In this document: positions 1-64,000 of the stretch, piece after piece | Position numbering within the stretch: the first letter of the stretch is position 1 | Layout: each line of letters starts with the position of its first letter | NCBI RefSeq assembly: GCF_039533965.1 | Contig: NZ_BAAAUN010000001.1 | Location: 3,786,448-3,850,447 of the forward strand | Length of the DNA stretch: 64,000 nt | Direction: 5' to 3' | From: Microbacterium luteolum | GTDB taxonomy: Bacteria; Actinomycetota; Actinomycetes; Actinomycetales; Microbacteriaceae | Notes under the pieces: generated by a model | Told to the model about the DNA's origin: nothing | Databases searched by the model: none | The model's input: only the letters and a program-made list of their open reading frames with translations | Position numbers and translations under genes: made by a program

Positions 1-185
1 TTCGTCACGTTGCCGCTCACGACGCTGACGGTTGCACCCGTGGCCCAGAAGGTCGCAGCGGGTGGTGTCTCCGACGCGGCGGCGAGCGGCGTCGCGACCG
101 CGACGGCCACGACCGGCACCGACCACGCTGCACCCTTGACGAGGGTGCGGCGCGAGAGGTCGCGAGAGTTGGGGTTGTCCGGCAT
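1..185 (-). CDS. Secreted protein with Tat-type signal peptide, 5' end only
   Basis: The first 61 codons are present, running off the left edge. The N-terminus reads MPDNPNSRDLSRRTLVKGAA, a twin-arginine motif (SRRTLVKG) followed by a hydrophobic stretch and an Ala-Ala-Ala-Ser cleavage region around residues 35-40, so export by the Tat route is likely. It closely resembles the signal region of the gene at 428 on the opposite strand (SRRTVVQGAAW, then VATPLAAAS), so the two are probably paralogous surface or secreted proteins transcribed divergently. The mature part is cut off and no function can be given. The start is the ATG at 183-185, preceded by a purine-rich stretch (AGGGA). Confidence 0.75.
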   Translation of the reverse strand, partial: MPDNPNSRDLSRRTLVKGAAWSVPVVAVAVATPLAAASETPPAATFWATGATVSVVSGNVT

Positions 186-381
186 TGTCTTCCCTATCCG
201 GCTCTGAGGAGCCATTTCTTTGCTGTGTTCGTGCGGGCGCACGCGGTGAGCGGTGATCGCTGCGTGCACCACGAAGAAGGAGTCGTCGGGGCGTCCGAAG
301 TGACGCCGAATCACGAATCCGTCCGCATTTCCACGAATTTCTGATTCCCGCGTCACTCCTGAGGCGTTTCCGACTCCTTCC

Positions 382-399
382 CAATGTGTCGACACAATG
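382..399. promoter_or_regulatory. Palindrome centred on TGTGTCGACACA, possible operator
   Basis: A perfect 12-bp palindrome (385-396) extends to 18 bp with one mismatched pair. It lies 28 bp ahead of the start codon at 428, in the 242-bp gap between two divergent Tat-type secreted proteins. Position and symmetry suggest a dimeric regulator site, but no family is recognised. The rest of the gap (186-381) shows nothing assignable. Confidence 0.3.
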
Positions 400-427
400 T
401 CGTCCGATTCGAGGGGAGTCAGATCAG

Positions 428-1213
428 ATGAACGAGCAACAGGTAGCGGTCCCGAGGAGCGGTCTTTCGCGGAGAACGGTCGTGCAAGGTGCGGCGTGGG
501 CGCTGCCGGTGATCGCTGCTGCCGTGGCCACACCGCTGGCGGCCGCGTCCGTGGCGTGCACGGCGGGCCTGAGCACCACCACCGCCTCGTACACGCGGCT
601 GAGCGCCACCTCAGCGGTGTTCACCTGGGTGGACGTCTTCGGGGACGGCAAGGATCTGACGCTGACGCTCAGCGCGGTGCCCAACGGCGCGAACAACATG
701 ACCATCAACCAGACGAACAATCTCCGTCTCGACTCCACGACGCAGGGTGGCGAAGCACAGCCCAGCGTCCATCTCGCACTCGACACCGCTGACCTCCGCA
801 ACATCGGCGGCGGGCAGCGCGTCACGTTCAGCTTCGCCCTGGGCGGCGTGACGGTCACCGTCGCGGACCTGGCCTACACGATCAAGGACATCGACGGCTT
901 CCAGGCTCTGGACGGCCTCGGCGGTGCGGAGCGCGTGTACGTCTCCGAGGGCACCGGCACGTACAACACCGCCTGGATCCGCGGCCAGGGAGCGAGCGCC
1001 AACGCATGGCGGCCGTTCACCGGCTCGCCGAACCCCGAGGTCGCGGCCACCAGCGCCGCCGGAAACGTCCAGGTGACCGCGCCGCCTCTCAGTGCGTTCG
1101 ACCTCACGTTCGTCGCCAACAACTCGGGGCGTTCGCTGGGAGATCGGCCGCCCCAGAACATCTGGGTCGGCCCGTTCACGTTCACCGCCTTGAACCCGGT
1201 CTGCGCGGCATGA
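428..1213 (+). CDS. Tat-exported secreted protein of unknown function
   Basis: 261 residues. An N-terminal twin-arginine signal (SRRTVVQGAAW at about 13-23) precedes a hydrophobic core ending in PLAAAS (about 40). The mature protein is rich in Thr, Ser, Asn and Ala, lacks membrane segments, and has single cysteines near both ends of the mature chain (SVACTAG and NPVCAA) that could form a disulfide closing a beta-sandwich. An in-frame upstream ATG exists at 386, but 428 is preferred: a GAGGGGAG ribosome site lies about 10 nt upstream and the Tat motif then falls at the usual distance. It overlaps the surface protein at 1210 by 4 bp (ATGA), so the two are co-transcribed and probably act at the same surface structure. 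Function unknown. Confidence 0.75.
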   Translation: MNEQQVAVPRSGLSRRTVVQGAAWALPVIAAAVATPLAAASVACTAGLSTTTASYTRLSATSAVFTWVDVFGDGKDLTLTLSAVPNGANNMTINQTNNLRLDSTTQGGEAQPSVHLALDTADLRNIGGGQRVTFSFALGGVTVTVADLAYTIKDIDGFQALDGLGGAERVYVSEGTGTYNTAWIRGQGASANAWRPFTGSPNPEVAATSAAGNVQVTAPPLSAFDLTFVANNSGRSLGDRPPQNIWVGPFTFTALNPVCAA

Positions 1214-2745
1214 ACCGCCGGAGCGGCACGGGGGTGACGAGAGGGGCGAGCCGCGCAGGAAGCTGGCTCGCCGGTGCACTGCTCGCACTGGGCGCCGTCA
1301 TCATGGCGCCCGGCGGCGTCAGCGCGGCCATGGCGGCGGATGTCGCCCCGGGGGATGCGGTCTTCATCGGCAGCAAAGAGGGGTACGACGGCACCGGGAT
1401 CTACCCGATCTGGTCCTCGGGGGTCCAGGAGGGGGAGCCGGACTACTGGGCGTACTGCATCGAGCACGACGTCGCGGCCAGGACCGGACTGCTCGGCACG
1501 GCCGGCGACCTCGACAGCTACCTCGGCCAGAACCGCTTCACAGATCCGGCCGTAGCCGGGAAGGTGCTCTGGGTGCTCGCGAACAGCTACCCGGCCGTGA
1601 GTCTCGAAGACTTCGGTGCGGCCGCGGGCGTGCCGGGCATCTCGCGGAATGATGCCATCGAGGCGACGCAGTACGCGATCTGGCGGTACACCGAGCTGGA
1701 CTTCGATGCCCCGTGGGCATGGGAGACGCCCGACTCGGAGGCTGCCTACTGGCACCTCCTCGACGGCGCGAACGCCAGCCCGGGACTGACCCCGGGAGAT
1801 CTCCAGGTCACGGCCTCGGTGACGGCGCCCAGCGCAGCCCAGAGCGCGGGGAGTCTCGTCGGACCCTTCACGGTGAGCACCGACCAGGCATCGGTCGTGG
1901 TTTCCGTGGACCCCGCCGTCACGGTGACGGATGCCGCAGGGACCCCTGTGGACCTGAGCACGGTGGTCGATGGCCAGGAGCTCTATCTGGATCTGCGGGA
2001 GGCGACGGCCGCGGGGAGCGCCACCGTGCGGGTGACGGCAGTGGGCTCGACCGGCATCGGCGCCGTGATCTCTGTGCCGAACGCGCCCGGGGGCACGCCG
2101 ACGGCAGAGGACCACGCGCAGTCGATGATCCTGGTGGCGCCCGACACGGCCGAGACGACGGGTGAGGCCGCAGTGGACTGGGCGGCTCTGCCCGGCGCGG
2201 CGGAGCCGGTGATCGGGACATCGCTGGTCGACGCCGCAGACGGGGACCGGGTGCTGGGCGCGAACGGAGGCACGGTGATCGACACCGTCTCCTTCCAGAA
2301 CCTCGTGCCGGGCACCGAGTACACGGTCGTCGGCGAGCTGATGCGCAAGTCGGACGGCCAGCCGACCGGCATCACGGGGTCGACGACGTTCACGCCGACG
2401 AGCGCGAACGGCACCGTGGACGTGAGCTTCGTCGTACCCGAGGGGTTCGCGGGCGACGTGCTCGTCGCCTTCGAATGGCTCTACCTGGGTTCTGACCTCG
2501 ACGGTGAGCCCATCGCCGGGCACACCGACATCGACGATGCGGCGCAGACGGTCACCGTCGAGGCCGTGGCGCCGGGTGGGCCTACGACACCGAATCCCGG
2601 TGCGCCCACCGTGCCGACTCCGGGCGGCGGAAACCTCGCCGCCACCGGTTCCCCGGCACCGACGATGATCACGGCGGCGGCGTTGGCCGCGCTTCTCGCC
2701 GGCGTGATCCTGATGCGGGTGAGGCGGCGCGCTGTCGACGCCTGA
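1210..2745 (+). CDS. Thioester-domain/VaFE-repeat surface protein with LAATG sortase signal
   Basis: 511 residues, start ATG at 1210 overlapping the upstream stop. A hydrophobic signal peptide covers about 12-40. Residues 45-190 look like a thioester domain: Cys83 in YWAYCIEHD and Gln154 in TQYAIWRYTE are the expected partners of an internal Cys-Gln thioester, used by Gram-positive adhesins to bind host or environmental surfaces covalently. Residues 380-460 contain a VaFE-like repeat (ending GEPIAGHTDIDDAAQTVTVE) that normally forms an isopeptide bond. A Pro/Thr/Gly linker leads to LAATG (476-480), a hydrophobic segment and a positive tail (RVRRR), the class E sortase anchor type used in high-GC actinobacteria. 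No sortase lies nearby. The thioester assignment is from family knowledge and two motif residues. Confidence 0.8.
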   Translation: MNRRSGTGVTRGASRAGSWLAGALLALGAVIMAPGGVSAAMAADVAPGDAVFIGSKEGYDGTGIYPIWSSGVQEGEPDYWAYCIEHDVAARTGLLGTAGDLDSYLGQNRFTDPAVAGKVLWVLANSYPAVSLEDFGAAAGVPGISRNDAIEATQYAIWRYTELDFDAPWAWETPDSEAAYWHLLDGANASPGLTPGDLQVTASVTAPSAAQSAGSLVGPFTVSTDQASVVVSVDPAVTVTDAAGTPVDLSTVVDGQELYLDLREATAAGSATVRVTAVGSTGIGAVISVPNAPGGTPTAEDHAQSMILVAPDTAETTGEAAVDWAALPGAAEPVIGTSLVDAADGDRVLGANGGTVIDTVSFQNLVPGTEYTVVGELMRKSDGQPTGITGSTTFTPTSANGTVDVSFVVPEGFAGDVLVAFEWLYLGSDLDGEPIAGHTDIDDAAQTVTVEAVAPGGPTTPNPGAPTVPTPGGGNLAATGSPAPTMITAAALAALLAGVILMRVRRRAVDA

Positions 2746-2757
2746 CCCGTGAGCGTG

Positions 2758-2800
2758 CGCGGGCAGAGGCGCGAGATTCTTCTCCGCTCCTCTGCCCGCG
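2758..2800 (+). terminator. Strong stem-loop after the surface-protein gene
   Basis: A perfect 12-bp stem (CGCGGGCAGAGG pairing with CCTCTGCCCGCG) with a 19-nt loop starts 12 bp after the stop codon. It has no clear U tract, which is common for actinobacterial terminators. Confidence 0.6.
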
Positions 2801-2863
2801 TTCCGTCGGCACGACTTTCGGTTCGCGGTGGCTCTCGCGAACCCACCCCGTCCGGCGCTACCA

Positions 2864-2879
2864 TTGAATGGCTATTCAA
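2864..2879. promoter_or_regulatory. Inverted repeat TTGAAT-GGCT-ATTCAA ahead of the sigma-factor gene
   Basis: A perfect 6-4-6 inverted repeat in a locally AT-rich patch, about 96 bp ahead of the GTG start at 2976. It may be an operator or part of the promoter of the ECF gene. No regulator can be assigned. Confidence 0.3.
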
Positions 2880-2975
2880 ACTCGGATCGATCGTGCGATT
2901 GGACTCGCGGTCGGCTGCTCGGCGGCGGCTCGGCAGCGGCCACGACGAGCGGGCGTTTCTCTGGAAAGGGAAGAC

Positions 2976-4763
2976 GTGGAAGATTCTCGCAGCGATCGAG
3001 AACTCCTCAGCGCGCTCCGGGACGGCGACCAGCGCGCGTATGCGGTCCTGTGGGAACGTCACATCGGCGCCGCCCTGCGGTACGCGCATCGGCTGTTCCC
3101 CTCGCATGCGGAGGACCTCGCCTCTGAAGCGCTCCTCGCCGTCTACCAGCAGGTGACGACGACGAGCACGGGACCCGACTTCGCCTTCCGCTCGTACCTC
3201 AAGGCCGTGATCCGCAACACCGCGATCCGGTGGCGGAAGGAGGCCGACCGCATCGACGACACCGTCGAGGCCGATCGTCCGCACTTCCGCGACGCCCTCC
3301 ACCTCGTCGAGCGGGAGTCGAACGCGCAGCAGCTCCTCGGAGCGTTTCAAGAGCTCCCCGAACGCTGGCAGCGCGTGCTGTGGCTGACCGAGGTCGCCGA
3401 TGTCCCGCGCCCCGAGATCGCGCGTGAGCTCGGCATCAAACCGAACGCCGTCTCGGCCCTGCAGCGCCGTGCCCGCAGCGGACTGAAGCTCCACTGGCTC
3501 ACGACGCAGATCCCTCTGCCCCTGCGCGACGATGAGGCGCATGCCGCCCGCCTCTTCCCGCGACACCTCACCGAACCGCTCGACGACACGGTGGCGCGAG
3601 AGGTCACTGATCACGTGGCATCGTGCGGCGAATGCGGAGAGCTGCTCCTCGACATGCGCAGCGACGCTCGTCGCCTTCAGGGCGTCACCCTGTCTGCTGT
3701 CGGATTCGGCGCCCTCGGGGTGGTGCTGCCATCCACCGGTGCGCTCGCACCCGGCACCGCCGCGGCTGCGGCGGCAATCGTCGCGGCGGGCACCGGTGTC
3801 GGCGTCACGAGTCTGCTCGTCGGCGGGATCGGCGTGCTCACCGTCAGCGGCATTCTGCTCGGGTCCTTCCTGTTCCCCCCGACGGCACCGATCGAGTCCT
3901 CGCCGCCTCTCGCCGCGACCGAGAGCACGTCCGCCGCAGCGCATCCCGTGACCGGCGCCGAGGCGCCCGAAGGCACGGACGTGGCGCCGATCGTCACCGG
4001 ACCACAGCCGGTCCCTCGCACAGGGCGCTGGATCAACGACCCCGGTATCGATTCGGTCGACCTGGTCAACGACCCTGAGGCTGCCGGGCCGCTCAGCCCC
4101 ACGGCGCCGGTGACGGCACCGGGAACCACACCCGGCCCGGGATCAGGCTCGGGCCTGAGCCCGGGACTCCTCACGCCTACCTCGTCGTCCGGCTACCTGG
4201 CTCCGGTCCTGTCCGGGGCGGCGACGCCGGGATCCACGGTCGCGGTGGATGTCGGGGGCGCCCGCTACACCCCGGCGATCGCCCCCGATGGCACGTGGTC
4301 ATTCGATCCGCGCGCCCTCCAGCTCCCCGCCGGCACGCACGACTATCAGGCCTGGGCGTTCGACGACACAGGTGAGTCGCCCGCGGCGACGGGCAGCTTC
4401 ACGATCCTCCCCATCGTCATCGAAGGCTTCGAGAACATCACCGGCACCGAGGACATGGATGTCACGGAGGCGAGCACCACGGGCTTGGTCATCGCCGCCA
4501 CGGGGCCGGCGAACGGGTCGATCTACATCACGAGCATCGAGGGGCACTCGGCGGTGATCCCCCTGGACAGCACCGGACACGCGATCAAGCGACTCCGCAT
4601 GCATTCCCAGGGCTGGTACTGGTTCACGTTCCGGGCGCTGGATGGCGACGGCTTCTGGGGACCGATGGACGAACATCCGCTGGACGTGTGGGACCCGGAT
4701 GTCATCTTCGACCCGTGGGGCCCCGATCCGGAGCAGATGACCTTCGACATCAGCGATCCGTAG
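2976..4763 (+). CDS. ECF sigma factor fused to zinc-finger, membrane and Ig-like domains
   Basis: 595 residues. Residues 8-75 match sigma-70 region 2 and 105-165 region 4 (LPERWQRVLWLTEV, then an HTH around ARELGIKPNAVSALQRRAR). The chain continues with an anti-sigma-like zinc finger (His213-x3-Cys217-x2-Cys220), an Ala/Gly/Val-rich membrane region (about 230-300), a Pro/Thr linker and an Ig-like domain (about 410-480), presumably extracellular. It thus combines sigma factor, anti-sigma-like domain and surface sensor in one chain; ECF groups with such tails are known in Actinobacteria. The start GTG at 2976 has an excellent ribosome site (GGAAAGGGAAG); an earlier in-frame ATG at 2868 would add 36 residues unlike the family. 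It lies next to the surface proteins, which may be its targets (inference). Confidence 0.85.
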   Translation: MEDSRSDRELLSALRDGDQRAYAVLWERHIGAALRYAHRLFPSHAEDLASEALLAVYQQVTTTSTGPDFAFRSYLKAVIRNTAIRWRKEADRIDDTVEADRPHFRDALHLVERESNAQQLLGAFQELPERWQRVLWLTEVADVPRPEIARELGIKPNAVSALQRRARSGLKLHWLTTQIPLPLRDDEAHAARLFPRHLTEPLDDTVAREVTDHVASCGECGELLLDMRSDARRLQGVTLSAVGFGALGVVLPSTGALAPGTAAAAAAIVAAGTGVGVTSLLVGGIGVLTVSGILLGSFLFPPTAPIESSPPLAATESTSAAAHPVTGAEAPEGTDVAPIVTGPQPVPRTGRWINDPGIDSVDLVNDPEAAGPLSPTAPVTAPGTTPGPGSGSGLSPGLLTPTSSSGYLAPVLSGAATPGSTVAVDVGGARYTPAIAPDGTWSFDPRALQLPAGTHDYQAWAFDDTGESPAATGSFTILPIVIEGFENITGTEDMDVTEASTTGLVIAATGPANGSIYITSIEGHSAVIPLDSTGHAIKRLRMHSQGWYWFTFRALDGDGFWGPMDEHPLDVWDPDVIFDPWGPDPEQMTFDISDP

Positions 4764-4826
4764 ACGCGCGTCCGCAACACGCCGTCATGAGGGAATGCGT
4801 CCTCGGAGCGCGCCGTTGTCCTGAGA

Positions 4827-5780
4827 ATGACTCGTATCGGAACCAGTGACCTCAACGTCTTCCCGCTCTCCCTCGGGGGCAACGTGTTCGGCTGGACGGC
4901 CGACCGCGACGCGTCCTTCGCCGTGCTCGACGCCTTCGTCGCCGGCGGTGGCGACTTCCTCGACACGGCCGACTCCTACAGCTCCTGGGTTCCGGGCAAT
5001 TCGGGCGGCGAGAGCGAGACGATCATCGGCGAGTGGCTCGCGTCGCGCAGACCGTCCGATGTGGTCGTGGCGACCAAGGTGAGCCAGCACCCCGACTTCC
5101 GTGGGCTCTCGGGAGCGAACGTGCGCAAGGCCGCCGAGGCATCGCTCGCGCGACTGGGCGTCGATGCGATCGACCTGTACTACGCGCACTTCGACGACGA
5201 GTCGGTGCCACTGGAGGAGACCGTCGCCGCCTTCGGGCAGCTCGTGACCGACGGTCTCGTGGGCCACGTCGCCGTGTCGAACTACACCGCGGAGCGCATC
5301 CGCGAATGGGTCGGCATCGCCGACCGTCTCGGCGTGGCCCGCCCGGTCGCCGTCCAGCCGCACTACAACCTCGTGCATCGCAATGTCGTCGAGGAGACGA
5401 TCATCCCGGTCGCACAGGAGTTCGGCCTCGTCCTCGTCCCGTATTACTCCCTCGCCAGCGGGTTCCTCACGGGCAAGTACCGCTCGACGGATGCCGCGGG
5501 CCAGGAGTCGCCGCGCGCGCAGGGCGCCGCGAAGTACGCGACCGACGCGGGGCTTCGGATCATCGACGCGCTCGAGGAGATCGGGCAGAACCACGGTGCG
5601 TCGATCGCTGCGACCTCGCTCGCCTGGCTGCGCGCGCAGCCGACCGTCGCCGCACCGATCGCGAGCGCCCGTACGGTCGAGCAGGTGCCGGATCTTCTCG
5701 CGGGTGCGCGGCTCGAGCTCACCGCCGACGAGGTGGAGCAGCTGAACCGCGTCTCGGAGTGGACGCCCGCTCAGGCCTGA
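4827..5780 (+). CDS. Aldo/keto reductase family oxidoreductase
   Basis: 317 residues, full length for the NADPH-dependent aldo/keto reductase (TIM-barrel) family. The catalytic Asp and Tyr are visible in FLDTADSYSSW (about 48-58), the Lys in VVATKVSQHPD, and the His in IDLYYAHFDDES. The C-terminal cofactor pocket shows the PIASARTVEQV pattern. Substrate cannot be predicted; relatives of this length are often general stress or carbonyl-detoxifying enzymes. The gene follows the sigma-factor gene by 63 bp and converges on the response-regulator gene, the two stop regions overlapping by 10 bp. Confidence 0.9.
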   Translation: MTRIGTSDLNVFPLSLGGNVFGWTADRDASFAVLDAFVAGGGDFLDTADSYSSWVPGNSGGESETIIGEWLASRRPSDVVVATKVSQHPDFRGLSGANVRKAAEASLARLGVDAIDLYYAHFDDESVPLEETVAAFGQLVTDGLVGHVAVSNYTAERIREWVGIADRLGVARPVAVQPHYNLVHRNVVEETIIPVAQEFGLVLVPYYSLASGFLTGKYRSTDAAGQESPRAQGAAKYATDAGLRIIDALEEIGQNHGASIAATSLAWLRAQPTVAAPIASARTVEQVPDLLAGARLELTADEVEQLNRVSEWTPAQA

Positions 5781-6490
5781 GCGGTGCCGTCGGGACTCGC
5801 CGGATTCCGGTCCGCCGAGTCCCCGACGAGCCCCAGGCGATGCGCGAGGATCACCGCGTGGATGCGGTCGCGCGCGCCGAGCTTCGCCAGGACGCGCCCG
5901 ACATGCGTCTTGACGGTGGATTCGCCGACGTAGAGCGACTGCGCGATCTCGGCGTTCGTGAGACCGCGGCCGATCGCCAGGAACACGTCCCGCTCCCGAT
6001 CGGTGAGCTCCGCGAGCCGAGCGGATTCGGCGGGATCGGGTTCCGCACGCGCGGCTCCGAGCTGCGGCGTGACATGCTCCAGCAGCATCCGCGTGATCCG
6101 GGGAGCGAGCGCCGCATCACCGCGATGCACGGCGCGGACAGCCGAGATCATCTCGTGGCGCTGCGCGTCCTTCAGCAGGAAACCGCTGGCCCCCGCACGG
6201 ATCGCGCCGAAGGCGTACTCGTCGAGATCGAAGGTCGTGAGCACGAGGACGCGGGTCTGCGGATGCTGTCGCACGATGGCCTCGGTCGCCGCGATGCCGT
6301 CGAGCCCCGGCATCCGGATGTCCATCAGCACCAGATCGGGCGCGAGAGCGGCGACCTGGGCGATCGCGGCGTGCCCGTCGGCCGCCTCCCCGACGACGGT
6401 GATGCCCGGTTCGGCCTCGAGCACCATCCGGAACCCGACGCGGATCAGCTCCTGGTCGTCGACGAGGAGGACCCTGATCGTCTCTGTCAT
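5771..6490 (-). CDS. NarL/LuxR-family response regulator
   Basis: 239 residues: receiver domain (residues 1-125, phosphoacceptor Asp in LVLMDIRMPGLDG, switch Lys in FLLKDAQ) and C-terminal LuxR-type HTH (about 155-215, LTDRERDVFLAIGRGLTNAEI). It overlaps the upstream kinase gene by 4 bp (ATGA) and is its evident partner. It is last in an operon running ABC ATPase, permease, kinase, regulator, so it probably controls that transporter in response to a cell-envelope signal (inference). Confidence 0.92.
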   Translation of the reverse strand: MTETIRVLLVDDQELIRVGFRMVLEAEPGITVVGEAADGHAAIAQVAALAPDLVLMDIRMPGLDGIAATEAIVRQHPQTRVLVLTTFDLDEYAFGAIRAGASGFLLKDAQRHEMISAVRAVHRGDAALAPRITRMLLEHVTPQLGAARAEPDPAESARLAELTDRERDVFLAIGRGLTNAEIAQSLYVGESTVKTHVGRVLAKLGARDRIHAVILAHRLGLVGDSADRNPASPDGTAQA

Positions 6491-7788
6491 GCGTTCTCCT
6501 CGTTCGGTGATGATGGTGCGGCTGCCGCCGTCCCCGACGTGGGGAGCTCGGCGTACAGCACCCAGCGCCCGTTGCCGTCCGGGGCGGAACGCAGGTCTCC
6601 GTTCACGTGGGCGGCACGCTCGGCGAGACCGCGGAGGCCGAAGCCGTCGTTCCCGGTGACGCCGCGCACGCCGTCGTTGATGATCTCGATCGTCACGGTC
6701 TTCGCGGTGTAGGCGAGCCGCACGGCGATCGCCGTCGCGGTCGGCGCATGACGCATCGCATTCGTCATGCCCTCCTGGACGATCCGGCCGATCGCGTGCG
6801 CGACACCGGGAGCGACCTCGGCGCTCCCGCTGACGGCGAGCGTCACCGGGTAGCCGGCTCGTTGCGCGGCGGTGACCGTGTCGCGTGGCGGTGTCGGCTC
6901 CATCGGCGCCAAGGGCGCAGGGGAACCTTCGTCTCGGAGCACGCCGAGCATCGAGCGCATCTCGGTGAGGGCCCCCCTGGCTGTCTCCGCCGCCGTCGAC
7001 GCTGCCCTTCGTGCCTGCTCCGGATCAGCCGTCGCGGCAGCTCCCTCGGAGAGCGCCACGATCACGGTGAGCGAGTGGGAGACGATGTCATGCATCTCTC
7101 GAGCGATGCGCGCCCGCTCCGCCGATGCGGCGAGCTGCGCCTGCTGATCGCGTTCGATCAGGAGCTGGCGGGAGCGGTCGATGATGGCGGTGAGATACCG
7201 TTTGCGCTCGCCGACGTTGACTCCGATGAGTGTCCCGATGAGCCCGAGGACGACCGCGTTGAGGATGCCGTCGACGCCGCCTTGGAGCGTGATCACGCCG
7301 AGACCCATCAACGACAGGGCTGCGGCGGTCACTGCGCCTGCCCCGATGGCGAGACCCACCCAGGCTGCACGTGATGACCGGTAGACCGCGAGTGAGTAGC
7401 AGGCGACGAGAACGATCGGACTGCCCCCGGGGCGCGTGCCGGACAGGAACGCGAGTTCGAGGGCGAAGGCGATGACGAACGGCACGAGGGGTGCGCGTCG
7501 GCGCCACAGGAGTGCTGCGCACCCCACGACGGCGAGGACGGTGGAGATCACCGCGAGCACGATCGTGACCGATTCGGGGACGGTGGCCACCACCTGCTCC
7601 GGGGGGTAGCTCGTGCTGCCGATGCTGACGGCGCCGCCCAGCGTGAGAACCAGGCATATCAGCATGATCAGCACGTCGGCGAAGACGGGATGCCGCGCCC
7701 AGAAGCGTCGGAGCAGTCCCGGTGCGCGCGGAAGCCGCAGCTCCTCGTCCTCGCGGATCGAGTCGCTGCGGCTTCGCGTTCTGCTCAC
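6487..7788 (-). CDS. Membrane sensor histidine kinase (HisKA_3 type)
   Basis: 433 residues starting at GTG 7788. Several hydrophobic segments lie in about 36-190, with very short external loops, so it likely senses within or at the membrane. The dimerisation/phosphoacceptor helix has His233 in ARIAREMHDIVSHSL, and the HATPase domain covers about 330-425 (IVQEGMTNAMRHAP, GFGLRGLAERA). This is the typical NarX/DesK-like kinase class. The gene begins 10 bp after the permease gene and overlaps the regulator gene. Confidence 0.92.
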   Translation of the reverse strand: MSRTRSRSDSIREDEELRLPRAPGLLRRFWARHPVFADVLIMLICLVLTLGGAVSIGSTSYPPEQVVATVPESVTIVLAVISTVLAVVGCAALLWRRRAPLVPFVIAFALELAFLSGTRPGGSPIVLVACYSLAVYRSSRAAWVGLAIGAGAVTAAALSLMGLGVITLQGGVDGILNAVVLGLIGTLIGVNVGERKRYLTAIIDRSRQLLIERDQQAQLAASAERARIAREMHDIVSHSLTVIVALSEGAAATADPEQARRAASTAAETARGALTEMRSMLGVLRDEGSPAPLAPMEPTPPRDTVTAAQRAGYPVTLAVSGSAEVAPGVAHAIGRIVQEGMTNAMRHAPTATAIAVRLAYTAKTVTIEIINDGVRGVTGNDGFGLRGLAERAAHVNGDLRSAPDGNGRWVLYAELPTSGTAAAAPSSPNEENA

Positions 7789-7798
7789 GGGGCCGACT

Positions 7799-8605
7799 CT
7801 ACGCGTCGCGGGTGCGGAGCACGGCCCATGCCGACAGCATCCCGGCGGCGACCCAGCAGGCGAGCGTGAGATAGGCGACGGGTGCGTCGCTCCCGTCGCC
7901 GGGGAGGATGGCGGCCTGTGCCGCCGCCGCGGGGAGGTACCCGGCGGCGTCCATGACCCAGCGTCCCGCCTCGCCGACCATCGCGAACATGCTCAAGACG
8001 ATGGGCAGGACGAACAGCAGGCCGACGGTCGCCGCGATCGCACCCGCGCCGGAGCGCAGGATGAAGCCGAACGCGACGCCGATGGTCGTGAACACGGCCA
8101 TCGCCAGCGAGGCGACGACGATCGGGAGCAGCGACGAGGAGGGATCAGACCAGTCGATGCTCTGATCCCGGCCCGCGACGATCACCGAGACGGCGACCGC
8201 GGCGAGCCCGAAGATGACCAGCGACGACACGAACATCGTGGCGGAGAGCACCACGGCCTTCGCGGCGAGGACCGATCCTCGGACCGGGTTGGCGGTGAGC
8301 GTCGAACGGATCATGCCGGTCGAGTACTCGCCGGTGACCGAGATGGCGCCGAGGATGCCGGCGAGCAGCATCGTGAACTGGAACGGCGATACGACCGCCT
8401 GGACGGGGTTGAAGCCGGGATCGACCACGTTCTGCGCGATCAGGACGGCGATGGCGACCGTGAGCAGACCGGTGATGCCGATCGACCACCACGTGGATCG
8501 CAGGGTGGCGAGCTTGATCCACTCGCCGTGGAGCGCGCGGACGAAGGTCAGCCGGTGGCGGGTGTCGACGCGGTGCGGGGAGACAGCGGGTGCCTGGACG
8601 GTCAT
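7799..8605 (-). CDS. ABC-2 type transporter permease
   Basis: 268 residues, starting MTVQAPAVSPHRV at 8605, where ATGA overlaps the stop of the ATPase gene. Six hydrophobic segments are visible, with the LHGEWIKLATLRSTWW membrane-entry pattern typical of ABC-2 permeases and TGEYSTGMIRSTLTANP between helices 2 and 3. It forms a half- or homodimeric exporter with the ATPase encoded upstream. Related operons export lipids or peptides and confer resistance to envelope-active compounds; the substrate here is unknown. Confidence 0.9.
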   Translation of the reverse strand: MTVQAPAVSPHRVDTRHRLTFVRALHGEWIKLATLRSTWWSIGITGLLTVAIAVLIAQNVVDPGFNPVQAVVSPFQFTMLLAGILGAISVTGEYSTGMIRSTLTANPVRGSVLAAKAVVLSATMFVSSLVIFGLAAVAVSVIVAGRDQSIDWSDPSSSLLPIVVASLAMAVFTTIGVAFGFILRSGAGAIAATVGLLFVLPIVLSMFAMVGEAGRWVMDAAGYLPAAAAQAAILPGDGSDAPVAYLTLACWVAAGMLSAWAVLRTRDA

Positions 8606-9513
8606 GAGATCTCCTTGGTCCGGTACTCGACGGAGTCGCCGGTGAGGGCGAGGTACGCGTCCTCCAGCGATCCGGTGGTCGGGGTGAGCTCGTGCAGCGG
8701 AATGCCACGCGCGGCGGCGAGGTCGCCGATCCGCGATGCGGGGAGCCCAACGATGTCGAGCAGGTCGGGAGCCGAGCTCACGATCTCGACGTCGGGTCCG
8801 CCCACGGCGGCTGCCAGGTCCGCAGCCCGCGGGGTGCGCACGCGCACGGTGTTGGTCGTCCACGCGCGGACGAGCTCGGCGAGCGGCGCATCGGCGAGGA
8901 CCTTGCCGCGGCCCATCACGATGACGTGGTCGGCGGTCTGTGCCATCTCGCTCATGAGGTGACTCGAGAGCAGGACGGTGCGTCCTTCCGAGGCGGCATG
9001 CCGGACGAACTGGCGCACCCAGCGGACGCCCTCGGGGTCGAGGCCGTTGACCGGCTCGTCGAGGATCAGCGTGTGCGGATCGCCGAGCAGAGCGGAGGCG
9101 ATGCCGAGGCGCTGGCCCATTCCGAGCGAGAACTTTCCGGCGCGCTTGCGGGCGACGGGGCCGATACCCGCGAGATCGATCACCTCGTCGACGCGGGATG
9201 CCGGGATGCCGTGCGTCGCCGCCATCGCGCGGAGGTGGTTGCGGGCGGTCCGGCCCGTGTGCACGGCCTTGGCGTCGAGCAGCACGCCGACCTCCGTGAG
9301 CGGTGCGCGGAGCTGACGGTATTCGCGCCCGGAGACGGCGGCACGGCCGGACGTCGGACGGTCGAGTCCGACGATCATCCGCATCGTGGTCGACTTGCCG
9401 GCGCCGTTGGGGCCGAGGAAGCCCGTGACGCTGCCCGGATGAATAGTGAACGACACGTCGTCGACGGCCGTCTTGTCTCCGAACCTCTTCGTGAGGCCTT
9501 CTGCTGTGATCAT
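8602..9513 (-). CDS. ABC transporter ATP-binding protein
   Basis: 303 residues from ATG 9513. Walker A GPNGAGKST (about 35-43), signature FSLGMGQRLGIA, Walker B LILDEPVNGLDPEG and the H-loop SSHLMSE are all present. The C-terminal 80 residues resemble the accessory domain of drug/lipid exporter ATPases. A GTG three codons upstream (9522) is possible, but a TAACGT -10 box at 9521-9526 lies 7 nt ahead of ATG 9513, matching the leaderless pattern elsewhere in the window, so the later start is preferred. It is first in the four-gene ABC/two-component operon. Confidence 0.92.
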   Translation of the reverse strand: MITAEGLTKRFGDKTAVDDVSFTIHPGSVTGFLGPNGAGKSTTMRMIVGLDRPTSGRAAVSGREYRQLRAPLTEVGVLLDAKAVHTGRTARNHLRAMAATHGIPASRVDEVIDLAGIGPVARKRAGKFSLGMGQRLGIASALLGDPHTLILDEPVNGLDPEGVRWVRQFVRHAASEGRTVLLSSHLMSEMAQTADHVIVMGRGKVLADAPLAELVRAWTTNTVRVRTPRAADLAAAVGGPDVEIVSSAPDLLDIVGLPASRIGDLAAARGIPLHELTPTTGSLEDAYLALTGDSVEYRTKEIS

Positions 9514-9621
9514 GCCGTCCACGTTACGGAGAGACCGGGGTGCTCCGCGTCCTCCCTCGGTACCGTTCCCTCGGCGCGCGCGTCATTCCCGTGACGGATG
9601 CCGGTGGCCCGGGGGCCGAGA

Positions 9622-10005
9622 TCAGTCGACCGGCCGTCCGAACGTCTGCGGGTCGACCGGGCGCTGCGCCCTCGGGAGCTTCTCGACGACGAGCAGGTAC
9701 GACTCGGTCACGAGCTCCGTGACGAGGCCCTCCTCGAGCGACGGGCCGGGGTTGAGCGTGATCCAGTGCTTCTTGTTCATGTGGTACCCCGGGACGATGT
9801 CGGCGAACGTCTCCCGGAGAGCCTCCGCGTCGTCGGGGTGCGACTTGAGCGTGACGCGCCCTGTGCCGTCCAGAGGCAGGAGCAGGAAGACGCGGCCCCG
9901 CACCTTGTACACGTCCCACTCCGGGCCGAACGGGTTCTCCCGCTCCGAGCCGGGCAGCTCATCCGCACGCGCGGCCGCGGCCGACGTGAGTTCACGCGCG
10001 TCCAC
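9622..10005 (-). CDS. MmcQ/YjbR family protein
   Basis: 127 residues, the usual length for the family, which adopts a CyaY-like fold and is often annotated as DNA-binding without proven function. Typical elements are FGPEWDVYKVRGRVFLLL, VTLKSHPDDAEALRE and the closing GYHMNKKHWITLNPG. It begins 3 bp after the stop of the HMCES/YedK gene, so the two are co-transcribed, which hints at a DNA-damage context (inference). Confidence 0.88.
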   Translation of the reverse strand: MDARELTSAAAARADELPGSERENPFGPEWDVYKVRGRVFLLLPLDGTGRVTLKSHPDDAEALRETFADIVPGYHMNKKHWITLNPGPSLEEGLVTELVTESYLLVVEKLPRAQRPVDPQTFGRPVD

Positions 10006-10008
10006 GGG

Positions 10009-10662
10009 TCAGAACAGCCGCTCGGCGCGCTTGTCGTCGCGGCGCGGCTTCACCTGCACGCGATCGTCGAGGTCGGCAGCCGCCAGCAGCGCCTCGTCGA
10101 CGACGTCGCGGCCGGTGTCTGCCGTCAGCCACTCTTCGGCGAACGACGTCGGAATGAGCACCGGCATCCGATCGTGCACGCCGGCGAGGTGTTCGGGCGC
10201 CGGTCGCATCACGATCGAGTAGCACGTGAACCATGCGCCGTCGGCGGTCTTGCCCCGCTGGGTCACCGCCGCCATCCCGAACAGGGCGCCGTCGTCCACG
10301 AGGAACTCGTGCCACTGCCGCGACGGCTTCTGCATCTCGTACCAGCTCGTCGCCGGGACGATCGCTCGGGACTTCGCCCCGCCGGGACGGTCCTGCAGAC
10401 GCTCCGAGCGCGTGTTGATCGATGGGAACTTCGCGGGTTCACCGTTCACCAGGAACCCCCACCAGGCCGGCTCCAGCGTCGGAGCGGTCTCGGGCTGCAC
10501 GACGATCGGATTGAGGTTGCGAAGATTCTTCCCGGTCGGACGCAGGGTCTCGCCCGCGTTCTCCTCCGCCCACACACGCAGCCCCTCCAGGACCGCGTCG
10601 TCTGCGGCAGCGAGGAGCTCCGCATCGGAGAACCGGGGATCGAGACCATAGCTCGCGCACAT
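10009..10662 (-). CDS. SOS response-associated protein, HMCES/YedK family
   Basis: 217 residues. The protein starts Met-Cys-Ala; after Met removal Cys2 is the nucleophile that crosslinks to abasic sites in single-stranded DNA, shielding them during replication. Other conserved family elements are AWWGFLVN, the NTRSERL segment with the key Asn, the ATSWYEM segment with the conserved Glu, and the HDRMPVLI segment with the catalytic His. The ATG at 10662 is preceded by TACGCT (10669-10674) 6 nt upstream, so the transcript is probably leaderless. Co-transcribed with the YjbR protein. Confidence 0.92.
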   Translation of the reverse strand: MCASYGLDPRFSDAELLAAADDAVLEGLRVWAEENAGETLRPTGKNLRNLNPIVVQPETAPTLEPAWWGFLVNGEPAKFPSINTRSERLQDRPGGAKSRAIVPATSWYEMQKPSRQWHEFLVDDGALFGMAAVTQRGKTADGAWFTCYSIVMRPAPEHLAGVHDRMPVLIPTSFAEEWLTADTGRDVVDEALLAAADLDDRVQVKPRRDDKRAERLF

Positions 10663-10735
10663 GCCGTCAGCGTAGCCGTGGCCTCCGACATCCGCCCGGC
10701 CCTCCGTTCCTCCGCTCCTCGGGTAGTGTCGACGG

Positions 10736-11674
10736 GTGCCCGATACCCGCCGGCTTCCTGTGCCCCTGGCCCTCGGCGGAGCGGCCGCCATCGGCGTGAT
10801 GACGGCGATCCAGGCCCGCATCAACGGCGTGCTCGGGGTGAAGGTCGACGACGGCGTCGTCGCCGGGTTCATCTCGTTCGCTGTCGGGCTCTTCGCGCTC
10901 CTGATCGTCATCCCGTGCATCCCCTCGGCGCGCCGCGGCGTGGTCCGCCTCATCGGCGGGATCCGGCAGCGGCGGATCCCGTTCTGGATGCTGCTCGGCG
11001 GCGCCTGCGGTGCCCTCACCGTGTCCACCCAGGGCCTGACGGCGGGAGTGCTGGGCGTCTCGCTGTTCACGGTCGGCGTCGTCGCCGGTCAGACGCTGAA
11101 CGGTCTGGTCCTCGACCGGATCGGCTTCGGCCCGGCCGGCGTGGTCGCCGTGACCCCTGGCCGCCTGGCCGGGGGAGCGCTCGCGCTCGCCGCAGTCGCC
11201 ATCTCCCTCTCCGGCGACGTCCTCGCCTCCGCCCCGCTGTGGATGCTGCTGCTGCCGTTCGCGACCGGGGTCGGCATCGCGTGGCAGGCGGCGACCAACG
11301 GACGGCTCGCGCAGCGGGTCGAGTCGCCCATCGCCGCGACGCTGATGAGCTTCATCGCCGGCACGATCGTGCTGGCGGGCGCCGCCGGCGTGAGCGTCGC
11401 CGTCCGCGGGATGCCCGACGCGCCGCCGGTAGAGCCGTGGCTGTACCTGGGCGGGTTCCTCGGCGCCGCGTACATCCTGCTCGGAGCATTCATCGTCGCG
11501 CACACGGGCGTGCTCCTGATGGGCCTGGGCTCCGTGCTCGGGCAGCTCGTGACCTCGGTCGTGATCGACCTCTTCTGGCCGACGGCAGCAGGTCCTGCGC
11601 TGTGGCAGATCGTCGCGATGGTGATCGTCGCCGTGGCATCCGTCGTCGTCGCGCGGATCAGGCCGCGGCGCTGA
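10736..11674 (+). CDS. DMT-family transporter (YdcZ/DUF606 type)
   Basis: 312 residues with about ten hydrophobic segments arranged as two five-helix repeats, each starting with the family pattern (GVMTAIQARINGVLG near the start; GIAWQAATNGRLAQR in the second half). Members are small-molecule exporters of the drug/metabolite transporter superfamily with unknown substrate. The start is GTG 10736, with TAGTGT (10724-10729) exactly 6 nt upstream, suggesting a leaderless mRNA. Confidence 0.88.
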   Translation: MPDTRRLPVPLALGGAAAIGVMTAIQARINGVLGVKVDDGVVAGFISFAVGLFALLIVIPCIPSARRGVVRLIGGIRQRRIPFWMLLGGACGALTVSTQGLTAGVLGVSLFTVGVVAGQTLNGLVLDRIGFGPAGVVAVTPGRLAGGALALAAVAISLSGDVLASAPLWMLLLPFATGVGIAWQAATNGRLAQRVESPIAATLMSFIAGTIVLAGAAGVSVAVRGMPDAPPVEPWLYLGGFLGAAYILLGAFIVAHTGVLLMGLGSVLGQLVTSVVIDLFWPTAAGPALWQIVAMVIVAVASVVVARIRPRR

Positions 11675-11677
11675 CGC

Positions 11678-12256
11678 CTACTTCTTCTTCTTCTTCGCCT
11701 TCGTCTCGACCTGCTCGGTCTTCGACGGCATGCGGGTCACGAGCTTGCGGGCGTCGACGGCCTTGCGCCTACCCGGCTTGCGTCGGGCGGGCTTCGCGCC
11801 GACGTACAGCCAACCGAGGAGCTCCTCGTTCGGGCCGAGGCCGTGCGCCTTGGCCACCGCCTTCGTCCGCGTGTAGTGCCCGGTGCGCCAGAGGACTCCC
11901 CATCCGGCCTCGTCGAGCAGCAGGCTCAGCATGTGGGCGACGCCCGAAGCAACGGCTTCCTGCTCCCAGCGCGGCACCTTGTCGCTCTTGCGGTAGCTGG
12001 CGACCACCGCGATGAGAAGAGGTGCGCGGAGCGGCTTCGCGGACGGGGACTTGTCGCCCTCCGCCTTCGCGATCGCCGCGCCCAGCACCTCGCGGTCGGC
12101 GCCCCGAAGCTCGATCAGACGCCAGGGACGCAGCGAGGAGTGGTCGGCGACGCGACCGGCGGCCGCGACGAAGGTCAGCAGCTGCTCGCGCGTCGGCGCG
12201 GTGTCATCGACCTTCGACCAGGACTGCCGGGAGCGGACGGCTTCGAGAGCGCTCAC
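11678..12256 (-). CDS. Nitroreductase family protein
   Basis: 192 residues from GTG 12256, overlapping the msrB stop by 4 bp. The segment RSRQSWSKVDDTAPT (near 9-22) and the SSLRPWRLIELRGA region are typical of FMN-dependent nitroreductases, and the central part (GVAHMLSLLLDEAGWGVLWRTG) is the conserved core helix and strand. The C-terminus ends in a Lys-rich tail (seven of the last eight residues are Lys) unlike canonical enzymes, which may bind nucleic acid or simply be disordered. It is co-transcribed with msrB, fitting a redox-repair role (inference). Confidence 0.85.
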   Translation of the reverse strand: MSALEAVRSRQSWSKVDDTAPTREQLLTFVAAAGRVADHSSLRPWRLIELRGADREVLGAAIAKAEGDKSPSAKPLRAPLLIAVVASYRKSDKVPRWEQEAVASGVAHMLSLLLDEAGWGVLWRTGHYTRTKAVAKAHGLGPNEELLGWLYVGAKPARRKPGRRKAVDARKLVTRMPSKTEQVETKAKKKKK

Positions 12257-12657
12257 GATTCGTCGGGAGTGAAGTTCATCGCGATCGAGTTCATGCAGTA
12301 GCGGTCGCCGGTCGGTGTGCCGAACCCGTCGGGGAAGACATGGCCGAGGTGGGAGCCGCAGTTCGCGCAGCGCACCTCGGTGCGCACCATGCCGAGGCTG
12401 GAGTCCTCGATGAGCTCGACCGCCTCCGGACGGATCGACTCGTAGAAGCTCGGCCAGCCGCACCCGGAATCGAACTTGGTGCCGCTCTTGAAGAGCTCTG
12501 CATCGCACGCTCCGCAGGTGTAGAGGCCCGAGCGCTTCTCGTCGAGCAGCTCGCCCGTCCATGCGCGTTCGGTCGCGGCCTGGCGCAGCACGGCGTACTG
12601 CTCATCGCCGAGCTCGCGGCGCCACTCGTCTTCGGTCTTGTCCACGCTGTACGACAT
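12253..12657 (-). CDS. msrB: Peptide-methionine (R)-S-oxide reductase MsrB
   Basis: 134 residues, full length. It reduces methionine-R-sulfoxide in proteins. The structural zinc ligands are two CxxC pairs (CGAC about 48-51, CANC about 97-100), the family signature GCGWPSFYE is present, and the catalytic Cys is in DRYCMNSIAMNF near the end. Start ATG 12657 has an AGGAGGAC site just upstream. It overlaps the nitroreductase gene downstream (GTGA). Confidence 0.96.
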   Translation of the reverse strand: MSYSVDKTEDEWRRELGDEQYAVLRQAATERAWTGELLDEKRSGLYTCGACDAELFKSGTKFDSGCGWPSFYESIRPEAVELIEDSSLGMVRTEVRCANCGSHLGHVFPDGFGTPTGDRYCMNSIAMNFTPDES

Positions 12658-12728
12658 CTGTCCTCCTGAGTCCCCTCCATTCTCCCTCCTGCGCCGGGGA
12701 CTCGGGTGCGCCGAGTCAGAATGGACGG

Positions 12729-13721
12729 ATGACGGATGCTGTCCAGCAGCGCTATGCGCGCTTCGCCCGGGACGAGGCGCCCGGTCGCAGCGCGCTCTAC
12801 GAGGAGTGGGCGACCGGTGTCGCGGACGACCGCGAGGTGCAGCGGATCCTCGCGCGCATCCCGGAGACCAGGCGGCAGCCGCCCCTGGTGTTCGCCGTGA
12901 CGCGGCTGCTCGGCGCCGATCTCGACGGCTACCCGGCGTGGCGGCGCTTCGTCCTGCGGCACGCCGACGAGGTCGTCGCCGAGTGCTCGACGCGACAGCT
13001 CCAGACCAACGAGCCCCTGCGGCTCGCCGCGCTGCTGCCGGTGCTGTCCGAGATCGAGGGGCCGGTCGCGATGCTCGAGATCGGTGCCTCCGCGGGGCTC
13101 TGCCTCTATCCGGACCGCTACTCCTATCGCTTCGTCGGCGAGGACGACCGGCTCCGTGCGGCCCTCGACCCCGACGATGGCCACTCGACCGTGATCCTGG
13201 AGAGCCGGGTGATCGGCTTCCTGCCACCGCTGCGGATGCCGGAGGTCGTGTGGCGGGCCGGCATCGACCTGGCGCCGCTGGATGCCGCGGATGAAAAGGA
13301 TCGGAGCTGGCTGCGGGCGCTGGTCTGGCCGGGGGAGAGCGGACGAGAGGAGCGGATCGACGCCGCGCTCGACATCGCGGCATCCGATCCTCCGCGGCTC
13401 GTGGCGGGAGATGCGCTGGTGTCGATCGACGCGCTCGCGGCGGAGGTCCCCGCCGACGCGACCCTCGTCATCACCACGCCCGGCGTCCTCGTGCACATCC
13501 CCCGAGCGGAGCGGAAGGCATTGGTCGAACGGATCTCCCGGCTGCAGGCGCGGTGGATCACCATCGATCCGCCCGGTCTGCTCGACGTGTGGGAACCTCC
13601 CGTCGATGCGGGTGCCTGGCCCGGGTTCGTCGTGGCGCTCGACGGTCGCGTCCGCGCGGCCGCGGATCCGCTCGGGCGCTGGTGGGAGTGGCGCGCCGCC
13701 GTCGCGGCGGATGCGTCCTAA
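12729..13721 (+). CDS. DUF2332 family protein
   Basis: 330 residues. It matches the actinobacterial DUF2332 family: N-terminal QRYARFARDEAPGRSALYEEW, central EIGASAGLCLYPDRYSY resembling a methyltransferase-type nucleotide loop, and a conserved LVITTPGVLVHI region. The fold is SAM-methyltransferase-like but no activity is established. The ATG at 12729 is preceded by CAGAAT at the right distance for a leaderless start; an upstream in-frame extension (12561) overlaps msrB on the other strand and is unlikely. Confidence 0.85.
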   Translation: MTDAVQQRYARFARDEAPGRSALYEEWATGVADDREVQRILARIPETRRQPPLVFAVTRLLGADLDGYPAWRRFVLRHADEVVAECSTRQLQTNEPLRLAALLPVLSEIEGPVAMLEIGASAGLCLYPDRYSYRFVGEDDRLRAALDPDDGHSTVILESRVIGFLPPLRMPEVVWRAGIDLAPLDAADEKDRSWLRALVWPGESGREERIDAALDIAASDPPRLVAGDALVSIDALAAEVPADATLVITTPGVLVHIPRAERKALVERISRLQARWITIDPPGLLDVWEPPVDAGAWPGFVVALDGRVRAAADPLGRWWEWRAAVAADAS

Positions 13722-13730
13722 CCTGGAGCC

Positions 13731-13988
13731 ATGCTCGGAGACCTCACGGAGCGCGATCGCGCGATCCTCGCCCTCGAGGCGTCGTGGCCGCGTCATGGCG
13801 GGGCGAAGGAAGAGGTGATCCGTGCCCAGCTCGGCATGAGCTCGGCGCGCTACTACCAGCTCCTGGGACGTCTGATCGAGTCGGACGTCGCTCTCGAGTA
13901 CGACCCGATGCTGGTGCGTCGGCTGCGAAGGATCCGCGACACCAGGGCCGCCAGGCGCACAGCGCGCATGCCGGGGTTCGTCGGCTGA
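13731..13988 (+). CDS. DUF3263 family small protein
   Basis: 85 residues, full length for this actinobacterial family. Predicted all-helical with a winged-helix-like core (LTERDRAILALEASWP, then KEEVIRAQLGMSSARYYQLLGRLI) and a basic tail, so DNA binding is plausible but unproven. The gene starts 9 bp after the DUF2332 stop; TAACCT (13719-13724, overlapping that stop codon) lies 6 nt ahead of the ATG, indicating its own leaderless transcript. Confidence 0.88.
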   Translation: MLGDLTERDRAILALEASWPRHGGAKEEVIRAQLGMSSARYYQLLGRLIESDVALEYDPMLVRRLRRIRDTRAARRTARMPGFVG

Positions 13989-14059
13989 TCCTGCCGGGCG
14001 GCGGGTCTCCGCCCGCGCCGCGTACCGGATTGACAGGAACCTGCCGCTAGCATCGAGGG

Positions 14060-14638
14060 GTGTCCAAGCCCAGCCGCGATCGCTTCGATGACGTCCCCCG
14101 CTCCTCCGGACGCGTAGGGGCGCACCGCGCCGAGACCCCCGGGATGAACGGCTGGGTCGTGCTGCTCTGGTCGTTCGTCGCCGCGCTGGTGCTGATCATT
14201 GCCGGCATCTTCGGCTCGCTGGTCGTCATGGGGCGCATCTCGCTGTTCCCCGAGACCGCGCCGAGCTCCGTCCCCACCCCCGAGGAGACCGGAGTCGTCG
14301 ACACCACCATCTCGGTGATGATCCTGAATGCGACGCCCGAAGAGGGCCTCGACACCCAGATGCGCGACCTGCTCATCAACAACGGCTGGCTCGCGGACAG
14401 CGTCTACGCGAGCGACAGCGCGAGCGAGGATTTCGAGACCACCACGGTCTATTACGTCGCTGACGAGGACGAGCTCGCGGCGATCGGTCTGGCGCGCGTG
14501 ATCGGCGGCGCCGAGGTCCAGCAGAGCGACTTCTATGCGGCGTTGAACGACACCGGCGCGAAGCAGATCACGGTCGTCATCGGTCTCGATCGGGCAACGA
14601 CCGTGCCCGAGACTCCCGCGGACACTCCTGCCTCCTGA
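14060..14638 (+). CDS. Membrane-anchored LytR_C domain protein
   Basis: 192 residues starting at GTG 14060 with TAGCAT 6 nt upstream (leaderless pattern). One membrane helix (about 30-55, WVVLLWSFVAALVLIIAGIF) is followed by an external LytR C-terminal-type domain (about 85-180: ISVMILNATPEEGLDTQMRDLL, then VYYVADEDELAAIGLARVIG). Such proteins accompany LytR-CpsA-Psr wall-polymer ligases but lack the catalytic domain. A DUF3263 gene followed by a LytR_C gene and groEL is a gene order I recall as common in Actinobacteria. Confidence 0.88.
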   Translation: MSKPSRDRFDDVPRSSGRVGAHRAETPGMNGWVVLLWSFVAALVLIIAGIFGSLVVMGRISLFPETAPSSVPTPEETGVVDTTISVMILNATPEEGLDTQMRDLLINNGWLADSVYASDSASEDFETTTVYYVADEDELAAIGLARVIGGAEVQQSDFYAALNDTGAKQITVVIGLDRATTVPETPADTPAS

Positions 14639-14665
14639 CATCGGGATGCGCGCCGCTTCGGGCGG

Positions 14666-14692
14666 CTTGCACTCGGTGGTGTCGAGTGCCAG
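14666..14692 (+). promoter_or_regulatory. Upstream, imperfect CIRCE operator
   Basis: Arms CTTGCACTC and GAGTGCCAG flank exactly 9 nt, each matching the CIRCE consensus (TTAGCACTC-N9-GAGTGCTAA) at 7 of 9 positions. It covers the -35 and spacer of the groL promoter and would bind HrcA. Confidence 0.8.
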
Positions 14693-14695
14693 AAT
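14667..14695 (+). promoter_or_regulatory. groL promoter
   Basis: TTGCAC (14667-14672), a 17-bp spacer and CAGAAT (14690-14695) fit a housekeeping promoter. The predicted start, near 14702, falls at the left arm of the second CIRCE, so HrcA would block both recognition and clearance. Confidence 0.6.
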
Positions 14696-14699
14696 GGCG

Positions 14700-14726
14700 T
14701 TAGCACTCTCTTACTCCGAGTGCTAA
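14700..14726 (+). promoter_or_regulatory. Perfect CIRCE operator of groL
   Basis: Perfect consensus TTAGCACTC-N9-GAGTGCTAA, in the groL 5' untranslated region 36 bp before the start codon. Its centre is 34 bp from that of the upstream copy, about three helical turns, so two HrcA dimers could sit on the same face. Confidence 0.95.
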
Positions 14727-16382
<1,656 letters not shown>

Positions 16383-16396
16383 TCCACCGCTGAACA

Positions 16397-16430
16397 CAGA
16401 AACGCCCCGACTTCGGTCGGGGCGTTTCTG
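16397..16430 (+). terminator. groL terminator
   Basis: A 15-bp perfect stem (CAGAAACGCCCCGAC) with a TTCG tetraloop, 15 bp after the groL stop. The A-rich and T-rich ends make it usable from both sides, including for the convergent WXG100 gene. Confidence 0.9.
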
Positions 16431-16459
16431 CGTTCTCGCTCCTCTGGTGAGGGCGCGCC

Positions 16460-16747
16460 TCAGCGGAACAGGCTCGCCGAGTACCGGTCGGCATCCGAGT
16501 ACTGCGCGGCGGCCGAACCGAGCGAGGTGCCGATCGAATCGAGCACCTGCTCCACGTGCAGCTGCGCGCCCTGCCACTGTTCGGCACAGATCTGGAACGC
16601 GTTCGAGGCATCGCCCATCCACGACGACTGCAGCTGCTGCAGCTGTGCCATGAGGGTGGTCGACTCGCTTCGAAGTCGCTCGATCGTGCCTCGGGTCGTG
16701 GCGTGCGCGGACTCGACGGCGTCGGTGTCGACGGTGAAGACAGACAT
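16460..16747 (-). CDS. WXG100 family (Esx-like) protein
   Basis: 95 residues, the standard WXG100 length. Two helices are separated by the signature turn (SSWMG at about 42-46, giving W-x-G), as in ESAT-6-like substrates of type VII secretion. No second esx gene, EccC ATPase or secretion component lies in the window, so the partner and secretion route are unknown. The protein contains one Cys (FQICAEQW). It is a single gene between the groL terminator and the two-component operon. Confidence 0.88.
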   Translation of the reverse strand: MSVFTVDTDAVESAHATTRGTIERLRSESTTLMAQLQQLQSSWMGDASNAFQICAEQWQGAQLHVEQVLDSIGTSLGSAAAQYSDADRYSASLFR

Positions 16748-16868
16748 GGGAACTCCTTCTCGTTGGGGTTCCGACGCTAGGCGCGCGCGTCAGGCGGCAT
16801 CCCGCCCGATCGCGACATCTGCCGACGGCTGTGCACAACCGCTCACGAGCGGGGGAGGTGCAGGGCTC

Positions 16869-18560
16869 TCACAGCTCCAGGCGGTCGAGGGGCTGGGTGT
16901 CCTCGAGCAGGTGCGCGGGCGTCGCGCGGGAGGGCGCCAGGGGCAGCGTGACGGTGAACGTGGCTCCGCCGCCAGGGGTCTCCGACACGGCGACCGAGCC
17001 GTGCAGAGCCTTCACGATGGAGGCGACGATCGCGAGCCCCAGTCCGGAGCCGCCGGTCTCCCTGGCGCGGGAGGTGTCGGCGCGCCAGAAGCGCTCGAAG
17101 ATCTGCTCGCGGATCTGCGGGGGAATGCCCTCGCCGTGATCGACGACCGCGATGCTCCCGGTGCCGCGCACCCGGTCGGAGTCGACGACGATCTCGATGG
17201 GTCCGTCTTCGGGGGAGAACCGGCGGGCGTTGCCGAGGAGGTTGGTGACGACCTGCCGCACCTTGTTCTCCTCGCCGAGGACGATGGGCGGCGTGCGCAC
17301 GGGGGTGTCCGCAACCTCCGTGAAGTCGATCGCGGGCAGCTGCTCCGGCTGTCGCGGGCGACGACGCAGGCGCGCCAGCGTGCCGCGGGAGAGACCGCGT
17401 GGCGTGTGCGGAGCCGCGGCCGGGGCGGGCACGGGGGCGATCCGCACGGTCGCCGTGTCCGTCACCTCCACGGTGCGGTCGATGACCGTCACGGTGCGCC
17501 CGGGCGCCGCGGCCCGCAGATCGAGTGCCGCGTCGCGGGCGATGGGGCGCAGGTCGAGGGGTTCGATCTCGGGTTCGCGTTCCTCATCGAGGCGGGCGAG
17601 TGCGAGGAGATCCTCCACGAGGACGCCCATCCGGATCGCTTCCTTTTCGATCCGCTCCATGGCGCGCGCCGTGTCCTCCTCGCCCTGGATGGCTCCCATC
17701 CGGTAGAGCTCCGCATAGCCGCGCACGCTCACGAGAGGAGTGCGCAGCTCGTGGCTGGCATCGCCGATGAACCGGCGCATGTGCTGAACCGTGCGGTCGC
17801 GCTGAGCGAGAGAACCGTCGACGCGATCCAGCATCGTGTTGATCGCGCTGTTCAGGCGGCCGACCTCGGTGGTCGGCTCGAGGTCGGTGAGGCGCTGCCG
17901 GAAGTCTCCGGCGGCGATCGACATGGCTGTGGCCTCGACCTGCCCGAGCCGGCGGAACGTGAGCGTGACGAGGCCGCGGGTGAGGAGGGCGGCGATGAGG
18001 ATCGTGATCAGCGCGATCGTGATGTAGATGCCGAAGTACTGGCTGAGGATGCGATCCACCTCGGCCAGAGGCATGGCGACGACCTGGATGCGCAGTTCAC
18101 CGCCGTCGCCGGGCACGGTGGCGACGGCAGCCCGGTACACGGACGCATCCGCACCAGGAAGATCGAAGGTCGTGTCCGCCTCCGACTGCGCCTTCGCGAG
18201 CGGATAGCTCTCCGGGAACACCGGCCCTCCGGAGGCTGATCCCTCGGTCGATGCCTGGAGGACGCCGCCCACATCGTAGATCGCGAAGGCGAAGTCACGC
18301 GGCTGCTGATCGCGAGGAGTGTAGACGGTGCCGCCTTCGACGGCGGTGGACTCGAAATAACGATCGGCGAGGTCGCTGGCGACCAGAGCGGGCAGTTGCG
18401 CATCGATGTTCGCGATGAGTGCGGTGCGCAGGATCGGGACCGTGCCGATTCCCGCGACGAGCAGACCGAGGGCGAGCACTGCGACCGTGACGCCGGTGAC
18501 CTTCGCCCTCAGGCTGGTCCGCCGCCACCAGCCGGTGACCGCATCGGGCTTGTGCGCCAT
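16869..18560 (-). CDS. HAMP-domain sensor histidine kinase
   Basis: 563 residues. Membrane helices at about 22-44 and 178-200 enclose a 130-residue extracytoplasmic domain. HAMP covers about 200-255, the phosphoacceptor is His270 (DASHELRTPLVSVRGYAEL), and the HATPase domain lies at about 430-545 (N box NLLGNARRFS, GEGIPPQIREQIFERFWR, GSGLGLAIV). An insertion of about 45 residues rich in Ala, Pro and Arg sits between the dimerisation and ATPase domains. It resembles the TcrY/PrrB branch of actinobacterial kinases. Its regulator is encoded 58 bp upstream. Trigger unknown. Confidence 0.93.
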   Translation of the reverse strand: MAHKPDAVTGWWRRTSLRAKVTGVTVAVLALGLLVAGIGTVPILRTALIANIDAQLPALVASDLADRYFESTAVEGGTVYTPRDQQPRDFAFAIYDVGGVLQASTEGSASGGPVFPESYPLAKAQSEADTTFDLPGADASVYRAAVATVPGDGGELRIQVVAMPLAEVDRILSQYFGIYITIALITILIAALLTRGLVTLTFRRLGQVEATAMSIAAGDFRQRLTDLEPTTEVGRLNSAINTMLDRVDGSLAQRDRTVQHMRRFIGDASHELRTPLVSVRGYAELYRMGAIQGEEDTARAMERIEKEAIRMGVLVEDLLALARLDEEREPEIEPLDLRPIARDAALDLRAAAPGRTVTVIDRTVEVTDTATVRIAPVPAPAAAPHTPRGLSRGTLARLRRRPRQPEQLPAIDFTEVADTPVRTPPIVLGEENKVRQVVTNLLGNARRFSPEDGPIEIVVDSDRVRGTGSIAVVDHGEGIPPQIREQIFERFWRADTSRARETGGSGLGLAIVASIVKALHGSVAVSETPGGGATFTVTLPLAPSRATPAHLLEDTQPLDRLEL

Positions 18561-18618
18561 GCGGTCCTCCCGTGTGCGGTATCTGCGCCGAAGAGCGGCG
18601 TCGAAGTTCGTGCAGTCG

Positions 18619-19311
18619 TCAGACCGTCTTGCCGACCTTGAGCATGTAGCCGAAGCCGCGCTTGGTCTGGATCAGCGACTCCTCGGTGTGCGGGTCGATC
18701 TTGCGGCGGAGGTACGAGATGTAGCTCTCCACGATGCCCGCGTCGCCGTTGAAGTCGTACTCCCAGACGTGATCGAGGATCTGGGCCTTCGACAGCACCC
18801 GGTTCGGGTTGAGCATCAGGTAGCGCAGCAGCTTGAACTCGGTCGGGCTGAGCTCGATCGCCTCCTTGCCGACGTGGACATCGTGCGTGTCCTGGTCCAT
18901 CGACAGCTCGCCGGCACGGATGATCGACTCCTCGTCGGCCTGCATGGTGCGGCGCAGGATCGCCTGCGCCCGCGCGACGATCTCGTCGAGGCTGAACGGC
19001 TTGGTGACATAGTCGTCGCCACCCGCGTTGAGCCCCTCGATCTTGTCCTCGGTGCCGTCCTTCGCGGTGAGGAAGAGGATCGGAGCCGTGAATCCGGCGC
19101 CGCGGAGCCGCTTGGTCACGCTGAAGCCGTTCATGTCAGGGAGCATGACGTCGAGGATGATGAGGTCGGGCTCCTCCTCGAGGACGGCCGAGATCGTGGC
19201 GGCACCGTTGGCCACCGTCTTCACCTGGAATCCGGCGAAGCTGAGACCCGTGGAGAGCAGGTCGCGGATGTTGGGCTCGTCATCGACGACCAGGATGCGC
19301 GCATCAGTCAT
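18619..19311 (-). CDS. OmpR/PhoB-family response regulator
   Basis: 230 residues from ATG 19311. Receiver domain with phosphoacceptor in LIILDVMLPDMNG (about Asp52), and winged-helix DNA-binding domain at about 130-225 (ELSPTEFKLLRYLMLNPNRVLSKAQILDHVW, ending RGFGYMLKV). Similar to TcrX/PrrA-type regulators. First gene of the pair with the kinase downstream; divergent from the CPBP protease gene across 132 bp, which could be a target (inference). Confidence 0.94.
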   Translation of the reverse strand: MTDARILVVDDEPNIRDLLSTGLSFAGFQVKTVANGAATISAVLEEEPDLIILDVMLPDMNGFSVTKRLRGAGFTAPILFLTAKDGTEDKIEGLNAGGDDYVTKPFSLDEIVARAQAILRRTMQADEESIIRAGELSMDQDTHDVHVGKEAIELSPTEFKLLRYLMLNPNRVLSKAQILDHVWEYDFNGDAGIVESYISYLRRKIDPHTEESLIQTKRGFGYMLKVGKTV

Positions 19312-19443
19312 GTCCCCATTATGGTGACTTCGGCAATGCGGATGCTGACTATTGTCCGGAACGGCGCGGTGTCGCCGTCGTGGAGCGGTGAAATCCTCCC
19401 GTGGGCGGATGCGATCCACAGGCGCACCCGGAAGGATCGATGC

Positions 19444-20475
19444 ATGAGCTCGACCGAGGACGACATCGCCGCCCCCGCATCCATGACCGCATCCGTCTCC
19501 GCCGCGCCGACCCCTGCACCGGCCGCGCAGATCGCCTTCCACCGTCTCGCGCGTCTGCGTCCGCGGTACCGCTGGTGGCGGATGCTGCTCACCGGGCTTC
19601 TCGCCGTCGTGTTCTACGTGGCGCTGCTGCTGATCGTGATGGTGCCGGTGGGCGTCGCCTCGGTGCTGGTGCCGGAATGGGGCACCGAGCTGCAGACGCT
19701 CCTGGTGACGATGGAGTACTTCGACCTCGACCGTCCCTGGCTCCTCGTCGCCCTCGTGCTGCCGTTGATCCTCATGATCCCGCCGCTGCTGCTGGCCTCG
19801 CGCATCGTCGAGGGGCGCGGTGTCGGGCTGCTGTCGTCGGTCGCCGGCCGGCTGCGTCTCGGCTGGCTCGGGAAGAGTCTGCTGCTCGCGCTGGCCGTCT
19901 TCGCGGTCTACTTCGCTGTCTCCCTGGGGATCTCGGCGGCGACCGGCTCGGACATCGCCCCGGACTTCGCGCATCCGAACCTGTGGATCATGGTGCTGCT
20001 CGTGCTGCTTCTGATCCCCTTCCAAGCAGCCGCCGAGGAGTACGTCTTCCGCGGCTACCTGATGCAGCTCGTCGGCGGTTGGCTGCGGCATCCGGCCTTC
20101 GCGATCCTGCTGCCGGTCCCGCTCTTCGTGCTGGGCCACGGATACGACGTCTGGGGTGCCGCGAGCGTCGGGGTGTTCGCGATCGTCGCCGCCTGGCTGT
20201 GCTGGCGGACGGGCGGCCTCGAGGCCGCCATCTCGCTGCACATCGTCAACAACGTGCTCATCTTCCTGTTCGGATCCGTGGGGATGGTCGACGCGAACGC
20301 CACGTCCGGCACGCCGATCGACCTGCTGGGCTCCACGGTGGCGATGGTCGTCTACGCGCTGCTCGCCGACCGGTGGGCGCGCCGGCTCGGCGTGGTGCGC
20401 ACAGCGCCTGCGCCGATCGCCGCGTCAGGCGGCGCGAACGGGACCCATCGCCTGGACGTCGTGTTCCACGGCTGA
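19444..20475 (+). CDS. CPBP-family intramembrane metalloprotease
   Basis: 343 residues. A disordered Ala/Pro-rich cytoplasmic start (1-45) is followed by about eight membrane helices. The active-site motifs of the CPBP (Rce1-like) family are present: EExxxR in AAEEYVFRGYLMQ (about 200), FxxxH in LFVLGHGYD and HxxxN in LHIVNNVLI. Bacterial members cleave or activate membrane or peptide substrates and often confer bacteriocin immunity. Start ATG 19444; divergent from the two-component regulator. Confidence 0.92.
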   Translation: MSSTEDDIAAPASMTASVSAAPTPAPAAQIAFHRLARLRPRYRWWRMLLTGLLAVVFYVALLLIVMVPVGVASVLVPEWGTELQTLLVTMEYFDLDRPWLLVALVLPLILMIPPLLLASRIVEGRGVGLLSSVAGRLRLGWLGKSLLLALAVFAVYFAVSLGISAATGSDIAPDFAHPNLWIMVLLVLLLIPFQAAAEEYVFRGYLMQLVGGWLRHPAFAILLPVPLFVLGHGYDVWGAASVGVFAIVAAWLCWRTGGLEAAISLHIVNNVLIFLFGSVGMVDANATSGTPIDLLGSTVAMVVYALLADRWARRLGVVRTAPAPIAASGGANGTHRLDVVFHG

Positions 20476-20499
20476 GTCGCAAGGCGCGGGTGGACGACT

Positions 20500-22140
20500 T
20501 CAGGCCGCGATCGCGTCGGCGTCCATGATCGTGTAGCTGTAGCCCTGCTCGGCGAGGAACCGCTGGCGGTTCTGTGCGTAGTCCTGGTCGATCGTGTCGC
20601 GGGCGACGAGCGTGTAGAAGCTCGCCGTGTGTCCCGACTGCTTCGGGCGCAGCAGACGGCCGAGACGCTGGGCCTCCTCCTGGCGGGAGCCGAACGATCC
20701 GGAGACCTGGATGGCGACGGATGCCTCCGGCAGGTCGATCGAGAAGTTCGCCACCTTCGACACCACGAGCAGCGAGATGTCGCCCTCGCGGAAAGCGCGG
20801 TAGAGCTCTTCGCGCTCGTCCACCGGCGTCGCCCCCGTGATCTGCGGCGCGTCCAGCGCCTCGGACAGCGACTCGAGCTGGTCGAGGTACTGTCCGATCA
20901 CGAGGATGCGCTCGCCCGGGTGCTTGGCGATCAGCTCGCGGACGGCCTGGACCTTGGCCGGAGCGGATGCCGCGAGCCGATACCGCTCGTCGTCCGTCGC
21001 CGCGGCGTACTCGAGCCGGTCGCTCGGCGGAAGATCGACGCGCACCTCGTAGCAGGCCGCGGGGGAGATGAAGCCCTGGGCCTCGATCTGCTTCCAGGGA
21101 GCATCGAACCGCTTGGGGCCGATCAGGCTGAACACGTCGCCCTCGCGCCCGTCCTCACGGACGAGGGTCGCGGTGAGTCCGATCCGTCGCCGAGCCTGCA
21201 GGTCCGCGGTGAGCTTGAAGACAGGGGCGGGGAGGAGGTGGACCTCGTCGTAGACGATGAGGCCCCAGTCGAGAGCATCGAGGAGCGCGAGATGCGCGTA
21301 CTCGCCCTTCCGCTTGGCCGTGAGGATCTGGTAAGTCGCGATCGTGACCGGCTTGACCTCTTTGGCCTGGCCGGAGTACTCGCCGATCTCCTCGGCGGTC
21401 AGGCTCGTGCGCTTGAGCAGCTCGTCGCGCCACTGCCGGGCCGAGACGGTGTTCGTCACCAGGATCAGCGTGGTCGTCTTGGTGGCCGCCATGGCACCGG
21501 CGCCCACGATCGTCTTGCCCGCGCCGCAGGGGAGCACCACGACGCCCGAACCGTCCTTCGAGAAAGCGTCGACGGCATCCTGCTGGTACGGACGGATGTG
21601 CCAGCCGTCCTCGGCGAGGTCGATCTCGTGCGGGGTGCCGGGGGTGTAGCCGGCGAGGTCCTCGGCCGGCCAGCCGATCTTCAGGAGCTCCTGCTTGATC
21701 TGGCCGCGCGCCCACGCGTCGACGACGAACGTCTCGGGGTTCGGATGCCCGATCAGCAGCGGCTGGATGCGCTTGTTGTTCGCGACCTGGGTCAGCACCG
21801 CGGGATCGGAGGAGCGCAGGATGAGCGTCCCCTCGTCGTCCCGCTCGATCACGAGTCGCCCGTAGCGGTTGACCGTCTCGCGCAGATCGACCGCGACGGA
21901 CGGCGGGACCGGGAAACGCGACCAGCGGTCCAGCGTCTCGAGCATGTCCTCGGCGGTGTGGCCGGCGGCGCGCGCGTTCCACAGCCCGAGCCGCGTGATC
22001 CGATACGTGTGGATGTGCTCGGGGGCGCGCTCCAGCTCCGCGAAGATCGCGAGTTCGTGGCGGGCGCTCTCCGCGTCGGCATGGGCGACTTCGAGCAGCA
22101 CGGTGCGATCGCTCTGGACGATCAGGGGGCCATCAGACAT
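20500..22140 (-). CDS. XPB-like DNA repair helicase
   Basis: 546 residues. Superfamily 2 helicase of the bacterial XPB/Ssl2 type: Walker A PCGAGKTIVG, DEVH box in LIVYDEVHLLPAP, motif III LTATLVREDG, and C-terminal motif VI region QEEAQRLGRLLRPK. The N-terminal 150 residues are the XPB damage-recognition-like domain; RED-like residues appear in LVREDGREGD. In actinobacteria it is a 3'-5' helicase implicated in DNA repair. The gene for a helicase-associated protein ends 36 bp upstream, forming a conserved pair. Confidence 0.95.
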   Translation of the reverse strand: MSDGPLIVQSDRTVLLEVAHADAESARHELAIFAELERAPEHIHTYRITRLGLWNARAAGHTAEDMLETLDRWSRFPVPPSVAVDLRETVNRYGRLVIERDDEGTLILRSSDPAVLTQVANNKRIQPLLIGHPNPETFVVDAWARGQIKQELLKIGWPAEDLAGYTPGTPHEIDLAEDGWHIRPYQQDAVDAFSKDGSGVVVLPCGAGKTIVGAGAMAATKTTTLILVTNTVSARQWRDELLKRTSLTAEEIGEYSGQAKEVKPVTIATYQILTAKRKGEYAHLALLDALDWGLIVYDEVHLLPAPVFKLTADLQARRRIGLTATLVREDGREGDVFSLIGPKRFDAPWKQIEAQGFISPAACYEVRVDLPPSDRLEYAAATDDERYRLAASAPAKVQAVRELIAKHPGERILVIGQYLDQLESLSEALDAPQITGATPVDEREELYRAFREGDISLLVVSKVANFSIDLPEASVAIQVSGSFGSRQEEAQRLGRLLRPKQSGHTASFYTLVARDTIDQDYAQNRQRFLAEQGYSYTIMDADAIAA

Positions 22141-22176
22141 AGCTGTCCAGTTTACCGGGCGCTGGAGGCTCGGGGC

Positions 22177-23886
22177 CTACTGCGCGACGACCGATGCGGC
22201 CAGGATGCTCGAGACGGGCAGGGTGCGCTCGACGTCGGCCGCACGATCGCGCCCGCGGAGGCGACCACCGCCGATCCCGGTCGCCTCGAGCAGGAGCTCG
22301 CGCGTCGATCCGTCCGGCATGCCCACGGTGACCTGGAGCACGGCCTTGGCGCGGACCGCGGCCTCCAGCTCCCGATCGAGCCATGCCGCGTCGGCATCCG
22401 GGCCCTGGTGGTCGCGCAGGCGGGCGATCAGTGCGCTGACGTCGGGGGCATCGACGTCGGGGGCGGTGACGGCTGGGGCGGGATGCCGTTCCCGCACCGG
22501 GATGGCGCCGTCCGCTCCGACCAGCGTCGCCGGGTAGCGTGCGTCCGTGAGTGCCCAGTAGACCGTCTCCCGGCTGACCCGGGTGGTGAGCGATTCGGCA
22601 TGCTTCGCGAGCGCGAGGGGCCGCAGGGACTGGTCGACGGCCATGGCCTGGATGAGGTGGAGGTCGGTGCTCTCGATCCGCGTGCGACCGGTCTCGTCGT
22701 CGATGGAGACGCGCACCAGGCCGTGTCGCTGCGCGGTCTGGGCGACCAGATAGCTCAGCGGCTGCGGGATCCCGGTGAGGGAGATCCCGCCGAGGAACTC
22801 GAGGATCGACTCCTCGGTCTCGCCGACGACGAAGGCATGCGCCATCGATTCCGCGGTGAAGCGGTACGACGATGCCTGCGCGGCCGACTCGCGAGCGGCG
22901 ATGCCACGAAGGCGCACGTCCAGTGCCGGTTCGAGCGGGCCCGGCGCGATCGCGGTGAGATCGTTCTGCAGGAAGATGCGGTCGACCTCGGCGGGCAGCA
23001 GCCGGACGAGCGCGTCCGGGTCGGCGTCCTCGCCGCGGCGCACCGATGCGGCCCACTCCGGTTCGGTGCCGTCCTCCGCGATCAGGCCCAGGAGGCGTGC
23101 CCCCTCGCGCAGCATGCGGGAGCGTTCCGGCCAGGACGGGTCCCACGGATGCGCGAACGGCCAGGACTCGGGCGGAGTCCACCCGCCGTCCGCGGATCGG
23201 ACGCCGCGCGGCAGCGACGCGCGGAAGCTCGTCACCAGGACCGTCCAGCGATCCGCGACGGAGGAGATCAGCCAGGTCTCCGCGGATGCGGTGGTGCGCA
23301 GCCGGCGGTTGGCGGCGACGGCGAGTCCGGCGTCGATCGCGATCGCGAGCAGGGTGTCGACGATGTCGGCCGAGATCCCCGAATCCGCGAGCTGGCGCTT
23401 CTCGCCGGCGCTGATGCTGCCGCCGGCGAGCAGGGCGAACGGTGCTTCGCGGGCGACGAGCAGCACGTCGGCGAGCACCGCCACCGTGGTGAACGCGCGT
23501 TCCGCAGCGTGTGCTGACGCGGTCTCCGCCGCGGGACCGGGAGCAGCGGCGTCGCCGACCTCGGTGACGGAGCGTCCGGCGAGCACGGGCACGAGCGGTG
23601 CGTAGGGGGTGCCGTCCGGGCGCAGCAGAGCGAGCGCCGTGAGCGTCTCGCGCTCGCCGCCGGGATCCCCGCCGTCGGCCGCTCGGAGCAGCGCCGCCGC
23701 CTCGGCAGCGGTGAGGGAGGGGAGGAGCTTCGTGAGCGCCGACGGATCGAGCAGGGCCTCGGCGGCGTCGAAGAAGTCCTGCCACGGGACATCCGGCCGC
23801 ACCCCACGGGATGAAAGCAGGTGCTGCAGCGCATCATCGCTCGACGCGGCCAGCCAATCCGCCAGCGGTCGTGCGTGAGTGCTCAT
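22177..23886 (-). CDS. Helicase-associated (XPB/Ssl2-like) domain protein
   Basis: 569 residues. It matches the actinobacterial protein regularly found next to XPB helicase: N-terminal PLADWLAASSDDALQHLLSSR, central winged-helix repeats, and a C-terminal region (TRIESTDLHLIQAMAVDQSLRPLAL and HAESLTTRVSRETVYWALTDARYPATLVGAD) related to the helicase's own N-terminal domain. It has no ATPase motifs, so it is likely a partner or regulator rather than a motor. Probably co-transcribed with the helicase. Confidence 0.88.
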   Translation of the reverse strand: MSTHARPLADWLAASSDDALQHLLSSRGVRPDVPWQDFFDAAEALLDPSALTKLLPSLTAAEAAALLRAADGGDPGGERETLTALALLRPDGTPYAPLVPVLAGRSVTEVGDAAAPGPAAETASAHAAERAFTTVAVLADVLLVAREAPFALLAGGSISAGEKRQLADSGISADIVDTLLAIAIDAGLAVAANRRLRTTASAETWLISSVADRWTVLVTSFRASLPRGVRSADGGWTPPESWPFAHPWDPSWPERSRMLREGARLLGLIAEDGTEPEWAASVRRGEDADPDALVRLLPAEVDRIFLQNDLTAIAPGPLEPALDVRLRGIAARESAAQASSYRFTAESMAHAFVVGETEESILEFLGGISLTGIPQPLSYLVAQTAQRHGLVRVSIDDETGRTRIESTDLHLIQAMAVDQSLRPLALAKHAESLTTRVSRETVYWALTDARYPATLVGADGAIPVRERHPAPAVTAPDVDAPDVSALIARLRDHQGPDADAAWLDRELEAAVRAKAVLQVTVGMPDGSTRELLLEATGIGGGRLRGRDRAADVERTLPVSSILAASVVAQ

Positions 23887-23896
23887 GGGCGCTGCC

Positions 23897-24172
23897 TCAG
23901 GAACGCGACGCTGCGCGACCCTTTCGGATGAAGCTCATCACGAGCAGCGCGATGATCATCACGAAGGCGATCGGCAGGCCCCAGAACGGGATCGCGGCGA
24001 TCAGCGGCCACAGTCCTTCGCCGAAAGCGGATTGATCCATGCCGACCGCGGTGCCGATGATGATCGCGAAGAAGCAGATCACGGATGCCGCGGCGATTCC
24101 GAGCGCGGAGAACGCGAGGAGGCGATCCACCCGGCGGACGGGAATCTCCGGTTCCGAATTCTGCGTGCTCAT
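23897..24172 (-). CDS. Small two-helix membrane protein
   Basis: 91 residues from ATG 24172 (MSTQNSEPEIPVRRVDRLLAF). Two hydrophobic helices (about 18-42 and 56-82) with a short Gly/Trp-containing hairpin, and a basic end (RKGRAASRS). No catalytic motif. The family is common in Microbacteriaceae and is sometimes mislabelled as an ABC transporter component. It lies just upstream of the helicase-associated gene (10 bp) and may share its transcript. Function unknown. Confidence 0.7.
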   Translation of the reverse strand: MSTQNSEPEIPVRRVDRLLAFSALGIAAASVICFFAIIIGTAVGMDQSAFGEGLWPLIAAIPFWGLPIAFVMIIALLVMSFIRKGRAASRS

Positions 24173-24291
24173 CCGTCTCACCCTACTCGTACCGGGGCTT
24201 CGATTCCGCCGGTCCGACGACCGGTAGGCTGGGAGGGTGCGCGCATCAGCGTGTGCACTCTTCTGCATACCGATTTCAGCGAGGTTCTCCC

Positions 24292-24672
24292 ATGCCCACC
24301 GGCAAGGTCAGGTTCTACGACGAAGACAAGGGTTTCGGCTTCATCGCCAGCGATGACGGCCAGGACGTCTTCCTGCACGCCTCGGCGATGCCCACGGGCA
24401 CCGCGGTGAAGGCGGGAGCGCGCGTGGAGTTCGGAGTGGCCGACGGCAAGCGCGGTCTCCAGGCGCTCTCGGTACGCGTGCTCGAGGCGCCGCCGAGCCT
24501 GTCGAAGGCCAAGCGGATCCCGGCCGACGACATGGCGATCATCGTCGAGGACCTCGTGAAGCTCCTCGACACCATCGGCGGAGACCTGCGTCGCGGACGC
24601 TATCCGTCTTCCGGACACGGCCGCAAGATCGCGGCCGTCCTGCGCAAGGTCGCCGATGACCTCGAAGCCTGA
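24292..24672 (+). CDS. Cold-shock domain protein
   Basis: 126 residues. Residues 1-65 are a cold-shock domain with both RNA-binding motifs (KGFGFIA for RNP1, DVFLHAS for RNP2). A further 60-residue tail (KRIPADDMAIIVEDLVKLLDTIGGDLRRG) makes it longer than the usual 67-residue CspA and is typical of an actinobacterial CspB-like class. TAGGCT at about 24226 suggests a 5' leader of some 55 nt, long enough for thermoregulatory structure. Its end overlaps the DUF3027 gene by 17 bp. Confidence 0.92.
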   Translation: MPTGKVRFYDEDKGFGFIASDDGQDVFLHASAMPTGTAVKAGARVEFGVADGKRGLQALSVRVLEAPPSLSKAKRIPADDMAIIVEDLVKLLDTIGGDLRRGRYPSSGHGRKIAAVLRKVADDLEA

Positions 24673-25300
24673 CGCCGACGCGCGTCTCCTCGACGCCCAC
24701 GATCTCGCGCTGGATGCCCTCCGCGAGATCACTCCCGCGACCTCGATCGGCCCGGCTGCCGGCTACCTCCTCGAAGATGACGGCTCGGTGTCGTTGCGCT
24801 TCGAGAACCGGCTGCCCGGCTATCCCGGCTGGTACTGGACCGTGACAGTCGCACGTGTCGAGGACGAGGACCCGACCGTGCTCGAGGTCGAGCTTCTCCC
24901 CGGCGACGGCGCCCTCCTCGCACCGGAGTGGGTGCCGTGGGCCGAGCGTCTCGCGGACTACCGGGCGCACCAGGTCGAACTCGCCGAGCAGGCGGCCGCC
25001 GAAGCGGCCGAGGCCGGCGAGGTCGTCGAGGAAGACATCGATGACATCGACGATGACGATGCCGAAGACCTCGATGAGGACGACGACCTCGACGACGATG
25101 AGGACGACGACGCTCCGGCCACCGTTCTGCATGCCGGCGACGTCGACGGCGTCGACATCGATGAGCTCGACCCGAGCGTGTCCGACGAGGACCTGACGGA
25201 CGACGGCTTCGACGACGATGAGGACGACGCCGACGAGGACGACTCCGACGACGCCGACGACGACTCGGACGACGACGAGGACGCCGACGACGAGGAGTGA
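24656..25300 (+). CDS. DUF3027 protein with extremely acidic tail
   Basis: 214 residues. Residues 1-110 are a DUF3027 domain (DADARLLDAHDLALDAL, then FENRLPGYPGWYWTVTVARV, then LAPEWVPWAERL). The second half is a low-complexity Asp/Glu run (roughly two thirds acidic from about 122), resembling nucleic-acid mimics or histone-binding tails. It overlaps the cold-shock gene by 17 bp, so the two are translationally coupled, and a role in RNA or ribosome handling is plausible but unproven. Confidence 0.85.
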   Translation: MTSKPDADARLLDAHDLALDALREITPATSIGPAAGYLLEDDGSVSLRFENRLPGYPGWYWTVTVARVEDEDPTVLEVELLPGDGALLAPEWVPWAERLADYRAHQVELAEQAAAEAAEAGEVVEEDIDDIDDDDAEDLDEDDDLDDDEDDDAPATVLHAGDVDGVDIDELDPSVSDEDLTDDGFDDDEDDADEDDSDDADDDSDDDEDADDEE

Positions 25301-25309
25301 CTCAGGCGC

Positions 25310-26422
25310 TCAGGCGCCCAGGTTCTCCAGCACGTAGTCGAGCGAGCGGATCAGCTGGCGGACGTCGTCCGGCTCGATCGAGACGAAGGTCGCCACGCGC
25401 AGCTGGTTGCGACCGAGCTTGCGGTACGGCTCGGTGTCGACGATGCCGTTGGCTCGGAGCGTCTTCGCGATCGCTGCCGCGTCGATGCTCTCGTCGAAGT
25501 CGATCGTGGCGACCACCGGCGAGCGGTGCGTGGCATCGGCGACGAAGGGCGTCGCGACCGCGGACGCCTCTGCCCAGTCGTACAGCGCCGAGGACGACGC
25601 GGAGGTGCGGCCGGCGGCCCACGCGAGTCCGCCGTTGCCGAGGATCCAGCTGAGCTGGCTGTCCAGCAGGTGGAGCGTCGTGAGAGCCGGGGTGTTGAGC
25701 GTCTGGTTCAGGCGCGAGTTGTCGACCGCGTTCTTCAGGCTGAGGAACTCGGGGATGTAGCGGCCGGAGGCCGCGATCCGCTCGATCCGCTCGATCGCGG
25801 CGGGGGAGACCGCGGCGAACCACAGCCCGCCGTCCGACCCGAGGTTCTTCTGCGGGGCGAAGTAGTAGACGTCGGCCTGGGTGACGTCGAAGTCGATGCC
25901 GCCGGCGGCGCTGGTCGCATCGATGACCGTCAGGGCACCGTCCGCACGGACGCGCTCCACGGGAGCGGCGACACCGGTCGAGGTCTCGTTGTGCGGCCAG
26001 GCGTACACGTCGACGCCGTCGACGACCTCGGCGCTCGCCCGCGATCCCGGCTCGGCCTTGCGCACATCAGGGGCGTCGAGCCACGGGGCGCCTGCGGCCG
26101 CGGCGAACTTGCCGCCGAACTCGCCGAAGACGAGATTCTGGCTGCGGCGTTCGATGAGGCCGAACGCGGCCGCATCCCAGAACGCGGTGGAGCCGCCGTT
26201 GCCGACGAGGATCTCGTACCCTTCCGGCACGCGGAACAGGGCGGCGAGCTGCTCGCGCACGCTGCCGACCAGGTTCTTCACCGGGGCCTGACGGTGCGAG
26301 GTCCCGAGGATCGTCGCGCCGGATGAGAGCAGCGCCTCGAGCTGCGCGGGGCGCACCTTCGAGGGACCGCAGCCGAAACGACCGTCAGCGGGCAGGAGGT
26401 CACCGGGAATCTCGATCGCCAT
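25310..26422 (-). CDS. serC: Phosphoserine aminotransferase SerC
   Basis: 370 residues. Converts 3-phosphohydroxypyruvate and glutamate to phosphoserine in serine synthesis, and can act in the pyridoxal phosphate pathway. It is of the mycobacterial/actinobacterial type: start GCGPSKVRPAQLEAL, cofactor segment VIDATSAAGGIDFDV, PLP lysine in YYFAPQKNLGSDGG (about residue 200), and C-terminal substrate residues near YRKLGRNQLRVATF. TAGAAT (26429-26434) lies 6 nt ahead of ATG, the leaderless pattern. Single gene, convergent with DUF3027. Confidence 0.95.
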   Translation of the reverse strand: MAIEIPGDLLPADGRFGCGPSKVRPAQLEALLSSGATILGTSHRQAPVKNLVGSVREQLAALFRVPEGYEILVGNGGSTAFWDAAAFGLIERRSQNLVFGEFGGKFAAAAGAPWLDAPDVRKAEPGSRASAEVVDGVDVYAWPHNETSTGVAAPVERVRADGALTVIDATSAAGGIDFDVTQADVYYFAPQKNLGSDGGLWFAAVSPAAIERIERIAASGRYIPEFLSLKNAVDNSRLNQTLNTPALTTLHLLDSQLSWILGNGGLAWAAGRTSASSSALYDWAEASAVATPFVADATHRSPVVATIDFDESIDAAAIAKTLRANGIVDTEPYRKLGRNQLRVATFVSIEPDDVRQLIRSLDYVLENLGA

Positions 26423-26489
26423 GGGTCGATTCTAGGGGGCGCGCGGTGTCGTTCCCCGCCGGGGGCGGATCCGATGTCCGTGCGGGAAT

Positions 26490-26508
26490 GTAGGCTTGCC
26501 TAAGAATC
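26490..26508 (+). promoter_or_regulatory. Possible DtxR/IdeR-type metal box
   Basis: The segment around TAGGCTTGCCTAA (26491-26503) matches the DtxR-type consensus (TTAGGTTAGCCTAACCTAA) at 11 of 19 positions, mostly in the left half and centre. It lies 15 nt before the start of a DtxR-family gene, so metal-dependent self-control is possible. Confidence 0.35.
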
Positions 26509-26523
26509 TCGGAGGGCCTGCAC

Positions 26524-27225
26524 ATGACCGATCTGATCGACACCACGGAGATGTATCTCCGCACCATCCTCGAGCTCGAGGAGGAGAACATCGTGCCCCT
26601 GCGCGCGCGCATCTCCGAGCGCCTCGGTCACTCCGGCCCCACGGTCTCGCAGACCGTCGGTCGCATGGAGCGCGATGGGCTGGTCGTCGTCTCCGAAGAC
26701 CGCACGCTCGAGCTCACCGACGCGGGGCGCCGCAAGGCGGTCGACGTCATGCGCAAGCACCGTCTGGCCGAGCGCCTGCTCTCCGATGTCATCGGGCTCG
26801 ACTGGGCGTTCGTGCACGAAGAGGCCTGCCGCTGGGAGCACGTGATGAGCGAGCAGGTGGAGCGTCGTCTCGTCGAACTCCTGGGTCACCCCACCGAGTC
26901 GCCTTACGGGAACCCGATCCCGGGCCTCGACCAGCTCGGCGACCTGCCGGCGCGCACCTTCGACGAGGGCGTCATCGGCCTCGTCCAGAAGCTGAACGCG
27001 GCGGGCGAGCCCATCGAGGGGACGGTCCGGCGTCTGGCCGAACCCGCCCAGGTCGATCCGGAGCTGCTGGAGCAGCTGCGCGACGCCGGTGTCATGCCCG
27101 GCGCCCACGGCGACTTCCGTTTCAGCGAGGGCTACGTCCTGATCCAGATGGACGGCAAGGAAGACGGGCTGGAACTGCCCGTCGAGCTCGCCTCCCACAT
27201 CTTCCTGGTCGGCGAGCCGGCCTGA
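26524..27225 (+). CDS. DtxR-family metal-dependent transcriptional regulator
   Basis: 233 residues with the full three-domain plan of DtxR/IdeR: winged helix (2-65: DLIDTTEMYLRTILELEEENIVPLRAR, recognition helix SGPTVSQTVGRMERDGL), dimerisation/metal domain (66-140, including MRKHRLAERLL, the HEEACRWEHVMSE ligand region with Cys and His) and an SH3-like domain (about 155-230). It likely represses iron or manganese uptake genes when metal is sufficient. A GGAGGG site precedes the ATG, and a DtxR-like box lies just upstream. Whether it senses Fe or Mn cannot be told. Confidence 0.92.
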   Translation: MTDLIDTTEMYLRTILELEEENIVPLRARISERLGHSGPTVSQTVGRMERDGLVVVSEDRTLELTDAGRRKAVDVMRKHRLAERLLSDVIGLDWAFVHEEACRWEHVMSEQVERRLVELLGHPTESPYGNPIPGLDQLGDLPARTFDEGVIGLVQKLNAAGEPIEGTVRRLAEPAQVDPELLEQLRDAGVMPGAHGDFRFSEGYVLIQMDGKEDGLELPVELASHIFLVGEPA

Positions 27226-27476
27226 TCCACGCGGAAAACCGGGGCTCTGCGTCGATTGCCAGGTTCCCGGGGTGACATGATCGTTATCTTCCGGTAACCT
27301 CGGTCAAGTCGTCAGCGAAGAAGCCCGCTGGCGATGACCCGCGAAGATCGCCTTCCAGGCTCGTCGTCTTCACGGCAGGAACGCACAAAGTACCCGAGCT
27401 ACATTCGTGCCACGAGAACGAGAGTGCCGACGAGCCAGCGCTACCCGAAAGCGCGAGGGCCCAGGAGGACAAAGTT
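27226..27476 (+). other. 251-bp leader upstream of the M23 peptidase gene
   Basis: No coding region is apparent. The stretch contains short complementary blocks (for example GGTAACC at about 27292, and a CAGCG-CTACCCGAAAGCGC segment before the ribosome site). In other actinobacteria cell-wall hydrolase genes often carry c-di-AMP (ydaO) riboswitches here, but the core ydaO motifs were not found, so nothing is claimed beyond a long, possibly structured leader. Confidence 0.3.
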
Positions 27477-28280
27477 TTGGCCGCAGACATCGAACCGACC
27501 GCGAAGACATCTGAAGACCGAGTTCCCGCCCGCCGCACCAGCGCGCGGGTGACGGCTCGAAAGGCCGTCAAGCCACTCCGATCCGTCGCCATCTTCGCGG
27601 CCGTCGGTGCACTGGTCGCCGCCGTCGCCCTTCCCGCCTATGCGGCGAGCAAGCCGGACGAGGCCGCGACGACCGTGCAGCAGCTCGCTGCCGTCGATGC
27701 GCAGTCGCTCGTCGTCGCCTCGCAGGCGACCGCAGCGCCGCTCAACCGCGGAACCTTCACGGCGACGACGCCTGAGGAGATCGAGAAGAAGAAGGCCGAG
27801 GCGGCTGCTGCCGCTCGTGCCGCCGCAGCCTCGCCCGCGACCGCGAACTTCAACACCGCCGGCTACGCCCTGGTCTCGCCGGGATCCGGCGAGGTGCGCT
27901 ATCCGCTGCCTCCCGGTTCCTACACGGAAGGCCGCACGATCGGCGGCGGCCACAACGGCGTCGACATGCTGGCACCGGCCCTCACCCCGATCTACGCCAC
28001 GGCGGCGGGCGTCGTCCGCGCGTCGGCCGAGAGCATCGGCGGCTACGGCGTGTGCGTCATGATCGACAGCGTCGTGGGCGGACAGCAGGTCCAGAGCACC
28101 TACGGTCACATGACCTACGGATCGCGTCAGGTGGAAGAAGGCCAGACCGTCTCCGCAGGACAGCTGATCGGCTACGTCGGCAGCACCGGAAGCTCCACCG
28201 CGAACCACCTCCACTTCGAGGTGTGGATCAACGGCGGAATCGTCGAGCCGTACTCCTGGCTCGCGGCGAACGCCGGCTGA
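27477..28280 (+). CDS. Secreted M23-family peptidoglycan endopeptidase
   Basis: 267 residues starting at the rare codon TTG (27477), chosen because AGGAGG sits 8 nt upstream and no better start exists. A basic region and hydrophobic helix (about 35-58, VAIFAAVGALVAAVALPAYA) form a signal peptide or anchor. An Ala/Lys/Glu-rich coiled linker (about 95-125) precedes the M23 (LytM) domain (about 140-260) with zinc ligands in GGHNGVDML and the HxH of NHLHFEVW. It should cut peptide crosslinks in the wall during growth or division. Confidence 0.92.
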   Translation: MAADIEPTAKTSEDRVPARRTSARVTARKAVKPLRSVAIFAAVGALVAAVALPAYAASKPDEAATTVQQLAAVDAQSLVVASQATAAPLNRGTFTATTPEEIEKKKAEAAAAARAAAASPATANFNTAGYALVSPGSGEVRYPLPPGSYTEGRTIGGGHNGVDMLAPALTPIYATAAGVVRASAESIGGYGVCVMIDSVVGGQQVQSTYGHMTYGSRQVEEGQTVSAGQLIGYVGSTGSSTANHLHFEVWINGGIVEPYSWLAANAG

Positions 28281-28322
28281 TCCGCGGGACACGCTTCCGT
28301 CCGTTCACCTGGCGTTTCGCCT

Positions 28323-28347
28323 CCCATCCAGCTGGATGGGTTAGCCT
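28323..28347 (+). promoter_or_regulatory. Perfect 18-bp palindrome abutting a TANNNT -10 box
   Basis: CCCATCCAGCTGGATGGG (28323-28340) is fully self-complementary. One base later TAGCCT (28342-28347) fits the actinobacterial -10 consensus, while no good -35 is seen. The layout suggests a promoter controlled by a dimeric regulator bound in the spacer, driving the short transcript that ends at 28503. Confidence 0.45.
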
Positions 28348-28378
28348 GAACCCGTTGTCGTACTGGCGGGAGAGGCAG

Positions 28379-28489
28379 ATGGAGCGAATATCGAGCATCC
28401 GAACCATGGATGCCCTCGGTCGTCACGTCCTCCTGCATAGCCCGCAGGGATGCCACGGCGTTGCCGTGCGCGAAAGGCGCTGTCTTTAG
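28379..28489 (+). CDS. Possible 36-residue mini-gene within a structured short RNA
   Basis: ATG at 28379 has a GGGAGAGG site about 5 nt upstream and runs 36 codons to a TAG placed in the loop of a terminator hairpin. The peptide contains MDALGRHVLL followed by HSPQGCHG, faintly like the N-terminus of SpeD-type S-adenosylmethionine decarboxylases (LGRHxx...C), and ends RERRCL. The same DNA forms three further hairpins (28395-28413, 28435-28453, 28454-28468) before the terminator, so it could instead be a small regulatory RNA or an attenuator leader. Which of these it is cannot be decided from one sequence. Confidence 0.4.
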   Translation: MERISSIRTMDALGRHVLLHSPQGCHGVAVRERRCL

Positions 28490-28503
28490 ACAGCGCCTTT
28501 TTT
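28473..28503 (+). terminator. Perfect intrinsic terminator
   Basis: AAAGGCGCTGTC and its exact complement enclose a TTTA loop and run into six T residues. It ends a transcript of about 150 nt beginning near 28354 and lies 88 bp before the HNH gene, so that gene needs its own promoter or read-through. Confidence 0.93.
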
Positions 28504-28590
28504 CGTCCCTGCGAACGCTCTGCCGCCTGCACGACCTCGTGTGAGTCGAGAGTGCCGGGAAGCCGTCCCGGCGGATCGAGAGGATGACGA

Positions 28591-29088
28591 ATGCGCACAC
28601 TGGTCCTGAATGCCGGATACGAGCCGTTGGCGATCGTGTCGTTCAAAAGAGCGCTCGTGCTCGTGATGAACGACAAGGCGACGGTGATCGAACGCGTGGA
28701 AGACGACCCCGTCTGGGGGAGCCACGGCGTGTACGACCGCCCGGCGGTCATCATCCTCTCGCGGTACGTGCGGGTGCCGACGAGCAGACGGGTGCCGGTG
28801 ACGAGGAGAGGCGTGCTCCGCCGCGACAACCACCGCTGCGGCTACTGCGGCAAGGCGGCATCCACCATCGACCACGTGCTCCCGCGCTCACGCGGCGGCG
28901 CCGACTCGTGGGAGAACCTCGTGGCCTGCTGCCTGCGCTGCAACAACGTGAAGAGCGACCGCACGCCGCAGGAGATGCGCTGGCAGCTGCGGTTCACCCC
29001 TCGCCCGCCGCACGGCACGGCCTGGACCGTTCGCGGGACCGAACGCAGCGACCCTCGGTGGGAGCCGTACCTCGCCCTCGCGGCCTGA
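28591..29088 (+). CDS. HNH endonuclease family protein
   Basis: 165 residues. An N-terminal beta region (MRTLVLNAGYEPLAIVSFKRALVLV) precedes the HNH domain (about 80-130): zinc CxxC pairs in CGYCGKAA and CLRCNNVKS, with the catalytic histidine in STIDHVLPRSRGG and the Asn in SWENLVACC. This stand-alone class is highly conserved in actinobacteria, unlike mobile HNH nucleases, suggesting a housekeeping DNA or RNA function. A hairpin (28554-28572) lies ahead of the GAGAGGA ribosome site. Confidence 0.9.
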   Translation: MRTLVLNAGYEPLAIVSFKRALVLVMNDKATVIERVEDDPVWGSHGVYDRPAVIILSRYVRVPTSRRVPVTRRGVLRRDNHRCGYCGKAASTIDHVLPRSRGGADSWENLVACCLRCNNVKSDRTPQEMRWQLRFTPRPPHGTAWTVRGTERSDPRWEPYLALAA

Positions 29089-29115
29089 GCGAGCTGACAG
29101 ACCTGGAGAGAGAGG

Positions 29116-29141
29116 AAGGGCCGCCCGGGAGGGCGGCCCTT
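29116..29141. terminator. Bidirectional stem-loop between HNH gene and tRNA-Arg
   Basis: An 11-bp stem (AAGGGCCGCCC) with GGGA loop follows the HNH stop by 27 bp and also lies 10 bp beyond the 3' end of the tRNA gene on the opposite strand. Confidence 0.8.
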
Positions 29142-29151
29142 CTCGCTTCCG

Positions 29152-29224
29152 TGCCCGCGACAGGATTCGAACCTGCGACCTGCCCTTTAGGAGAGGGCTG
29201 CTCTATCCCCTGAGCTACGAGGGC
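29152..29224 (-). tRNA. tRNA-Arg (CCU anticodon)
   Basis: 73 nt. D arm GCTC/GAGC, anticodon stem GCCCT/AGGGC with loop CTCCTAA (anticodon CCT, reading AGG), T arm GCAGG-TTCGAAT-CCTGT, discriminator A. CCA is not encoded. The acceptor stem GCCCTCG/CGCGGGC has a T-C mismatch at the fifth pair. Confidence 0.95.
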
Positions 29225-29263
29225 GCGGTTCAAGTCTAGGTGACCGATCACGCCCCGTCCGCG

Positions 29264-31450
29264 TTAGTCCTGCCCGCGCCGCCACAGCTTCGAGGGCCAC
29301 CAGATGGCCTTCCCGATGTCGTACGCGAGGGCGGGCACCAGCAGCGAGCGGACCACGAAGGTGTCGAGCAGCACGCCGAACGCGACGATGAACGCGAGCT
29401 GTACGAGGAACAGGATCGGGATCACCGAGAGAGCGGCGAACGTCGCGGCGAGCACGAGGCCGGCCGAGGTGATCACTCCGCCGGTGATCGAGAGCCCGCG
29501 CAGGACGCCCTCGCGGGTGCCGTGCGCCTGCGACTCCTCCCGCACGCGGGTCATCAGGAAGATGTTGTAGTCGATGCCCAGGGCGACCAGGAACACGAAG
29601 CCGAAGAGCGGGACGGCGGGGTCGGCTCCGGGGAACTGGAAGATCCCGTTGAACACGAGCGCGGAGACGCCCATCGCCGTGCCGAACGAGAGCACGGTCG
29701 TGAGGATCAGCAGCACCGGTGCGAGGATCGACCGCAGCAGCAGCATCAGGATGAACATGATCACCACGAGGATGACGGGGATGATGAGGTTCCGGTCGTG
29801 GATCGACGCGTCGTTCGTGTCGATCGAGGTCGCCGTCACACCGCCCACGAGCGCATCGAGATCGTTCAGCTCGGACCGCAGCTCGCGCACCGTGGCTGCC
29901 GCGGCGTCGGAGTCCGCGGCATCCGTCAGCGTCGCCTGCAGCAGGACGTCCCCGTCGACGGTCGTCGGTTCGGGCGCCGGGGTGCCCGGAGGGCCGACGG
30001 CGGTCAGCCCGTCCTCGGTCACGGTCGCCGTGCCGCTGGGGGAGTCCGCCGCAGTGACCGCCACTCCGTCGATGCCGTCGCTCGCGAGCAGCACGTCGGC
30101 GGCATCCTGCAGCCTGTCCGCGGCGACGACGACGTAGGCCGGGCTGCCGGAGCCGCCGGGGAAGTGCTCGCCCAGGGCGGCCTGACCGTCGCGGGCTTCG
30201 GATGCCCCGAGCACCAGGTCGGACTGGGGGATGCCGGTGGCGTCGAGCTGGGTGACGCCGGCCGCCCCGACGAGGAGCACGGCGGTCGTGACGATCCAGA
30301 TCACGCGGGGGCGCCGTTTGATCAGGCCCGCCAGGCGCGCCCACAGCCCCGTCGTGCGCATGCCGTGCTCCGCCTCGACGACCTCGGGCTCGAACTTCGG
30401 GCGACGCGGCCAGAAGACCGCGCGTCCGCAGAGCAGCAGCAGCGCCGGCAGCAGGGTGAGAGCGGCGAGCATCGCGAAGACGATGCCGATGGCGGCGACG
30501 GGTCCGAGCGTGCTGTTCGACTTCAGATCGCTGAGCAGCAGGCACAGCAGGCCGGCGATCACCGTGCCGCCCGAGGCCACGATCGGCTCGAAGGAGCCCT
30601 TCCAGGCGGCGGTGACGGCGGCGCCCTTGTCCTGGACGACACGGAGCTCCTCGCGGAATCGCGCGACGAAGAGCAGGGCGTAGTCGGTCGCCGCGCCGAT
30701 CACCAGGATGAAGAGGATGCCCTGGGTCTGACCGCTGAGCAGCAGGATCTCGAACTTCGCGAGCCACCACACCACGAGCAGCGCGACGCAGAGCGCGAAG
30801 AGGCTCGTCGACAGCACGACCAGTGGCAGCAGGAGTGACCGGTACACGAGCACGAGGATCACCAGCACGGCGAGGAGCGCGACGCCCAGGAGGAGTCCGT
30901 CGATCCCGGAGAAGCCCGCCACGAGGTCGGCGCTGAAGCCGGCGGGTCCGGTGATGTAGACCGTGATGCCGTCGGGCACGGCGGCGCGGAGCTCCTCGCC
31001 CAGCGCGGCGGTGGCGTCCGCGAGTTCCGCGTCGCTCTGGATCGGGATGAACGCCTGCACGGCGAGCCCGTCGTCGGAGGGGAGGGCGGGCGAGACCTCG
31101 TCACCGATCCCCTCGACGGAGGGCGCGTCGGCGACGGCATCCGAGATCGCGTCGAGCTCCGTCGGGGTGAGCTCCTCCTCGGAGGTGAACACGGCGATGG
31201 CGGGGATGGAATCGCTGTCGTTGAACTCGCCGAGCAGCTTCTGCACCTGGGTCGCGTCCGCCGACTCGGGGAGGTAGGTCGTCTGGTCGTTCGACGACAC
31301 CTCGTCGACCTTGCCGAACAGCGGTCCGCCGAGAGACGCGCCGACGAGCCACACGAGGATCAGCGCCACCGGGATGAAGACGCGCACCCAGGAGTGGTGT
31401 CGTGAGCGCTCTCGGGTCGGCGAAGCGGGGGCGTGATCGGGGCGGGACAT
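29264..31450 (-). CDS. MMPL/RND-family membrane transporter
   Basis: 728 residues starting MSRPDHAPASPTRERSRHH. Twelve membrane helices in the RND/MMPL plan: one N-terminal helix (about 20-40), an external domain of about 130 residues, five helices (about 175-345), then the same pattern repeated in the second half, ending in a helix cluster. Gly/Asp-rich TM4 and TM10 carry the proton path (ATDYALLFVARFREE and GIDYNIFLMTRVREE). In Corynebacterium glutamicum an MMPL gene sits inside the carotenoid operon; here it follows crtEb by 32 bp at the operon's end, so lipid or carotenoid export is the best guess. Confidence 0.9.
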   Translation of the reverse strand: MSRPDHAPASPTRERSRHHSWVRVFIPVALILVWLVGASLGGPLFGKVDEVSSNDQTTYLPESADATQVQKLLGEFNDSDSIPAIAVFTSEEELTPTELDAISDAVADAPSVEGIGDEVSPALPSDDGLAVQAFIPIQSDAELADATAALGEELRAAVPDGITVYITGPAGFSADLVAGFSGIDGLLLGVALLAVLVILVLVYRSLLLPLVVLSTSLFALCVALLVVWWLAKFEILLLSGQTQGILFILVIGAATDYALLFVARFREELRVVQDKGAAVTAAWKGSFEPIVASGGTVIAGLLCLLLSDLKSNSTLGPVAAIGIVFAMLAALTLLPALLLLCGRAVFWPRRPKFEPEVVEAEHGMRTTGLWARLAGLIKRRPRVIWIVTTAVLLVGAAGVTQLDATGIPQSDLVLGASEARDGQAALGEHFPGGSGSPAYVVVAADRLQDAADVLLASDGIDGVAVTAADSPSGTATVTEDGLTAVGPPGTPAPEPTTVDGDVLLQATLTDAADSDAAAATVRELRSELNDLDALVGGVTATSIDTNDASIHDRNLIIPVILVVIMFILMLLLRSILAPVLLILTTVLSFGTAMGVSALVFNGIFQFPGADPAVPLFGFVFLVALGIDYNIFLMTRVREESQAHGTREGVLRGLSITGGVITSAGLVLAATFAALSVIPILFLVQLAFIVAFGVLLDTFVVRSLLVPALAYDIGKAIWWPSKLWRRGQD

Positions 31451-31482
31451 TGGGGGCCTTTCGGAGGGCTGCGGTTCGGGAA

Positions 31483-32376
31483 TCAGGAGACCCACGCGAG
31501 GATGAGGATCATCGTCGCGAGGAAGCCGGAGAAGTAGTTCAGGGCGATGAATCGCCGCCACGCGCGGTTCGTGGTCGCGGACGTGTCGTCCGTGACGTTC
31601 CACCAGGGCGCCGCGTTCACGACGTACGGCAGCGCGAGGAGAGCGGCCAGTGGCCCCGGCCACGGGGTCAGGAGCATCGCGGCGCCGGCGACGATCCACA
31701 AGACGAGCGACAGCCGCACCGTCGCCCGCGCTCCGATGACGGTCGCGATCGACGAGATCCCCGCGTCGCGGTCGGGCCCGATGTCCTGCACGGCGCCGAA
31801 CGCGTGCGCGGCCATTCCCCACAGGAAGAACGCGGTGAGGGTGAGGACGGCGCCAGGCGTGACCCCCGCGCCGGCGAGAGCGAGCCCGACGATCGCCGGG
31901 CTGACGAAGTGCGTGCTCGAGGTCACGGAATCGAGGAACGGCCGTTCCTTGAACCGCAGCACGGGTGCGGAGTACGCGATCACGGCGAAGACGCTGACGG
32001 CCAGCCAGATCCACGAGGCCGGACCGCCGACCGCCACGAGGTAGGCGAGGAAGGGAAGGTTGGTCAGGGCGGCGGCCCACAGCGTCGCACGATGGATGCG
32101 AGGCGCGAGCAGCGCGCCCTCGATGCCGCCCTTGCGCGGGTTGGCCAGGTCGGAGGCGTAGTCGAAGACGTCGTTGATCCCGTACATCGCGAGGTTGTAG
32201 GGGATGAGGAAGTACAGCGTGCCGATCACCAGCGTGAGGTCGACCTCACGGGTGCTGAGCAGATACGCCGCCGCGAAGGGGAACGCGGTGTTGATCCAGC
32301 TGATCGGGCGCGACGAGAGGACGATCTGCGCGATGTCGTGTCCGATGCCACGGGTAGGCGATGCGGCGGCGCTCAT
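31483..32376 (-). CDS. crtEb: UbiA-type prenyltransferase, lycopene elongase CrtEb-like
   Basis: 297 residues, seven to nine membrane helices. Asp-rich substrate motifs typical of UbiA enzymes: NDVFDYASD (about 67-75) and DIGPDRDAG (about 195-203). In C50 carotenoid pathways this enzyme adds two C5 dimethylallyl units to lycopene, giving flavuxanthin-type products. Position directly after crtYe/crtYf (ATGA overlap with crtYf) supports that role over ubiquinone or heme prenylation. Confidence 0.88.
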   Translation of the reverse strand: MSAAASPTRGIGHDIAQIVLSSRPISWINTAFPFAAAYLLSTREVDLTLVIGTLYFLIPYNLAMYGINDVFDYASDLANPRKGGIEGALLAPRIHRATLWAAALTNLPFLAYLVAVGGPASWIWLAVSVFAVIAYSAPVLRFKERPFLDSVTSSTHFVSPAIVGLALAGAGVTPGAVLTLTAFFLWGMAAHAFGAVQDIGPDRDAGISSIATVIGARATVRLSLVLWIVAGAAMLLTPWPGPLAALLALPYVVNAAPWWNVTDDTSATTNRAWRRFIALNYFSGFLATMILILAWVS

Positions 32377-32720
32377 GCCCGTTCCTCTCCGTCGCCCTCG
32401 CCGGGGTGGGCGCGTGCACGCCGGCGGGCGCGAAGCGCAGTCCACAGCGGCGGGAGGAGCAGGGCGCCGGCGAGGGGGTAGGCGAAGTCCTCGATGGGTG
32501 CGAGGCCGATGTGCAGGCCGAGCAGATGTGCGGGCGAGTAGTGGAACAGGCCTGTCGCGATCATCACGGTGTCGAACACGGCCGTCAGGAGGAAGAGTGC
32601 GAGGATCGTCAACCCGACGGCGACGGGGCGAGGGCCGCGCCGGCGGGACGCGACCGTCAGGGCGATGCCGCAGACGGCGGCGGCGGCGAGGAAGCACGCG
32701 GCGAGCTGGAGATAGGTCAC
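32373..32720 (-). CDS. crtYf: C50 carotenoid epsilon-cyclase subunit CrtYf
   Basis: 115 residues from GTG 32720, three membrane helices. The lycopene-cyclase-domain pattern IEDFAYPLAGALLLPPLW near the C-terminus resembles the PxE(E/D) motif region of heterodimeric cyclases. With CrtYe it should form the cyclase that closes both ends of the C50 chain. It overlaps neighbours on both sides by 4 bp, indicating translational coupling. Confidence 0.87.
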   Translation of the reverse strand: MTYLQLAACFLAAAAVCGIALTVASRRRGPRPVAVGLTILALFLLTAVFDTVMIATGLFHYSPAHLLGLHIGLAPIEDFAYPLAGALLLPPLWTALRARRRARAHPGEGDGEERA

Positions 32721-33064
32721 GGTCGTCTCTCCTGCGCCTGGCGTCGCGGACGACGATGCGTGAGCACGCGGACGGCCCCGGTGTACAGGATCATCGTGCA
32801 CAGGACGAGGAAGAGGAGGAAGACGGGCTCCTCGATCGGGAGCTCCGGTGCCAGCACGATCCCGGTCGCGATGGCTGCCTCGCCGCGGAAGAAGATCCCT
32901 CCGGCGATGCCGGCGACGTCCCAGGCCAGGAAGAACACGAAGCCGACGACGGTCACGATCGCGGCCGACAGCGCGTCGCGCCAGAAGAAGAGCCGGAACC
33001 GCCGGTCCAGCAGCAGCAGGCATCCCGAGAACAGGATCAGCGCGCCCAGGTAGAGCGCACCCAT
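32717..33064 (-). CDS. crtYe: C50 carotenoid epsilon-cyclase subunit CrtYe
   Basis: 115 residues, three membrane helices; catalytic-type motif APELPIEEPVFLLF (PxEE) near residue 75. Partner of CrtYf. Its ATG shares one base with the crtI stop (TGATG). Confidence 0.87.
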   Translation of the reverse strand: MGALYLGALILFSGCLLLLDRRFRLFFWRDALSAAIVTVVGFVFFLAWDVAGIAGGIFFRGEAAIATGIVLAPELPIEEPVFLLFLVLCTMILYTGAVRVLTHRRPRRQAQERRP

Positions 33065-34656
33065 CAGCCGGACTCCCCGCGCACGGGCTCCCGCACGGGT
33101 TCGCGGAGCGGGCCGGCGGTGTGATCGCCGCGCACGCGCTTCAACACGATCTCGGCGCTGATGAGGCACATGGGAACGCCCACGCCCGGTGCGGTGGTTC
33201 CGCCGGCGTAGTAGAGGCCCCGCACACGGCGCGAGGCGTTCTGCGCGCGGAACATCGCGCTCTGGCTGAGGATGTGCGCCGGTCCCAGCATCCCTCCCCG
33301 CCAGGAGTTGTAGTCGTCCCGGAAGTCGGCGGGCCCGACGGTCTCGCGGACGACGATGCGATCGCGGAGATCGGGCACGTCCGCCCACGTCGAGATGAGA
33401 TCGATCGCGGCATCCGCCGCGCGCTCGACCTGCGGGGACCCGGCGCCGTCGGAGCCCCCGTGACCGAGGTCGACATCTGCGGGGACGGGGACCAGCACGA
33501 AGAGGTTCTCGTGGCCGGGTGGGGCGACGTCGGGGTCGGTCGCACTCGGACGGCAGACGTAGGTCGACGCGGGCGAGGGGACCGAAGGGGCATCGCCGAA
33601 GATCGCGTCGAAGTTCGCGTCCCAGTCGTCGGTGAAGAAGAGGGAGTGGTGCGGCAGCTCGGGCAGAGCGCCCCGGATGCCGAGCATCACGAGCACGCCG
33701 CCCGGACCGCTGGTACGGCGCTCCCACCAGGACTCAGGGTAGGACTGCAACGCCTCCGGGAGCAGCGTCGTCTCGGTGTGGTGCAGGTCCGCCGCCGAGA
33801 CGACGATGTCCGCGCTCTCGATGTGGGCAGCGCCGCCCTCGTCAGTCCATGTCACGCCGGACACGGCCGGGCCGTCCGGCCCCTCCTGCGTGCGGATGCC
33901 GGTGACCTCGGCGCCCGTGATGACGCGGACGCCGGCGTCGCGGGCGAGCTCGCCGATGCGCTCGACCACGCGCCAGAATCCGCCCTGCGGGTAGCTCACG
34001 CCCTGATCGAGATCGAGTGCGCTCATCAGGTGATACATCGCGGGGGCGCTGCGCGGGTCGGTGCCGAGGAACACCGCCGGATACCCGAGGATCTGACGGA
34101 TGACCGGGTGGCGGAAGCGGCGGGCGGCGAAGGCCTGCAACCGCGTGCCCAGCAGCGAGAACAGGCGGGGGAGTGCGCGCAGAACCTCGGGGGCCGTCAG
34201 GGTGCGGAGCCGCGTGAACGGGTTGTACAGGAAGTACTTCTCGGCCATCGTGCTCGCGTCGTGCGCGGAGTCGAGGTAGGCGTCGAGAGCGGGCGCGGAA
34301 CCCGGCTCCAGGGATTCGAAGAGCCGGGAGACGGCCGCGCGCCCTGAGGGGACGGTGACGGGTTCTGCCGCGACGTCGGGTGCGCGGAACACGCGATACC
34401 CCGGATCGAGGAGGGTGAGATCCAGCTGCGCCTCGGTCGTCGTGCCCATCATCGCGAAGAAGTGATCGAACACCTCCGGCATGAGGTACCAGGACGGACC
34501 GGTGTCGAATCGGAAGCCATCGCGCTCCATGGTCCCCGCGCGTCCGCCGACCCTGGCGTTCTTCTCGAGCACGACGACCTCGTGCCCGTCGCGTGCGAGC
34601 AGTCCAGCGACCGCGAGGCCGGCCACTCCGGCGCCGATCACCACCACGCGGCTCAT
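33064..34656 (-). CDS. crtI: Phytoene desaturase CrtI
   Basis: 530 residues. N-terminal FAD-binding motif VIGAGVAGLAVAGLLARDG (4-22) followed by VVVLEKNARVGGRAG; the C-terminal carotenoid-desaturase signature ASRRVRGLYYAGGTTAPGVGVPM is present. It introduces four double bonds into phytoene to give lycopene. The tail after residue 510 (REPVREPVRGESG) is a short charged repeat not needed for catalysis. It overlaps crtB by 4 bp. Confidence 0.95.
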   Translation of the reverse strand: MSRVVVIGAGVAGLAVAGLLARDGHEVVVLEKNARVGGRAGTMERDGFRFDTGPSWYLMPEVFDHFFAMMGTTTEAQLDLTLLDPGYRVFRAPDVAAEPVTVPSGRAAVSRLFESLEPGSAPALDAYLDSAHDASTMAEKYFLYNPFTRLRTLTAPEVLRALPRLFSLLGTRLQAFAARRFRHPVIRQILGYPAVFLGTDPRSAPAMYHLMSALDLDQGVSYPQGGFWRVVERIGELARDAGVRVITGAEVTGIRTQEGPDGPAVSGVTWTDEGGAAHIESADIVVSAADLHHTETTLLPEALQSYPESWWERRTSGPGGVLVMLGIRGALPELPHHSLFFTDDWDANFDAIFGDAPSVPSPASTYVCRPSATDPDVAPPGHENLFVLVPVPADVDLGHGGSDGAGSPQVERAADAAIDLISTWADVPDLRDRIVVRETVGPADFRDDYNSWRGGMLGPAHILSQSAMFRAQNASRRVRGLYYAGGTTAPGVGVPMCLISAEIVLKRVRGDHTAGPLREPVREPVRGESG

Positions 34657-35561
34657 CGACCGCGCTCCAGGGCGGTGATGACGAGGGCGCGCGCCGCGAG
34701 ACCAGCCTTGATCGGGTCGGGGACGCGGACGCGCCTGCGATACAGCTCCTCGGCGGGTGTGCGTGCCACGCGGTGGGTGAGCGCCGCGAACAGGGCGAGT
34801 GCGCTTCGAACGGCCGCGCGGGCGTCCTTGGGGAGGAGGGGGATCGCGGTGCGGGCGTCGTCGAGCTGTCGATGCACCGTCTCGACCCAGGCATCGCGAT
34901 CGGCGTCGGTGAGACGGGTCGAGCCACCCAGGTATCCGCGGTGGAGCCGATCGGTGTCGTCGGCCAGATCGCGGAGGAAGTTCACGTTCTGGAAGGCCGC
35001 GCCCAGCTGCCGTGCGCCGCGGACGAGCGTCTCGTGCTCCTGGGGCGTCCGATCCTCTTCTCGCAGGAACACCTGCAGGCACATCAGGCCGACGACCTCG
35101 GCCGAGCCGTACACGTAGTTCGCATGGGCATCGGCGTCGTAGGCCGCGAAGCCCGCGTCGGCGGCGATGTCGGCCGTCATCGAGTCGAAGAAGGGCTGTG
35201 TCAGGTCCTCGCCGATCGAGCACTCCCGCGCGGTGCGGGCGAAGGCGTGGAGGATGAGATCGCTGCTGTAACCGCTGCGCATCGAGCGATGGGTCTCGGC
35301 GATGTACGAGGCGAGTGCCGCCGACTGGGCCGACACGTCGAGCCCTGCCTCGGCCGCGACGCCGTCGACGATCTCGTCGGCGATGCGGACCATCGCGTAG
35401 ATGTTCCGCACGTGCTGACGGTGCCGCTTGCCGAGGAGCCGGGTGGCCAGCCCGAAGGAGGTGGAGTAGGCGCGGATCACGTCGGTCGTCGCGATCTCGG
35501 CCGTGCGATTGAAACGTCGGAGAGCGCCGTCTCCGGCAGGAACCGGGGGCTTGTCCGTCAT
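34653..35561 (-). CDS. crtB: Phytoene synthase CrtB
   Basis: 302 residues. Squalene/phytoene synthase family with both Asp-rich motifs: RIADEIVDG (about 57-65) and NFLRDLADDTDR (about 185-196). It condenses two geranylgeranyl diphosphates to phytoene. ATG 35561 overlaps the crtE stop by 4 bp. Confidence 0.94.
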   Translation of the reverse strand: MTDKPPVPAGDGALRRFNRTAEIATTDVIRAYSTSFGLATRLLGKRHRQHVRNIYAMVRIADEIVDGVAAEAGLDVSAQSAALASYIAETHRSMRSGYSSDLILHAFARTARECSIGEDLTQPFFDSMTADIAADAGFAAYDADAHANYVYGSAEVVGLMCLQVFLREEDRTPQEHETLVRGARQLGAAFQNVNFLRDLADDTDRLHRGYLGGSTRLTDADRDAWVETVHRQLDDARTAIPLLPKDARAAVRSALALFAALTHRVARTPAEELYRRRVRVPDPIKAGLAARALVITALERGR

Positions 35562-36640
35562 ACCGTGCGGCCTTCGATGCGGGACGTGAGCCCGAGGATC
35601 GTGCGCCCTGCCGCCGGCGAGATGGTTCCGGCCGACTCGGCCTCGCCGAGGATGGTCGACACCGCCCCGAGCTGCTCCTGCACAAGGCTGCGGACGAAGC
35701 GCTCGGCGCCGCACTCGCGAAGGCGGTCGCGGATGTCGGAGGCGTCCGCCACGCTGAGGTCCATCGAGCCGAAGCGCAGTTCGATGCTGGGCCAGTGGCC
35801 GGTCATACGGGCGTAGGCGATGATCGCGGTCTCCTTGCCCTCGCGCAGATCCGAGAAGGCGTCCTTGCCGTGGGCCTCGGGGTCGCCGAACACCGAGAGC
35901 AGGTCGTCCTGGAGCTGATAGGCGAGCCCGAGGTGCCGGCCGATCGCGGTGAGCTGCTCCTCGGCCGCGGGCGACGAGCCGGCGAGCACGGCCGCAGCGC
36001 GGAGGGGGAGCACGAAGGAGTAGGTCGCCGTCTTGTAGGCGCTCGTCGAGAGGATGGTCCGCAGGTCCGGGGCGATGATGCCGTCGCTCAGGCCAATGTC
36101 GGTGTGCTCGCCCGCGACGGTCTCGAAGATCGTCTGCTCGAGCAGGGCGAGGAGACGGGTGCGTGCGTCGCTCGAGACATCGGCGCGCGCGAAGCCCAGC
36201 ACGGCGGAGGCGAGCAGCAGGTCACCCATGAGGATGGCGCTGGAGCGAGCCCAGTGCAGCGCCGGCTCCGCGGGTTCGGTCGACCGGCGCTCGACGAGGG
36301 ATCCGATCAGGTTCGGGCGACGACGACGGATCAGGTCGCCGTCGATGACGTCGTCGTGGAGGAGGAAGGCGAAGTGCAGCAGCTCGACATGCACCGCGAC
36401 GTCGATCGCGCGCTCGACCTCGGCGATCGTGAGGCCTGCGGGGGTGAGGCTCCGCAGGAGATCGATCAGCAGCCGCGGCCGGATCAGCTTTCCGCCGAGC
36501 GCGTGCTCGGCAGCGGCCTGCCAGAGCGCGACGAACTCGGTGCCGTAGTGCTCGGCGGCGGCGGAGCGCTCCGAGAAGCGGCGCCGCAGCGCCTCCTCGA
36601 TGCGGGTGCCGAGGTCCTCTGCCGTCGCTGTGGACGTCAT
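35558..36640 (-). CDS. crtE: Geranylgeranyl diphosphate synthase CrtE
   Basis: 360 residues, trans-prenyltransferase fold. First Asp-rich motif in FLLHDDVIDGD (about 90-100), second in YQLQDDLLSVFGD (about 225-237), and GGKLIRPRLLIDLL for diphosphate binding. Supplies GGPP to CrtB. It starts 3 bp after the idi stop. Confidence 0.93.
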   Translation of the reverse strand: MTSTATAEDLGTRIEEALRRRFSERSAAAEHYGTEFVALWQAAAEHALGGKLIRPRLLIDLLRSLTPAGLTIAEVERAIDVAVHVELLHFAFLLHDDVIDGDLIRRRRPNLIGSLVERRSTEPAEPALHWARSSAILMGDLLLASAVLGFARADVSSDARTRLLALLEQTIFETVAGEHTDIGLSDGIIAPDLRTILSTSAYKTATYSFVLPLRAAAVLAGSSPAAEEQLTAIGRHLGLAYQLQDDLLSVFGDPEAHGKDAFSDLREGKETAIIAYARMTGHWPSIELRFGSMDLSVADASDIRDRLRECGAERFVRSLVQEQLGAVSTILGEAESAGTISPAAGRTILGLTSRIEGRTV

Positions 36641-36643
36641 CGG

Positions 36644-37165
36644 TCAGATCTCCCCGATGGCACGGAGGAGGGGAAGCTGCTCGACCATCCAGGGGCTGAA
36701 TGCGAAGGGTGTACGGGCAGCGGCGTCGATGAGGTCGTCGACCTCGACCCACGTCCACTCCGCCACCTCGTCGGGGTCGGCGAGCGGATCGCCGTCGACG
36801 ACGGCGACGTGGACAGGGCAGATCTCGTTCTCGACGATGCCGCTCGCATCGACCGCGCGATAGCGATAGTCGGGCAGGACGACGCGGAGATCGGTGATGT
36901 GCAGGCCGAGCTCACCGAGACCGTGCCGGTGGACGGCGGCGGTCATCTGCTCGTCGGGGCGCGGGTGGCCGCAGAAGCTGTTCGTCCACACGCCCGGCCA
37001 TGTCCGCTTGCCGAGCGCGCGCCTGGTCACGAGCACACGTCCGCGGGAGTCGAAGACGTAGCAGGAGAAGGCGAGGTGCAGCGGAGTGTCCCGGGTGTGG
37101 ACTTCGCTCTTCGGCCGGGTGCCGATCGCTGTCCCGTCCTCCGCGAGGAGCGTCACGTGATCCAC
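36644..37165 (-). CDS. idi: Isopentenyl-diphosphate delta-isomerase, type I
   Basis: 173 residues from GTG 37165 (GAGGGAGG site just upstream). Nudix-fold isomerase; the catalytic Cys is in TNSFCGHP (about 63-70), the metal-binding Glu in VENEICPVH (about 112-120). It balances IPP and DMAPP for carotenoid chain building and is the first gene of the operon. Confidence 0.95.
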   Translation of the reverse strand: MDHVTLLAEDGTAIGTRPKSEVHTRDTPLHLAFSCYVFDSRGRVLVTRRALGKRTWPGVWTNSFCGHPRPDEQMTAAVHRHGLGELGLHITDLRVVLPDYRYRAVDASGIVENEICPVHVAVVDGDPLADPDEVAEWTWVEVDDLIDAAARTPFAFSPWMVEQLPLLRAIGEI

Positions 37166-37180
37166 GGAGCCTCCCTCATC

Positions 37181-37212
37181 GTTTTAGCTAACTTAGTGAG
37201 TAATCAACTTAG
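37181..37212. promoter_or_regulatory. crt divergent control region with repeated AACTTAG elements
   Basis: In the 77-bp gap between idi and the MarR gene an AT-rich patch holds the palindrome TTAGCTAA (37184-37191) and two direct AACTTAG repeats (37190-37196 and 37206-37212), 16 bp apart. This is a credible operator for the neighbouring MarR-type repressor acting on both promoters. Confidence 0.5.
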
Positions 37213-37242
37213 CATGAAACTCTTCGTGTGTAACATGATCGC

Positions 37243-37860
37243 ATGGACTCGGAGGCCGGCACCACCCCGCGCGCGGTTGCGGCGAACTCCGCCGGAACGC
37301 CCGACGGCCTCAGTCACGCCGCGATCTACGACGTCGAGGCCAGCGATCCGCGCAGCAGCCTGATCGACCGCACCGGCGTGCCGCCCGAGGATCTGCGCCA
37401 GATCGCCGCGGTGATGGAGGCTCTGGCCGGACTCCGCGACGCCGAGCAGCGCCTGTCGCAGGCGTCTCGGCGGTACATGCGACTCAACGAGACCGACATG
37501 CGCGCGCTGCACTACCTGATCGTGTGCGCGAATCGGAACCTCGTGTCGACGCCGAGCGGGATCGCGCATCACCTCGGGATCTCGACAGCAGCGACCACCA
37601 AGCTGCTCGATCGCCTCGAGAACGGCGGACACATCCATCGCGCGCCGCACCCGACCGATCGCCGAGCGCTCGCGATCACGATCACACCCGAGACCCGGCA
37701 TGCGGCGATGGAGACGGTGGGGCGTCAGCAGGCCAAGCGGTTCTATGCGGCAGCGCGGCTGAGCAGAGAGGAGCGCGACCTCGTCATCCGCTTCCTCGCC
37801 GACATGACCGATGAGATCACGCTCCGCGACGAGCCCTGGCTGACCCAGACGGCGGACTAG
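37243..37860 (+). CDS. MarR-family regulator of carotenoid genes (CrtR-like)
   Basis: 205 residues. A disordered N-terminus (1-50) is followed by a MarR winged-helix domain (about 70-170: LNETDMRALHYLIVCANRNLVSTPSGIAHHLGISTAATTKLLDRLENGGHIHRAPHPTDRRAL, with the wing DRR). It is divergent from the crt operon, exactly as CrtR in Corynebacterium glutamicum, a MarR repressor that senses GGPP-type precursors. The regulator-ligand relation here is inferred from position and family. Confidence 0.88.
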   Translation: MDSEAGTTPRAVAANSAGTPDGLSHAAIYDVEASDPRSSLIDRTGVPPEDLRQIAAVMEALAGLRDAEQRLSQASRRYMRLNETDMRALHYLIVCANRNLVSTPSGIAHHLGISTAATTKLLDRLENGGHIHRAPHPTDRRALAITITPETRHAAMETVGRQQAKRFYAAARLSREERDLVIRFLADMTDEITLRDEPWLTQTAD

Positions 37861-37894
37861 ACCATTCCGCCGGAGCGACGTCCGGCGGAATGGT
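37861..37894. terminator. Bidirectional terminator between MarR gene and lsr2
   Basis: Perfect 14-bp stem (ACCATTCCGCCGGA) with 6-nt loop, starting right after the MarR stop codon and 6 bp from the lsr2 stop. Confidence 0.88.
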
Positions 37895-37899
37895 GAAGG

Positions 37900-38244
37900 T
37901 CAGTGGGCGGCGTTGTACGCCTCGACGACCGGGGCCGGGATACGGCCACGCTCCGACAGCGTGTAGCCGTTCGCGTTGGCCCAGGCGCGGATCGCCGCAA
38001 CCTCGGGATTGCGTGCCTGACGCTTGCGCGGGGAGGCGGCACGTGTGGAACTCGATGCGCCGGCGCGGCGACCTGCCGAGATGTACGGTTCGAATGCCTG
38101 ACGCAATTCCTCGACATGCGTGGAATTGAGGTCGATCTCGTACGAGGTGCCGTTCAGCGAGAAATGCACGGTCTCGCCCTCGCCGACCTCCAGCACGCTG
38201 CCGTCGATATCGTCTACCAGCTGGTGCACAATTCTTCTCGCCAT
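37900..38244 (-). CDS. lsr2: Lsr2 nucleoid-associated protein
   Basis: 114 residues. N-terminal dimerisation domain (MARRIVHQLVDDIDGS, then TYEIDLN region) and C-terminal AT-hook-like DNA-binding domain (about 75-114) with RARN-type segment followed by IRAWANANGYTLSERGRIPAPVVEAY, which carries the minor-groove RGR loop. It is the actinobacterial H-NS analogue, silencing AT-rich foreign DNA. Confidence 0.96.
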   Translation of the reverse strand: MARRIVHQLVDDIDGSVLEVGEGETVHFSLNGTSYEIDLNSTHVEELRQAFEPYISAGRRAGASSSTRAASPRKRQARNPEVAAIRAWANANGYTLSERGRIPAPVVEAYNAAH

Positions 38245-38303
38245 GGAATTGACCCTACAGCGCGCATAAAGAGGAAGACAAGAAGATCCGCGGAATGCGA
38301 CGG

Positions 38304-38630
38304 CTATTCGTGACCGGTGTCGATCAGCTTGAGGCCGACAATGCATCCGACGAGTCCCATCAGCAGCAGAATGCGCAGCCAGGAGACCTCCGTGTCGCCG
38401 GTGATCATCGCCCAGATGACCGTGAGAGACGCGCCGATGCCGACCCATACGGCATAAGCAGTACCGGTCGGTATGTCCTTCATCGCGTAGGCGAGTCCGA
38501 CCATCGAGAGTGCCAGGCCGACGAAGAAGATGACGCTCGGCCAGAGCTTCGTTAGTCCTTCGGACTTTCCGAGTGCGGTGGCCCAGACGGCCTCGAGGAC
38601 TCCGGAGACGATGAGAATGATCCACGACAT
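38304..38630 (-). CDS. sugE: SMR transporter, guanidinium exporter Gdx (SugE type)
   Basis: 108 residues, four membrane helices. The essential membrane Glu is in VLEAVWATALGKSEGLT (about Glu12-13), and the Gdx signature (AVWVGIGA in helix 3) is present. It exports guanidinium as a dual-topology dimer in exchange for protons. Its mRNA leader is a guanidine-III riboswitch (38643-38688), strongly supporting this substrate over quaternary-ammonium drugs. Confidence 0.93.
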   Translation of the reverse strand: MSWIILIVSGVLEAVWATALGKSEGLTKLWPSVIFFVGLALSMVGLAYAMKDIPTGTAYAVWVGIGASLTVIWAMITGDTEVSWLRILLLMGLVGCIVGLKLIDTGHE

Positions 38631-38642
38631 GATCGGTCCTTT

Positions 38643-38688
38643 CGGACCAGTCTTTTCGCTCACCGGGTACTGGTCTGCCTCGTCCGGG
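38643..38688 (-). ncRNA. Guanidine-III riboswitch
   Basis: Read on the minus strand the leader shows the class signature CCGGACGAGG, then ACCCGGUGAG, with a P2 helix GACCAG/CUGGUC forming the small pseudoknot aptamer. The right arm of P2 (38645-38650) shares bases with GGUCC, which can pair with GGACC (38635-38639) in a hairpin burying the ribosome site AAAGGA. Ligand binding would free that site, giving a translational ON switch. A TATCAT -10 box (38713-38718) starts the leader. Confidence 0.88.
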
Positions 38689-38777
38689 GCCGGAGTTCTC
38701 CGACCACTGCCGATGATAGCGGAGGGGGCTGGGCAGGGCCTGGGCAGTTCGACGAGGGATCCGGCGTGCGCGTCAGG

Positions 38778-39635
38778 TCAGGGGAGGAGACCTGCGCGCC
38801 GAGCGCGTGTGACGGCGGAATGGCGGGTCGAGGCGTCGAGCTTCGACATCGCGGTGCCGAGGTAGGCCTTGACCGTGCCTTCGCGGAGTCCCAGCTGGGC
38901 GGCGATCTCGGCGTTGGTCGAGCCGAGCGCGGCGCAGGCGAGCACGTCGGTCTCGCGGGGGGAGAGGTGCACGGTCGGAACGGGGCCGGTGACGACGGGA
39001 ACCGCATCGCCTGCCAGAGTGACCAGGCGCCGCTCGACCTGGGCGATTCGCGCACGGAGCTCGGGGTCGTCGACGTCGGCGGCGATGCTCCGGAGCGCGG
39101 CGAAGCTCTCCCGCAGCTCCTCGCGCTGCGGGGCGGGTACGGCCTCGGATCCCGGAGCGGAGGTCCGGAGCCGCCGCTCGACCTCGTCGCGGATCCGCAG
39201 TTCATCGGCGACCGACTGCGCGACCTGCATCGCCGGCGCGGTCGTCACCCCGCCGACCTGCTCCTCGTCCCAGGCGCCGGCATAGAGCACGCCGCGGGGT
39301 CGGCCCTGAACCACGATCGGGAGGGCGAGCAGCGTCCGCAGTCCCTCGCCCAGCACGAACACGTCGTAGTCGTGCGTGATCTGCTGCGAGGAGCCGTAGT
39401 CGCTCGTCATGCGCGGACGGAGCTCCATCATGGCTCGGCCGCCGAGGCCGCGCTCGGGGCGGACGCGCAGACCGTCCAGCGCTCGGGTCCGGTTGCCGAC
39501 GATGCTCGTCACGCTGACGACGCCCTCTTCGATCAGGCCACCGAAGGCGACAGGGAAGCGCGTACGCCGGGCGAGCTCGCGCACCGCATTGGCGACGAGT
39601 TCGCCCTCGGATTCGATGGCGACCGGTGAGCTCAC
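38778..39635 (-). CDS. GAF-domain LuxR-type transcriptional regulator
   Basis: 285 residues. An N-terminal GAF-like sensor domain (about 15-150), a coiled linker and a C-terminal LuxR HTH (about 222-280: LSPRETDVLACAALGSTNAEIAAQLGLREGTVKAYL). It has no receiver domain. It is divergent from the DUF485/acetate-symporter operon, an arrangement common in Actinobacteria, so it probably regulates that operon in response to a small molecule. Confidence 0.88.
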   Translation of the reverse strand: MSSPVAIESEGELVANAVRELARRTRFPVAFGGLIEEGVVSVTSIVGNRTRALDGLRVRPERGLGGRAMMELRPRMTSDYGSSQQITHDYDVFVLGEGLRTLLALPIVVQGRPRGVLYAGAWDEEQVGGVTTAPAMQVAQSVADELRIRDEVERRLRTSAPGSEAVPAPQREELRESFAALRSIAADVDDPELRARIAQVERRLVTLAGDAVPVVTGPVPTVHLSPRETDVLACAALGSTNAEIAAQLGLREGTVKAYLGTAMSKLDASTRHSAVTRARRAGLLP

Positions 39636-39743
39636 GACTACCTACTTTCGGGGGTGACGGCACCGTTCCCCGTTTCGTAGCGTCGACCCTATCACTCGCG
39701 CGACTCCGTCGTGCGAGCACCGGACATGAGGCAAGGAGGCCCC

Positions 39744-40091
39744 ATGAGCGACCAGACCCCCGCGGGTTCGAGCACCGCGATCGATTACATCGCCATCGAG
39801 GAATCACCGAGATTCCGCACTCTGAAACGCACCCAGCGATCCTTCATCTTCCCTCTCGCCGCGTTCTTCCTCATCTGGTATTTCGCGTATGTGCTTCTCG
39901 CTGCATTTGCGACGGAGTTCATGGGTCAGCGGGTGTGGGGCGATATCACCGTCGGCCTGCTCCTCGGGCTCGGACAGTTCGTGACGACCTTCGCCATCAC
40001 GATGATCTACGTGTCATTCGCGAACAGGAAGATCGATCCGCTGGCGACCGAGATCCGTGAAGAACTCGAGAAGGCGCAGGGCCAGGCATGA
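39744..40091 (+). CDS. DUF485 membrane protein
   Basis: 115 residues starting after AAGGAGG (39733-39739). Two membrane helices (about 40-62 and 73-97) in the DUF485 pattern (SPRFRTLKRTQRSFIFPLAAFFLIWYF). DUF485 proteins are encoded directly ahead of acetate/monocarboxylate symporters and probably assist them. It overlaps the symporter gene by 4 bp. Confidence 0.92.
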   Translation: MSDQTPAGSSTAIDYIAIEESPRFRTLKRTQRSFIFPLAAFFLIWYFAYVLLAAFATEFMGQRVWGDITVGLLLGLGQFVTTFAITMIYVSFANRKIDPLATEIREELEKAQGQA

Positions 40092-41725
40092 ACATCGTCC
40101 CCTTCGCGACCGAACCCGTCGCCATCGAGAGCAACCCCGTTCTCAACATCTCGATCTTCCTGGCCTTCGTGGCGGTGACGCTCTTCATCGTCATCCGGGC
40201 CAGCCGCAACAACAAGACAGCGGCCGACTACTACGCCGCCGGCCGCTCGTTCACCGGTCCGCAGAACGGCTTCGCGATCGCCGGCGACTACCTGTCCGCA
40301 GCATCCTTCCTCGGCATCTGCGGTGCGATCGCGATCAACGGCTACGACGGCTTCCTCTACTCCATCGGATTCCTGGTGGCGTGGCTCGTCGCGCTGCTCC
40401 TGGTGGCGGAGATGATGCGCAACACCGGCAAGTTCACCATGGCGGATGTGCTGTCGTTCCGCTTGAAGCAGCGCCCCATCCGGATGGCTGCGGCCATCAC
40501 CACGCTCGCGGTGTGCTTCTTCTACCTGCTTGCCCAGATGGCGGGTGCCGGCGGTCTCGTGTCGCTGCTGCTCGGCATCGACGGCCGCCTCGGGCAGTCG
40601 GTTGTGATCGCGGTGGTCGGCGTCCTGATGATCGTCTACGTGCTCATCGGCGGGATGAAGGGCACGACGTGGGTGCAGATCGTGAAGGCATTCCTCCTGA
40701 TCGGCGGCGCACTCGCGATGACCATCTGGGTGCTCGCGATCAACGGGTTCAACCTCAACACGCTGCTCGAGGCCGCGGTCGCGAACTCCGACAAGGGTGA
40801 CGCGATCCTGGCCCCGGGGCTGCAGTACGGCGCGAATCCCTGGGACTTCCTGTCGCTCGGAATGGCGCTCGTCCTCGGCACGGCCGGCCTGCCGCACGTG
40901 CTGATGCGGTTCTACACGGTGCCGACGGCGAAAGAGGCTCGCCGTTCGGTCGTCTGGGCGATCTGGCTGATCGGGGGGTTCTACCTGCTGACGCTCGTGC
41001 TCGGGTACGGCGCCGGTGCGCTCGTCGGAGCGGACGTCATCGCGGCGGCTCCCGGCGGCGTCAACTCCGCCGCGCCCCTGCTCGCTCTGCAGCTCGGCGG
41101 GCCGGTGCTCCTGGGCTTCATCTCGGCGGTGGCTTTCGCGACCATCCTCGCGGTCGTCGCCGGTCTCACGATCACGGCGGCGGCGTCGTTCGCCCATGAC
41201 ATCTATGCGAACGTGATCCAGAAGGGGAAGAGAGATGCCGCGGGCGAGCCCGTGGAGGCCGACCCGGACGCCGAGGTGCGCGTCGCGCGCCGGACCGTGA
41301 TCGTCATCGGCATCCTGGCGATCATCGGCGGCATCGGAGCGCAGGGGCAGAACATCGCGTTCCTGGTGGCGCTGGCCTTCGCCGTCGCGGCATCCGCCAA
41401 CCTCCCGACGATCCTGTACTCGCTCTTCTGGCGGCGCTTCTCGACACGGGGCGCGGTGTGGAGCATGTACGGCGGGCTCGGCTCCGCCATCCTCCTGATC
41501 GTCCTTTCGCCGGTGTTCTCCGGAACGCCGACGTCGATGATCCCCGGGATCGACATCGCCGTGTGGCCGTTGAACAATCCGGGGATCGTGTCGATCCCGC
41601 TCGGCTTCCTGCTGGGCTGGCTCGGCACCATCACCAGCAGCAGGAAGGAGTCCCCGGACCTCGCCGCCGAGATGGAGGTGCGCTCGCTCACGGGCTTCGG
41701 AGCGGAGAAGGCGACCGAGCACTGA
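40088..41725 (+). CDS. Solute:sodium symporter, acetate/monocarboxylate type
   Basis: 545 residues, about 13 membrane helices. ActP/MctC-like features: SRNNKTAADYYAAGRSFTGPQNGFAIAGDYLSAASFLG at the start (Na-binding helix 1), GGMKGTTWVQIVKA, and LPHVLMRFYTVPT (sodium/solute signature). Likely imports acetate, pyruvate or propionate. Coupled to DUF485. Confidence 0.92.
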   Translation: MNIVPFATEPVAIESNPVLNISIFLAFVAVTLFIVIRASRNNKTAADYYAAGRSFTGPQNGFAIAGDYLSAASFLGICGAIAINGYDGFLYSIGFLVAWLVALLLVAEMMRNTGKFTMADVLSFRLKQRPIRMAAAITTLAVCFFYLLAQMAGAGGLVSLLLGIDGRLGQSVVIAVVGVLMIVYVLIGGMKGTTWVQIVKAFLLIGGALAMTIWVLAINGFNLNTLLEAAVANSDKGDAILAPGLQYGANPWDFLSLGMALVLGTAGLPHVLMRFYTVPTAKEARRSVVWAIWLIGGFYLLTLVLGYGAGALVGADVIAAAPGGVNSAAPLLALQLGGPVLLGFISAVAFATILAVVAGLTITAAASFAHDIYANVIQKGKRDAAGEPVEADPDAEVRVARRTVIVIGILAIIGGIGAQGQNIAFLVALAFAVAASANLPTILYSLFWRRFSTRGAVWSMYGGLGSAILLIVLSPVFSGTPTSMIPGIDIAVWPLNNPGIVSIPLGFLLGWLGTITSSRKESPDLAAEMEVRSLTGFGAEKATEH

Positions 41726-41742
41726 TCCGCGGAACCTCGAGC

Positions 41743-41777
41743 ACGTGGACCCGGCGGCCTACTCGCCGGGTCCACGT
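41743..41777. terminator. Stem-loop between convergent symporter and MGMT-like genes
   Basis: Perfect 14-bp stem (ACGTGGACCCGGCG) with a 7-nt loop, 17 bp after each of the two converging stop codons. Confidence 0.8.
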
Positions 41778-41794
41778 CGTCTCGGGGGCGCCGC

Positions 41795-42307
41795 TCAGCG
41801 GGATTCGAGGTCCAGCAGGAACCTCTTGCGCTCCGGGTGCGCGCCGTAGTGACCCGCGGATCCGTCGGAGCGCACGACGCGGTGCACGGGGACGATGATC
41901 GAGAAGGGCGTGAGGCGACAGGCGGTGCCGACCGCGCGCGCTGCTCCGGGGTGGCCGGCGAGCACGGCGACCTCGCCGTAGCTGAGGGTCTCGCCCCACT
42001 CGATGTCGCAGATCGTCTGCAGGGCGAGCAAGGGGAACCCCTCGACGAGCCGCCAGTCGAGGCGGAGGTGATCCTCGAAGCGGATGGGCTCTCCGTCGAA
42101 GTAGGAGTCGAGCAGATGGGCCAGCTCGTCGGCCGCGCCCGGATCGGGCTCCGGCATCGCGTGCAGCTGGCGGGCGGTGCCTTCGAGGAGCCAGGGCACG
42201 GAGGGGTCCTCGGATTCGGAGAGGTCGAAGCGCACGATGCCCTCGTCGGAGAACACCGCGAGAGCATCCCCGAACGGGGTGGGGGCGAAGTCGTAGCGGA
42301 AGGTCAT
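41795..42307 (-). CDS. Ogt/MGMT-family protein lacking the catalytic cysteine
   Basis: 170 residues with both domains of O6-alkylguanine-DNA alkyltransferases: an N-terminal RNase-H-like domain (1-85) and the DNA-binding/active-site domain (90-168). The invariant PCHR is PVHR here (Pro140-Val141-His142-Arg143; codon GTG), so it cannot accept an alkyl group by the normal mechanism. The arginine finger (ARAVG, Arg124) and the following helix remain, and the Asn normally near AVGxANxxNP is replaced (AVGTACRLTP). It may therefore bind damaged bases and signal repair, as alkyltransferase-like proteins do (these usually carry Trp at this place and lack the N-terminal domain), or be an inactive paralogue. 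Confidence 0.85.
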   Translation of the reverse strand: MTFRYDFAPTPFGDALAVFSDEGIVRFDLSESEDPSVPWLLEGTARQLHAMPEPDPGAADELAHLLDSYFDGEPIRFEDHLRLDWRLVEGFPLLALQTICDIEWGETLSYGEVAVLAGHPGAARAVGTACRLTPFSIIVPVHRVVRSDGSAGHYGAHPERKRFLLDLESR

Positions 42308-42486
42308 GCCCCCATACTGACCGGGTGCGACGACCTCGCGGATCCCTCAGCGCGCTCGTCGTGGACAACAGGGTTCAGCCCCCGAGCATTGCAGGAGCAG
42401 TCGCGGATGCCCGTCAGAGGCCAGAATTACGGTGAAACCCGCCCCGGTTACCCGGGCTCGCGCTCTTGCGCGCCTAGGGTGTCAGT

Positions 42487-45400
42487 GTGTGGCGACGAGA
42501 GGGCAGGTCTGCGGATGACGCGGTGGCGGAGGCCTCCGTGACCCTCGGCGATCTGCACGAGTCGAGCACCGGAGTCGATATCGCGCACGCCGCCGAGGCC
42601 GAGCGCACCCGTCTGCGCGCCGAGGCCGCCGATCTCGGCGGCCCGTCGCCGCTCGTCAGCTTCCGCGACGGACCCGAGTCCGGCATCGACATCTCGAAGG
42701 CACACCCCGGCAGCCTTCCCCAGTTCATCACCGGCAAGTCCACGCTCCTGTCGAATCTGTTCCGCGACGAGGTCGGGCTGCGCACCGCTCGACTCGCGGC
42801 GGAACGGATCACGGCCAAGAACACCGAGCTGCGCACGGTGCGGGGGATCGAGGCCGTGCATCTGGCGGTCGGCGTCGCCCGCTGGCGCATCGGAGGTGCG
42901 GGCTTCGCGGCGCCCGTCCTGCTGCGGCCGCTGGCGATCCGGCGCCACCACTCCGACTTCGAGCTCAAGCTCCAGGGTGCGTTCGAGGTGAACCCCGAAC
43001 TGGTCCGCATCGCGCGCGACCACTTCGGCATCACCATCGACCCCGCCGCCCTCGCGGCCCTCGCCTACGACGGCGGCATCTTCAAGCCCCAGCCCGTGAT
43101 CGACAGCCTCCGGGCGACGACGCGCTCCATCGACACGTTCTCCGTGGAGCCGAGGCTCGTCGTGTCCACGTTCGCCGACGTCTCAGCGGCGATGTCGCGC
43201 GACGGCGGCAGCCTCGACCACCTGGTGCTGAACGCGCTCAACGGTCACGTCGGCGACCGGGAGCAGGTCTCCGCACCGCGCGCCGCACCGCACCAGACCT
43301 CTCCGGACGACCGCGCCCCGGCATCCGACAATCTCCTCCTCGATGCGGATGCCGAGCAGGAGGCGGTGCTCGCGCGCATCGCCGCCGGGCACTCGCTCAC
43401 GGTGGCGACGCTTCCGGGCACCGGAGGGACGCAGACGGTCATCAACGCGCTCGGCGAACTCGTGCGCGGGGGCAAGCGCGTGCTGGTCGTGTCGGCACGT
43501 CGTTCGACCCTCGACGGCGTGCGGCATCGGCTCGCCGGCATCGGACTCGACAGCCTCGCGATCTCGCCGGCGAGCGTGCGCCGCGACCTCGTCCGCGCGA
43601 TCGGCCGCAACGAGAAGGCCGCAGCGCCCAAGGTGAGCGAGGTGGACGACGCGCTGGTGCGCCTGCGCACCGTGCTGCGCGACTACCGGCAGGCACTCAC
43701 CTCGCCGATCCCCGGCACCGACGCGTCGGTGCTCGACGCGACTCGCCACCTCACGCGCCTCGCATCGCTTCCCGTCCCGCCGTCGACGACCGCGCGCCTG
43801 GGACCGGACGCCCTGCGCCGCCTGGCCGCCGACCGGACCGAGGCGGCCGCGTCGCTGGCCCAGGCCGCGCGACTCGGCGAGTTCCGCTTCGGCCCGGACG
43901 ACTCGCCCTGGTACGGCGTCACCTTCGCCACCACCGAGGCTGCGCGCTCGGCCCACGAGCTCGCCGGACGTCTGCATTCGAGCAGCGTGCCGGCGCTCCT
44001 CGAGCGGGGCTACGAACTGATCGCCCAGACGCACATGCGGCCCTTCTCGACGATCGACGAGCTCGGCGAGTATCTGCGTCTGCTCCAGGGGATCCGGGAT
44101 TCCCTCGATCGGTTCAGCCCGACCGTGTTCGAGCGTCCTCTCGGCGAGCTCATCCAGGCGCACGGCTCGCGTCGCGACGCACCCGGCTTGTCCGCTGCCA
44201 ATCGCCGGCGGCTGCGTCGCCTCGCGAAGGAGTACGTCCGCCCGGGCGTGCACGTCACGGAGATGCACGAGGCTCTGCTGCGCATCCAGTCGCAGCGCAC
44301 GCAGTGGCAGCGGTTCGTCGAGGCGGGCGTCGCACCGGAGGTGCCGCTGGGGCTCGGTGACGTCTCCGCCTCCTGGCAGCGTGTCGAGGCGGAGCTGGCA
44401 GAGCTGGACGCGGCGCTCGGCCGCCGCGAGCCGCTGGCGACGCTCCCGGTCGCGCGGCTGGTCCGCACGCTGGCCGGGCTCGCCGAGAAGTCCGACGTCT
44501 TCGACAACCTCGTGGAGCGCGCGCAGCTGCGCGATCGTCTCGCGCTGCTCGGGCTGGAGCCGCTGCTCGCCGAGCTCTCGGTGCGCCATGTCGCCGAGTC
44601 CCGGGTGGGTGACGAGCTCGAGTTCGCCTGGTGGCAGTCGCTCCTGGAGCGGGCGCTGCAGGACAACCGGGCGCTCCTCGGCGCGAACACCGCGGTCGTG
44701 GACCGGCTCGAACGCGACTTCCGTCTCGTCGACGAAGCGCACGCCGCCATGGCCGGCCCGCTGCTCGCCTGGCAGCTCGCGAACCAGTGGCGGATCGCCA
44801 TCGTCGACGAGCCGCAGCAGTCGCAGCATCTCCGTCGCGCGCTGACGCAGCCCGCCACGACGACGGCCGAGGTCGTCAGCTCCGCGCCCGCGCTCATCGA
44901 CGTGCTCGCCCCGGTGTGGATCTCCTCGCCGTATCTCGTTCCCGAGATCCCGGACTCGGTCGAGTTCGACACGGTGCTGCTGGTCGACGCCGCGGCGATC
45001 AACCTCACGGAGGCCGCACCGGCGATCCGTCGCGCGCGCCAGATCGTCGCGTTCGGCGATCCCGTGACGCAGCGGCCCACGCCCTTCCACATCGCCGTGG
45101 ACCCCGTGGAATCCTGGGAGGCGGAGCTCCCGTTCGACGAGGTGTCCGTCTTCGAGCGCCTGTCCGAGCTCCTTCCCGTGATGACGCTCACGCGCAGCTA
45201 CCGTGCGGGAGGCGAGGACCTCGCCGAGCTCATCAACGACGCCTTCTACGGCGGCGAGATCGTCTCCCTGCCGTGGGCCGGGTCGTACCTCGGTCGCGGC
45301 AGCCTGACGGTCGACTACGTCGAGGGCGGGACCGGTGCGCCGGATCCGGTGTCCGGCGCGGTCGAGAGTCCGGATGCCGAGGTGGCCAGGGTCGTGACCC

Positions 45401-46206
45401 TGGTCGTCGAGCATGCGATCCACCGACCGTCCGAATCCCTGATGGTGGTCACGGCCAGCACACGTCACGCGGAGCGCGTCCGCGCCGCCGTCACGTCCGC
45501 GTTCGCCGGCCGATCCGATGTCGCGGACTTCGTCGGCCGCGACACCGTCGAGCCCTTCGCGGTGCTGACGCTGGAGGAGTCCGTCGCCGAGAGCCGGGAT
45601 CGGGTGATCTTCTCGCTCGGCTTCGGTCTCACCAAGCACGGTCGTGTGCTGAGCGACTTCGGCGACCTCTCGACTCCCGACGGCGAGCGACTGCTCACGG
45701 TCGGCATGACGCGCGCGCGTCGATCGATGGTGATCGTCTCGTCCATCCGCCCCTCCGCATTCGATGACGGCCGACTGGAGCACGGCGCTGCCACGCTGAT
45801 GTCGATCCTCGGCGGGCTCGCCGCGCGGAGCAGGGACGCCCGGCTGGAAGACCTCGCCGACCCGCTCACCCTCGCCCTGGCGCGGGAATTGCGGCGGCTC
45901 GGGGCATCCGTCGACGTCGACTACCGCGGACTCCTTCCGCTGGTCGCGCAGCATGACGGCAAGGCCGTCGTGATCGAATCCGATCCGGAGTCCCGGGGCG
46001 ACTCCCTTCGGGAGACGCTGCGGCTGCGACCGCACGTGCTGCGGCGCCTGGGCTGGCACTACGTGCGCGTGCACGCGTTCGATCTGTACAGCGACCCGGT
46101 CACCGCCGCGACACGTATCGCGGGGGTGCTCGGCATCTCCGAATCGGCGCCGCGCGCCGAGAACGACACGCAGCCGATCGATGTCGTCGACCGCGAGAAT
46201 GACTGA
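42487..46206 (+). CDS. Giant DUF4011/SF1 helicase-like protein with degenerate ATPase and MTES_1575-like nuclease domain
   Basis: 1239 residues from GTG 42487 (TAGGGT 6 nt upstream, leaderless pattern). Residues about 45-180 resemble DUF4011 (ITGKSTLLSN, then GFAAPVLLRPLAIRRHH). An SF1-helicase region follows, but Walker A is PGTGGTQT (311-315; Gly314 in place of the essential Lys) and Walker B is LLVDAAA (Asp834, Ala for Glu). The later motifs persist: GDPVTQRP, LTRSYRAGGEDL and VGMTRARRSM (Arg1078). A C-terminal domain (about 1130-1235; RRLGWHYVRVHAFDLYSDP) resembles REase_MTES_1575, also with an altered Asp position. A similar architecture with intact motifs is known from antiphage genes. 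Here ATP hydrolysis is doubtful; a structural or sensing role is likely. Confidence 0.8.
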   Translation: MWRREGRSADDAVAEASVTLGDLHESSTGVDIAHAAEAERTRLRAEAADLGGPSPLVSFRDGPESGIDISKAHPGSLPQFITGKSTLLSNLFRDEVGLRTARLAAERITAKNTELRTVRGIEAVHLAVGVARWRIGGAGFAAPVLLRPLAIRRHHSDFELKLQGAFEVNPELVRIARDHFGITIDPAALAALAYDGGIFKPQPVIDSLRATTRSIDTFSVEPRLVVSTFADVSAAMSRDGGSLDHLVLNALNGHVGDREQVSAPRAAPHQTSPDDRAPASDNLLLDADAEQEAVLARIAAGHSLTVATLPGTGGTQTVINALGELVRGGKRVLVVSARRSTLDGVRHRLAGIGLDSLAISPASVRRDLVRAIGRNEKAAAPKVSEVDDALVRLRTVLRDYRQALTSPIPGTDASVLDATRHLTRLASLPVPPSTTARLGPDALRRLAADRTEAAASLAQAARLGEFRFGPDDSPWYGVTFATTEAARSAHELAGRLHSSSVPALLERGYELIAQTHMRPFSTIDELGEYLRLLQGIRDSLDRFSPTVFERPLGELIQAHGSRRDAPGLSAANRRRLRRLAKEYVRPGVHVTEMHEALLRIQSQRTQWQRFVEAGVAPEVPLGLGDVSASWQRVEAELAELDAALGRREPLATLPVARLVRTLAGLAEKSDVFDNLVERAQLRDRLALLGLEPLLAELSVRHVAESRVGDELEFAWWQSLLERALQDNRALLGANTAVVDRLERDFRLVDEAHAAMAGPLLAWQLANQWRIAIVDEPQQSQHLRRALTQPATTTAEVVSSAPALIDVLAPVWISSPYLVPEIPDSVEFDTVLLVDAAAINLTEAAPAIRRARQIVAFGDPVTQRPTPFHIAVDPVESWEAELPFDEVSVFERLSELLPVMTLTRSYRAGGEDLAELINDAFYGGEIVSLPWAGSYLGRGSLTVDYVEGGTGAPDPVSGAVESPDAEVARVVTLVVEHAIHRPSESLMVVTASTRHAERVRAAVTSAFAGRSDVADFVGRDTVEPFAVLTLEESVAESRDRVIFSLGFGLTKHGRVLSDFGDLSTPDGERLLTVGMTRARRSMVIVSSIRPSAFDDGRLEHGAATLMSILGGLAARSRDARLEDLADPLTLALARELRRLGASVDVDYRGLLPLVAQHDGKAVVIESDPESRGDSLRETLRLRPHVLRRLGWHYVRVHAFDLYSDPVTAATRIAGVLGISESAPRAENDTQPIDVVDREND

Positions 46207-46408
46207 GCAGCCCGAACCCGGTCCGGACGGTCAGCGCGTCGTGCGCGTCGCCGGATCGCGCAGGGCGAGACTCACGCCGGTGCCGGGCAGCGACCCCGCG
46301 CCCGAGTCCGGTCCCGAGACCGACGATGACGACGCGACCGCGGGACCTCGTGGCCCGAAAGGGCCGAACGACGACCGCCTGATGCAGGACGTGCCGCCGC
46401 ACTACTGA
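46199..46408 (+). CDS. Small acidic/Pro-rich protein
   Basis: 69 residues, overlapping the end of the helicase-like gene by 8 bp (ATGACTGA). The chain is Pro/Gly/Asp rich and disordered, with a conserved-looking end DRLMQDVPPHY. Short proteins with this type of ending occur widely in Microbacteriaceae, but I know no function. Tight overlap with the giant gene hints at coupled expression. Confidence 0.6.
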   Translation: MTEQPEPGPDGQRVVRVAGSRRARLTPVPGSDPAPESGPETDDDDATAGPRGPKGPNDDRLMQDVPPHY

Positions 46409-46422
46409 GCGCCTGACGCGAA

Positions 46423-46452
46423 ACCGCCGCCGCCCCGAGGGGACGACGGCGG
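46423..46452. terminator. GC-rich stem-loop between converging genes
   Basis: Interrupted stem ACCGCCGCCG...CGACGGCGGC with an inner CCCC-GAG-GGG; located after the small-protein stop and before the mscL stop on the other strand. No U tract. Confidence 0.5.
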
Positions 46453-46470
46453 CTCTCGCGAAGCGGGGGA

Positions 46471-46890
46471 CTACGCGCGCTGGCTCTTGAGCAGGTCCCG
46501 GATCTCGACGAGGAGCTCGGCCTCGGTCGCGGCGGCCGGCTCGTCCTCCGGCTCCTCGGCCCCCGTGCCCTTGCGGGCTTCGACATGCGCCTTGAAGGTG
46601 TTCATCGGCAGGACGAACACGAAGTAGACGACCACGGCGACCGCGAGGAAGCTGATGATGGCCGAGATCAGGTCACCGAGCGGGAAGGTGACCGGGTTGC
46701 CGTAGATGTTCGTGAGCTTCGGTCCGAACTGGCCCGCCGCATCCGCCTCGAAGAACAGCGACACGAGCGGCGTGATGATGCTGGCCACCACGGCGTTGAC
46801 GATGGCGGTGAACGCGGAGCCGATGACCACGGCGACGGCCAGGTCGATCACATTGCCGCGGAGGATGAAATCCTTGAAGCCTTTGAGCAT
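46471..46890 (-). CDS. mscL: Large-conductance mechanosensitive channel MscL
   Basis: 139 residues. The first helix MLKGFKDFILRGNVIDLAVAVVIG and gate region AFTAIVNAVVASIITPL are characteristic; the second helix is at about 68-92 and a charged C-terminal bundle follows. The channel opens under membrane tension to release solutes in hypo-osmotic shock. ATG 46890 is preferred over an upstream in-frame TTG because GGGAG lies just before it. Confidence 0.96.
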   Translation of the reverse strand: MLKGFKDFILRGNVIDLAVAVVIGSAFTAIVNAVVASIITPLVSLFFEADAAGQFGPKLTNIYGNPVTFPLGDLISAIISFLAVAVVVYFVFVLPMNTFKAHVEARKGTGAEEPEDEPAAATEAELLVEIRDLLKSQRA

Positions 46891-46914
46891 GGGAACTCCC
46901 AACGGGTCGGGGCC

Positions 46915-47187
46915 TCAGGAAGAGGCTGGAGTCGACGCAGCGGCCGGTGCGGCGCTCGTCTTCGACTCCGACTTCGATGATGCCGAACCTTCACTCGATC
47001 CGCCCGATTTGGCGCGCGAGTCCGTGCGGTAGAACCCGGATCCGTTGAAGGTGACTCCGATGGACCCGTACTGTTTGCGCAGCGTGCCGCCGCACTCGGG
47101 GCATTCGGTGAGCGCGTTGTCGGAGAAGCTCTGGACGGCGTCGAACTGGTGTCCGCACGACGTGCAGGCATAGGCATAGGTGGGCAT
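46915..47187 (-). CDS. FmdB-type zinc-ribbon protein
   Basis: 90 residues. Zinc ribbon with CTSC (about 8-11) and CPEC (about 29-32), matching the FmdB regulatory-protein family (MPTYAYACTSCGHQFD). The rest is a Ser/Ala-rich disordered tail. Located between the MscL and cyclo-ligase genes on the same strand, an order common in actinobacteria. Confidence 0.92.
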   Translation of the reverse strand: MPTYAYACTSCGHQFDAVQSFSDNALTECPECGGTLRKQYGSIGVTFNGSGFYRTDSRAKSGGSSEGSASSKSESKTSAAPAAASTPASS

Positions 47188-47202
47188 GGGGATCCTTGCA
47201 GG

Positions 47203-47799
47203 TCAGCGTCGCGTGGGCGACAGGTTCAGGGTCTGCGTCGGGGTCACGACGCCGTTCACCGGCTGGTCGTGCACCTCCCGCGGCAGGGAGTCGAGTATCT
47301 CGGAATCATAGATGACGGCGTAGACGGGCGGGCACTTCTCCATGGAGCCGATCGTCTTGTCGAAGTATCCGCGGCCCCAGCCCATCCGCATTCCCGAGCG
47401 ATCGACGGCGGCAGCGGGGACGATCATGAGGTCGACGTCGTTGACGGCGATGGGGCCGAGCACCTCGCCCGTCGGCTCGGGCAGGCCGAACAGTCCCTCG
47501 GTCACCTGATCGTCGTCGGTGGCGACAGCCCAGTCGAGCAGGCCGTCGGCACGGGTGATCGGAAGCAGCACTCGGATGCCGCGGCGCACTGCCCTGTTCA
47601 CGAACTCGCGGGTGCCGGGTTCGGTGGTGGTGGAGAGGAAGCAGGAGATCGATCGTGCGCCGAGCGCGTCGACCAGCGCATCGAGGCGCGCGCCGATCTC
47701 GGATGCCGCGGCGTCGCGCTGCGATTCGGAGAGGAGCTGGCGACGCTCACGCAGTTCGGCGCGGAGGGCGCGTTTGGCGTGTTCGACGTCGTTCGACAT
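47203..47799 (-). CDS. 5-formyltetrahydrofolate cyclo-ligase
   Basis: 198 residues. Converts 5-formyl-THF to 5,10-methenyl-THF with ATP. N-terminal KRALRAELRERRQLL (substrate phosphate region) and the glycine-rich signature GWGRGYFDKTIG (about 137-148) are present. TAGACT lies 7 nt ahead of the ATG. First gene of the cyclo-ligase, FmdB, MscL series. Confidence 0.93.
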   Translation of the reverse strand: MSNDVEHAKRALRAELRERRQLLSESQRDAAASEIGARLDALVDALGARSISCFLSTTTEPGTREFVNRAVRRGIRVLLPITRADGLLDWAVATDDDQVTEGLFGLPEPTGEVLGPIAVNDVDLMIVPAAAVDRSGMRMGWGRGYFDKTIGSMEKCPPVYAVIYDSEILDSLPREVHDQPVNGVVTPTQTLNLSPTRR

Positions 47800-47840
47800 G
47801 GCTCTGAGTCTACGGCGGGGCTGACCGCTAGGCTGTCAGG

Positions 47841-48728
47841 ATGGGTGAGCACAAGATCAAGGCCGTCATTCCCGCGGCAGGACTGGGGACGCGTTTCCTG
47901 CCTGCGACGAAGGCGATGCCGAAGGAGATGCTCCCTGTCGTCGACAAGCCGGCCATCCAGTACGTGGTGGAAGAGGCTGCAGACGCAGGGATCGATGACA
48001 TTCTCGTCATCATCGGTCGCAACAAGAATGCGATCTCGAACCACTTCGACTCGGTCCCCGAGCTCGAGGTCAAGCTGTTGGAGAAGGGGGACGACGGTCG
48101 CCTCGCGAGCGTCGTGAAGTCGAGCGACCTCGCCGACATCCACTTCGTCCGCCAGGGGGAGCCCAAGGGTCTCGGACACGCCGTGCTGCGTGCACGCACC
48201 CACGTCGGCGACAGCTCGTTCGCCGTGCTCCTCGGGGACGACCTGATCGACGAGCGCGACCCGCTGCTGATCGACATGATCGCCGAGCACGAGCGCAGCG
48301 GTGCAGCGGTGATCGCGCTGATGGAGGTCGACCCCGCCAGCATCCACATGTACGGTGCCGCCGCCGTCGAGTCGATCGAGGGGTCGGAGAACGTTCGCGT
48401 GACCGGCCTCGTCGAGAAGCCCGCGCAGGAGGACGCCCCCTCGAACCTCGCCATCATCGGCCGCTACGTGCTGCCGGCATCCGTCTTCGAGATCCTCGAG
48501 CGCACCGAGCCGGGCAAGGGCGGCGAGATCCAGCTGACCGACGCTCTGCAGGAGATGGCAGCAGACCCGGATGGCCCCGGCGTGGTCGGCGTCATCTTCC
48601 GCGGACGTCGTTACGACACCGGCGACCGCGTGGACTACATCAAGGCGATCGTGCAGCTGGCGTCCGACCGCGACGACCTCGGCCCGGAACTGCGGCCCTG
48701 GCTCAAGGAGTTCGCGGAACGCCTCTAG
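47841..48728 (+). CDS. galU: UTP-glucose-1-phosphate uridylyltransferase GalU
   Basis: 295 residues. Makes UDP-glucose for wall and capsule polymers and trehalose. Nucleotidyltransferase signature AAGLGTRFLPATKAMPKEMLPVVDKP (10-35), LLGDDLIDERDP for metal binding and EKPAQEDAPSNL. TAGGCT (47829-47834) lies exactly 6 nt before ATG, suggesting a leaderless mRNA. Confidence 0.96.
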   Translation: MGEHKIKAVIPAAGLGTRFLPATKAMPKEMLPVVDKPAIQYVVEEAADAGIDDILVIIGRNKNAISNHFDSVPELEVKLLEKGDDGRLASVVKSSDLADIHFVRQGEPKGLGHAVLRARTHVGDSSFAVLLGDDLIDERDPLLIDMIAEHERSGAAVIALMEVDPASIHMYGAAAVESIEGSENVRVTGLVEKPAQEDAPSNLAIIGRYVLPASVFEILERTEPGKGGEIQLTDALQEMAADPDGPGVVGVIFRGRRYDTGDRVDYIKAIVQLASDRDDLGPELRPWLKEFAERL

Positions 48729-48755
48729 GCGACTCTGCGGGCGTCGGGACGAGTC

Positions 48756-49385
48756 ATGGATCTGGCGACGGGAATGCGGCACGGACCGATCGAGCTTCGG
48801 CTCGTGCGCACGAAGGACGCCCGTCCGCTGCAGCACGAGCTGCTCGCGAACCGATCGTGGTTGCAGCCGTGGGAGGCGACCGTCCCCTACGGTTCGGTGT
48901 CGTTCGACATGCGCCTCAGCATCCGTCGACTGCTGCAGCAGTACAAGGACGGTTCGGGCTACCCCTTCGTCATGGAGTACGAGGGCGAGGTCGCCGGACA
49001 GCTCAACGTCTGGGGCGTGGCCCGCGGCTCGCTGTGCTCGGCGACCATCGGCTACTGGGTGAGCGAGCGGTTCGCCGGTCGGGGGATCACTCCGACGGCC
49101 GTGGCTCTCGCGACCGATGCCTGCTTCACCGAGTACGGCCTGCACCGGATGGAGATCTGCATCCGCCCGGAGAACGCGGCGAGTCTGCGCGTGGTGCAGA
49201 AGCTCGGCTTCCGATATGAGGGGCTGCGCCGTCGCTACATCCACATAGACGGGGACTGGCGCGACCACTACGCGTTCTCGCTGACGCGCGAGGATGTGCC
49301 CCAGGGAGTGCTGGCCCGCTGGCTGAACGGGCAGGTGCCGCCGGATGCCGCGACGGTGCCGCCGTCCGATCGCATCGCCCTCTGA
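48756..49385 (+). CDS. GNAT N-acetyltransferase (RimJ/RimL-like)
   Basis: 209 residues. GNAT fold with acetyl-CoA pyrophosphate loop in YWVSERFAGRGITPTAV (about 105-121) and the RimJ-type end ENAASLRVVQKLGFRYEGLRRRYIHIDGDWRDHYAFSL. In Actinobacteria this gene regularly follows galU and is annotated as a ribosomal-protein alanine acetyltransferase; the true substrate is unknown. Confidence 0.9.
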   Translation: MDLATGMRHGPIELRLVRTKDARPLQHELLANRSWLQPWEATVPYGSVSFDMRLSIRRLLQQYKDGSGYPFVMEYEGEVAGQLNVWGVARGSLCSATIGYWVSERFAGRGITPTAVALATDACFTEYGLHRMEICIRPENAASLRVVQKLGFRYEGLRRRYIHIDGDWRDHYAFSLTREDVPQGVLARWLNGQVPPDAATVPPSDRIAL

Positions 49386-49475
49386 GACCTCGGTTCGCAC
49401 GGGTTCCGGAACGGACTCGCCGCGACACGCGCCGCCTGCGCCGCGCAGCGCCCCTCAGCGCTTACCGTTGTCCCT

Positions 49476-50321
49476 ATGGACGGGCCGGTGCTGAGTGGGG
49501 GAGTGATCGTCCTCGTCTCCGTGCTCCTGTGGATGCTCTATCTGCTGCCGTCATGGCGAGGCCGCTACCAGTACAACGCCTCCGAGCGGAACGCCGTCCG
49601 TCTGAATCAGGCGCTGCGCGTACTCGCCGAGACGAGTGAGACGCCCGGCGAGGTCCGCTTCGAGCTCAACGCGCGGACCGCGCTGGCGCAGCAGAAGCTG
49701 GCGAAGCGCGTGCAGTCCGAGCGCGAGTCGGCCGAGCTCGAGTCCCTGCGCCAGGAACTCGCGGCGACCCGTGCCGACCCGGTGATCCGCCGCGCGCGGG
49801 CCCGTCGTCGGGTGCGAGTCGTGGCCACGAGCGCGCTCCTGCTCGGCCTGGCCGTCGCCGGTCTCGGCGTCTGGCAGATCCTGGCCACCGGCGCGCAGAC
49901 CCTGGCGTGGATCGGCGGGGCGCTGATCGTGATCGCCGGCGTGATGCTGCAGCGGATGGCATCCGTGGCGCAGCGCGCCGCTCGTCGGCCGCAGGTCGTC
50001 GCCGAACCCGCCCGTGAGCGCACTGCACCAGCGCTGCACGACCAGGGGCGCGCGACTTGGACTCCGCGCCCGTTGCCGGAGCCGCTGGTCACCGTCGCCG
50101 GGTCGCGAGCTCAGGCGGCGCGTGCAGAGATCGAGGCCCAGGAAGCGCGTCGCAAGGCGGCGCGGGTCGCCGCTCTCCGCGAGCGTGCGGAGCAGATGTC
50201 CCCGGACGCTCCCGTGCAGCTTCCCGCAGCATCGTCGCCGTACGCGAAGATGGGCTTCGTCGACGATGCCGAGATCGAGGCGCACGTCCGAGAGCTCCTC
50301 TCGCGACGCGCTGCCGGCTGA
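49476..50321 (+). CDS. Membrane protein of unknown function
   Basis: 281 residues. One membrane helix at the very start (about 8-25, GGVIVLVSVLLWMLYLLPSW), a cytoplasmic charged coiled-coil (about 60-110), then two helices (about 113-155) and a long basic/Ala-rich coiled tail (RAEIEAQEARRKAARVAALRERAEQM). A conserved actinobacterial gene following the galU/rimJ pair; no catalytic motif. TACCGT lies 7 nt ahead of ATG. Confidence 0.75.
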   Translation: MDGPVLSGGVIVLVSVLLWMLYLLPSWRGRYQYNASERNAVRLNQALRVLAETSETPGEVRFELNARTALAQQKLAKRVQSERESAELESLRQELAATRADPVIRRARARRRVRVVATSALLLGLAVAGLGVWQILATGAQTLAWIGGALIVIAGVMLQRMASVAQRAARRPQVVAEPARERTAPALHDQGRATWTPRPLPEPLVTVAGSRAQAARAEIEAQEARRKAARVAALRERAEQMSPDAPVQLPAASSPYAKMGFVDDAEIEAHVRELLSRRAAG

Positions 50322-50374
50322 GCATCGCGCGACGCGATGGGCTCCGACGGCGTGATAACGTAGAACCCGTTCAC

Positions 50375-50447
50375 GGGCCTATGGCGCAGTTGGTAGCGCG
50401 CCTCGTTCGCATCGAGGAGGTCAGGGGTTCGAATCCCCTTAGGTCCA
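50375..50447 (+). tRNA. tRNA-Ala (CGC anticodon)
   Basis: 73 nt with anticodon loop TTCGCAT and the G3-U70 pair that identifies alanine tRNAs (acceptor GGGCCTA/TAGGTCC). T loop TTCGAAT; CCA only partly encoded. Confidence 0.96.
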
Positions 50448-50455
50448 CCGTGAAG

Positions 50456-50495
50456 ACGGCCGATCGGACATGAGAGATCATGACTGATCGGCCGT
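50456..50495 (+). terminator. tRNA-Ala terminator
   Basis: Outer stem ACGGCCGATC/GATCGGCCGT plus inner CATGA-GAGA-TCATG, followed by a T-rich run (TCTTGTTTCT). The remaining bases to 50579 hold nothing recognisable. Confidence 0.88.
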
Positions 50496-50579
50496 TCTTG
50501 TTTCTGCTGCGCTCTGGGTTCGGCGTCCGCTCTCTCCCTGTTCGCGGGCGACGGACCAGGACTGCGAAAGTGCGCTCGA

Positions 50580-52421
50580 TCACCGCTTGAGCGGTCCCCG
50601 CAACGCGCGGAGGGCGTAGAGGATCGTGGCCAGGTCGACGAATTCCTGAGTGACAGCACCGACGACGGCCGGGATGATCCCGGTCATGGCGACGATCATG
50701 AGGACGAGACTCAGCGCGATGCCGATCCAGATCGCTGTCAGTGCGACTCGCAGCGTGTGGCGGCTGATCGCTACCGCGTCGACGACGCTTGCCAGTGAAT
50801 CCACGAGGATCACGACATCGGCGGCGTCGCCGGCGGCGGTCGCCCCCTTGGCTCCCATGGCGACACCGATGTCGGACGCGGCCAGGACGGGTGCGTCATT
50901 GACACCGTCGCCGACCATCATCATCGGTCGAGGTTCGAGTTCCCTGGCGAGGCGCACCTTCTCCGGAGGCAGCAGCTCAGCGCGAACCTGGGTGATCCCG
51001 ACGCGCTGCCCGACGGCTTCGGCGGTCGATCGCACGTCGCCGGTGAGCATGATGATCCGATCGATATCGTGGGTGCGCAGCCACGAGACGACGTCCGCTG
51101 CTTCCGGACGTACGTCGTCGGCGAGTACGAGCACGCCGGCGAACCGTCCGTCCACTGCCATGTAGGCCGCGGCCTCGCCGACATGAAGCAGGGCCCGAGT
51201 GGTACCGGGGGCGAGGTCGGCGACGAATGCGGGCTTGCCGACGACCACGGTACGCCCATCGATCGTTGCCACGACGCCGTTGGTGGCTTCCTCGCGAGCA
51301 TCGGTGACAGCCCGCAGGAGGAGGCCCCTGCTCTCTGCAGCACGCCGGATCCCGTCGGCGAGAACGTGCGAGGAGTATTGCTCCGCGGAGGCGGCAAGCT
51401 GCAGGATCTCGTCGGCCCCGAACCCTTCGGACGGGCGGATGTCGATAACCTCGGGGCGGCCCTGAGTGAGTGTCCCTGTTTTGTCGAAGGCAGCAGAGCG
51501 CACCCGGGCGATCTGCTCGATCACGGCGCCGCCTTTCATGATCACTCCGGCCTTCGCTGCCCGGGAGAGACCGCCGAGGAACGCGACCGGTGCCGCGATC
51601 AGGAGTGGGCATGGCGTGGCCAGCACGAGGACCTCAGCGAACCGTGTGGAGTCCCCGGAGATCGCCCATGCGGTTCCGGCCAGGATCAGCGCGACGGCGG
51701 TGAACGGTATGGCGAAGCGGTCAGCCAATCGGACGACGGGAGAACGGGAGTCTTCCGCGGCCCGCACGAGTGCGACGATCTGTTGGTACTGGCTGTCGGC
51801 GCTGGAGCGCTCCGCACGGATTCTTGCCGCCCGGTTCCCGTTGATCGATCCCGACAGCACTTCCTGGCCGGCTTCGCGAGCGACAGGCATGCTCTCGCCC
51901 GTCAGCGAGGACTGGTCGAAGGAGCCGGTGTCGGTGAGGAGGGAGCCGTCGACGGGGACGATCTCGGATGGGCGGACGAGAAGCACGTCTCCGACGACGA
52001 CGTCATCCACGGGGACGTCCTCGACCTCAGCGCCATTCGGGTCCTCAGCGTGCAAGAGCACGTGCGCGACACGGGGCGACCTGTCGAGCAGGGCGGACAG
52101 GTCGCGCTTGGCACGTCTGCCGGCGAAGTCCTCCAGCGCCTCGCCGCCGGCGAGCATCAGCACGATGATGAGCGAGGCGATGTACTCGCCGACCGCGAGC
52201 GTGGCGATCATGGCCACAAGGGCCAGGATGTCGAGTCCGACGTGTCCGCGAATCACGTCGCGGATCATGACGTTCATCGTCCAGGCGATGAACCCTCCGA
52301 CGTAGATCGTCGCCACCCACCGCCCTGCGTTCTGCGTGCCGACGGCATGCAGCGCCAAGACCCCGATGAAGACGATGATCGTGATCGCGATGACGGGGTA
52401 CCTCCGGAGCAGAGAGATCAA
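50580..52421 (-). CDS. Heavy-metal-type P1B ATPase
   Basis: 613 residues. Membrane helices at about 8-100, the TGES actuator loop (SSLTGESMPVAR), the metal site TPCP in LATPCPLLIAAPVAF, the phosphorylation motif DKTGTLTQG and GDGVNDAPVLAASDIG are all present. There is no N-terminal HMA or Cys-rich metal domain, and the intramembrane motif is TPC rather than CPC, so it belongs to the zinc/cobalt/manganese-like or unassigned branch. It is the second gene of an operon with a universal stress protein and falls in the DosR-like gene block, where mycobacterial counterparts (CtpF-like) also appear. Confidence 0.92.
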   Translation of the reverse strand: MISLLRRYPVIAITIIVFIGVLALHAVGTQNAGRWVATIYVGGFIAWTMNVMIRDVIRGHVGLDILALVAMIATLAVGEYIASLIIVLMLAGGEALEDFAGRRAKRDLSALLDRSPRVAHVLLHAEDPNGAEVEDVPVDDVVVGDVLLVRPSEIVPVDGSLLTDTGSFDQSSLTGESMPVAREAGQEVLSGSINGNRAARIRAERSSADSQYQQIVALVRAAEDSRSPVVRLADRFAIPFTAVALILAGTAWAISGDSTRFAEVLVLATPCPLLIAAPVAFLGGLSRAAKAGVIMKGGAVIEQIARVRSAAFDKTGTLTQGRPEVIDIRPSEGFGADEILQLAASAEQYSSHVLADGIRRAAESRGLLLRAVTDAREEATNGVVATIDGRTVVVGKPAFVADLAPGTTRALLHVGEAAAYMAVDGRFAGVLVLADDVRPEAADVVSWLRTHDIDRIIMLTGDVRSTAEAVGQRVGITQVRAELLPPEKVRLARELEPRPMMMVGDGVNDAPVLAASDIGVAMGAKGATAAGDAADVVILVDSLASVVDAVAISRHTLRVALTAIWIGIALSLVLMIVAMTGIIPAVVGAVTQEFVDLATILYALRALRGPLKR

Positions 52422-52879
52422 GAAGTCGCTTCCTGGTCCGCGTCCTCATTGGTCTTCCGTGTGTGCACGATCAGCACCGGGCAATGCGCGTGCTCGGCGC
52501 AAGCCGCACTGACGGAGCCCAACAGGAGTCCCACGAATCCACCGTGGCCTCGACTGCCGAGCACGAGCATCGCGCACGTATCGCTCAGTCCGATGAGCGT
52601 GCGCGCTGCTGCTCCAGGGAGGACAGCACGGGTGAGTCCGTCAGGTGGCGTCTTGCCGAAAGCCTCCTCGATCGCGGCGTCGAGGGTCTCTCCGGCGTAC
52701 TTCTCCGGCGTCCAGTCGATGGCCAGATAGGGATCGATCGGTGGTGCTGTCCATGTCGTGACGACGTGCAGCGGAGCATCGAGTGCGTTGGCCATCCGCG
52801 CGGCGTAGCGAAGAGCCGAGATGGAGGTTTCAGATCCGTCCACGCCGACGACGATACGATCTGTGACTGCTTTTTCCAT
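52418..52879 (-). CDS. Universal stress protein
   Basis: 153 residues from ATG 52879. Single USP domain with ATP-binding motif G-2x-G-9x-G-S in GSRGHGGFVGLLLGSVS (about 122-138). An upstream in-frame ATG (52927) would place the coding region over the DosR-like site at 52914-52927, so the downstream start is preferred. It overlaps the P-type ATPase gene by 4 bp. In mycobacteria several USPs belong to the DosR regulon. Confidence 0.9.
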   Translation of the reverse strand: MEKAVTDRIVVGVDGSETSISALRYAARMANALDAPLHVVTTWTAPPIDPYLAIDWTPEKYAGETLDAAIEEAFGKTPPDGLTRAVLPGAAARTLIGLSDTCAMLVLGSRGHGGFVGLLLGSVSAACAEHAHCPVLIVHTRKTNEDADQEATS

Positions 52880-52913
52880 AGGTCCACGGTGTCCTGCTGA
52901 GGCCGCAGCGACC

Positions 52914-52927
52914 GGGACGAAGGTCAT
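52914..52927 (-). promoter_or_regulatory. DosR-like box ahead of USP/P-type ATPase operon (degenerate)
   Basis: Minus-strand reading ATGACCTTCGTCCC matches the local consensus GGGACCTTCGACCC at 11 of 14 positions, 34 bp before the USP start. Confidence 0.5.
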
Positions 52928-52944
52928 ACGAGCATCGGTACAGC

Positions 52945-53020
52945 ATGATCACGCTGAAGGCGCGTCCCTCCGCCGCCGATACGGAGGAGCGCATCCGCAA
53001 GGCGCTTGTCCGCAATGCCC
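52945..53020 (+). pseudogene. Possible remnant of a BON-domain gene
   Basis: An open stretch encodes MITLKARPSAADTEERIRKA followed by LVRNAQ, which resembles the join between two BON domains (typically ITLKPxxSAxDVxxxIxxALxRNAx). The similarity stops at about 53020 and the frame continues antisense to the PNPOx gene. No start context or rest of the domain is present. BON proteins occur in other DosR-type clusters, so a truncated relic is plausible, but the match is short. Confidence 0.3.
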
Positions 53021-53043
53021 AGTACGTGCGAACCTCGACGTTC

Positions 53044-53466
53044 TCAGGACGATGGTCCAGTCACGAGATCGAACACTCGGCCCTGGACGCTGGTGGGAGT
53101 GATCCGCACCCAACGGTCCTTCTCTTCCGGGGCCCAGGGATGCACCCCCAGGCGTTCCGCGTCTCGCACCTCAGCATCCCGGTCGAACTCCTCCGCGATG
53201 CCCTTGACGACCACGCTGAAGGCCTCACGATCATCGTGCCCGTCGATCTCGAACGCGACCGAGTTGCGGATCGTCAACTCCACGAGCTTCCTGCCCGCCG
53301 ACGTGCGGAAGACGATGGAGTGCCCGTCCGTCCGGTGATTGACCGGGAAGATGTCGATCTCACCGGCTGCGCTGGATGCGATCCGTCCATAGGGCGCCCG
53401 CGACAGAAGGCCCCAGCACTCATCCTCGGTCAGCTGTCGAGAAGGCTGGCGTTCCGTCTCGGTCAT
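53044..53466 (-). CDS. Pyridoxamine 5'-phosphate oxidase-fold protein
   Basis: 140 residues, split-barrel flavin-binding fold: SRAPYGRIASSAAGEIDIFPVNHRTDGHSIVFRTSAGRKL, then NSVAFEIDGHDDREAFSVVVKGIAEEF. It is related to Rv2004c/Rv3131-neighbour type DosR proteins and F420 or FMN reductase-like enzymes; the cofactor is not defined. It is divergent from phosphoketolase across 123 bp containing a DosR-like box. Confidence 0.85.
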   Translation of the reverse strand: MTETERQPSRQLTEDECWGLLSRAPYGRIASSAAGEIDIFPVNHRTDGHSIVFRTSAGRKLVELTIRNSVAFEIDGHDDREAFSVVVKGIAEEFDRDAEVRDAERLGVHPWAPEEKDRWVRITPTSVQGRVFDLVTGPSS

Positions 53467-53533
53467 GATGGCTCCCGTTCTCGAGACTTCGGTGTCGTGC
53501 AGACATCGTGGGCCCGCTTCGTTGGTGCAGCCA

Positions 53534-53547
53534 GGGTCGAAGGTCCC
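53534..53547 (-). promoter_or_regulatory. DosR-like box between PNPOx-fold gene and phosphoketolase
   Basis: GGGACCTTCGACCC on the minus strand, 67 bp from the PNPOx start and 42 bp from the phosphoketolase start, so it could serve both. Confidence 0.75.
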
Positions 53548-53589
53548 GCCATCGCGATCCCGACCGGCGGGACCTAGGGCACTGGCAGG

Positions 53590-56100
53590 GTGTCGACTCA
53601 GAGCAAGACTGCAGCAATGGACGAACTATCCGCTGGGATCGCCGATGACCGCTCCGTCGACTTCCTGGCTACACATCCGTGGCCGCTACGTGGTGCGAGG
53701 CCCGTCACCGAGACGGCGCTTCATGCCGTGAACGCGTGGTGGCGCGCAGCGAACTATCTCTCAGTCGGGCAGATCTACTTGCTCGACAATCCGCTCCTCC
53801 GAGAACCCCTCACTCCGGACCACATCAAACCGCGACTGCTCGGACACTGGGGAACCACCCCTGGCCTCAACTTCGTCTACGCGCACCTCAATCGCGTCAT
53901 CCGAGAGCGATCTCTCCATGCGATCTACATCGCGGGCCCCGGGCACGGCGGTCCCGGCATGGTCGCGAACGCCTACCTGGATGGGACGTACAGCGAGATC
54001 TACGACTCCATCGATCGCTCGGAGGACGGCGTGCGGCGACTGTTCCGCCAGTTCTCCTTCCCTGGGGGCATACCGAGCCACGTCGCACCGGAGACCCCCG
54101 GGTCGATCCACGAAGGCGGTGAGCTCGGCTATTCCCTCTCTCATGCCTACGGCGCCGCGTTCGACAATCCCGACCTCCTCGTCGCCACGGTCGTCGGTGA
54201 CGGAGAAGCCGAGACCGGCCCGCTGGCGACCGGGTGGCACGGGAACAAGTTCGTCAATCCGCGGCAGGACGGGGTGGTTCTGCCGATCCTGCATCTCAAC
54301 GGGTACAAGATCGCCAACCCCACGCTTCTCGCTCGGATACCCGAGACGGAACTGCTCGAGCTCATGCGCGGGTACGGCCACACCCCGTACCTCGTCTCCG
54401 GTGGGTTCGACGGAGAGGATCCGATGGACGTGCATCGACGCTTCGCCGTGGTCATCGACGAAGTCCTGGATCACATCGCGCGAATCAAGGCGGATGCAGA
54501 CTCCGGCGCTCTGCGCGGGCGACCGGCGTGGCCGATGATCATCCTGCGCACGCCGAAAGGGTGGACGTGTCCGAGAGAGATCGACGGCCACCCGGCGGAG
54601 GACAACTGGCGATCGCATCAGGTGCCGCTGCGCGATGCGCGCGACACCGAGGCGCACACAAGGCTGCTCGAATCGTGGATGCGGTCCTACGGTCCGGATG
54701 AGCTCTTCGATGAGAACGGCGCCGTCGCCGAATCGGTCTCAGCACTGGCCCCCGACGGGGACCTCAGGATGAGCGCCAATCCGGTAGCGAACGGCGGCCT
54801 GCTGAGGAAGGATCTGCGACTCCCGGACTTCCGCGACTACGCGGTCGACGTCCCAGAGCCGGGCGCGACTGTGAGCGAGGCGACCCGTGTGCTCGGAGGC
54901 TGGCTTCGCGATGTGATCGAGGCCAACCCGCACGACTTCCGCATCTTCGGCCCCGACGAGACAGCATCCAACCGCCTCGATGCCGTCTTCGAAGTGACGG
55001 ACAAGCAATGGAACGCCGAGTCGCTGCCGATGGACGACGACAACCATCTGGCGCGCACCGGCAGGGTCGTCGAGATGCTCAGCGAACATCAGTGCCAGGG
55101 CTGGCTGGAGGGATACCTGTTGACCGGCCGCCACGGCCTCCTCAACTCGTACGAGGCGTTCATCCACATCGTGGACTCGATGTTCAATCAGCATGCGAAG
55201 TGGCTGAAGACGAGCCGGGGTATACCGTGGCGGCGGCCGATCTCCTCGCTGAACTACCTGCTCAGCTCTCACGTCTGGCGGCAGGATCACAACGGGCTGT
55301 CCCACCAGGACCCCGGGTTCATCGACCACGTCGTGAACAAGAAAGCCGATGTGGTCCGGGTGTATCTGCCCTTCGATGCGAACACCCTGCTGTCGACGTA
55401 CGACCATTGTCTGCGTTCTCGCGACTATGTGAACGTCGTCGTCGCGGGGAAGCAGCCGGCGCCGAACTGGCTCGATATGGATGCCGCGATCGAGCACTGC
55501 ACCCGCGGTTTGGGCCTCCTGGACTGGGCAGGGACCGAACGGCCAGGGGAGGAACCTGATGTCGTCCTCGCGGCGGCGGGCGACGTCCCGACGTTGGAGG
55601 TGCTCGCCGCAGCATCCATCCTGCGGAGCCGGATATCGGAATTGAAGGTGCGCGTTGTCAACGTCGTCGACCTCATGCGGCTGCAGACGCAGGACAAGCA
55701 CCCGCACGGCCTGGACGATCAGGAATATGACGCGATCTTCACCGCCGACAAGCCTGTCGTCTTCGCCTACCACGGCTACCCGTGGCTCATTCATCGTCTG
55801 ACCTATCGCCGCCACGGCCACGCCCATCTCCACGTGCGCGGATACATCGAGGAAGGCACCACGACCACACCGTTCGACATGGTGATGATGAACGACATCG
55901 ACCGGTTCCACCTGGTGATGGACGTGATCGACCGAGTTCCTGGTCTCGGAGCCCGGGAGGCGGGCTTGCGACAGGAAATGCAGGATTCACGGGTACGCGC
56001 ACGGGCGTATACGCGGCTCCATGGCGAGGACGCGCCCGAGATCAGGAACTGGGCCTGGACGGGGCCCGCTGATGGGGTCGATCACCGACCGAACGAGTGA
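53590..56100 (+). CDS. Phosphoketolase (Xfp family)
   Basis: 836 residues from GTG 53590. Cleaves xylulose-5-phosphate and/or fructose-6-phosphate with phosphate to acetyl phosphate. The TPP-binding motif GDGEAETGP lies at about 198-206, with [17 protein letters not shown] near 116 and [27 protein letters not shown] typical of the family. Acetyl phosphate yields ATP and acetate without respiration, which fits control by a hypoxia/redox regulator. The DevR-like gene converges on it with a 19-bp overlap. An ATG at 53617 is a less likely alternative start. Confidence 0.94.
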
Positions 56101-56738
56101 TCGGCCGGGCGATTCGCCCGCTCGGTCTGGAGGACTGCCGCCTGCGTGCGTCGTTCGAGTCCCAGCTTGCTCAGGAGGGAGGACACGTAGTTCTTCACCG
56201 TCTTCTCCGCCAGGCCGAGTCGCTCGCCGATCTGCCGATTCGACAGCCCCTCGGCGATGAGGGTGAGTATCTGCTTCTCGCGCAGACTCAACGCGCCGAA
56301 ACGCGGGTCGTCTTCCTCAGCTCGACTGACACTGCGCGTGACATGTCGCACCATCGATGGTTTCAGCAATCTCTGGCCTTCCGCGACGGCGCGGACCGCT
56401 GCCACGAGTTCACCGGTGCGCAGCGTCTTCACCAGGTAGCCTGCCGCGTCCCCCATCACGGCCGCGAAAACCGCATCGTCATCGTCGAAGGCGCTGAGTA
56501 TCAGACATTGCACTTTCGGATGCGCCTGCCGGATCTGACGGCACAGATCGATGCCGCTGCCGTCGGGGAGATGCACGTCGAGCACGACGACGTCCGGCAG
56601 GGTCGCAGCGACACGCGCGGCCGCTTCGCGCACAGTCGCCGCCTCGCCGATCACGGTGAGATCCGGTTGTGCATCCAAGAGGTCGGCGACACCGCGCCGA
56701 ACCACTTCGTGGTCGTCGACGAGGAAGATCCGGAACAC
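56082..56738 (-). CDS. DevR/DosR-like response regulator
   Basis: 218 residues, closely resembling mycobacterial DevR in length and sequence: [17 protein letters not shown] at the start, phosphoacceptor Asp54 in [13 protein letters not shown], and a C-terminal HTH with the DNA-contact helix [25 protein letters not shown] (Lys and Asn positions as in DosR). It should bind the GGGACCTTCGACCC-type sites found ahead of its own gene and of five other units. It is the probable partner of the GAF kinase at 58984, encoded 2.2 kb away rather than next to it. Confidence 0.93.
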
Positions 56739-56805
56739 TCCACCACCGTCTCTCTCGCTGCTCGTGCGTGGGCCTCAGCGTACCCCTCGAATCGCACGAA
56801 GCCTC

Positions 56806-56819
56806 GGGACCTTCGACCC
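56806..56819 (+). promoter_or_regulatory. DosR-like box between devR-like gene and PNPOx gene
   Basis: GGGACCTTCGACCC, 67 bp ahead of the regulator start and 70 bp ahead of the PNPOx-fold start, implying autoregulation. Confidence 0.75.
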
Positions 56820-56889
56820 TGTCCACACCGGTGCCCGGCTGTTGACTGGGGTCGTTCTTGAAAGGCCCGCCCCGAGACTCAGGAGACGG

Positions 56890-57501
56890 ATGATGGTGAA
56901 CGACGACCCCGCCCCTTCCTACCGTGACACGTCGGCCGCTGCGCCGGCGGCGGCAGCAGTCGGTGTTGAGGAGATCGGCACGGCAGCGTGCTGGCGGCTG
57001 ATCGAGGCGAGTTCATTGGGTCGTCTTGCTGTCCAGAACGTCGACGGCCACCCCGACGTGTTTCCGCTCAACTATCTCGTTCACGAGGGAAGCCTGTACG
57101 TGAGGTCAGCGCCGGGCGCCAAGCTGCGAAGCCTCGTCGCTCACCCCGAAGTGGCCTTCGAGGTTGACGGGATCACCGATGCATTCCATTGGAGCGTCGT
57201 GATCAGGGGGAGGGCGACAAGGATGAACACGGACGCTGCCATCGCAGCATCCGGGGTTCTCCAGCTCATCTCGAGCAGCCCCACCGCGAAGCACAACTAT
57301 CTGCGGCTCGTCCCCGACACGGTCACCGGCCGCCGATTCGCTGTCGGCAGTTCCGCTCCGGCGAGAGCGGACGATGCTCGTGCGACACCGGAGCGGGAGA
57401 TCGTGACGGAGGAACACGTCACGCCGCGGGGCCGTACGCCGCATCGGACGGCGGACAAGCCGCAGCCGATTCCACACCTCCGGCCGTGGACAGGCGGCTG
57501 A
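56890..57501 (+). CDS. Pyridoxamine 5'-phosphate oxidase-fold protein with C-terminal extension
   Basis: 203 residues from ATG 56890 (AGGAGA site). Flavin split-barrel region at about 25-150 (IGTAACWRLIEASSLGRLAVQNVDGHPDVFPLNYLVHEGSLYVRSAPGAKL). The last 50 residues are Arg/Pro-rich and disordered (PQPIPHLRPWTGG end). A second copy beside the gene at 53044. Likely a flavin or F420-dependent reductase, or a flavin sink in dormancy. Confidence 0.83.
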   Translation: MMVNDDPAPSYRDTSAAAPAAAAVGVEEIGTAACWRLIEASSLGRLAVQNVDGHPDVFPLNYLVHEGSLYVRSAPGAKLRSLVAHPEVAFEVDGITDAFHWSVVIRGRATRMNTDAAIAASGVLQLISSSPTAKHNYLRLVPDTVTGRRFAVGSSAPARADDARATPEREIVTEEHVTPRGRTPHRTADKPQPIPHLRPWTGG

Positions 57502-57621
57502 ACCGTCGCCGCATGATCACCCGGAGGGCTTAGAGGTCAGCCGCCTGTAGCGGGGCTCGGTCGGATGCCAGGTGTGGGGCCAGGCAGGAGGCGGAGGGCG
57601 GCGCCGAAGGGGGAGGTGGAA

Positions 57622-57648
57622 GGGGCGACGCGTCGGGGGCGTCGCTCC
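57622..57648. terminator. Stem-loop between PNPOx gene and USP operon
   Basis: A ten-pair stem around GCGACGC/GCGTCGC with a 7-nt loop lies 3 bp beyond the USP stop at 57651 and 121 bp after the PNPOx stop. Confidence 0.6.
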
Positions 57649-57650
57649 TT

Positions 57651-58112
57651 TCACGAGGTTCGCAGGCGCTCGTCGAGAACAGGCGCATGCACGACGAGGA
57701 CGGGGCAGTGCGCATGGGCGGCACAGGCGGCGCTCACCGAACCGAGCAGTAGTCTCCGGAACCCGCCGCAACCACGGCTGCCGACGACCAGCATGGTCGC
57801 GCGATCGCTCTGTTCGAGTAGCACCCGAGCGGCTGGACCGGGGAGGGTGGACGCGCGGAAACCATCGGGAGGATGCCCTTGAAAGGCTTCGCGAACGGCG
57901 TCGTCGAGAAGGCGCTGCGCCTCCTCTTCGGATGACCAGTCGGAACCGGGGTCCAGCGGATCGAGCATCACCGGGTACGTCCAGGTGGTGATCGCCTGGA
58001 GTGGCGCGCCGACGGCGCGGGCGATCGTCGCGGCCAGCGCGAGTGCCTCCACGGACGCTGCGGAGCCGTCGACGCCCACAATGACGGGCTGGGGTCGGGC
58101 GATCTCGATCAT
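57651..58112 (-). CDS. Universal stress protein, single domain
   Basis: 153 residues from ATG 58112. ATP-binding motif GSRGCGGFRRLLLGSVS (about 124-140), the same arrangement as the USP at 52418, with which it shares much of the C-terminal half (SVSAACAxHAHCPVLxVH), so the two are paralogues. It overlaps the tandem USP gene by 4 bp. Confidence 0.9.
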   Translation of the reverse strand: MIEIARPQPVIVGVDGSAASVEALALAATIARAVGAPLQAITTWTYPVMLDPLDPGSDWSSEEEAQRLLDDAVREAFQGHPPDGFRASTLPGPAARVLLEQSDRATMLVVGSRGCGGFRRLLLGSVSAACAAHAHCPVLVVHAPVLDERLRTS

Positions 58113-58849
58113 GCTGTTGGACGGACGACGAGGACCGGGGCATTGATGTTCACGAGCACGTCGTGGGTCACCGCTCCGAGAGCGTGACCGGCTCCTCGCG
58201 GATGCCCCGCTCCGATCACGAGGAGCGATGCATTCCGGGAGGCGTCGAGCAGAGCCTCTGCGGGAGGGCGCTCGCTGGCTCGGATTCGGAGCCTCGCGTT
58301 CGGTGCTCTCTCGACGGCCATGGCGGCGGCGCGATCGAGAACGGGTCCTCCGATCTCGATGGGCGCCGGGACGAGGCCCTCGCCGGATGAATGTATCAAC
58401 TGGAGGGTTTCCTCTCGGGCATTCGCCTCGTCGGCGGCGGCGTGAACAATCGCCGGCAAGACCTCGTCGTCTTTCACTCCGGCGACGATTCCCCTTCGGA
58501 AACGCAGATCGACCCGCGGGATCACGGCAACGCCGCACCTGGCCTCCGCAGCGATCTGAAGGCTCAATGTGCCGAAGACCCGGCTGCGGATGAACCCGGT
58601 CTTGCCCGTGCCGATGACGAGAATGTCCTCGTCGCGCACGAAATCCGCGAGAGCTTCGGGGACGGCGCCGCTCAGGAACACGACGTCGCTCGGCGTGTCC
58701 GCGCTCGAGCGGGCAGTACCCGGCTCCGGTGCTCCGACGTGCACCCGGACGACACGTGAGCCAGAGAGGGAAGCATGGGCAGCCGCCCACGCCTCGGCAG
58801 CGTCAACCGGATCGGTGCCCCCGACACCGACGACGAATCGTCCACTCAT
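58109..58849 (-). CDS. Universal stress protein, tandem-domain
   Basis: 246 residues from ATG 58849. Two USP-like repeats: the first (1-125) has a degenerate nucleotide loop (IGTGKTGFIRSRVFGTLS), the second ends GAGHPRGAGHALGAVTHDVL and NAPVLVVRP. Reminiscent of two-domain USPs of the DosR regulon such as Rv2623, though with weaker ATP-site glycines. Divergent from the sensor kinase with a DosR-like box between. Confidence 0.87.
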   Translation of the reverse strand: MSGRFVVGVGGTDPVDAAEAWAAAHASLSGSRVVRVHVGAPEPGTARSSADTPSDVVFLSGAVPEALADFVRDEDILVIGTGKTGFIRSRVFGTLSLQIAAEARCGVAVIPRVDLRFRRGIVAGVKDDEVLPAIVHAAADEANAREETLQLIHSSGEGLVPAPIEIGGPVLDRAAAMAVERAPNARLRIRASERPPAEALLDASRNASLLVIGAGHPRGAGHALGAVTHDVLVNINAPVLVVRPTA

Positions 58850-58914
58850 GCTGAGCCGCCCCTCCTCGTCGGTAACCGGAGTCAATGGTCGAACGGGGGG
58901 AGCGACCCGCGACA

Positions 58915-58928
58915 GAGTCGAAGGTCCC
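58915..58928 (-). promoter_or_regulatory. DosR-like box between USP operon and sensor-kinase gene
   Basis: Minus-strand reading GGGACCTTCGACTC, one base from the consensus, 65 bp before the USP start and 55 bp before the kinase start. Confidence 0.7.
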
Positions 58929-58983
58929 CTCACCCACGAACACGAGTAGTGTCGTCCTCATCGGCAGCCGGGAAGGCGGTTCG

Positions 58984-60678
58984 ATGAACAAGAAGGATCT
59001 CGAGTTCCCCGACCGGCGGCGCTCGGAGCTGGAGAACACGATCGGGGAGCTACTCGATCGCGCCCATCTCGTCCTCGCCTCGCAAGAGCGGTTGAGGAGC
59101 CTGCTCCGTGCCAACCAGGCCGTGGTCGAGGATCTGGAACTCGAGCAGGTGCTTCGTCACATCGCGGAAGCGGCTGTCACCCTGGTCGATGCCCAATACG
59201 GTGCGCTCGGCGTCATCGATCGGGAGGGACGCCTCGAACAGTTCATCCACGTCGGGATGCCGGCGGCTCTGGCCGAGGAGATCGGACACCTTCCCGAAGG
59301 GCATGGCATCCTCGGGGCCGTCATCGAGAGCGCGCACCCGATCCGCCTCGACGATCTCGGTGGTGATCCGCGTTCGGTCGGTTTCCCAGCCCACCACCCG
59401 CCTATGGGCACCTTCCTCGGGGTGCCGATTCGTGTGCACGGCGAGATCTACGGCAACCTGTACCTCACCAACCGCGCAGGGGGGAGCTTCACCGACGAGG
59501 ACGAGGAGCTGGTCCTCGCCCTCGCATCGACCGCGGCGATCGCGATCGACAATGCGCGCCGCTTCGAGGAGTCCCTTCGGCTGCAACGGCTGAGCAGCGC
59601 ACTGGCCGAGATCACCGCAGCCCTCCTGTCCCCGGATGCCGGAGAGGTATTCGGCGTTCTCGCCGAGCGCGTCGCATCGCTCGTGGAGGCGGACCTGGTC
59701 TGCATCGTCGTCCCCGATCCTCTTACGGGGAGATACCTTGTCGACACGGCGCGGGGGATGGGCGCTGGATCCCTGGAAGGCTCCGAAGTGTCCGGTGACA
59801 ATGCGGTGATCTCCCAAGCGATGGAAAGTGGGGGTGCAGTAGCCTCCGACGGGCCGACGGGTGCGCTTTCCACCGACCCTCAGTTCGCCGTCGGTTCGAC
59901 GGTCGCTGTTCCTCTGGTCGTAGCGGGCACTCCCGCCGGAGCTCTCTATGTGACGCGTGATGCGAACGGCAGTCGGTTCTCACCCGAGGATCTTTCGACG
60001 CTGGCAGAGTTCGCCGCCCAGGCAGGGCTCGCGCTCGCTCTCGCGCAAGCACGCACCGATCGTCAACGGCTGGATCTGATCGAGGAGCGGGCCCGGATCG
60101 CCCGAGACCTTCACGACAACGTCATCCAGCGGCTCTTCGGCACCGGTCTCGGTCTGCAGGCGCTCGCCGCGAAGATCCCCGCTCACGCTGCGACGATCGC
60201 CGCACAGGTCGGTGAGATAGATGCCGCGATCGCGGACTTCCGCACAGCGATCTTCACTCTTCAGACATCCGACCCGGGGTCGGTCCGCCACCGCGTGCTC
60301 GATGTGGCGAACGAGATCACGCCGCGCCTCGCCAGCTCACCCCGGATCACCTTCGCGGGTCCCGTCGACCTTCTCGTGACGGGCGAACTCGCCGACGACG
60401 TCGTCGCCGTGGTGCGGGAATCGCTCAGCAACGTCGCGCGTCATGCGAGAGCGACGGCCACGGAGGTCAGCCTCTCCGTGTCTTCCTCGCACATCACGAT
60501 CGTCGTGGACGATGACGGGATCGGGATGCCCGCGCGTCCCTCACGCACGAGCGGCACGGCGAACCTCGCCACTCGCGCGCGCACGCATGGCGGCGCCTGC
60601 AACATCGAGCCGCGAAGCACGGGCGGGACACGGGTGCGATGGCACGTCCCCCTCGAATCGGCTCAGGCCGCGGAGTAG
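58984..60678 (+). CDS. DevS/DosS-like GAF sensor histidine kinase
   Basis: 564 residues from ATG 58984. Two GAF domains (about 48-192 and 218-355), a HisKA_3 dimerisation segment with His377 in ARIARDLHDNVIQRLFGTGL and an HATPase domain (about 455-555: SLSNVARHARAT, DDDGIGMP). There are no membrane helices. In GAF-A the segment VGFPAHHPPMGTFLGVPIRV (His137/His138) corresponds to the heme-ligand region of mycobacterial DosS, so O2, NO, CO or redox sensing through heme is likely. The earlier in-frame start (58885) would run through the DosR-like box and is rejected. Confidence 0.92.
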   Translation: MNKKDLEFPDRRRSELENTIGELLDRAHLVLASQERLRSLLRANQAVVEDLELEQVLRHIAEAAVTLVDAQYGALGVIDREGRLEQFIHVGMPAALAEEIGHLPEGHGILGAVIESAHPIRLDDLGGDPRSVGFPAHHPPMGTFLGVPIRVHGEIYGNLYLTNRAGGSFTDEDEELVLALASTAAIAIDNARRFEESLRLQRLSSALAEITAALLSPDAGEVFGVLAERVASLVEADLVCIVVPDPLTGRYLVDTARGMGAGSLEGSEVSGDNAVISQAMESGGAVASDGPTGALSTDPQFAVGSTVAVPLVVAGTPAGALYVTRDANGSRFSPEDLSTLAEFAAQAGLALALAQARTDRQRLDLIEERARIARDLHDNVIQRLFGTGLGLQALAAKIPAHAATIAAQVGEIDAAIADFRTAIFTLQTSDPGSVRHRVLDVANEITPRLASSPRITFAGPVDLLVTGELADDVVAVVRESLSNVARHARATATEVSLSVSSSHITIVVDDDGIGMPARPSRTSGTANLATRARTHGGACNIEPRSTGGTRVRWHVPLESAQAAE

Positions 60679-60695
60679 ATCCAGCCGAACGCGAT

Positions 60696-60709
60696 GGGAC
60701 GTTCGACCC
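60696..60709 (+). promoter_or_regulatory. DosR-like box ahead of small protein/flavodoxin operon
   Basis: GGGACGTTCGACCC, one base from the consensus, 17 bp after the kinase stop and 69 bp before the ATG at 60779. Confidence 0.7.
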
Positions 60710-60778
60710 TGCGTCCGAAACGGTGACGGGAAACGATGTGTGACATCGCGGGAACCACATCGCCGCACAAGGAGCATC

Positions 60779-60898
60779 ATGAACGACACCAGTTTCGTCA
60801 TCCGCCCACCGCTTTCCGTCGGTCCGGCCGACCTGCAGCTTCCGCCCACGCAGCCGATCGACCTCACCGATCTGATCCCGGCGGAGGCGGGGCGGTGA
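60779..60898 (+). CDS. 39-residue small protein of the DosR-like block
   Basis: Begins after a strong AAGGAG site; encodes MNDTSFVIRPPLSVGPADLQ and ends in PIDLTDLIPAEAGR. Pro/Leu/Asp-rich, no Cys, no membrane segment. Its stop overlaps the flavodoxin start (GTGA), and a DosR-like box lies upstream. These signals make it a real gene. Perhaps a partner or regulator of the flavodoxin-domain protein. Confidence 0.65.
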   Translation: MNDTSFVIRPPLSVGPADLQLPPTQPIDLTDLIPAEAGR

Positions 60899-61473
60899 CC
60901 ACCGACCATCCGCAAGAACCGGGTCCGACGGTGACCATCGTGTTCGAATCGCTGTTCGGCAGCACGCGGCAGGTGGCAGAGGCCATCGCGGACGGAATCC
61001 GGGAGACCACCCCCGTGTCGGTGATGTCCGTTGTCGATGCACCCGCCCTCACTGACTGCGACGTCCTGGTCGTCGGCGCGCCGACGCACGCGCATTCGCT
61101 GAGTCGGCCTGCATCCCGGACGGAAGCCGAAAGCTGGGCACGCGACCCGGCGAAACATCTGCGGTTCGAAGGGGACAGCCGCGCCACCGGAGTGAGGGAG
61201 TGGATCGACCGCTGCCCGTCCCCGCGGATCGGCTACGTCGCGTTCGACACCCGCGTCGACATGCCGCGGATCTTCACCGGCTCGGCAGCTTCCGCGATCG
61301 CGAAGCGGCTGAGAAAGCACGACCTACGCGAGGTCGTCCCCTCGGAGAGCTTTCTCGTCGACAAGGACAGTCATCTGCTGCCGGCGGAGATCGACCGTGC
61401 ACGTCGCTGGGGGCGCGCGATCGCAAGCGCCGTAGCGGCGTCGGCGCGTCCGGAGACTTCGATGAAGCGATGA
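60895..61473 (+). CDS. Flavodoxin-domain protein
   Basis: 192 residues from GTG 60895. Flavodoxin-like fold: TIVFESLFGSTRQVAEAIADGI (about 13-34) is the FMN-phosphate loop (S-x-F/Y-G-S/T-T), and VLVVGAPTHAHSLSRP the second FMN loop. There is no iron or thiol motif, so it is probably an electron carrier or NAD(P)H-linked FMN protein. Coupled to the 39-residue gene. Confidence 0.85.
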   Translation: MTTDHPQEPGPTVTIVFESLFGSTRQVAEAIADGIRETTPVSVMSVVDAPALTDCDVLVVGAPTHAHSLSRPASRTEAESWARDPAKHLRFEGDSRATGVREWIDRCPSPRIGYVAFDTRVDMPRIFTGSAASAIAKRLRKHDLREVVPSESFLVDKDSHLLPAEIDRARRWGRAIASAVAASARPETSMKR

Positions 61474-61539
61474 CCGCGAGCGGGAGGCGGCAGTCGCACG
61501 TTGTCTCGCCGGCGTTCTGACCCATGGAGTCGTCGCGGA

Positions 61540-61553
61540 AGGACCTTCGACCC
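61540..61553 (+). promoter_or_regulatory. DosR-like box ahead of alcohol dehydrogenase gene
   Basis: AGGACCTTCGACCC, one base from the consensus, 59 bp before the ATG at 61613. Confidence 0.65.
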
Positions 61554-61612
61554 GTTGGCTGGTGCCCACCCGCGAAAGACTTCCGTCGTACGAATCCCGT
61601 CAAGGAGGAATG

Positions 61613-62671
61613 ATGCGAGCAGCAGTTGTCACAGAATTCGGTTCGCCGGCGCACGTCGAGGAGCGCCCGATCCCGCAGCCCGGTCCCGGACAAGTTCTGG
61701 TCCGCCTCGAGACGTGCGGGCTGTGCCACACCGATATCCATGCCATGCACGGAGACTGGCCGGTGAAGCCGAGTCTTCCTCTGGTTCCCGGGCACGAAGG
61801 CGTGGGGATCATCGAGCAGCTCGGAGACGGGGTGACGAACCGCACGATCGGGCAGCGGGTCGCGATGCCGTGGCTCGGACACGCGTGCGGCGAGTGTCGG
61901 TTCTGCATCGACGGCCGCGAGAACCTCTGCGAGCAGCAGTACAACAACGGCTACGCCGTGGACGGCGGATTCGGCGAGTACATGCTGGCCGACTCGCGTT
62001 TCGCCACCCCGGTTCCCGACGGCGTCACCGCACTCGACGCCGCACCCCTCACCTGCGCGGGAGTCACGACGTACGCAGCGATCAAGAACGCGCGCGTCAC
62101 CCCAGGAGAAACCGTCGTGATCTTCGGTGTCGGGGGACTCGGACACCTCGCCGTGCAGTACGCCCGCCTCGTGGGGGCGAAAGTCATCGCGGTGGATGTC
62201 ACGGACGAGAAGCTGGAGCTGGCATCCGAGCTCGGCGCGGATCACGTCGTCAACGCGCGCAACGTGGATCCGATCGAGCAGATCCGGAGTCTCGGAGGAG
62301 CGGACGTGGCCGTGGTTCTCGCCGTCGCACCCACCGTCTTCGATCAGGCATTCACTTCACTGAATCGGGGAGGTCGACTGGTTCTCGTCTCCCTGCCCGC
62401 CGGCGGCGAGCTGACCGTGCCGATCTTCGACACCGTGCTCAAGGGCATCAGCATCATCGGCTCCATCGTCGGTACCCGGCAGGACCTCGCCGAAGTCTTC
62501 GCCCTGCATGCCGCCGGACGCACCAGGGTCGTCACGGAGACGCGCGAACTGCAGCAGGTGAACTCGTCCGTCGACGAGGTGCTCGCCGGTACGGTGCCCG
62601 CTCGACTCGTGTTCCAGTACCACACGGCGGACGTCGTGCCGTTCTCAGCGTCAGCACTCGCCGCCCGGTGA
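61613..62671 (+). CDS. Zinc-dependent alcohol dehydrogenase (AdhP type)
   Basis: 352 residues. Medium-chain dehydrogenase: catalytic zinc ligands Cys in TCGLCHTDIHAMHGDW and His in PGHEGVG, structural zinc Cys cluster in HACGECRFCIDGRENLC, and NAD-binding GVGGLGHLAVQYARLVG (about 165-181). Oxidises alcohols or reduces aldehydes, regenerating NAD+ under oxygen limitation. Two tandem ATGs follow AAGGAGG (61602-61608); the second (61613) has the better spacing. Confidence 0.92.
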   Translation: MRAAVVTEFGSPAHVEERPIPQPGPGQVLVRLETCGLCHTDIHAMHGDWPVKPSLPLVPGHEGVGIIEQLGDGVTNRTIGQRVAMPWLGHACGECRFCIDGRENLCEQQYNNGYAVDGGFGEYMLADSRFATPVPDGVTALDAAPLTCAGVTTYAAIKNARVTPGETVVIFGVGGLGHLAVQYARLVGAKVIAVDVTDEKLELASELGADHVVNARNVDPIEQIRSLGGADVAVVLAVAPTVFDQAFTSLNRGGRLVLVSLPAGGELTVPIFDTVLKGISIIGSIVGTRQDLAEVFALHAAGRTRVVTETRELQQVNSSVDEVLAGTVPARLVFQYHTADVVPFSASALAAR

Positions 62672-62732
62672 GGCGTGAGTAGTGGCGCTGAGCTGAGTGT
62701 TTGGCACAGGCGTGCAGCAGGTCCACCGAACA

Positions 62733-62762
62733 GAAAGCCCCCGGCACCCGCCGGGGGCTTTC
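62733..62762. terminator. Bidirectional terminator after the alcohol dehydrogenase gene
   Basis: Stem GAAAGCCCCCGGC/GCCGGGGGCTTTC with ACCC loop and a T-rich end, between converging ADH and NTF2-like genes. It closes the DosR-like block. Confidence 0.9.
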
Positions 62763-62777
62763 TTCTTCCTCCGGGGC

Positions 62778-63164
62778 TCAGCCCCAGAAGAGGTCCTCTG
62801 CATCCTGGTCCTCGCTGATCAGCCAGATCTCCGCGATCCGATCGCCCTCGACGCGGAACACGTCGACGCCGTGCTGGTCGAGATCTGCAGCACCTTCGCG
62901 CCGGGCCGTGAACCGCACGGTCGTGGCGACGAGCTGACCGCTCTCCGTCGCGGACTCGGTCTCGAGCGCGAAGGTTCCGCCGCTCAGCTCCATGAATGCA
63001 CCCAGATGCGCAAGGACCGCGTCCGGCCCCACGTGATCGCCCGAGCGCTGGTTGGCGCCCGGCTGATGCCACACCACGTCATCCGCGAGTGTCGCGACCA
63101 GCGCATCCATGTCTCCCGCCGCGATTGCGGCTCCGTACTGTCCCACCACGTCGATCGCCGACAT
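62778..63164 (-). CDS. NTF2-like/SnoaL-fold protein
   Basis: 128 residues from ATG 63164 (GGAGG site). NTF2-like cone fold (DVVGQYGAAIAAGDMDALVATLADDVVWHQPGAN). Members include polyketide cyclases, epoxide hydrolases and ketosteroid isomerases, but the catalytic residues are not conserved enough to name a substrate. Divergent from the HxlR regulator, its probable controller. Confidence 0.82.
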   Translation of the reverse strand: MSAIDVVGQYGAAIAAGDMDALVATLADDVVWHQPGANQRSGDHVGPDAVLAHLGAFMELSGGTFALETESATESGQLVATTVRFTARREGAADLDQHGVDVFRVEGDRIAEIWLISEDQDAEDLFWG

Positions 63165-63252
63165 GTTCGTCCTCCGCTTCTGCTCGGTACCCTGAGATTC
63201 CACCGTGTCGAGGCGGGCATGGTTACTTCAACGTCACCAGGAGGAGCGCCGG

Positions 63253-63630
63253 ATGACAACCGAGTGGACGGTGTTCTCCGCCCAGTGCCCATCGCGTCGT
63301 TCGCTGGCTCGCATTGCGAACAAGTGGACGGCGATGATCGTCGTTCTGCTCCATGAGCGCCCCCGACGCTTCGGGGAGCTTCACCGGGACGTGGACGGGA
63401 TCACCAAGAAGGTCCTGGCCGACACCCTCCGCGCACTGGAGCGCGACGGGATGGTCGAGCGCGTCGCTCATGCCGACGGTTATGCCCGCTATCGGCTCAC
63501 GGCGCTCGGCCACACTCTGCATGAGCCGCTCAGAGCCCTTCAGGTCTGGGCGGAGTCTCACGTCGAGGACGTGATCGACGCACAGGATCGCTACGACGCC
63601 GCTGTCGACGACCAGACCCTGGCGCCCTGA
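63253..63630 (+). CDS. HxlR-family transcriptional regulator
   Basis: 125 residues. Winged-helix HxlR fold with the conserved N-terminal Cys in FSAQCPSRRSLARIANKWTAMIVVLL (about Cys12), often a thiol/aldehyde or quinone sensor, and the HTH LHRDVDGITKKVLADTLRALERDGMV. Probably represses the divergent NTF2-like gene until a reactive compound modifies the Cys. Confidence 0.88.
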   Translation: MTTEWTVFSAQCPSRRSLARIANKWTAMIVVLLHERPRRFGELHRDVDGITKKVLADTLRALERDGMVERVAHADGYARYRLTALGHTLHEPLRALQVWAESHVEDVIDAQDRYDAAVDDQTLAP

Positions 63631-63697
63631 GGCAGACGCCCCGGGGGAGCACCCTGACGCGGGAATCAGTGCGACACGCCCGGCGGTCAGGCTGGAT

Positions 63698-63726
63698 TTG
63701 CCCGATCCCCGGGATCCGCGTAACTT
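63698..63726 (+). promoter_or_regulatory. Possible upstream rRNA-operon promoter
   Basis: TTGCCC (63698-63703), 17 bp, TAACTT (63721-63726). A second, more distal promoter is common ahead of actinobacterial rRNA operons, but the -10 match is moderate. Confidence 0.35.
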
Positions 63727-63873
63727 ATTACTTGTTCGCCCCAAACGGTTGAGCGGAGGTCCTCGGACCGGCTCCCGTCAAGCATCGAACACCTCCCGAA
63801 TCCCGAACCTCTTCACGAGTGCTCAGGATGAAGGAACTGCCTCGTGCCCACGAGCAGGTCGCCGGAAGGCGAT

Positions 63874-63901
63874 TTGACACCGGGAACGAGATCAGTAAGA
63901 T
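63874..63901 (+). promoter_or_regulatory. rRNA-operon promoter
   Basis: TTGACA (63874-63879), 16-bp spacer, TAAGAT (63896-63901): a strong housekeeping promoter in an otherwise gene-free 370-bp stretch leading to the window edge. Confidence 0.75.
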
Positions 63902-64000
63902 AGAGAAGTTGCCCTTCGGGCCTGGCTGTGATGGCTGGGTCGTGGGAGCATCCGATCCTTGAGAACTCAACAGCGTGCACTTGTCAAATGCCAAATTATC
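63902..64000 (+). other. rRNA operon leader (16S gene starts beyond the window)
   Basis: Contains TTGAGAACTCAA (63959-63970) followed by CAGCGTGCACTTGTC, a conserved antitermination/processing segment just ahead of 16S rRNA genes in Microbacteriaceae. No coding sequence is seen from 63631 to 64000. Confidence 0.8.

Follow-up and report, generated by a model that had tools for sequence, protein, structure and literature searches.

A DosR-type regulon outside the mycobacteria, with universal stress protein (USP), alcohol dehydrogenase (ADH) and PNPOx-fold targets, is already known from Streptomyces coelicolor, in which the DosR orthologue OsdR has sites of the form GGGACCTTCGGCCC that are near-identical to those considered here (PMC5069765, in excerpt). 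The excerpts of that paper describe OsdKR, like the present island, as a local cluster around its regulator with divergent promoters and the targets just named, and the OsdR sites AGGGACCTTCGGCCCC at narG2 and SCO0167 lie one base from the 14-mer core of the island; the predicted reach of OsdKR is, however, larger (43 sites in 27 transcription units, nitrate reductase and PPDK included), the word phosphoketolase is absent from the text of the paper, and no micropeptide is noted in these excerpts. The DosRST system of Mycobacterium tuberculosis, as presented in excerpts of PMC4082495, PMC3029386 and PMC12919924, has in common with the island the DevR residues, the heme-GAF design of DevS and a palindromic box of the GGGAC type, and its box proximal to the transcription start overlaps the -35 region, a geometry that is alike in the island (PMC3029386). 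The island differs in having one kinase seen near devR, a P1B metal ATPase, a phosphoketolase and a micropeptide, as well as an asymmetric box (GGGACC/TTCGACCC). For Rhodococcus equi, the excerpted PMC2947987 gives predicted DosR boxes with the same degenerate box, and Xfp is present in that genome too.

In Microbacterium luteolum, an oxygen-sensing-type DevR island of about 12 kb (50580 to 62671) is found in the window, the 64,000-nucleotide stretch of DNA that was analysed (Table 1). Judged from its sequence, the island is very probably a self-contained DosR/DevR-type regulon, with DevS and DevR predicted to act through six boxes on the island genes. The first-pass annotation had grouped a DevR-like regulator and a DosS-like kinase with nine other genes, and Pfam agrees, identifying the nine as a P-type ATPase, three USPs, two PNPOx-fold proteins, a phosphoketolase, a flavodoxin and an ADH, the last scoring 336.4 bits with the NCBIfam model AdhP, slightly below its cut-off of 344. 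Among these, the USPs, the PNPOx-fold flavin proteins and the regulator itself are characteristic DosR-regulon targets (Pfam, compared with Table 1 of the OsdR paper). Two corrections were needed: the start of the island, previously set at 52418, is better placed at 50580 because the ATPase directly follows USP1, its ORF overlapping the USP1 stop in the same apparent operon, and a 39-aa ORF had been overlooked as the first gene behind the box at 60696.

Table 1. Genes and DosR-type boxes of the DevR island (positions within the window)
Feature	Position	Strand	Basis or context
P1B-type (heavy metal, Cd family) ATPase	50580..52421	-	Pfam; NCBIfam TIGR01525/TIGR01512 above cut-off
Universal stress protein 1 (USP1)	52418..52879	-	PF00582; ATG at 52879
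Weak DosR-like box, 3 mismatches	52914..52927	-	34 nt before USP1; -10-like A24/T28 spacing fits
PNPOx-fold flavin protein 1	53044..53466	-	PF12900
DosR-type box, exact GGGACCTTCGACCC	53534..53547	-	Between PNPOx1 and phosphoketolase
Xylulose/fructose-6-P phosphoketolase (XFP)	53590..56100	+	Pfam, NCBIfam; start 53590 or 53617
DevR/DosR-type NarL-family response regulator	56082..56738	-	Best solved relative 3c3w; conserved residues
DosR-type box, exact	56806..56819	+	Between devR and PNPOx2; TTGACT 22 nt downstream, PNPOx2 side
PNPOx-fold flavin protein 2	56890..57501	+	PF12900; start placed from sequence
Universal stress protein 3	57651..58112	-	PF00582; apparent operon behind USP2
Universal stress protein 2	58109..58849	-	PF00582; start placed from sequence
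DosR-type box, 1 mismatch	58915..58928	-	Between USP2 and devS
DevS/DosT-type sensor kinase	58984..60678	+	GAF-A (heme type), GAF-B, HisKA_3, HATPase_c
DosR-type box, 1 mismatch to first-pass consensus, exact to published one	60696..60709	+	69 nt before micropeptide
39-aa ORF MNDTSFVIRPPLSVGPADLQLPPTQPIDLTDLIPAEAGR (micropeptide)	60779..60898	+	Stop overlaps flavodoxin GTG
Flavodoxin-domain protein	60895..61473	+	PF12724
DosR-type box, 1 mismatch	61540..61553	+	56 nt before ADH; AAGACT 22 nt downstream
Zinc alcohol dehydrogenase (ADH)	61610..62671	+	Pfam; closest NCBIfam model AdhP

The identity of the regulator as DevR-like, also proposed at first pass, is borne out by its best solved relative, M. 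tuberculosis DevR/DosR (3c3w, residues 1-211, E 6e-62). It retains Asp54, the DosR phosphorylation site named in the excerpted PMC12919924, as well as Lys179, Lys182 and Asn183, named as base-contact residues in that of PMC4082495; among DevR homologues these three are kept in 95 of 97, 95 of 96 and 96 of 96 sequences, respectively. The heme segment of DevS is likewise DosS-like as suggested, with GAF-A best matching 2vzw and the DevS GAF-A entries 2y8h, 2y79 and 2w3d. The title of 2vzw reads just "probable histidine kinase response regulator", and we take the entry to be DosT GAF-A. The equivalents of the proximal heme His149 and the distal Tyr171 are both retained (each in 78 of 79 DevS homologues), and the gating position of Glu87 carries a DosT-like Gly (76 of 79).

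All six boxes are intergenic and lie where they had been placed, exact at 53534 and 56806, with one mismatch at 58915, 60696 and 61540 and with three at 52914. The reported distance of 34-70 bp to the start codon holds for starts read from the sequence, from 34 nt (USP, 52879) up to 70 nt (PNPOx, 56890), as do the three divergent pairs, which are separated by the boxes at 53534, 56806 and 58915, and the likeness to the mycobacterial DosR box, since the boxes at 53534, 56806 and 60696 fit the published degenerate box GGGHCNWWNGNCCC exactly. In the mechanism we propose, DevS would be a soluble kinase whose heme-bearing GAF domain has an open distal site like that of DosT; it would sense the loss of O2 or the binding of NO or CO and phosphorylate DevR at Asp54. 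Phosphorylated DevR would then bind the six GGGACCTTCGACCC-type boxes, whose centres fall some 42 nt ahead of the start site, and bring RNA polymerase to promoters with a -10 element but without a clear -35, which may induce the USPs, the metal ATPase, the flavin proteins, the phosphoketolase, the ADH, the micropeptide-flavodoxin pair and devR and devS themselves.

At zero or one mismatch, the 4.14-Mb genome holds seven sites, and five of these lie within the 10 kb of the island and ahead of genes, which argues against chance or coding bias as the origin of the repeated 14-mer, even though counts at up to three mismatches exceed those of shuffles just modestly (24 sites in the window against a shuffle mean of 15.1, with 24 reached in 2 of 100 shuffles); because of this modest excess, sequence match alone lends no support to the box at 52914. 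The published box GGGHCNWWNGNCCC occurs at 12 distinct places in the genome, three of them in the island, without overall enrichment (20 strand hits against 24 for a reversed control). In favour of such an origin, 18 of the 21 outside near-sites examined fall within coding sequence according to our own codon-score gene caller; the 21 are made up of the nine consensus places and the two one-mismatch places that lie outside the island, plus 10 two-mismatch places chosen from 84, with one of the nine consensus places also being a two-mismatch place. A genome-wide regulon was dismissed on the reversed control and the intragenic near-sites, and the visible reach of the regulon beyond the island is little because the box is not over-represented across the genome. 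Across related loci, 71 of 300 homologous genes carry the exact box upstream and none of 300 gene bodies contains it, the gene bodies being no matched intergenic control for an upstream count; column-permuted patterns at least as frequent as the box, which speak for chance, numbered 5 of 300 over all 80 loci (3 of 300 over the first 31), and the upstream comparison was relied on because this permutation control is only partly clean. A chance or coding-bias origin is already disfavoured by these observations, and we give it almost no credence. The boxes are also followed by a -10-like element at +23 to +28, beginning 22 nt past the box, in 46 of 89 cases against a median of 3 across all offsets, and both this and the box-upstream count contain some duplication because several loci come from the same or near-same genomes (L005/L090, L009/L091 and L027/L099, with L063-L065 close); the box at 58915 lacks a good -10-like element.

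The box also follows devS across genomes: sites occur in 10 of 12 genus genomes with devS and in 6 of 23 without it, and 25 of 30 sites in genus genomes are within 12.5 kb of devS, while the exact GGGACYTTCGRCCC site is absent from two devS-bearing genomes (G021, G022) and occurs once or twice in six that lack devS. Together with the base-contact residues kept in DevR, this association makes it highly improbable that the boxes belong to another NarL-family regulator, with DevR no more than a neighbour; the genome does encode 16 further DevR-like regulators at E <= 1e-20, but none exceeds 44% identity to DevR, and the best-scoring one is 38% identical. It is also unlikely, though less so, that DevR binds the boxes while its main input is not gas sensed by heme but metabolic phosphodonors, such as acetyl phosphate from the phosphoketolase of the island, or redox, with DevS being a phosphatase or redox sensor. 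In the excerpted sources, DosR is phosphorylated at Asp54 by acetyl phosphate in vitro (PMC12919924), and acetyl phosphate also served as the phosphodonor for OsdR (PMC5069765); XFP, with an exact box upstream, is the sole XFP_N match (PF09364) in the genome, acetate kinase being located elsewhere with no box nearby at the thresholds searched. However, the loop is one that we infer, and the heme-pocket residues checked are kept in DevS, which would be odd had heme sensing been lost.

The DNA itself shows the proteins with their key residues, the recurrent boxes and the spacing to the -10 element, and these give good support to a local DosR-type regulon; from them we infer heme binding, the signal, phosphotransfer, DNA binding and activation. 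As for more distant targets, the three intergenic outside sites, which lie at fdxA-like (L108), sugar-enzyme-like (L110) and peptidase-like (L120) genes named from their translations, were left out. The exact box 36 nt before the fdxA-like gene lacks the -10 spacing and lies within a repeat, beside a MerR-type palindrome; at up to one mismatch it recurs in five of the 30 genus loci retrieved, that of M. luteolum included, and fdxA as a distant target was judged probably incidental.

The 39-aa ORF, which the box at 60696 meets before the flavodoxin gene, belongs to an apparently hitherto undescribed micropeptide family of 366 collected members with the core LPPT[QE]PIDIT, for which no convincing match was found in Pfam or NCBIfam. 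A DosR-like box is located upstream of 16 of the 45 members examined, in a recount at 16 of 30 micropeptide loci, and at none of the 14 members, among those 45, that adjoin a DEAD-box RNA helicase; other members adjoin Hsp20 or PPDK genes. Hsp20 neighbours occur at 5 of 45 members, two of these five being Pfam-checked, and binding of the micropeptide to Hsp20 in the I-x-I manner was set aside as speculation. Within the box-linked class, the stop codon overlaps a start-like triplet in 12 of 16 cases, and in 8 of 16 a called gene begins there, encoding a flavodoxin, USP, ADH or metallo-beta-lactamase-fold protein; because of this frequent overlap, the micropeptide would be made in step with the next protein. 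Since substitution ratios are mixed (reaching 1 or more for 3 among the 15 closest pairs; all-pairs mean pN 0.28 versus pS 0.53), the case for coding is built on the invariant P, T and P residues and not on dN/dS. An order-level profile search placed the micropeptide in few genomes, at least 10 of 297, with at most 24 candidates scored per genome, and the reach of the family outside the genus is uncertain. The AlphaFold model (pTM 0.23) contains neither a strand nor any helix as long as four residues, and is compatible with a linear motif without proving one.

The fermentative arm of phosphoketolase and ADH proposed at first pass stands only in part: the phosphoketolase, which appears to be a gene added relative to the OsdR regulon, is indeed an addition, but the arm remains hypothetical, with acetate kinase encoded elsewhere and no box near it at the thresholds searched. 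A joint reading, to which we attach even chances, is that the DevR regulon directly controls the new micropeptide family (about 29-58 aa, core P[AS]DLxLPPT[QE]PIDIT) in step with the next protein, the micropeptide acting as an extended linear motif recognised by a common partner in stress physiology, and that the box-controlled phosphoketolase, through acetyl phosphate, provides metabolic positive feedback.

As a small and almost closed DosR-type regulon from actinobacteria other than mycobacteria, the island allows box, promoter geometry and target set to be studied without work on a pathogen, and the 22-nt spacing from box to -10 element, along with box polarity, provides testable predictions on transcription activation by DevR. 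A phosphoketolase placed under a regulator for which acetyl phosphate can act as phosphodonor hints at feedback, and the micropeptide family would add a new regulated element to the dormancy response.

The six DosR-like 14-mer boxes proposed in the first-pass annotation are present as described, each lying 34-70 nt 5' of a likely start and outside likely genes, and the DosR/DevR-type interpretation placed on them is well supported by sequence. If up to 3 mismatches are allowed, the window has 24 matches, where shuffled sequence gives a mean of 15.1; since such looser matches are common by chance, the case rests on the five good sites. At up to one mismatch, only seven sites occur in the whole 4.14-Mb genome, five of which are located in the island. 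The degenerate box applied to Rhodococcus equi in PMC2947987, GGGHCNWWNGNCCC, fits three of the boxes exactly and matches nothing else in the window; it occurs at 12 places in the genome, including these three, and shows no overall genome-wide enrichment (20 versus 24 control hits). Among 21 other near-sites examined, 18 fall within coding sequence according to our own gene caller, and, combined with the lack of genome-wide enrichment, this makes the regulon around devR and devS look like a local one. The gene list initially read from the sequence was borne out by Pfam, with the ATPase and phosphoketolase assignments refined by NCBIfam. An apparent leftward operon leads from the universal stress protein (USP) gene USP1 into a P1B metal ATPase, which puts the island's start at 50580. 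The five closest named DevR loci are all from Microbacterium, and the same flanks are found in the named Microbacterium loci L005 and L009 and the same-genus loci L090 and L091.

Features of the island and related loci; elements listed meet two of T1, A2 and T6 at positions 23-28 past the box
Feature	Position	-10-like element or remark	Exact GGGHCNWWNGNCCC
Box	52914	CACCGT	
Box	53534	two of three positions met, one base later	yes
Box	56806	TTGACT	yes
Box	58915	poor fit	
Box	60696	AACGAT	yes
Box	61540	AAGACT	
devR	56082..56738		
devS	58984..60678		
Micropeptide ORF (39 aa)	60779-60898	preceded by AAGGAG; stop TGA overlapping the GTG start (60895) of flavodoxin	
SnoaL-like protein and divergent HxlR-family regulator	62778-63630	past the island; no site found there	
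Exact box 36 nt 5' of fdxA-like ferredoxin gene	L108:1450-1560 (G000:C1:2142400, own genome)	MerR/SoxR-type palindrome and short repeat adjoin	
Box-less micropeptide subclass, other genus genomes	L134, L135, L149, L150, L154, L168, L171, L172		

The box recurs in relatives. Across 97 loci (80 + 17), 300 homologous genes had starts that could be used, and the exact box was found in 71/300 upstream regions versus 0/300 gene bodies, and at up to one mismatch in 119/300 versus 4/300. The site GGGACYTTCGRCCC is present in 27 of the 58 genomes searched. Its comparison with devS covered the 35 genus genomes searched for that gene, leaving out the other 23, which belong to other families, and defining devS-negative as having no match at E <= 1e-120. 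On this basis, the site was found in 10/12 devS-positive versus 6/23 devS-negative genomes (Fisher p 0.003), amounting to 30 and 8 sites, respectively, with 25 of the 30 lying no more than 12.5 kb from devS, while a reversed control gave 3 hits in the 35 genomes. Exceptions are few, G021 and G022 being genomes that carry devS and no exact site. DevS was found in 17/59 genus genomes (E <= 1e-120), indicating that the system is patchy.

Reading 89 distinct boxes from GGGAC to CCC reveals, at positions 23-28 past the box, a recurrent T/A-A/T-N-N-C-T-like element. Two or more of T1, A2 and T6 are present at that offset in 46/89; the next offset has 26, and the median across offsets is 3. Read the other way, the boxes peak at 16/89, with a median of 5. 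When each record contributes a single box, T28 occurs in 23/55 and A24 in 22/55. Such spacing would place the box centre about 42 nt upstream of the start; PMC3029386 describes an overlap between the proximal DevR site and the -35 element in M. tuberculosis. The box is directional: among 101 exact sites listed, the centre is TT in 40/56 ahead of USP, PNPOx-fold, alcohol dehydrogenase (ADH), flavodoxin, phosphoketolase (XFP) or micropeptide genes and AA in 33/45 ahead of devR or devS, boxes between divergent genes being counted for both, which alone yields part of the contrast. By eye, many ferredoxin promoters upstream of fdxA (L223-L247) carry a clear TAGACT resembling the -10-like element behind DosR boxes, and the own genome holds three matches to the fdxA-like ferredoxin of L108.

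Residues 1-211 of DevR align to DosR (3c3w), with Asp54, Lys179, Lys182 and Asn183 identically numbered, the latter three being named as DNA base contacts in PMC4082495. The same source names His149 as the heme ligand and Tyr171 as the distal residue of DosS, and gives Glu87 (DosS) versus Gly85 (DosT) as a proposed, disputed cause of autooxidation in DosS versus O2 retention by DosT. The DevS studied here keeps the His and Tyr and has Gly at the Glu87 position; Gly also occupies this position in 76/79 homologues, which makes the branch DosT-like by the Glu87/Gly85 criterion. In the relatives L002, L089, L126 and L128, a DevR-like gene separates devS from the micropeptide-flavodoxin unit; that of L002 is a second copy, the usual devR being alongside. 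In the window, the micropeptide directly follows devS.

The 39-aa ORF lies between the 60696 box and the flavodoxin gene, and its putative product belongs to an apparently undescribed family with the core LPPT[QE]PIDIT, seen mainly in Microbacterium. Matches occur in 42/295 genus genomes, own included (E <= 0.01), and the family profile retrieves 366 database proteins at E <= 0.01, the named ones among the 120 listed being hypothetical or uncharacterized. Pfam and NCBIfam searches on 26 members returned only matches of E 0.075 or worse, each to one member, and the string LPPTQPID was not found in the literature searched. AlphaFold predicts mostly coil (mean pLDDT 77, pTM 0.23), and a substitution test gave mixed results. 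A regular-expression scan of the loci examined yielded 45 distinct members. In the 220 nt upstream, 16 of these have a DosR-like box with up to one mismatch, located 35-99 nt away, compared with 4/300 for gene bodies (Fisher p 1.6e-12; these are not a matched intergenic control). The stop lies inside ATGA or GTGA in 12/16 box-bearing versus 5/29 box-less members, and a called gene starts at the stop in 8 of the 16. Neighbours include flavodoxin, USP, ADH, Hsp20, PPDK and a metallo-beta-lactamase-fold protein; no box accompanies the 14 members next to a DEAD-box helicase, whose family was checked on one representative. In a box-less subclass, DPAA[IL]xLPPT[QE]PID, the ORF is flanked by a permease-like gene (read by eye) and a DEAD-box RNA helicase.

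The Microbacterium system belongs to an already known kind, with OsdR of Streptomyces as direct precedent: its sites differ by one base, and its targets include USP, ADH and PNPOx genes (PMC5069765). Within the literature searched, the Microbacterium island, its box-to-minus-10 geometry, the recurrence of boxes at phosphoketolase genes and the micropeptide family seem to go beyond print. The own genome has no phosphoketolase match besides XFP, and a match lies inside the fetched DNA of 15/80 devR loci, some partial or distant. Ten of these matches include the N-terminus and reach an identity of 60% or more; six of the ten have a box with up to one mismatch no further than 150 nt from the match start, exact in three. 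The acetate kinase gene is located elsewhere in the genome, with no site found near it at the thresholds searched, and the literature passages searched contained no DosR-phosphoketolase link. Since DosR Asp54 is phosphorylated in vitro by acetyl phosphate (PMC12919924), which is a product of XFP (PMC6456759), a feedback loop running from XFP through acetyl phosphate to DevR is possible.
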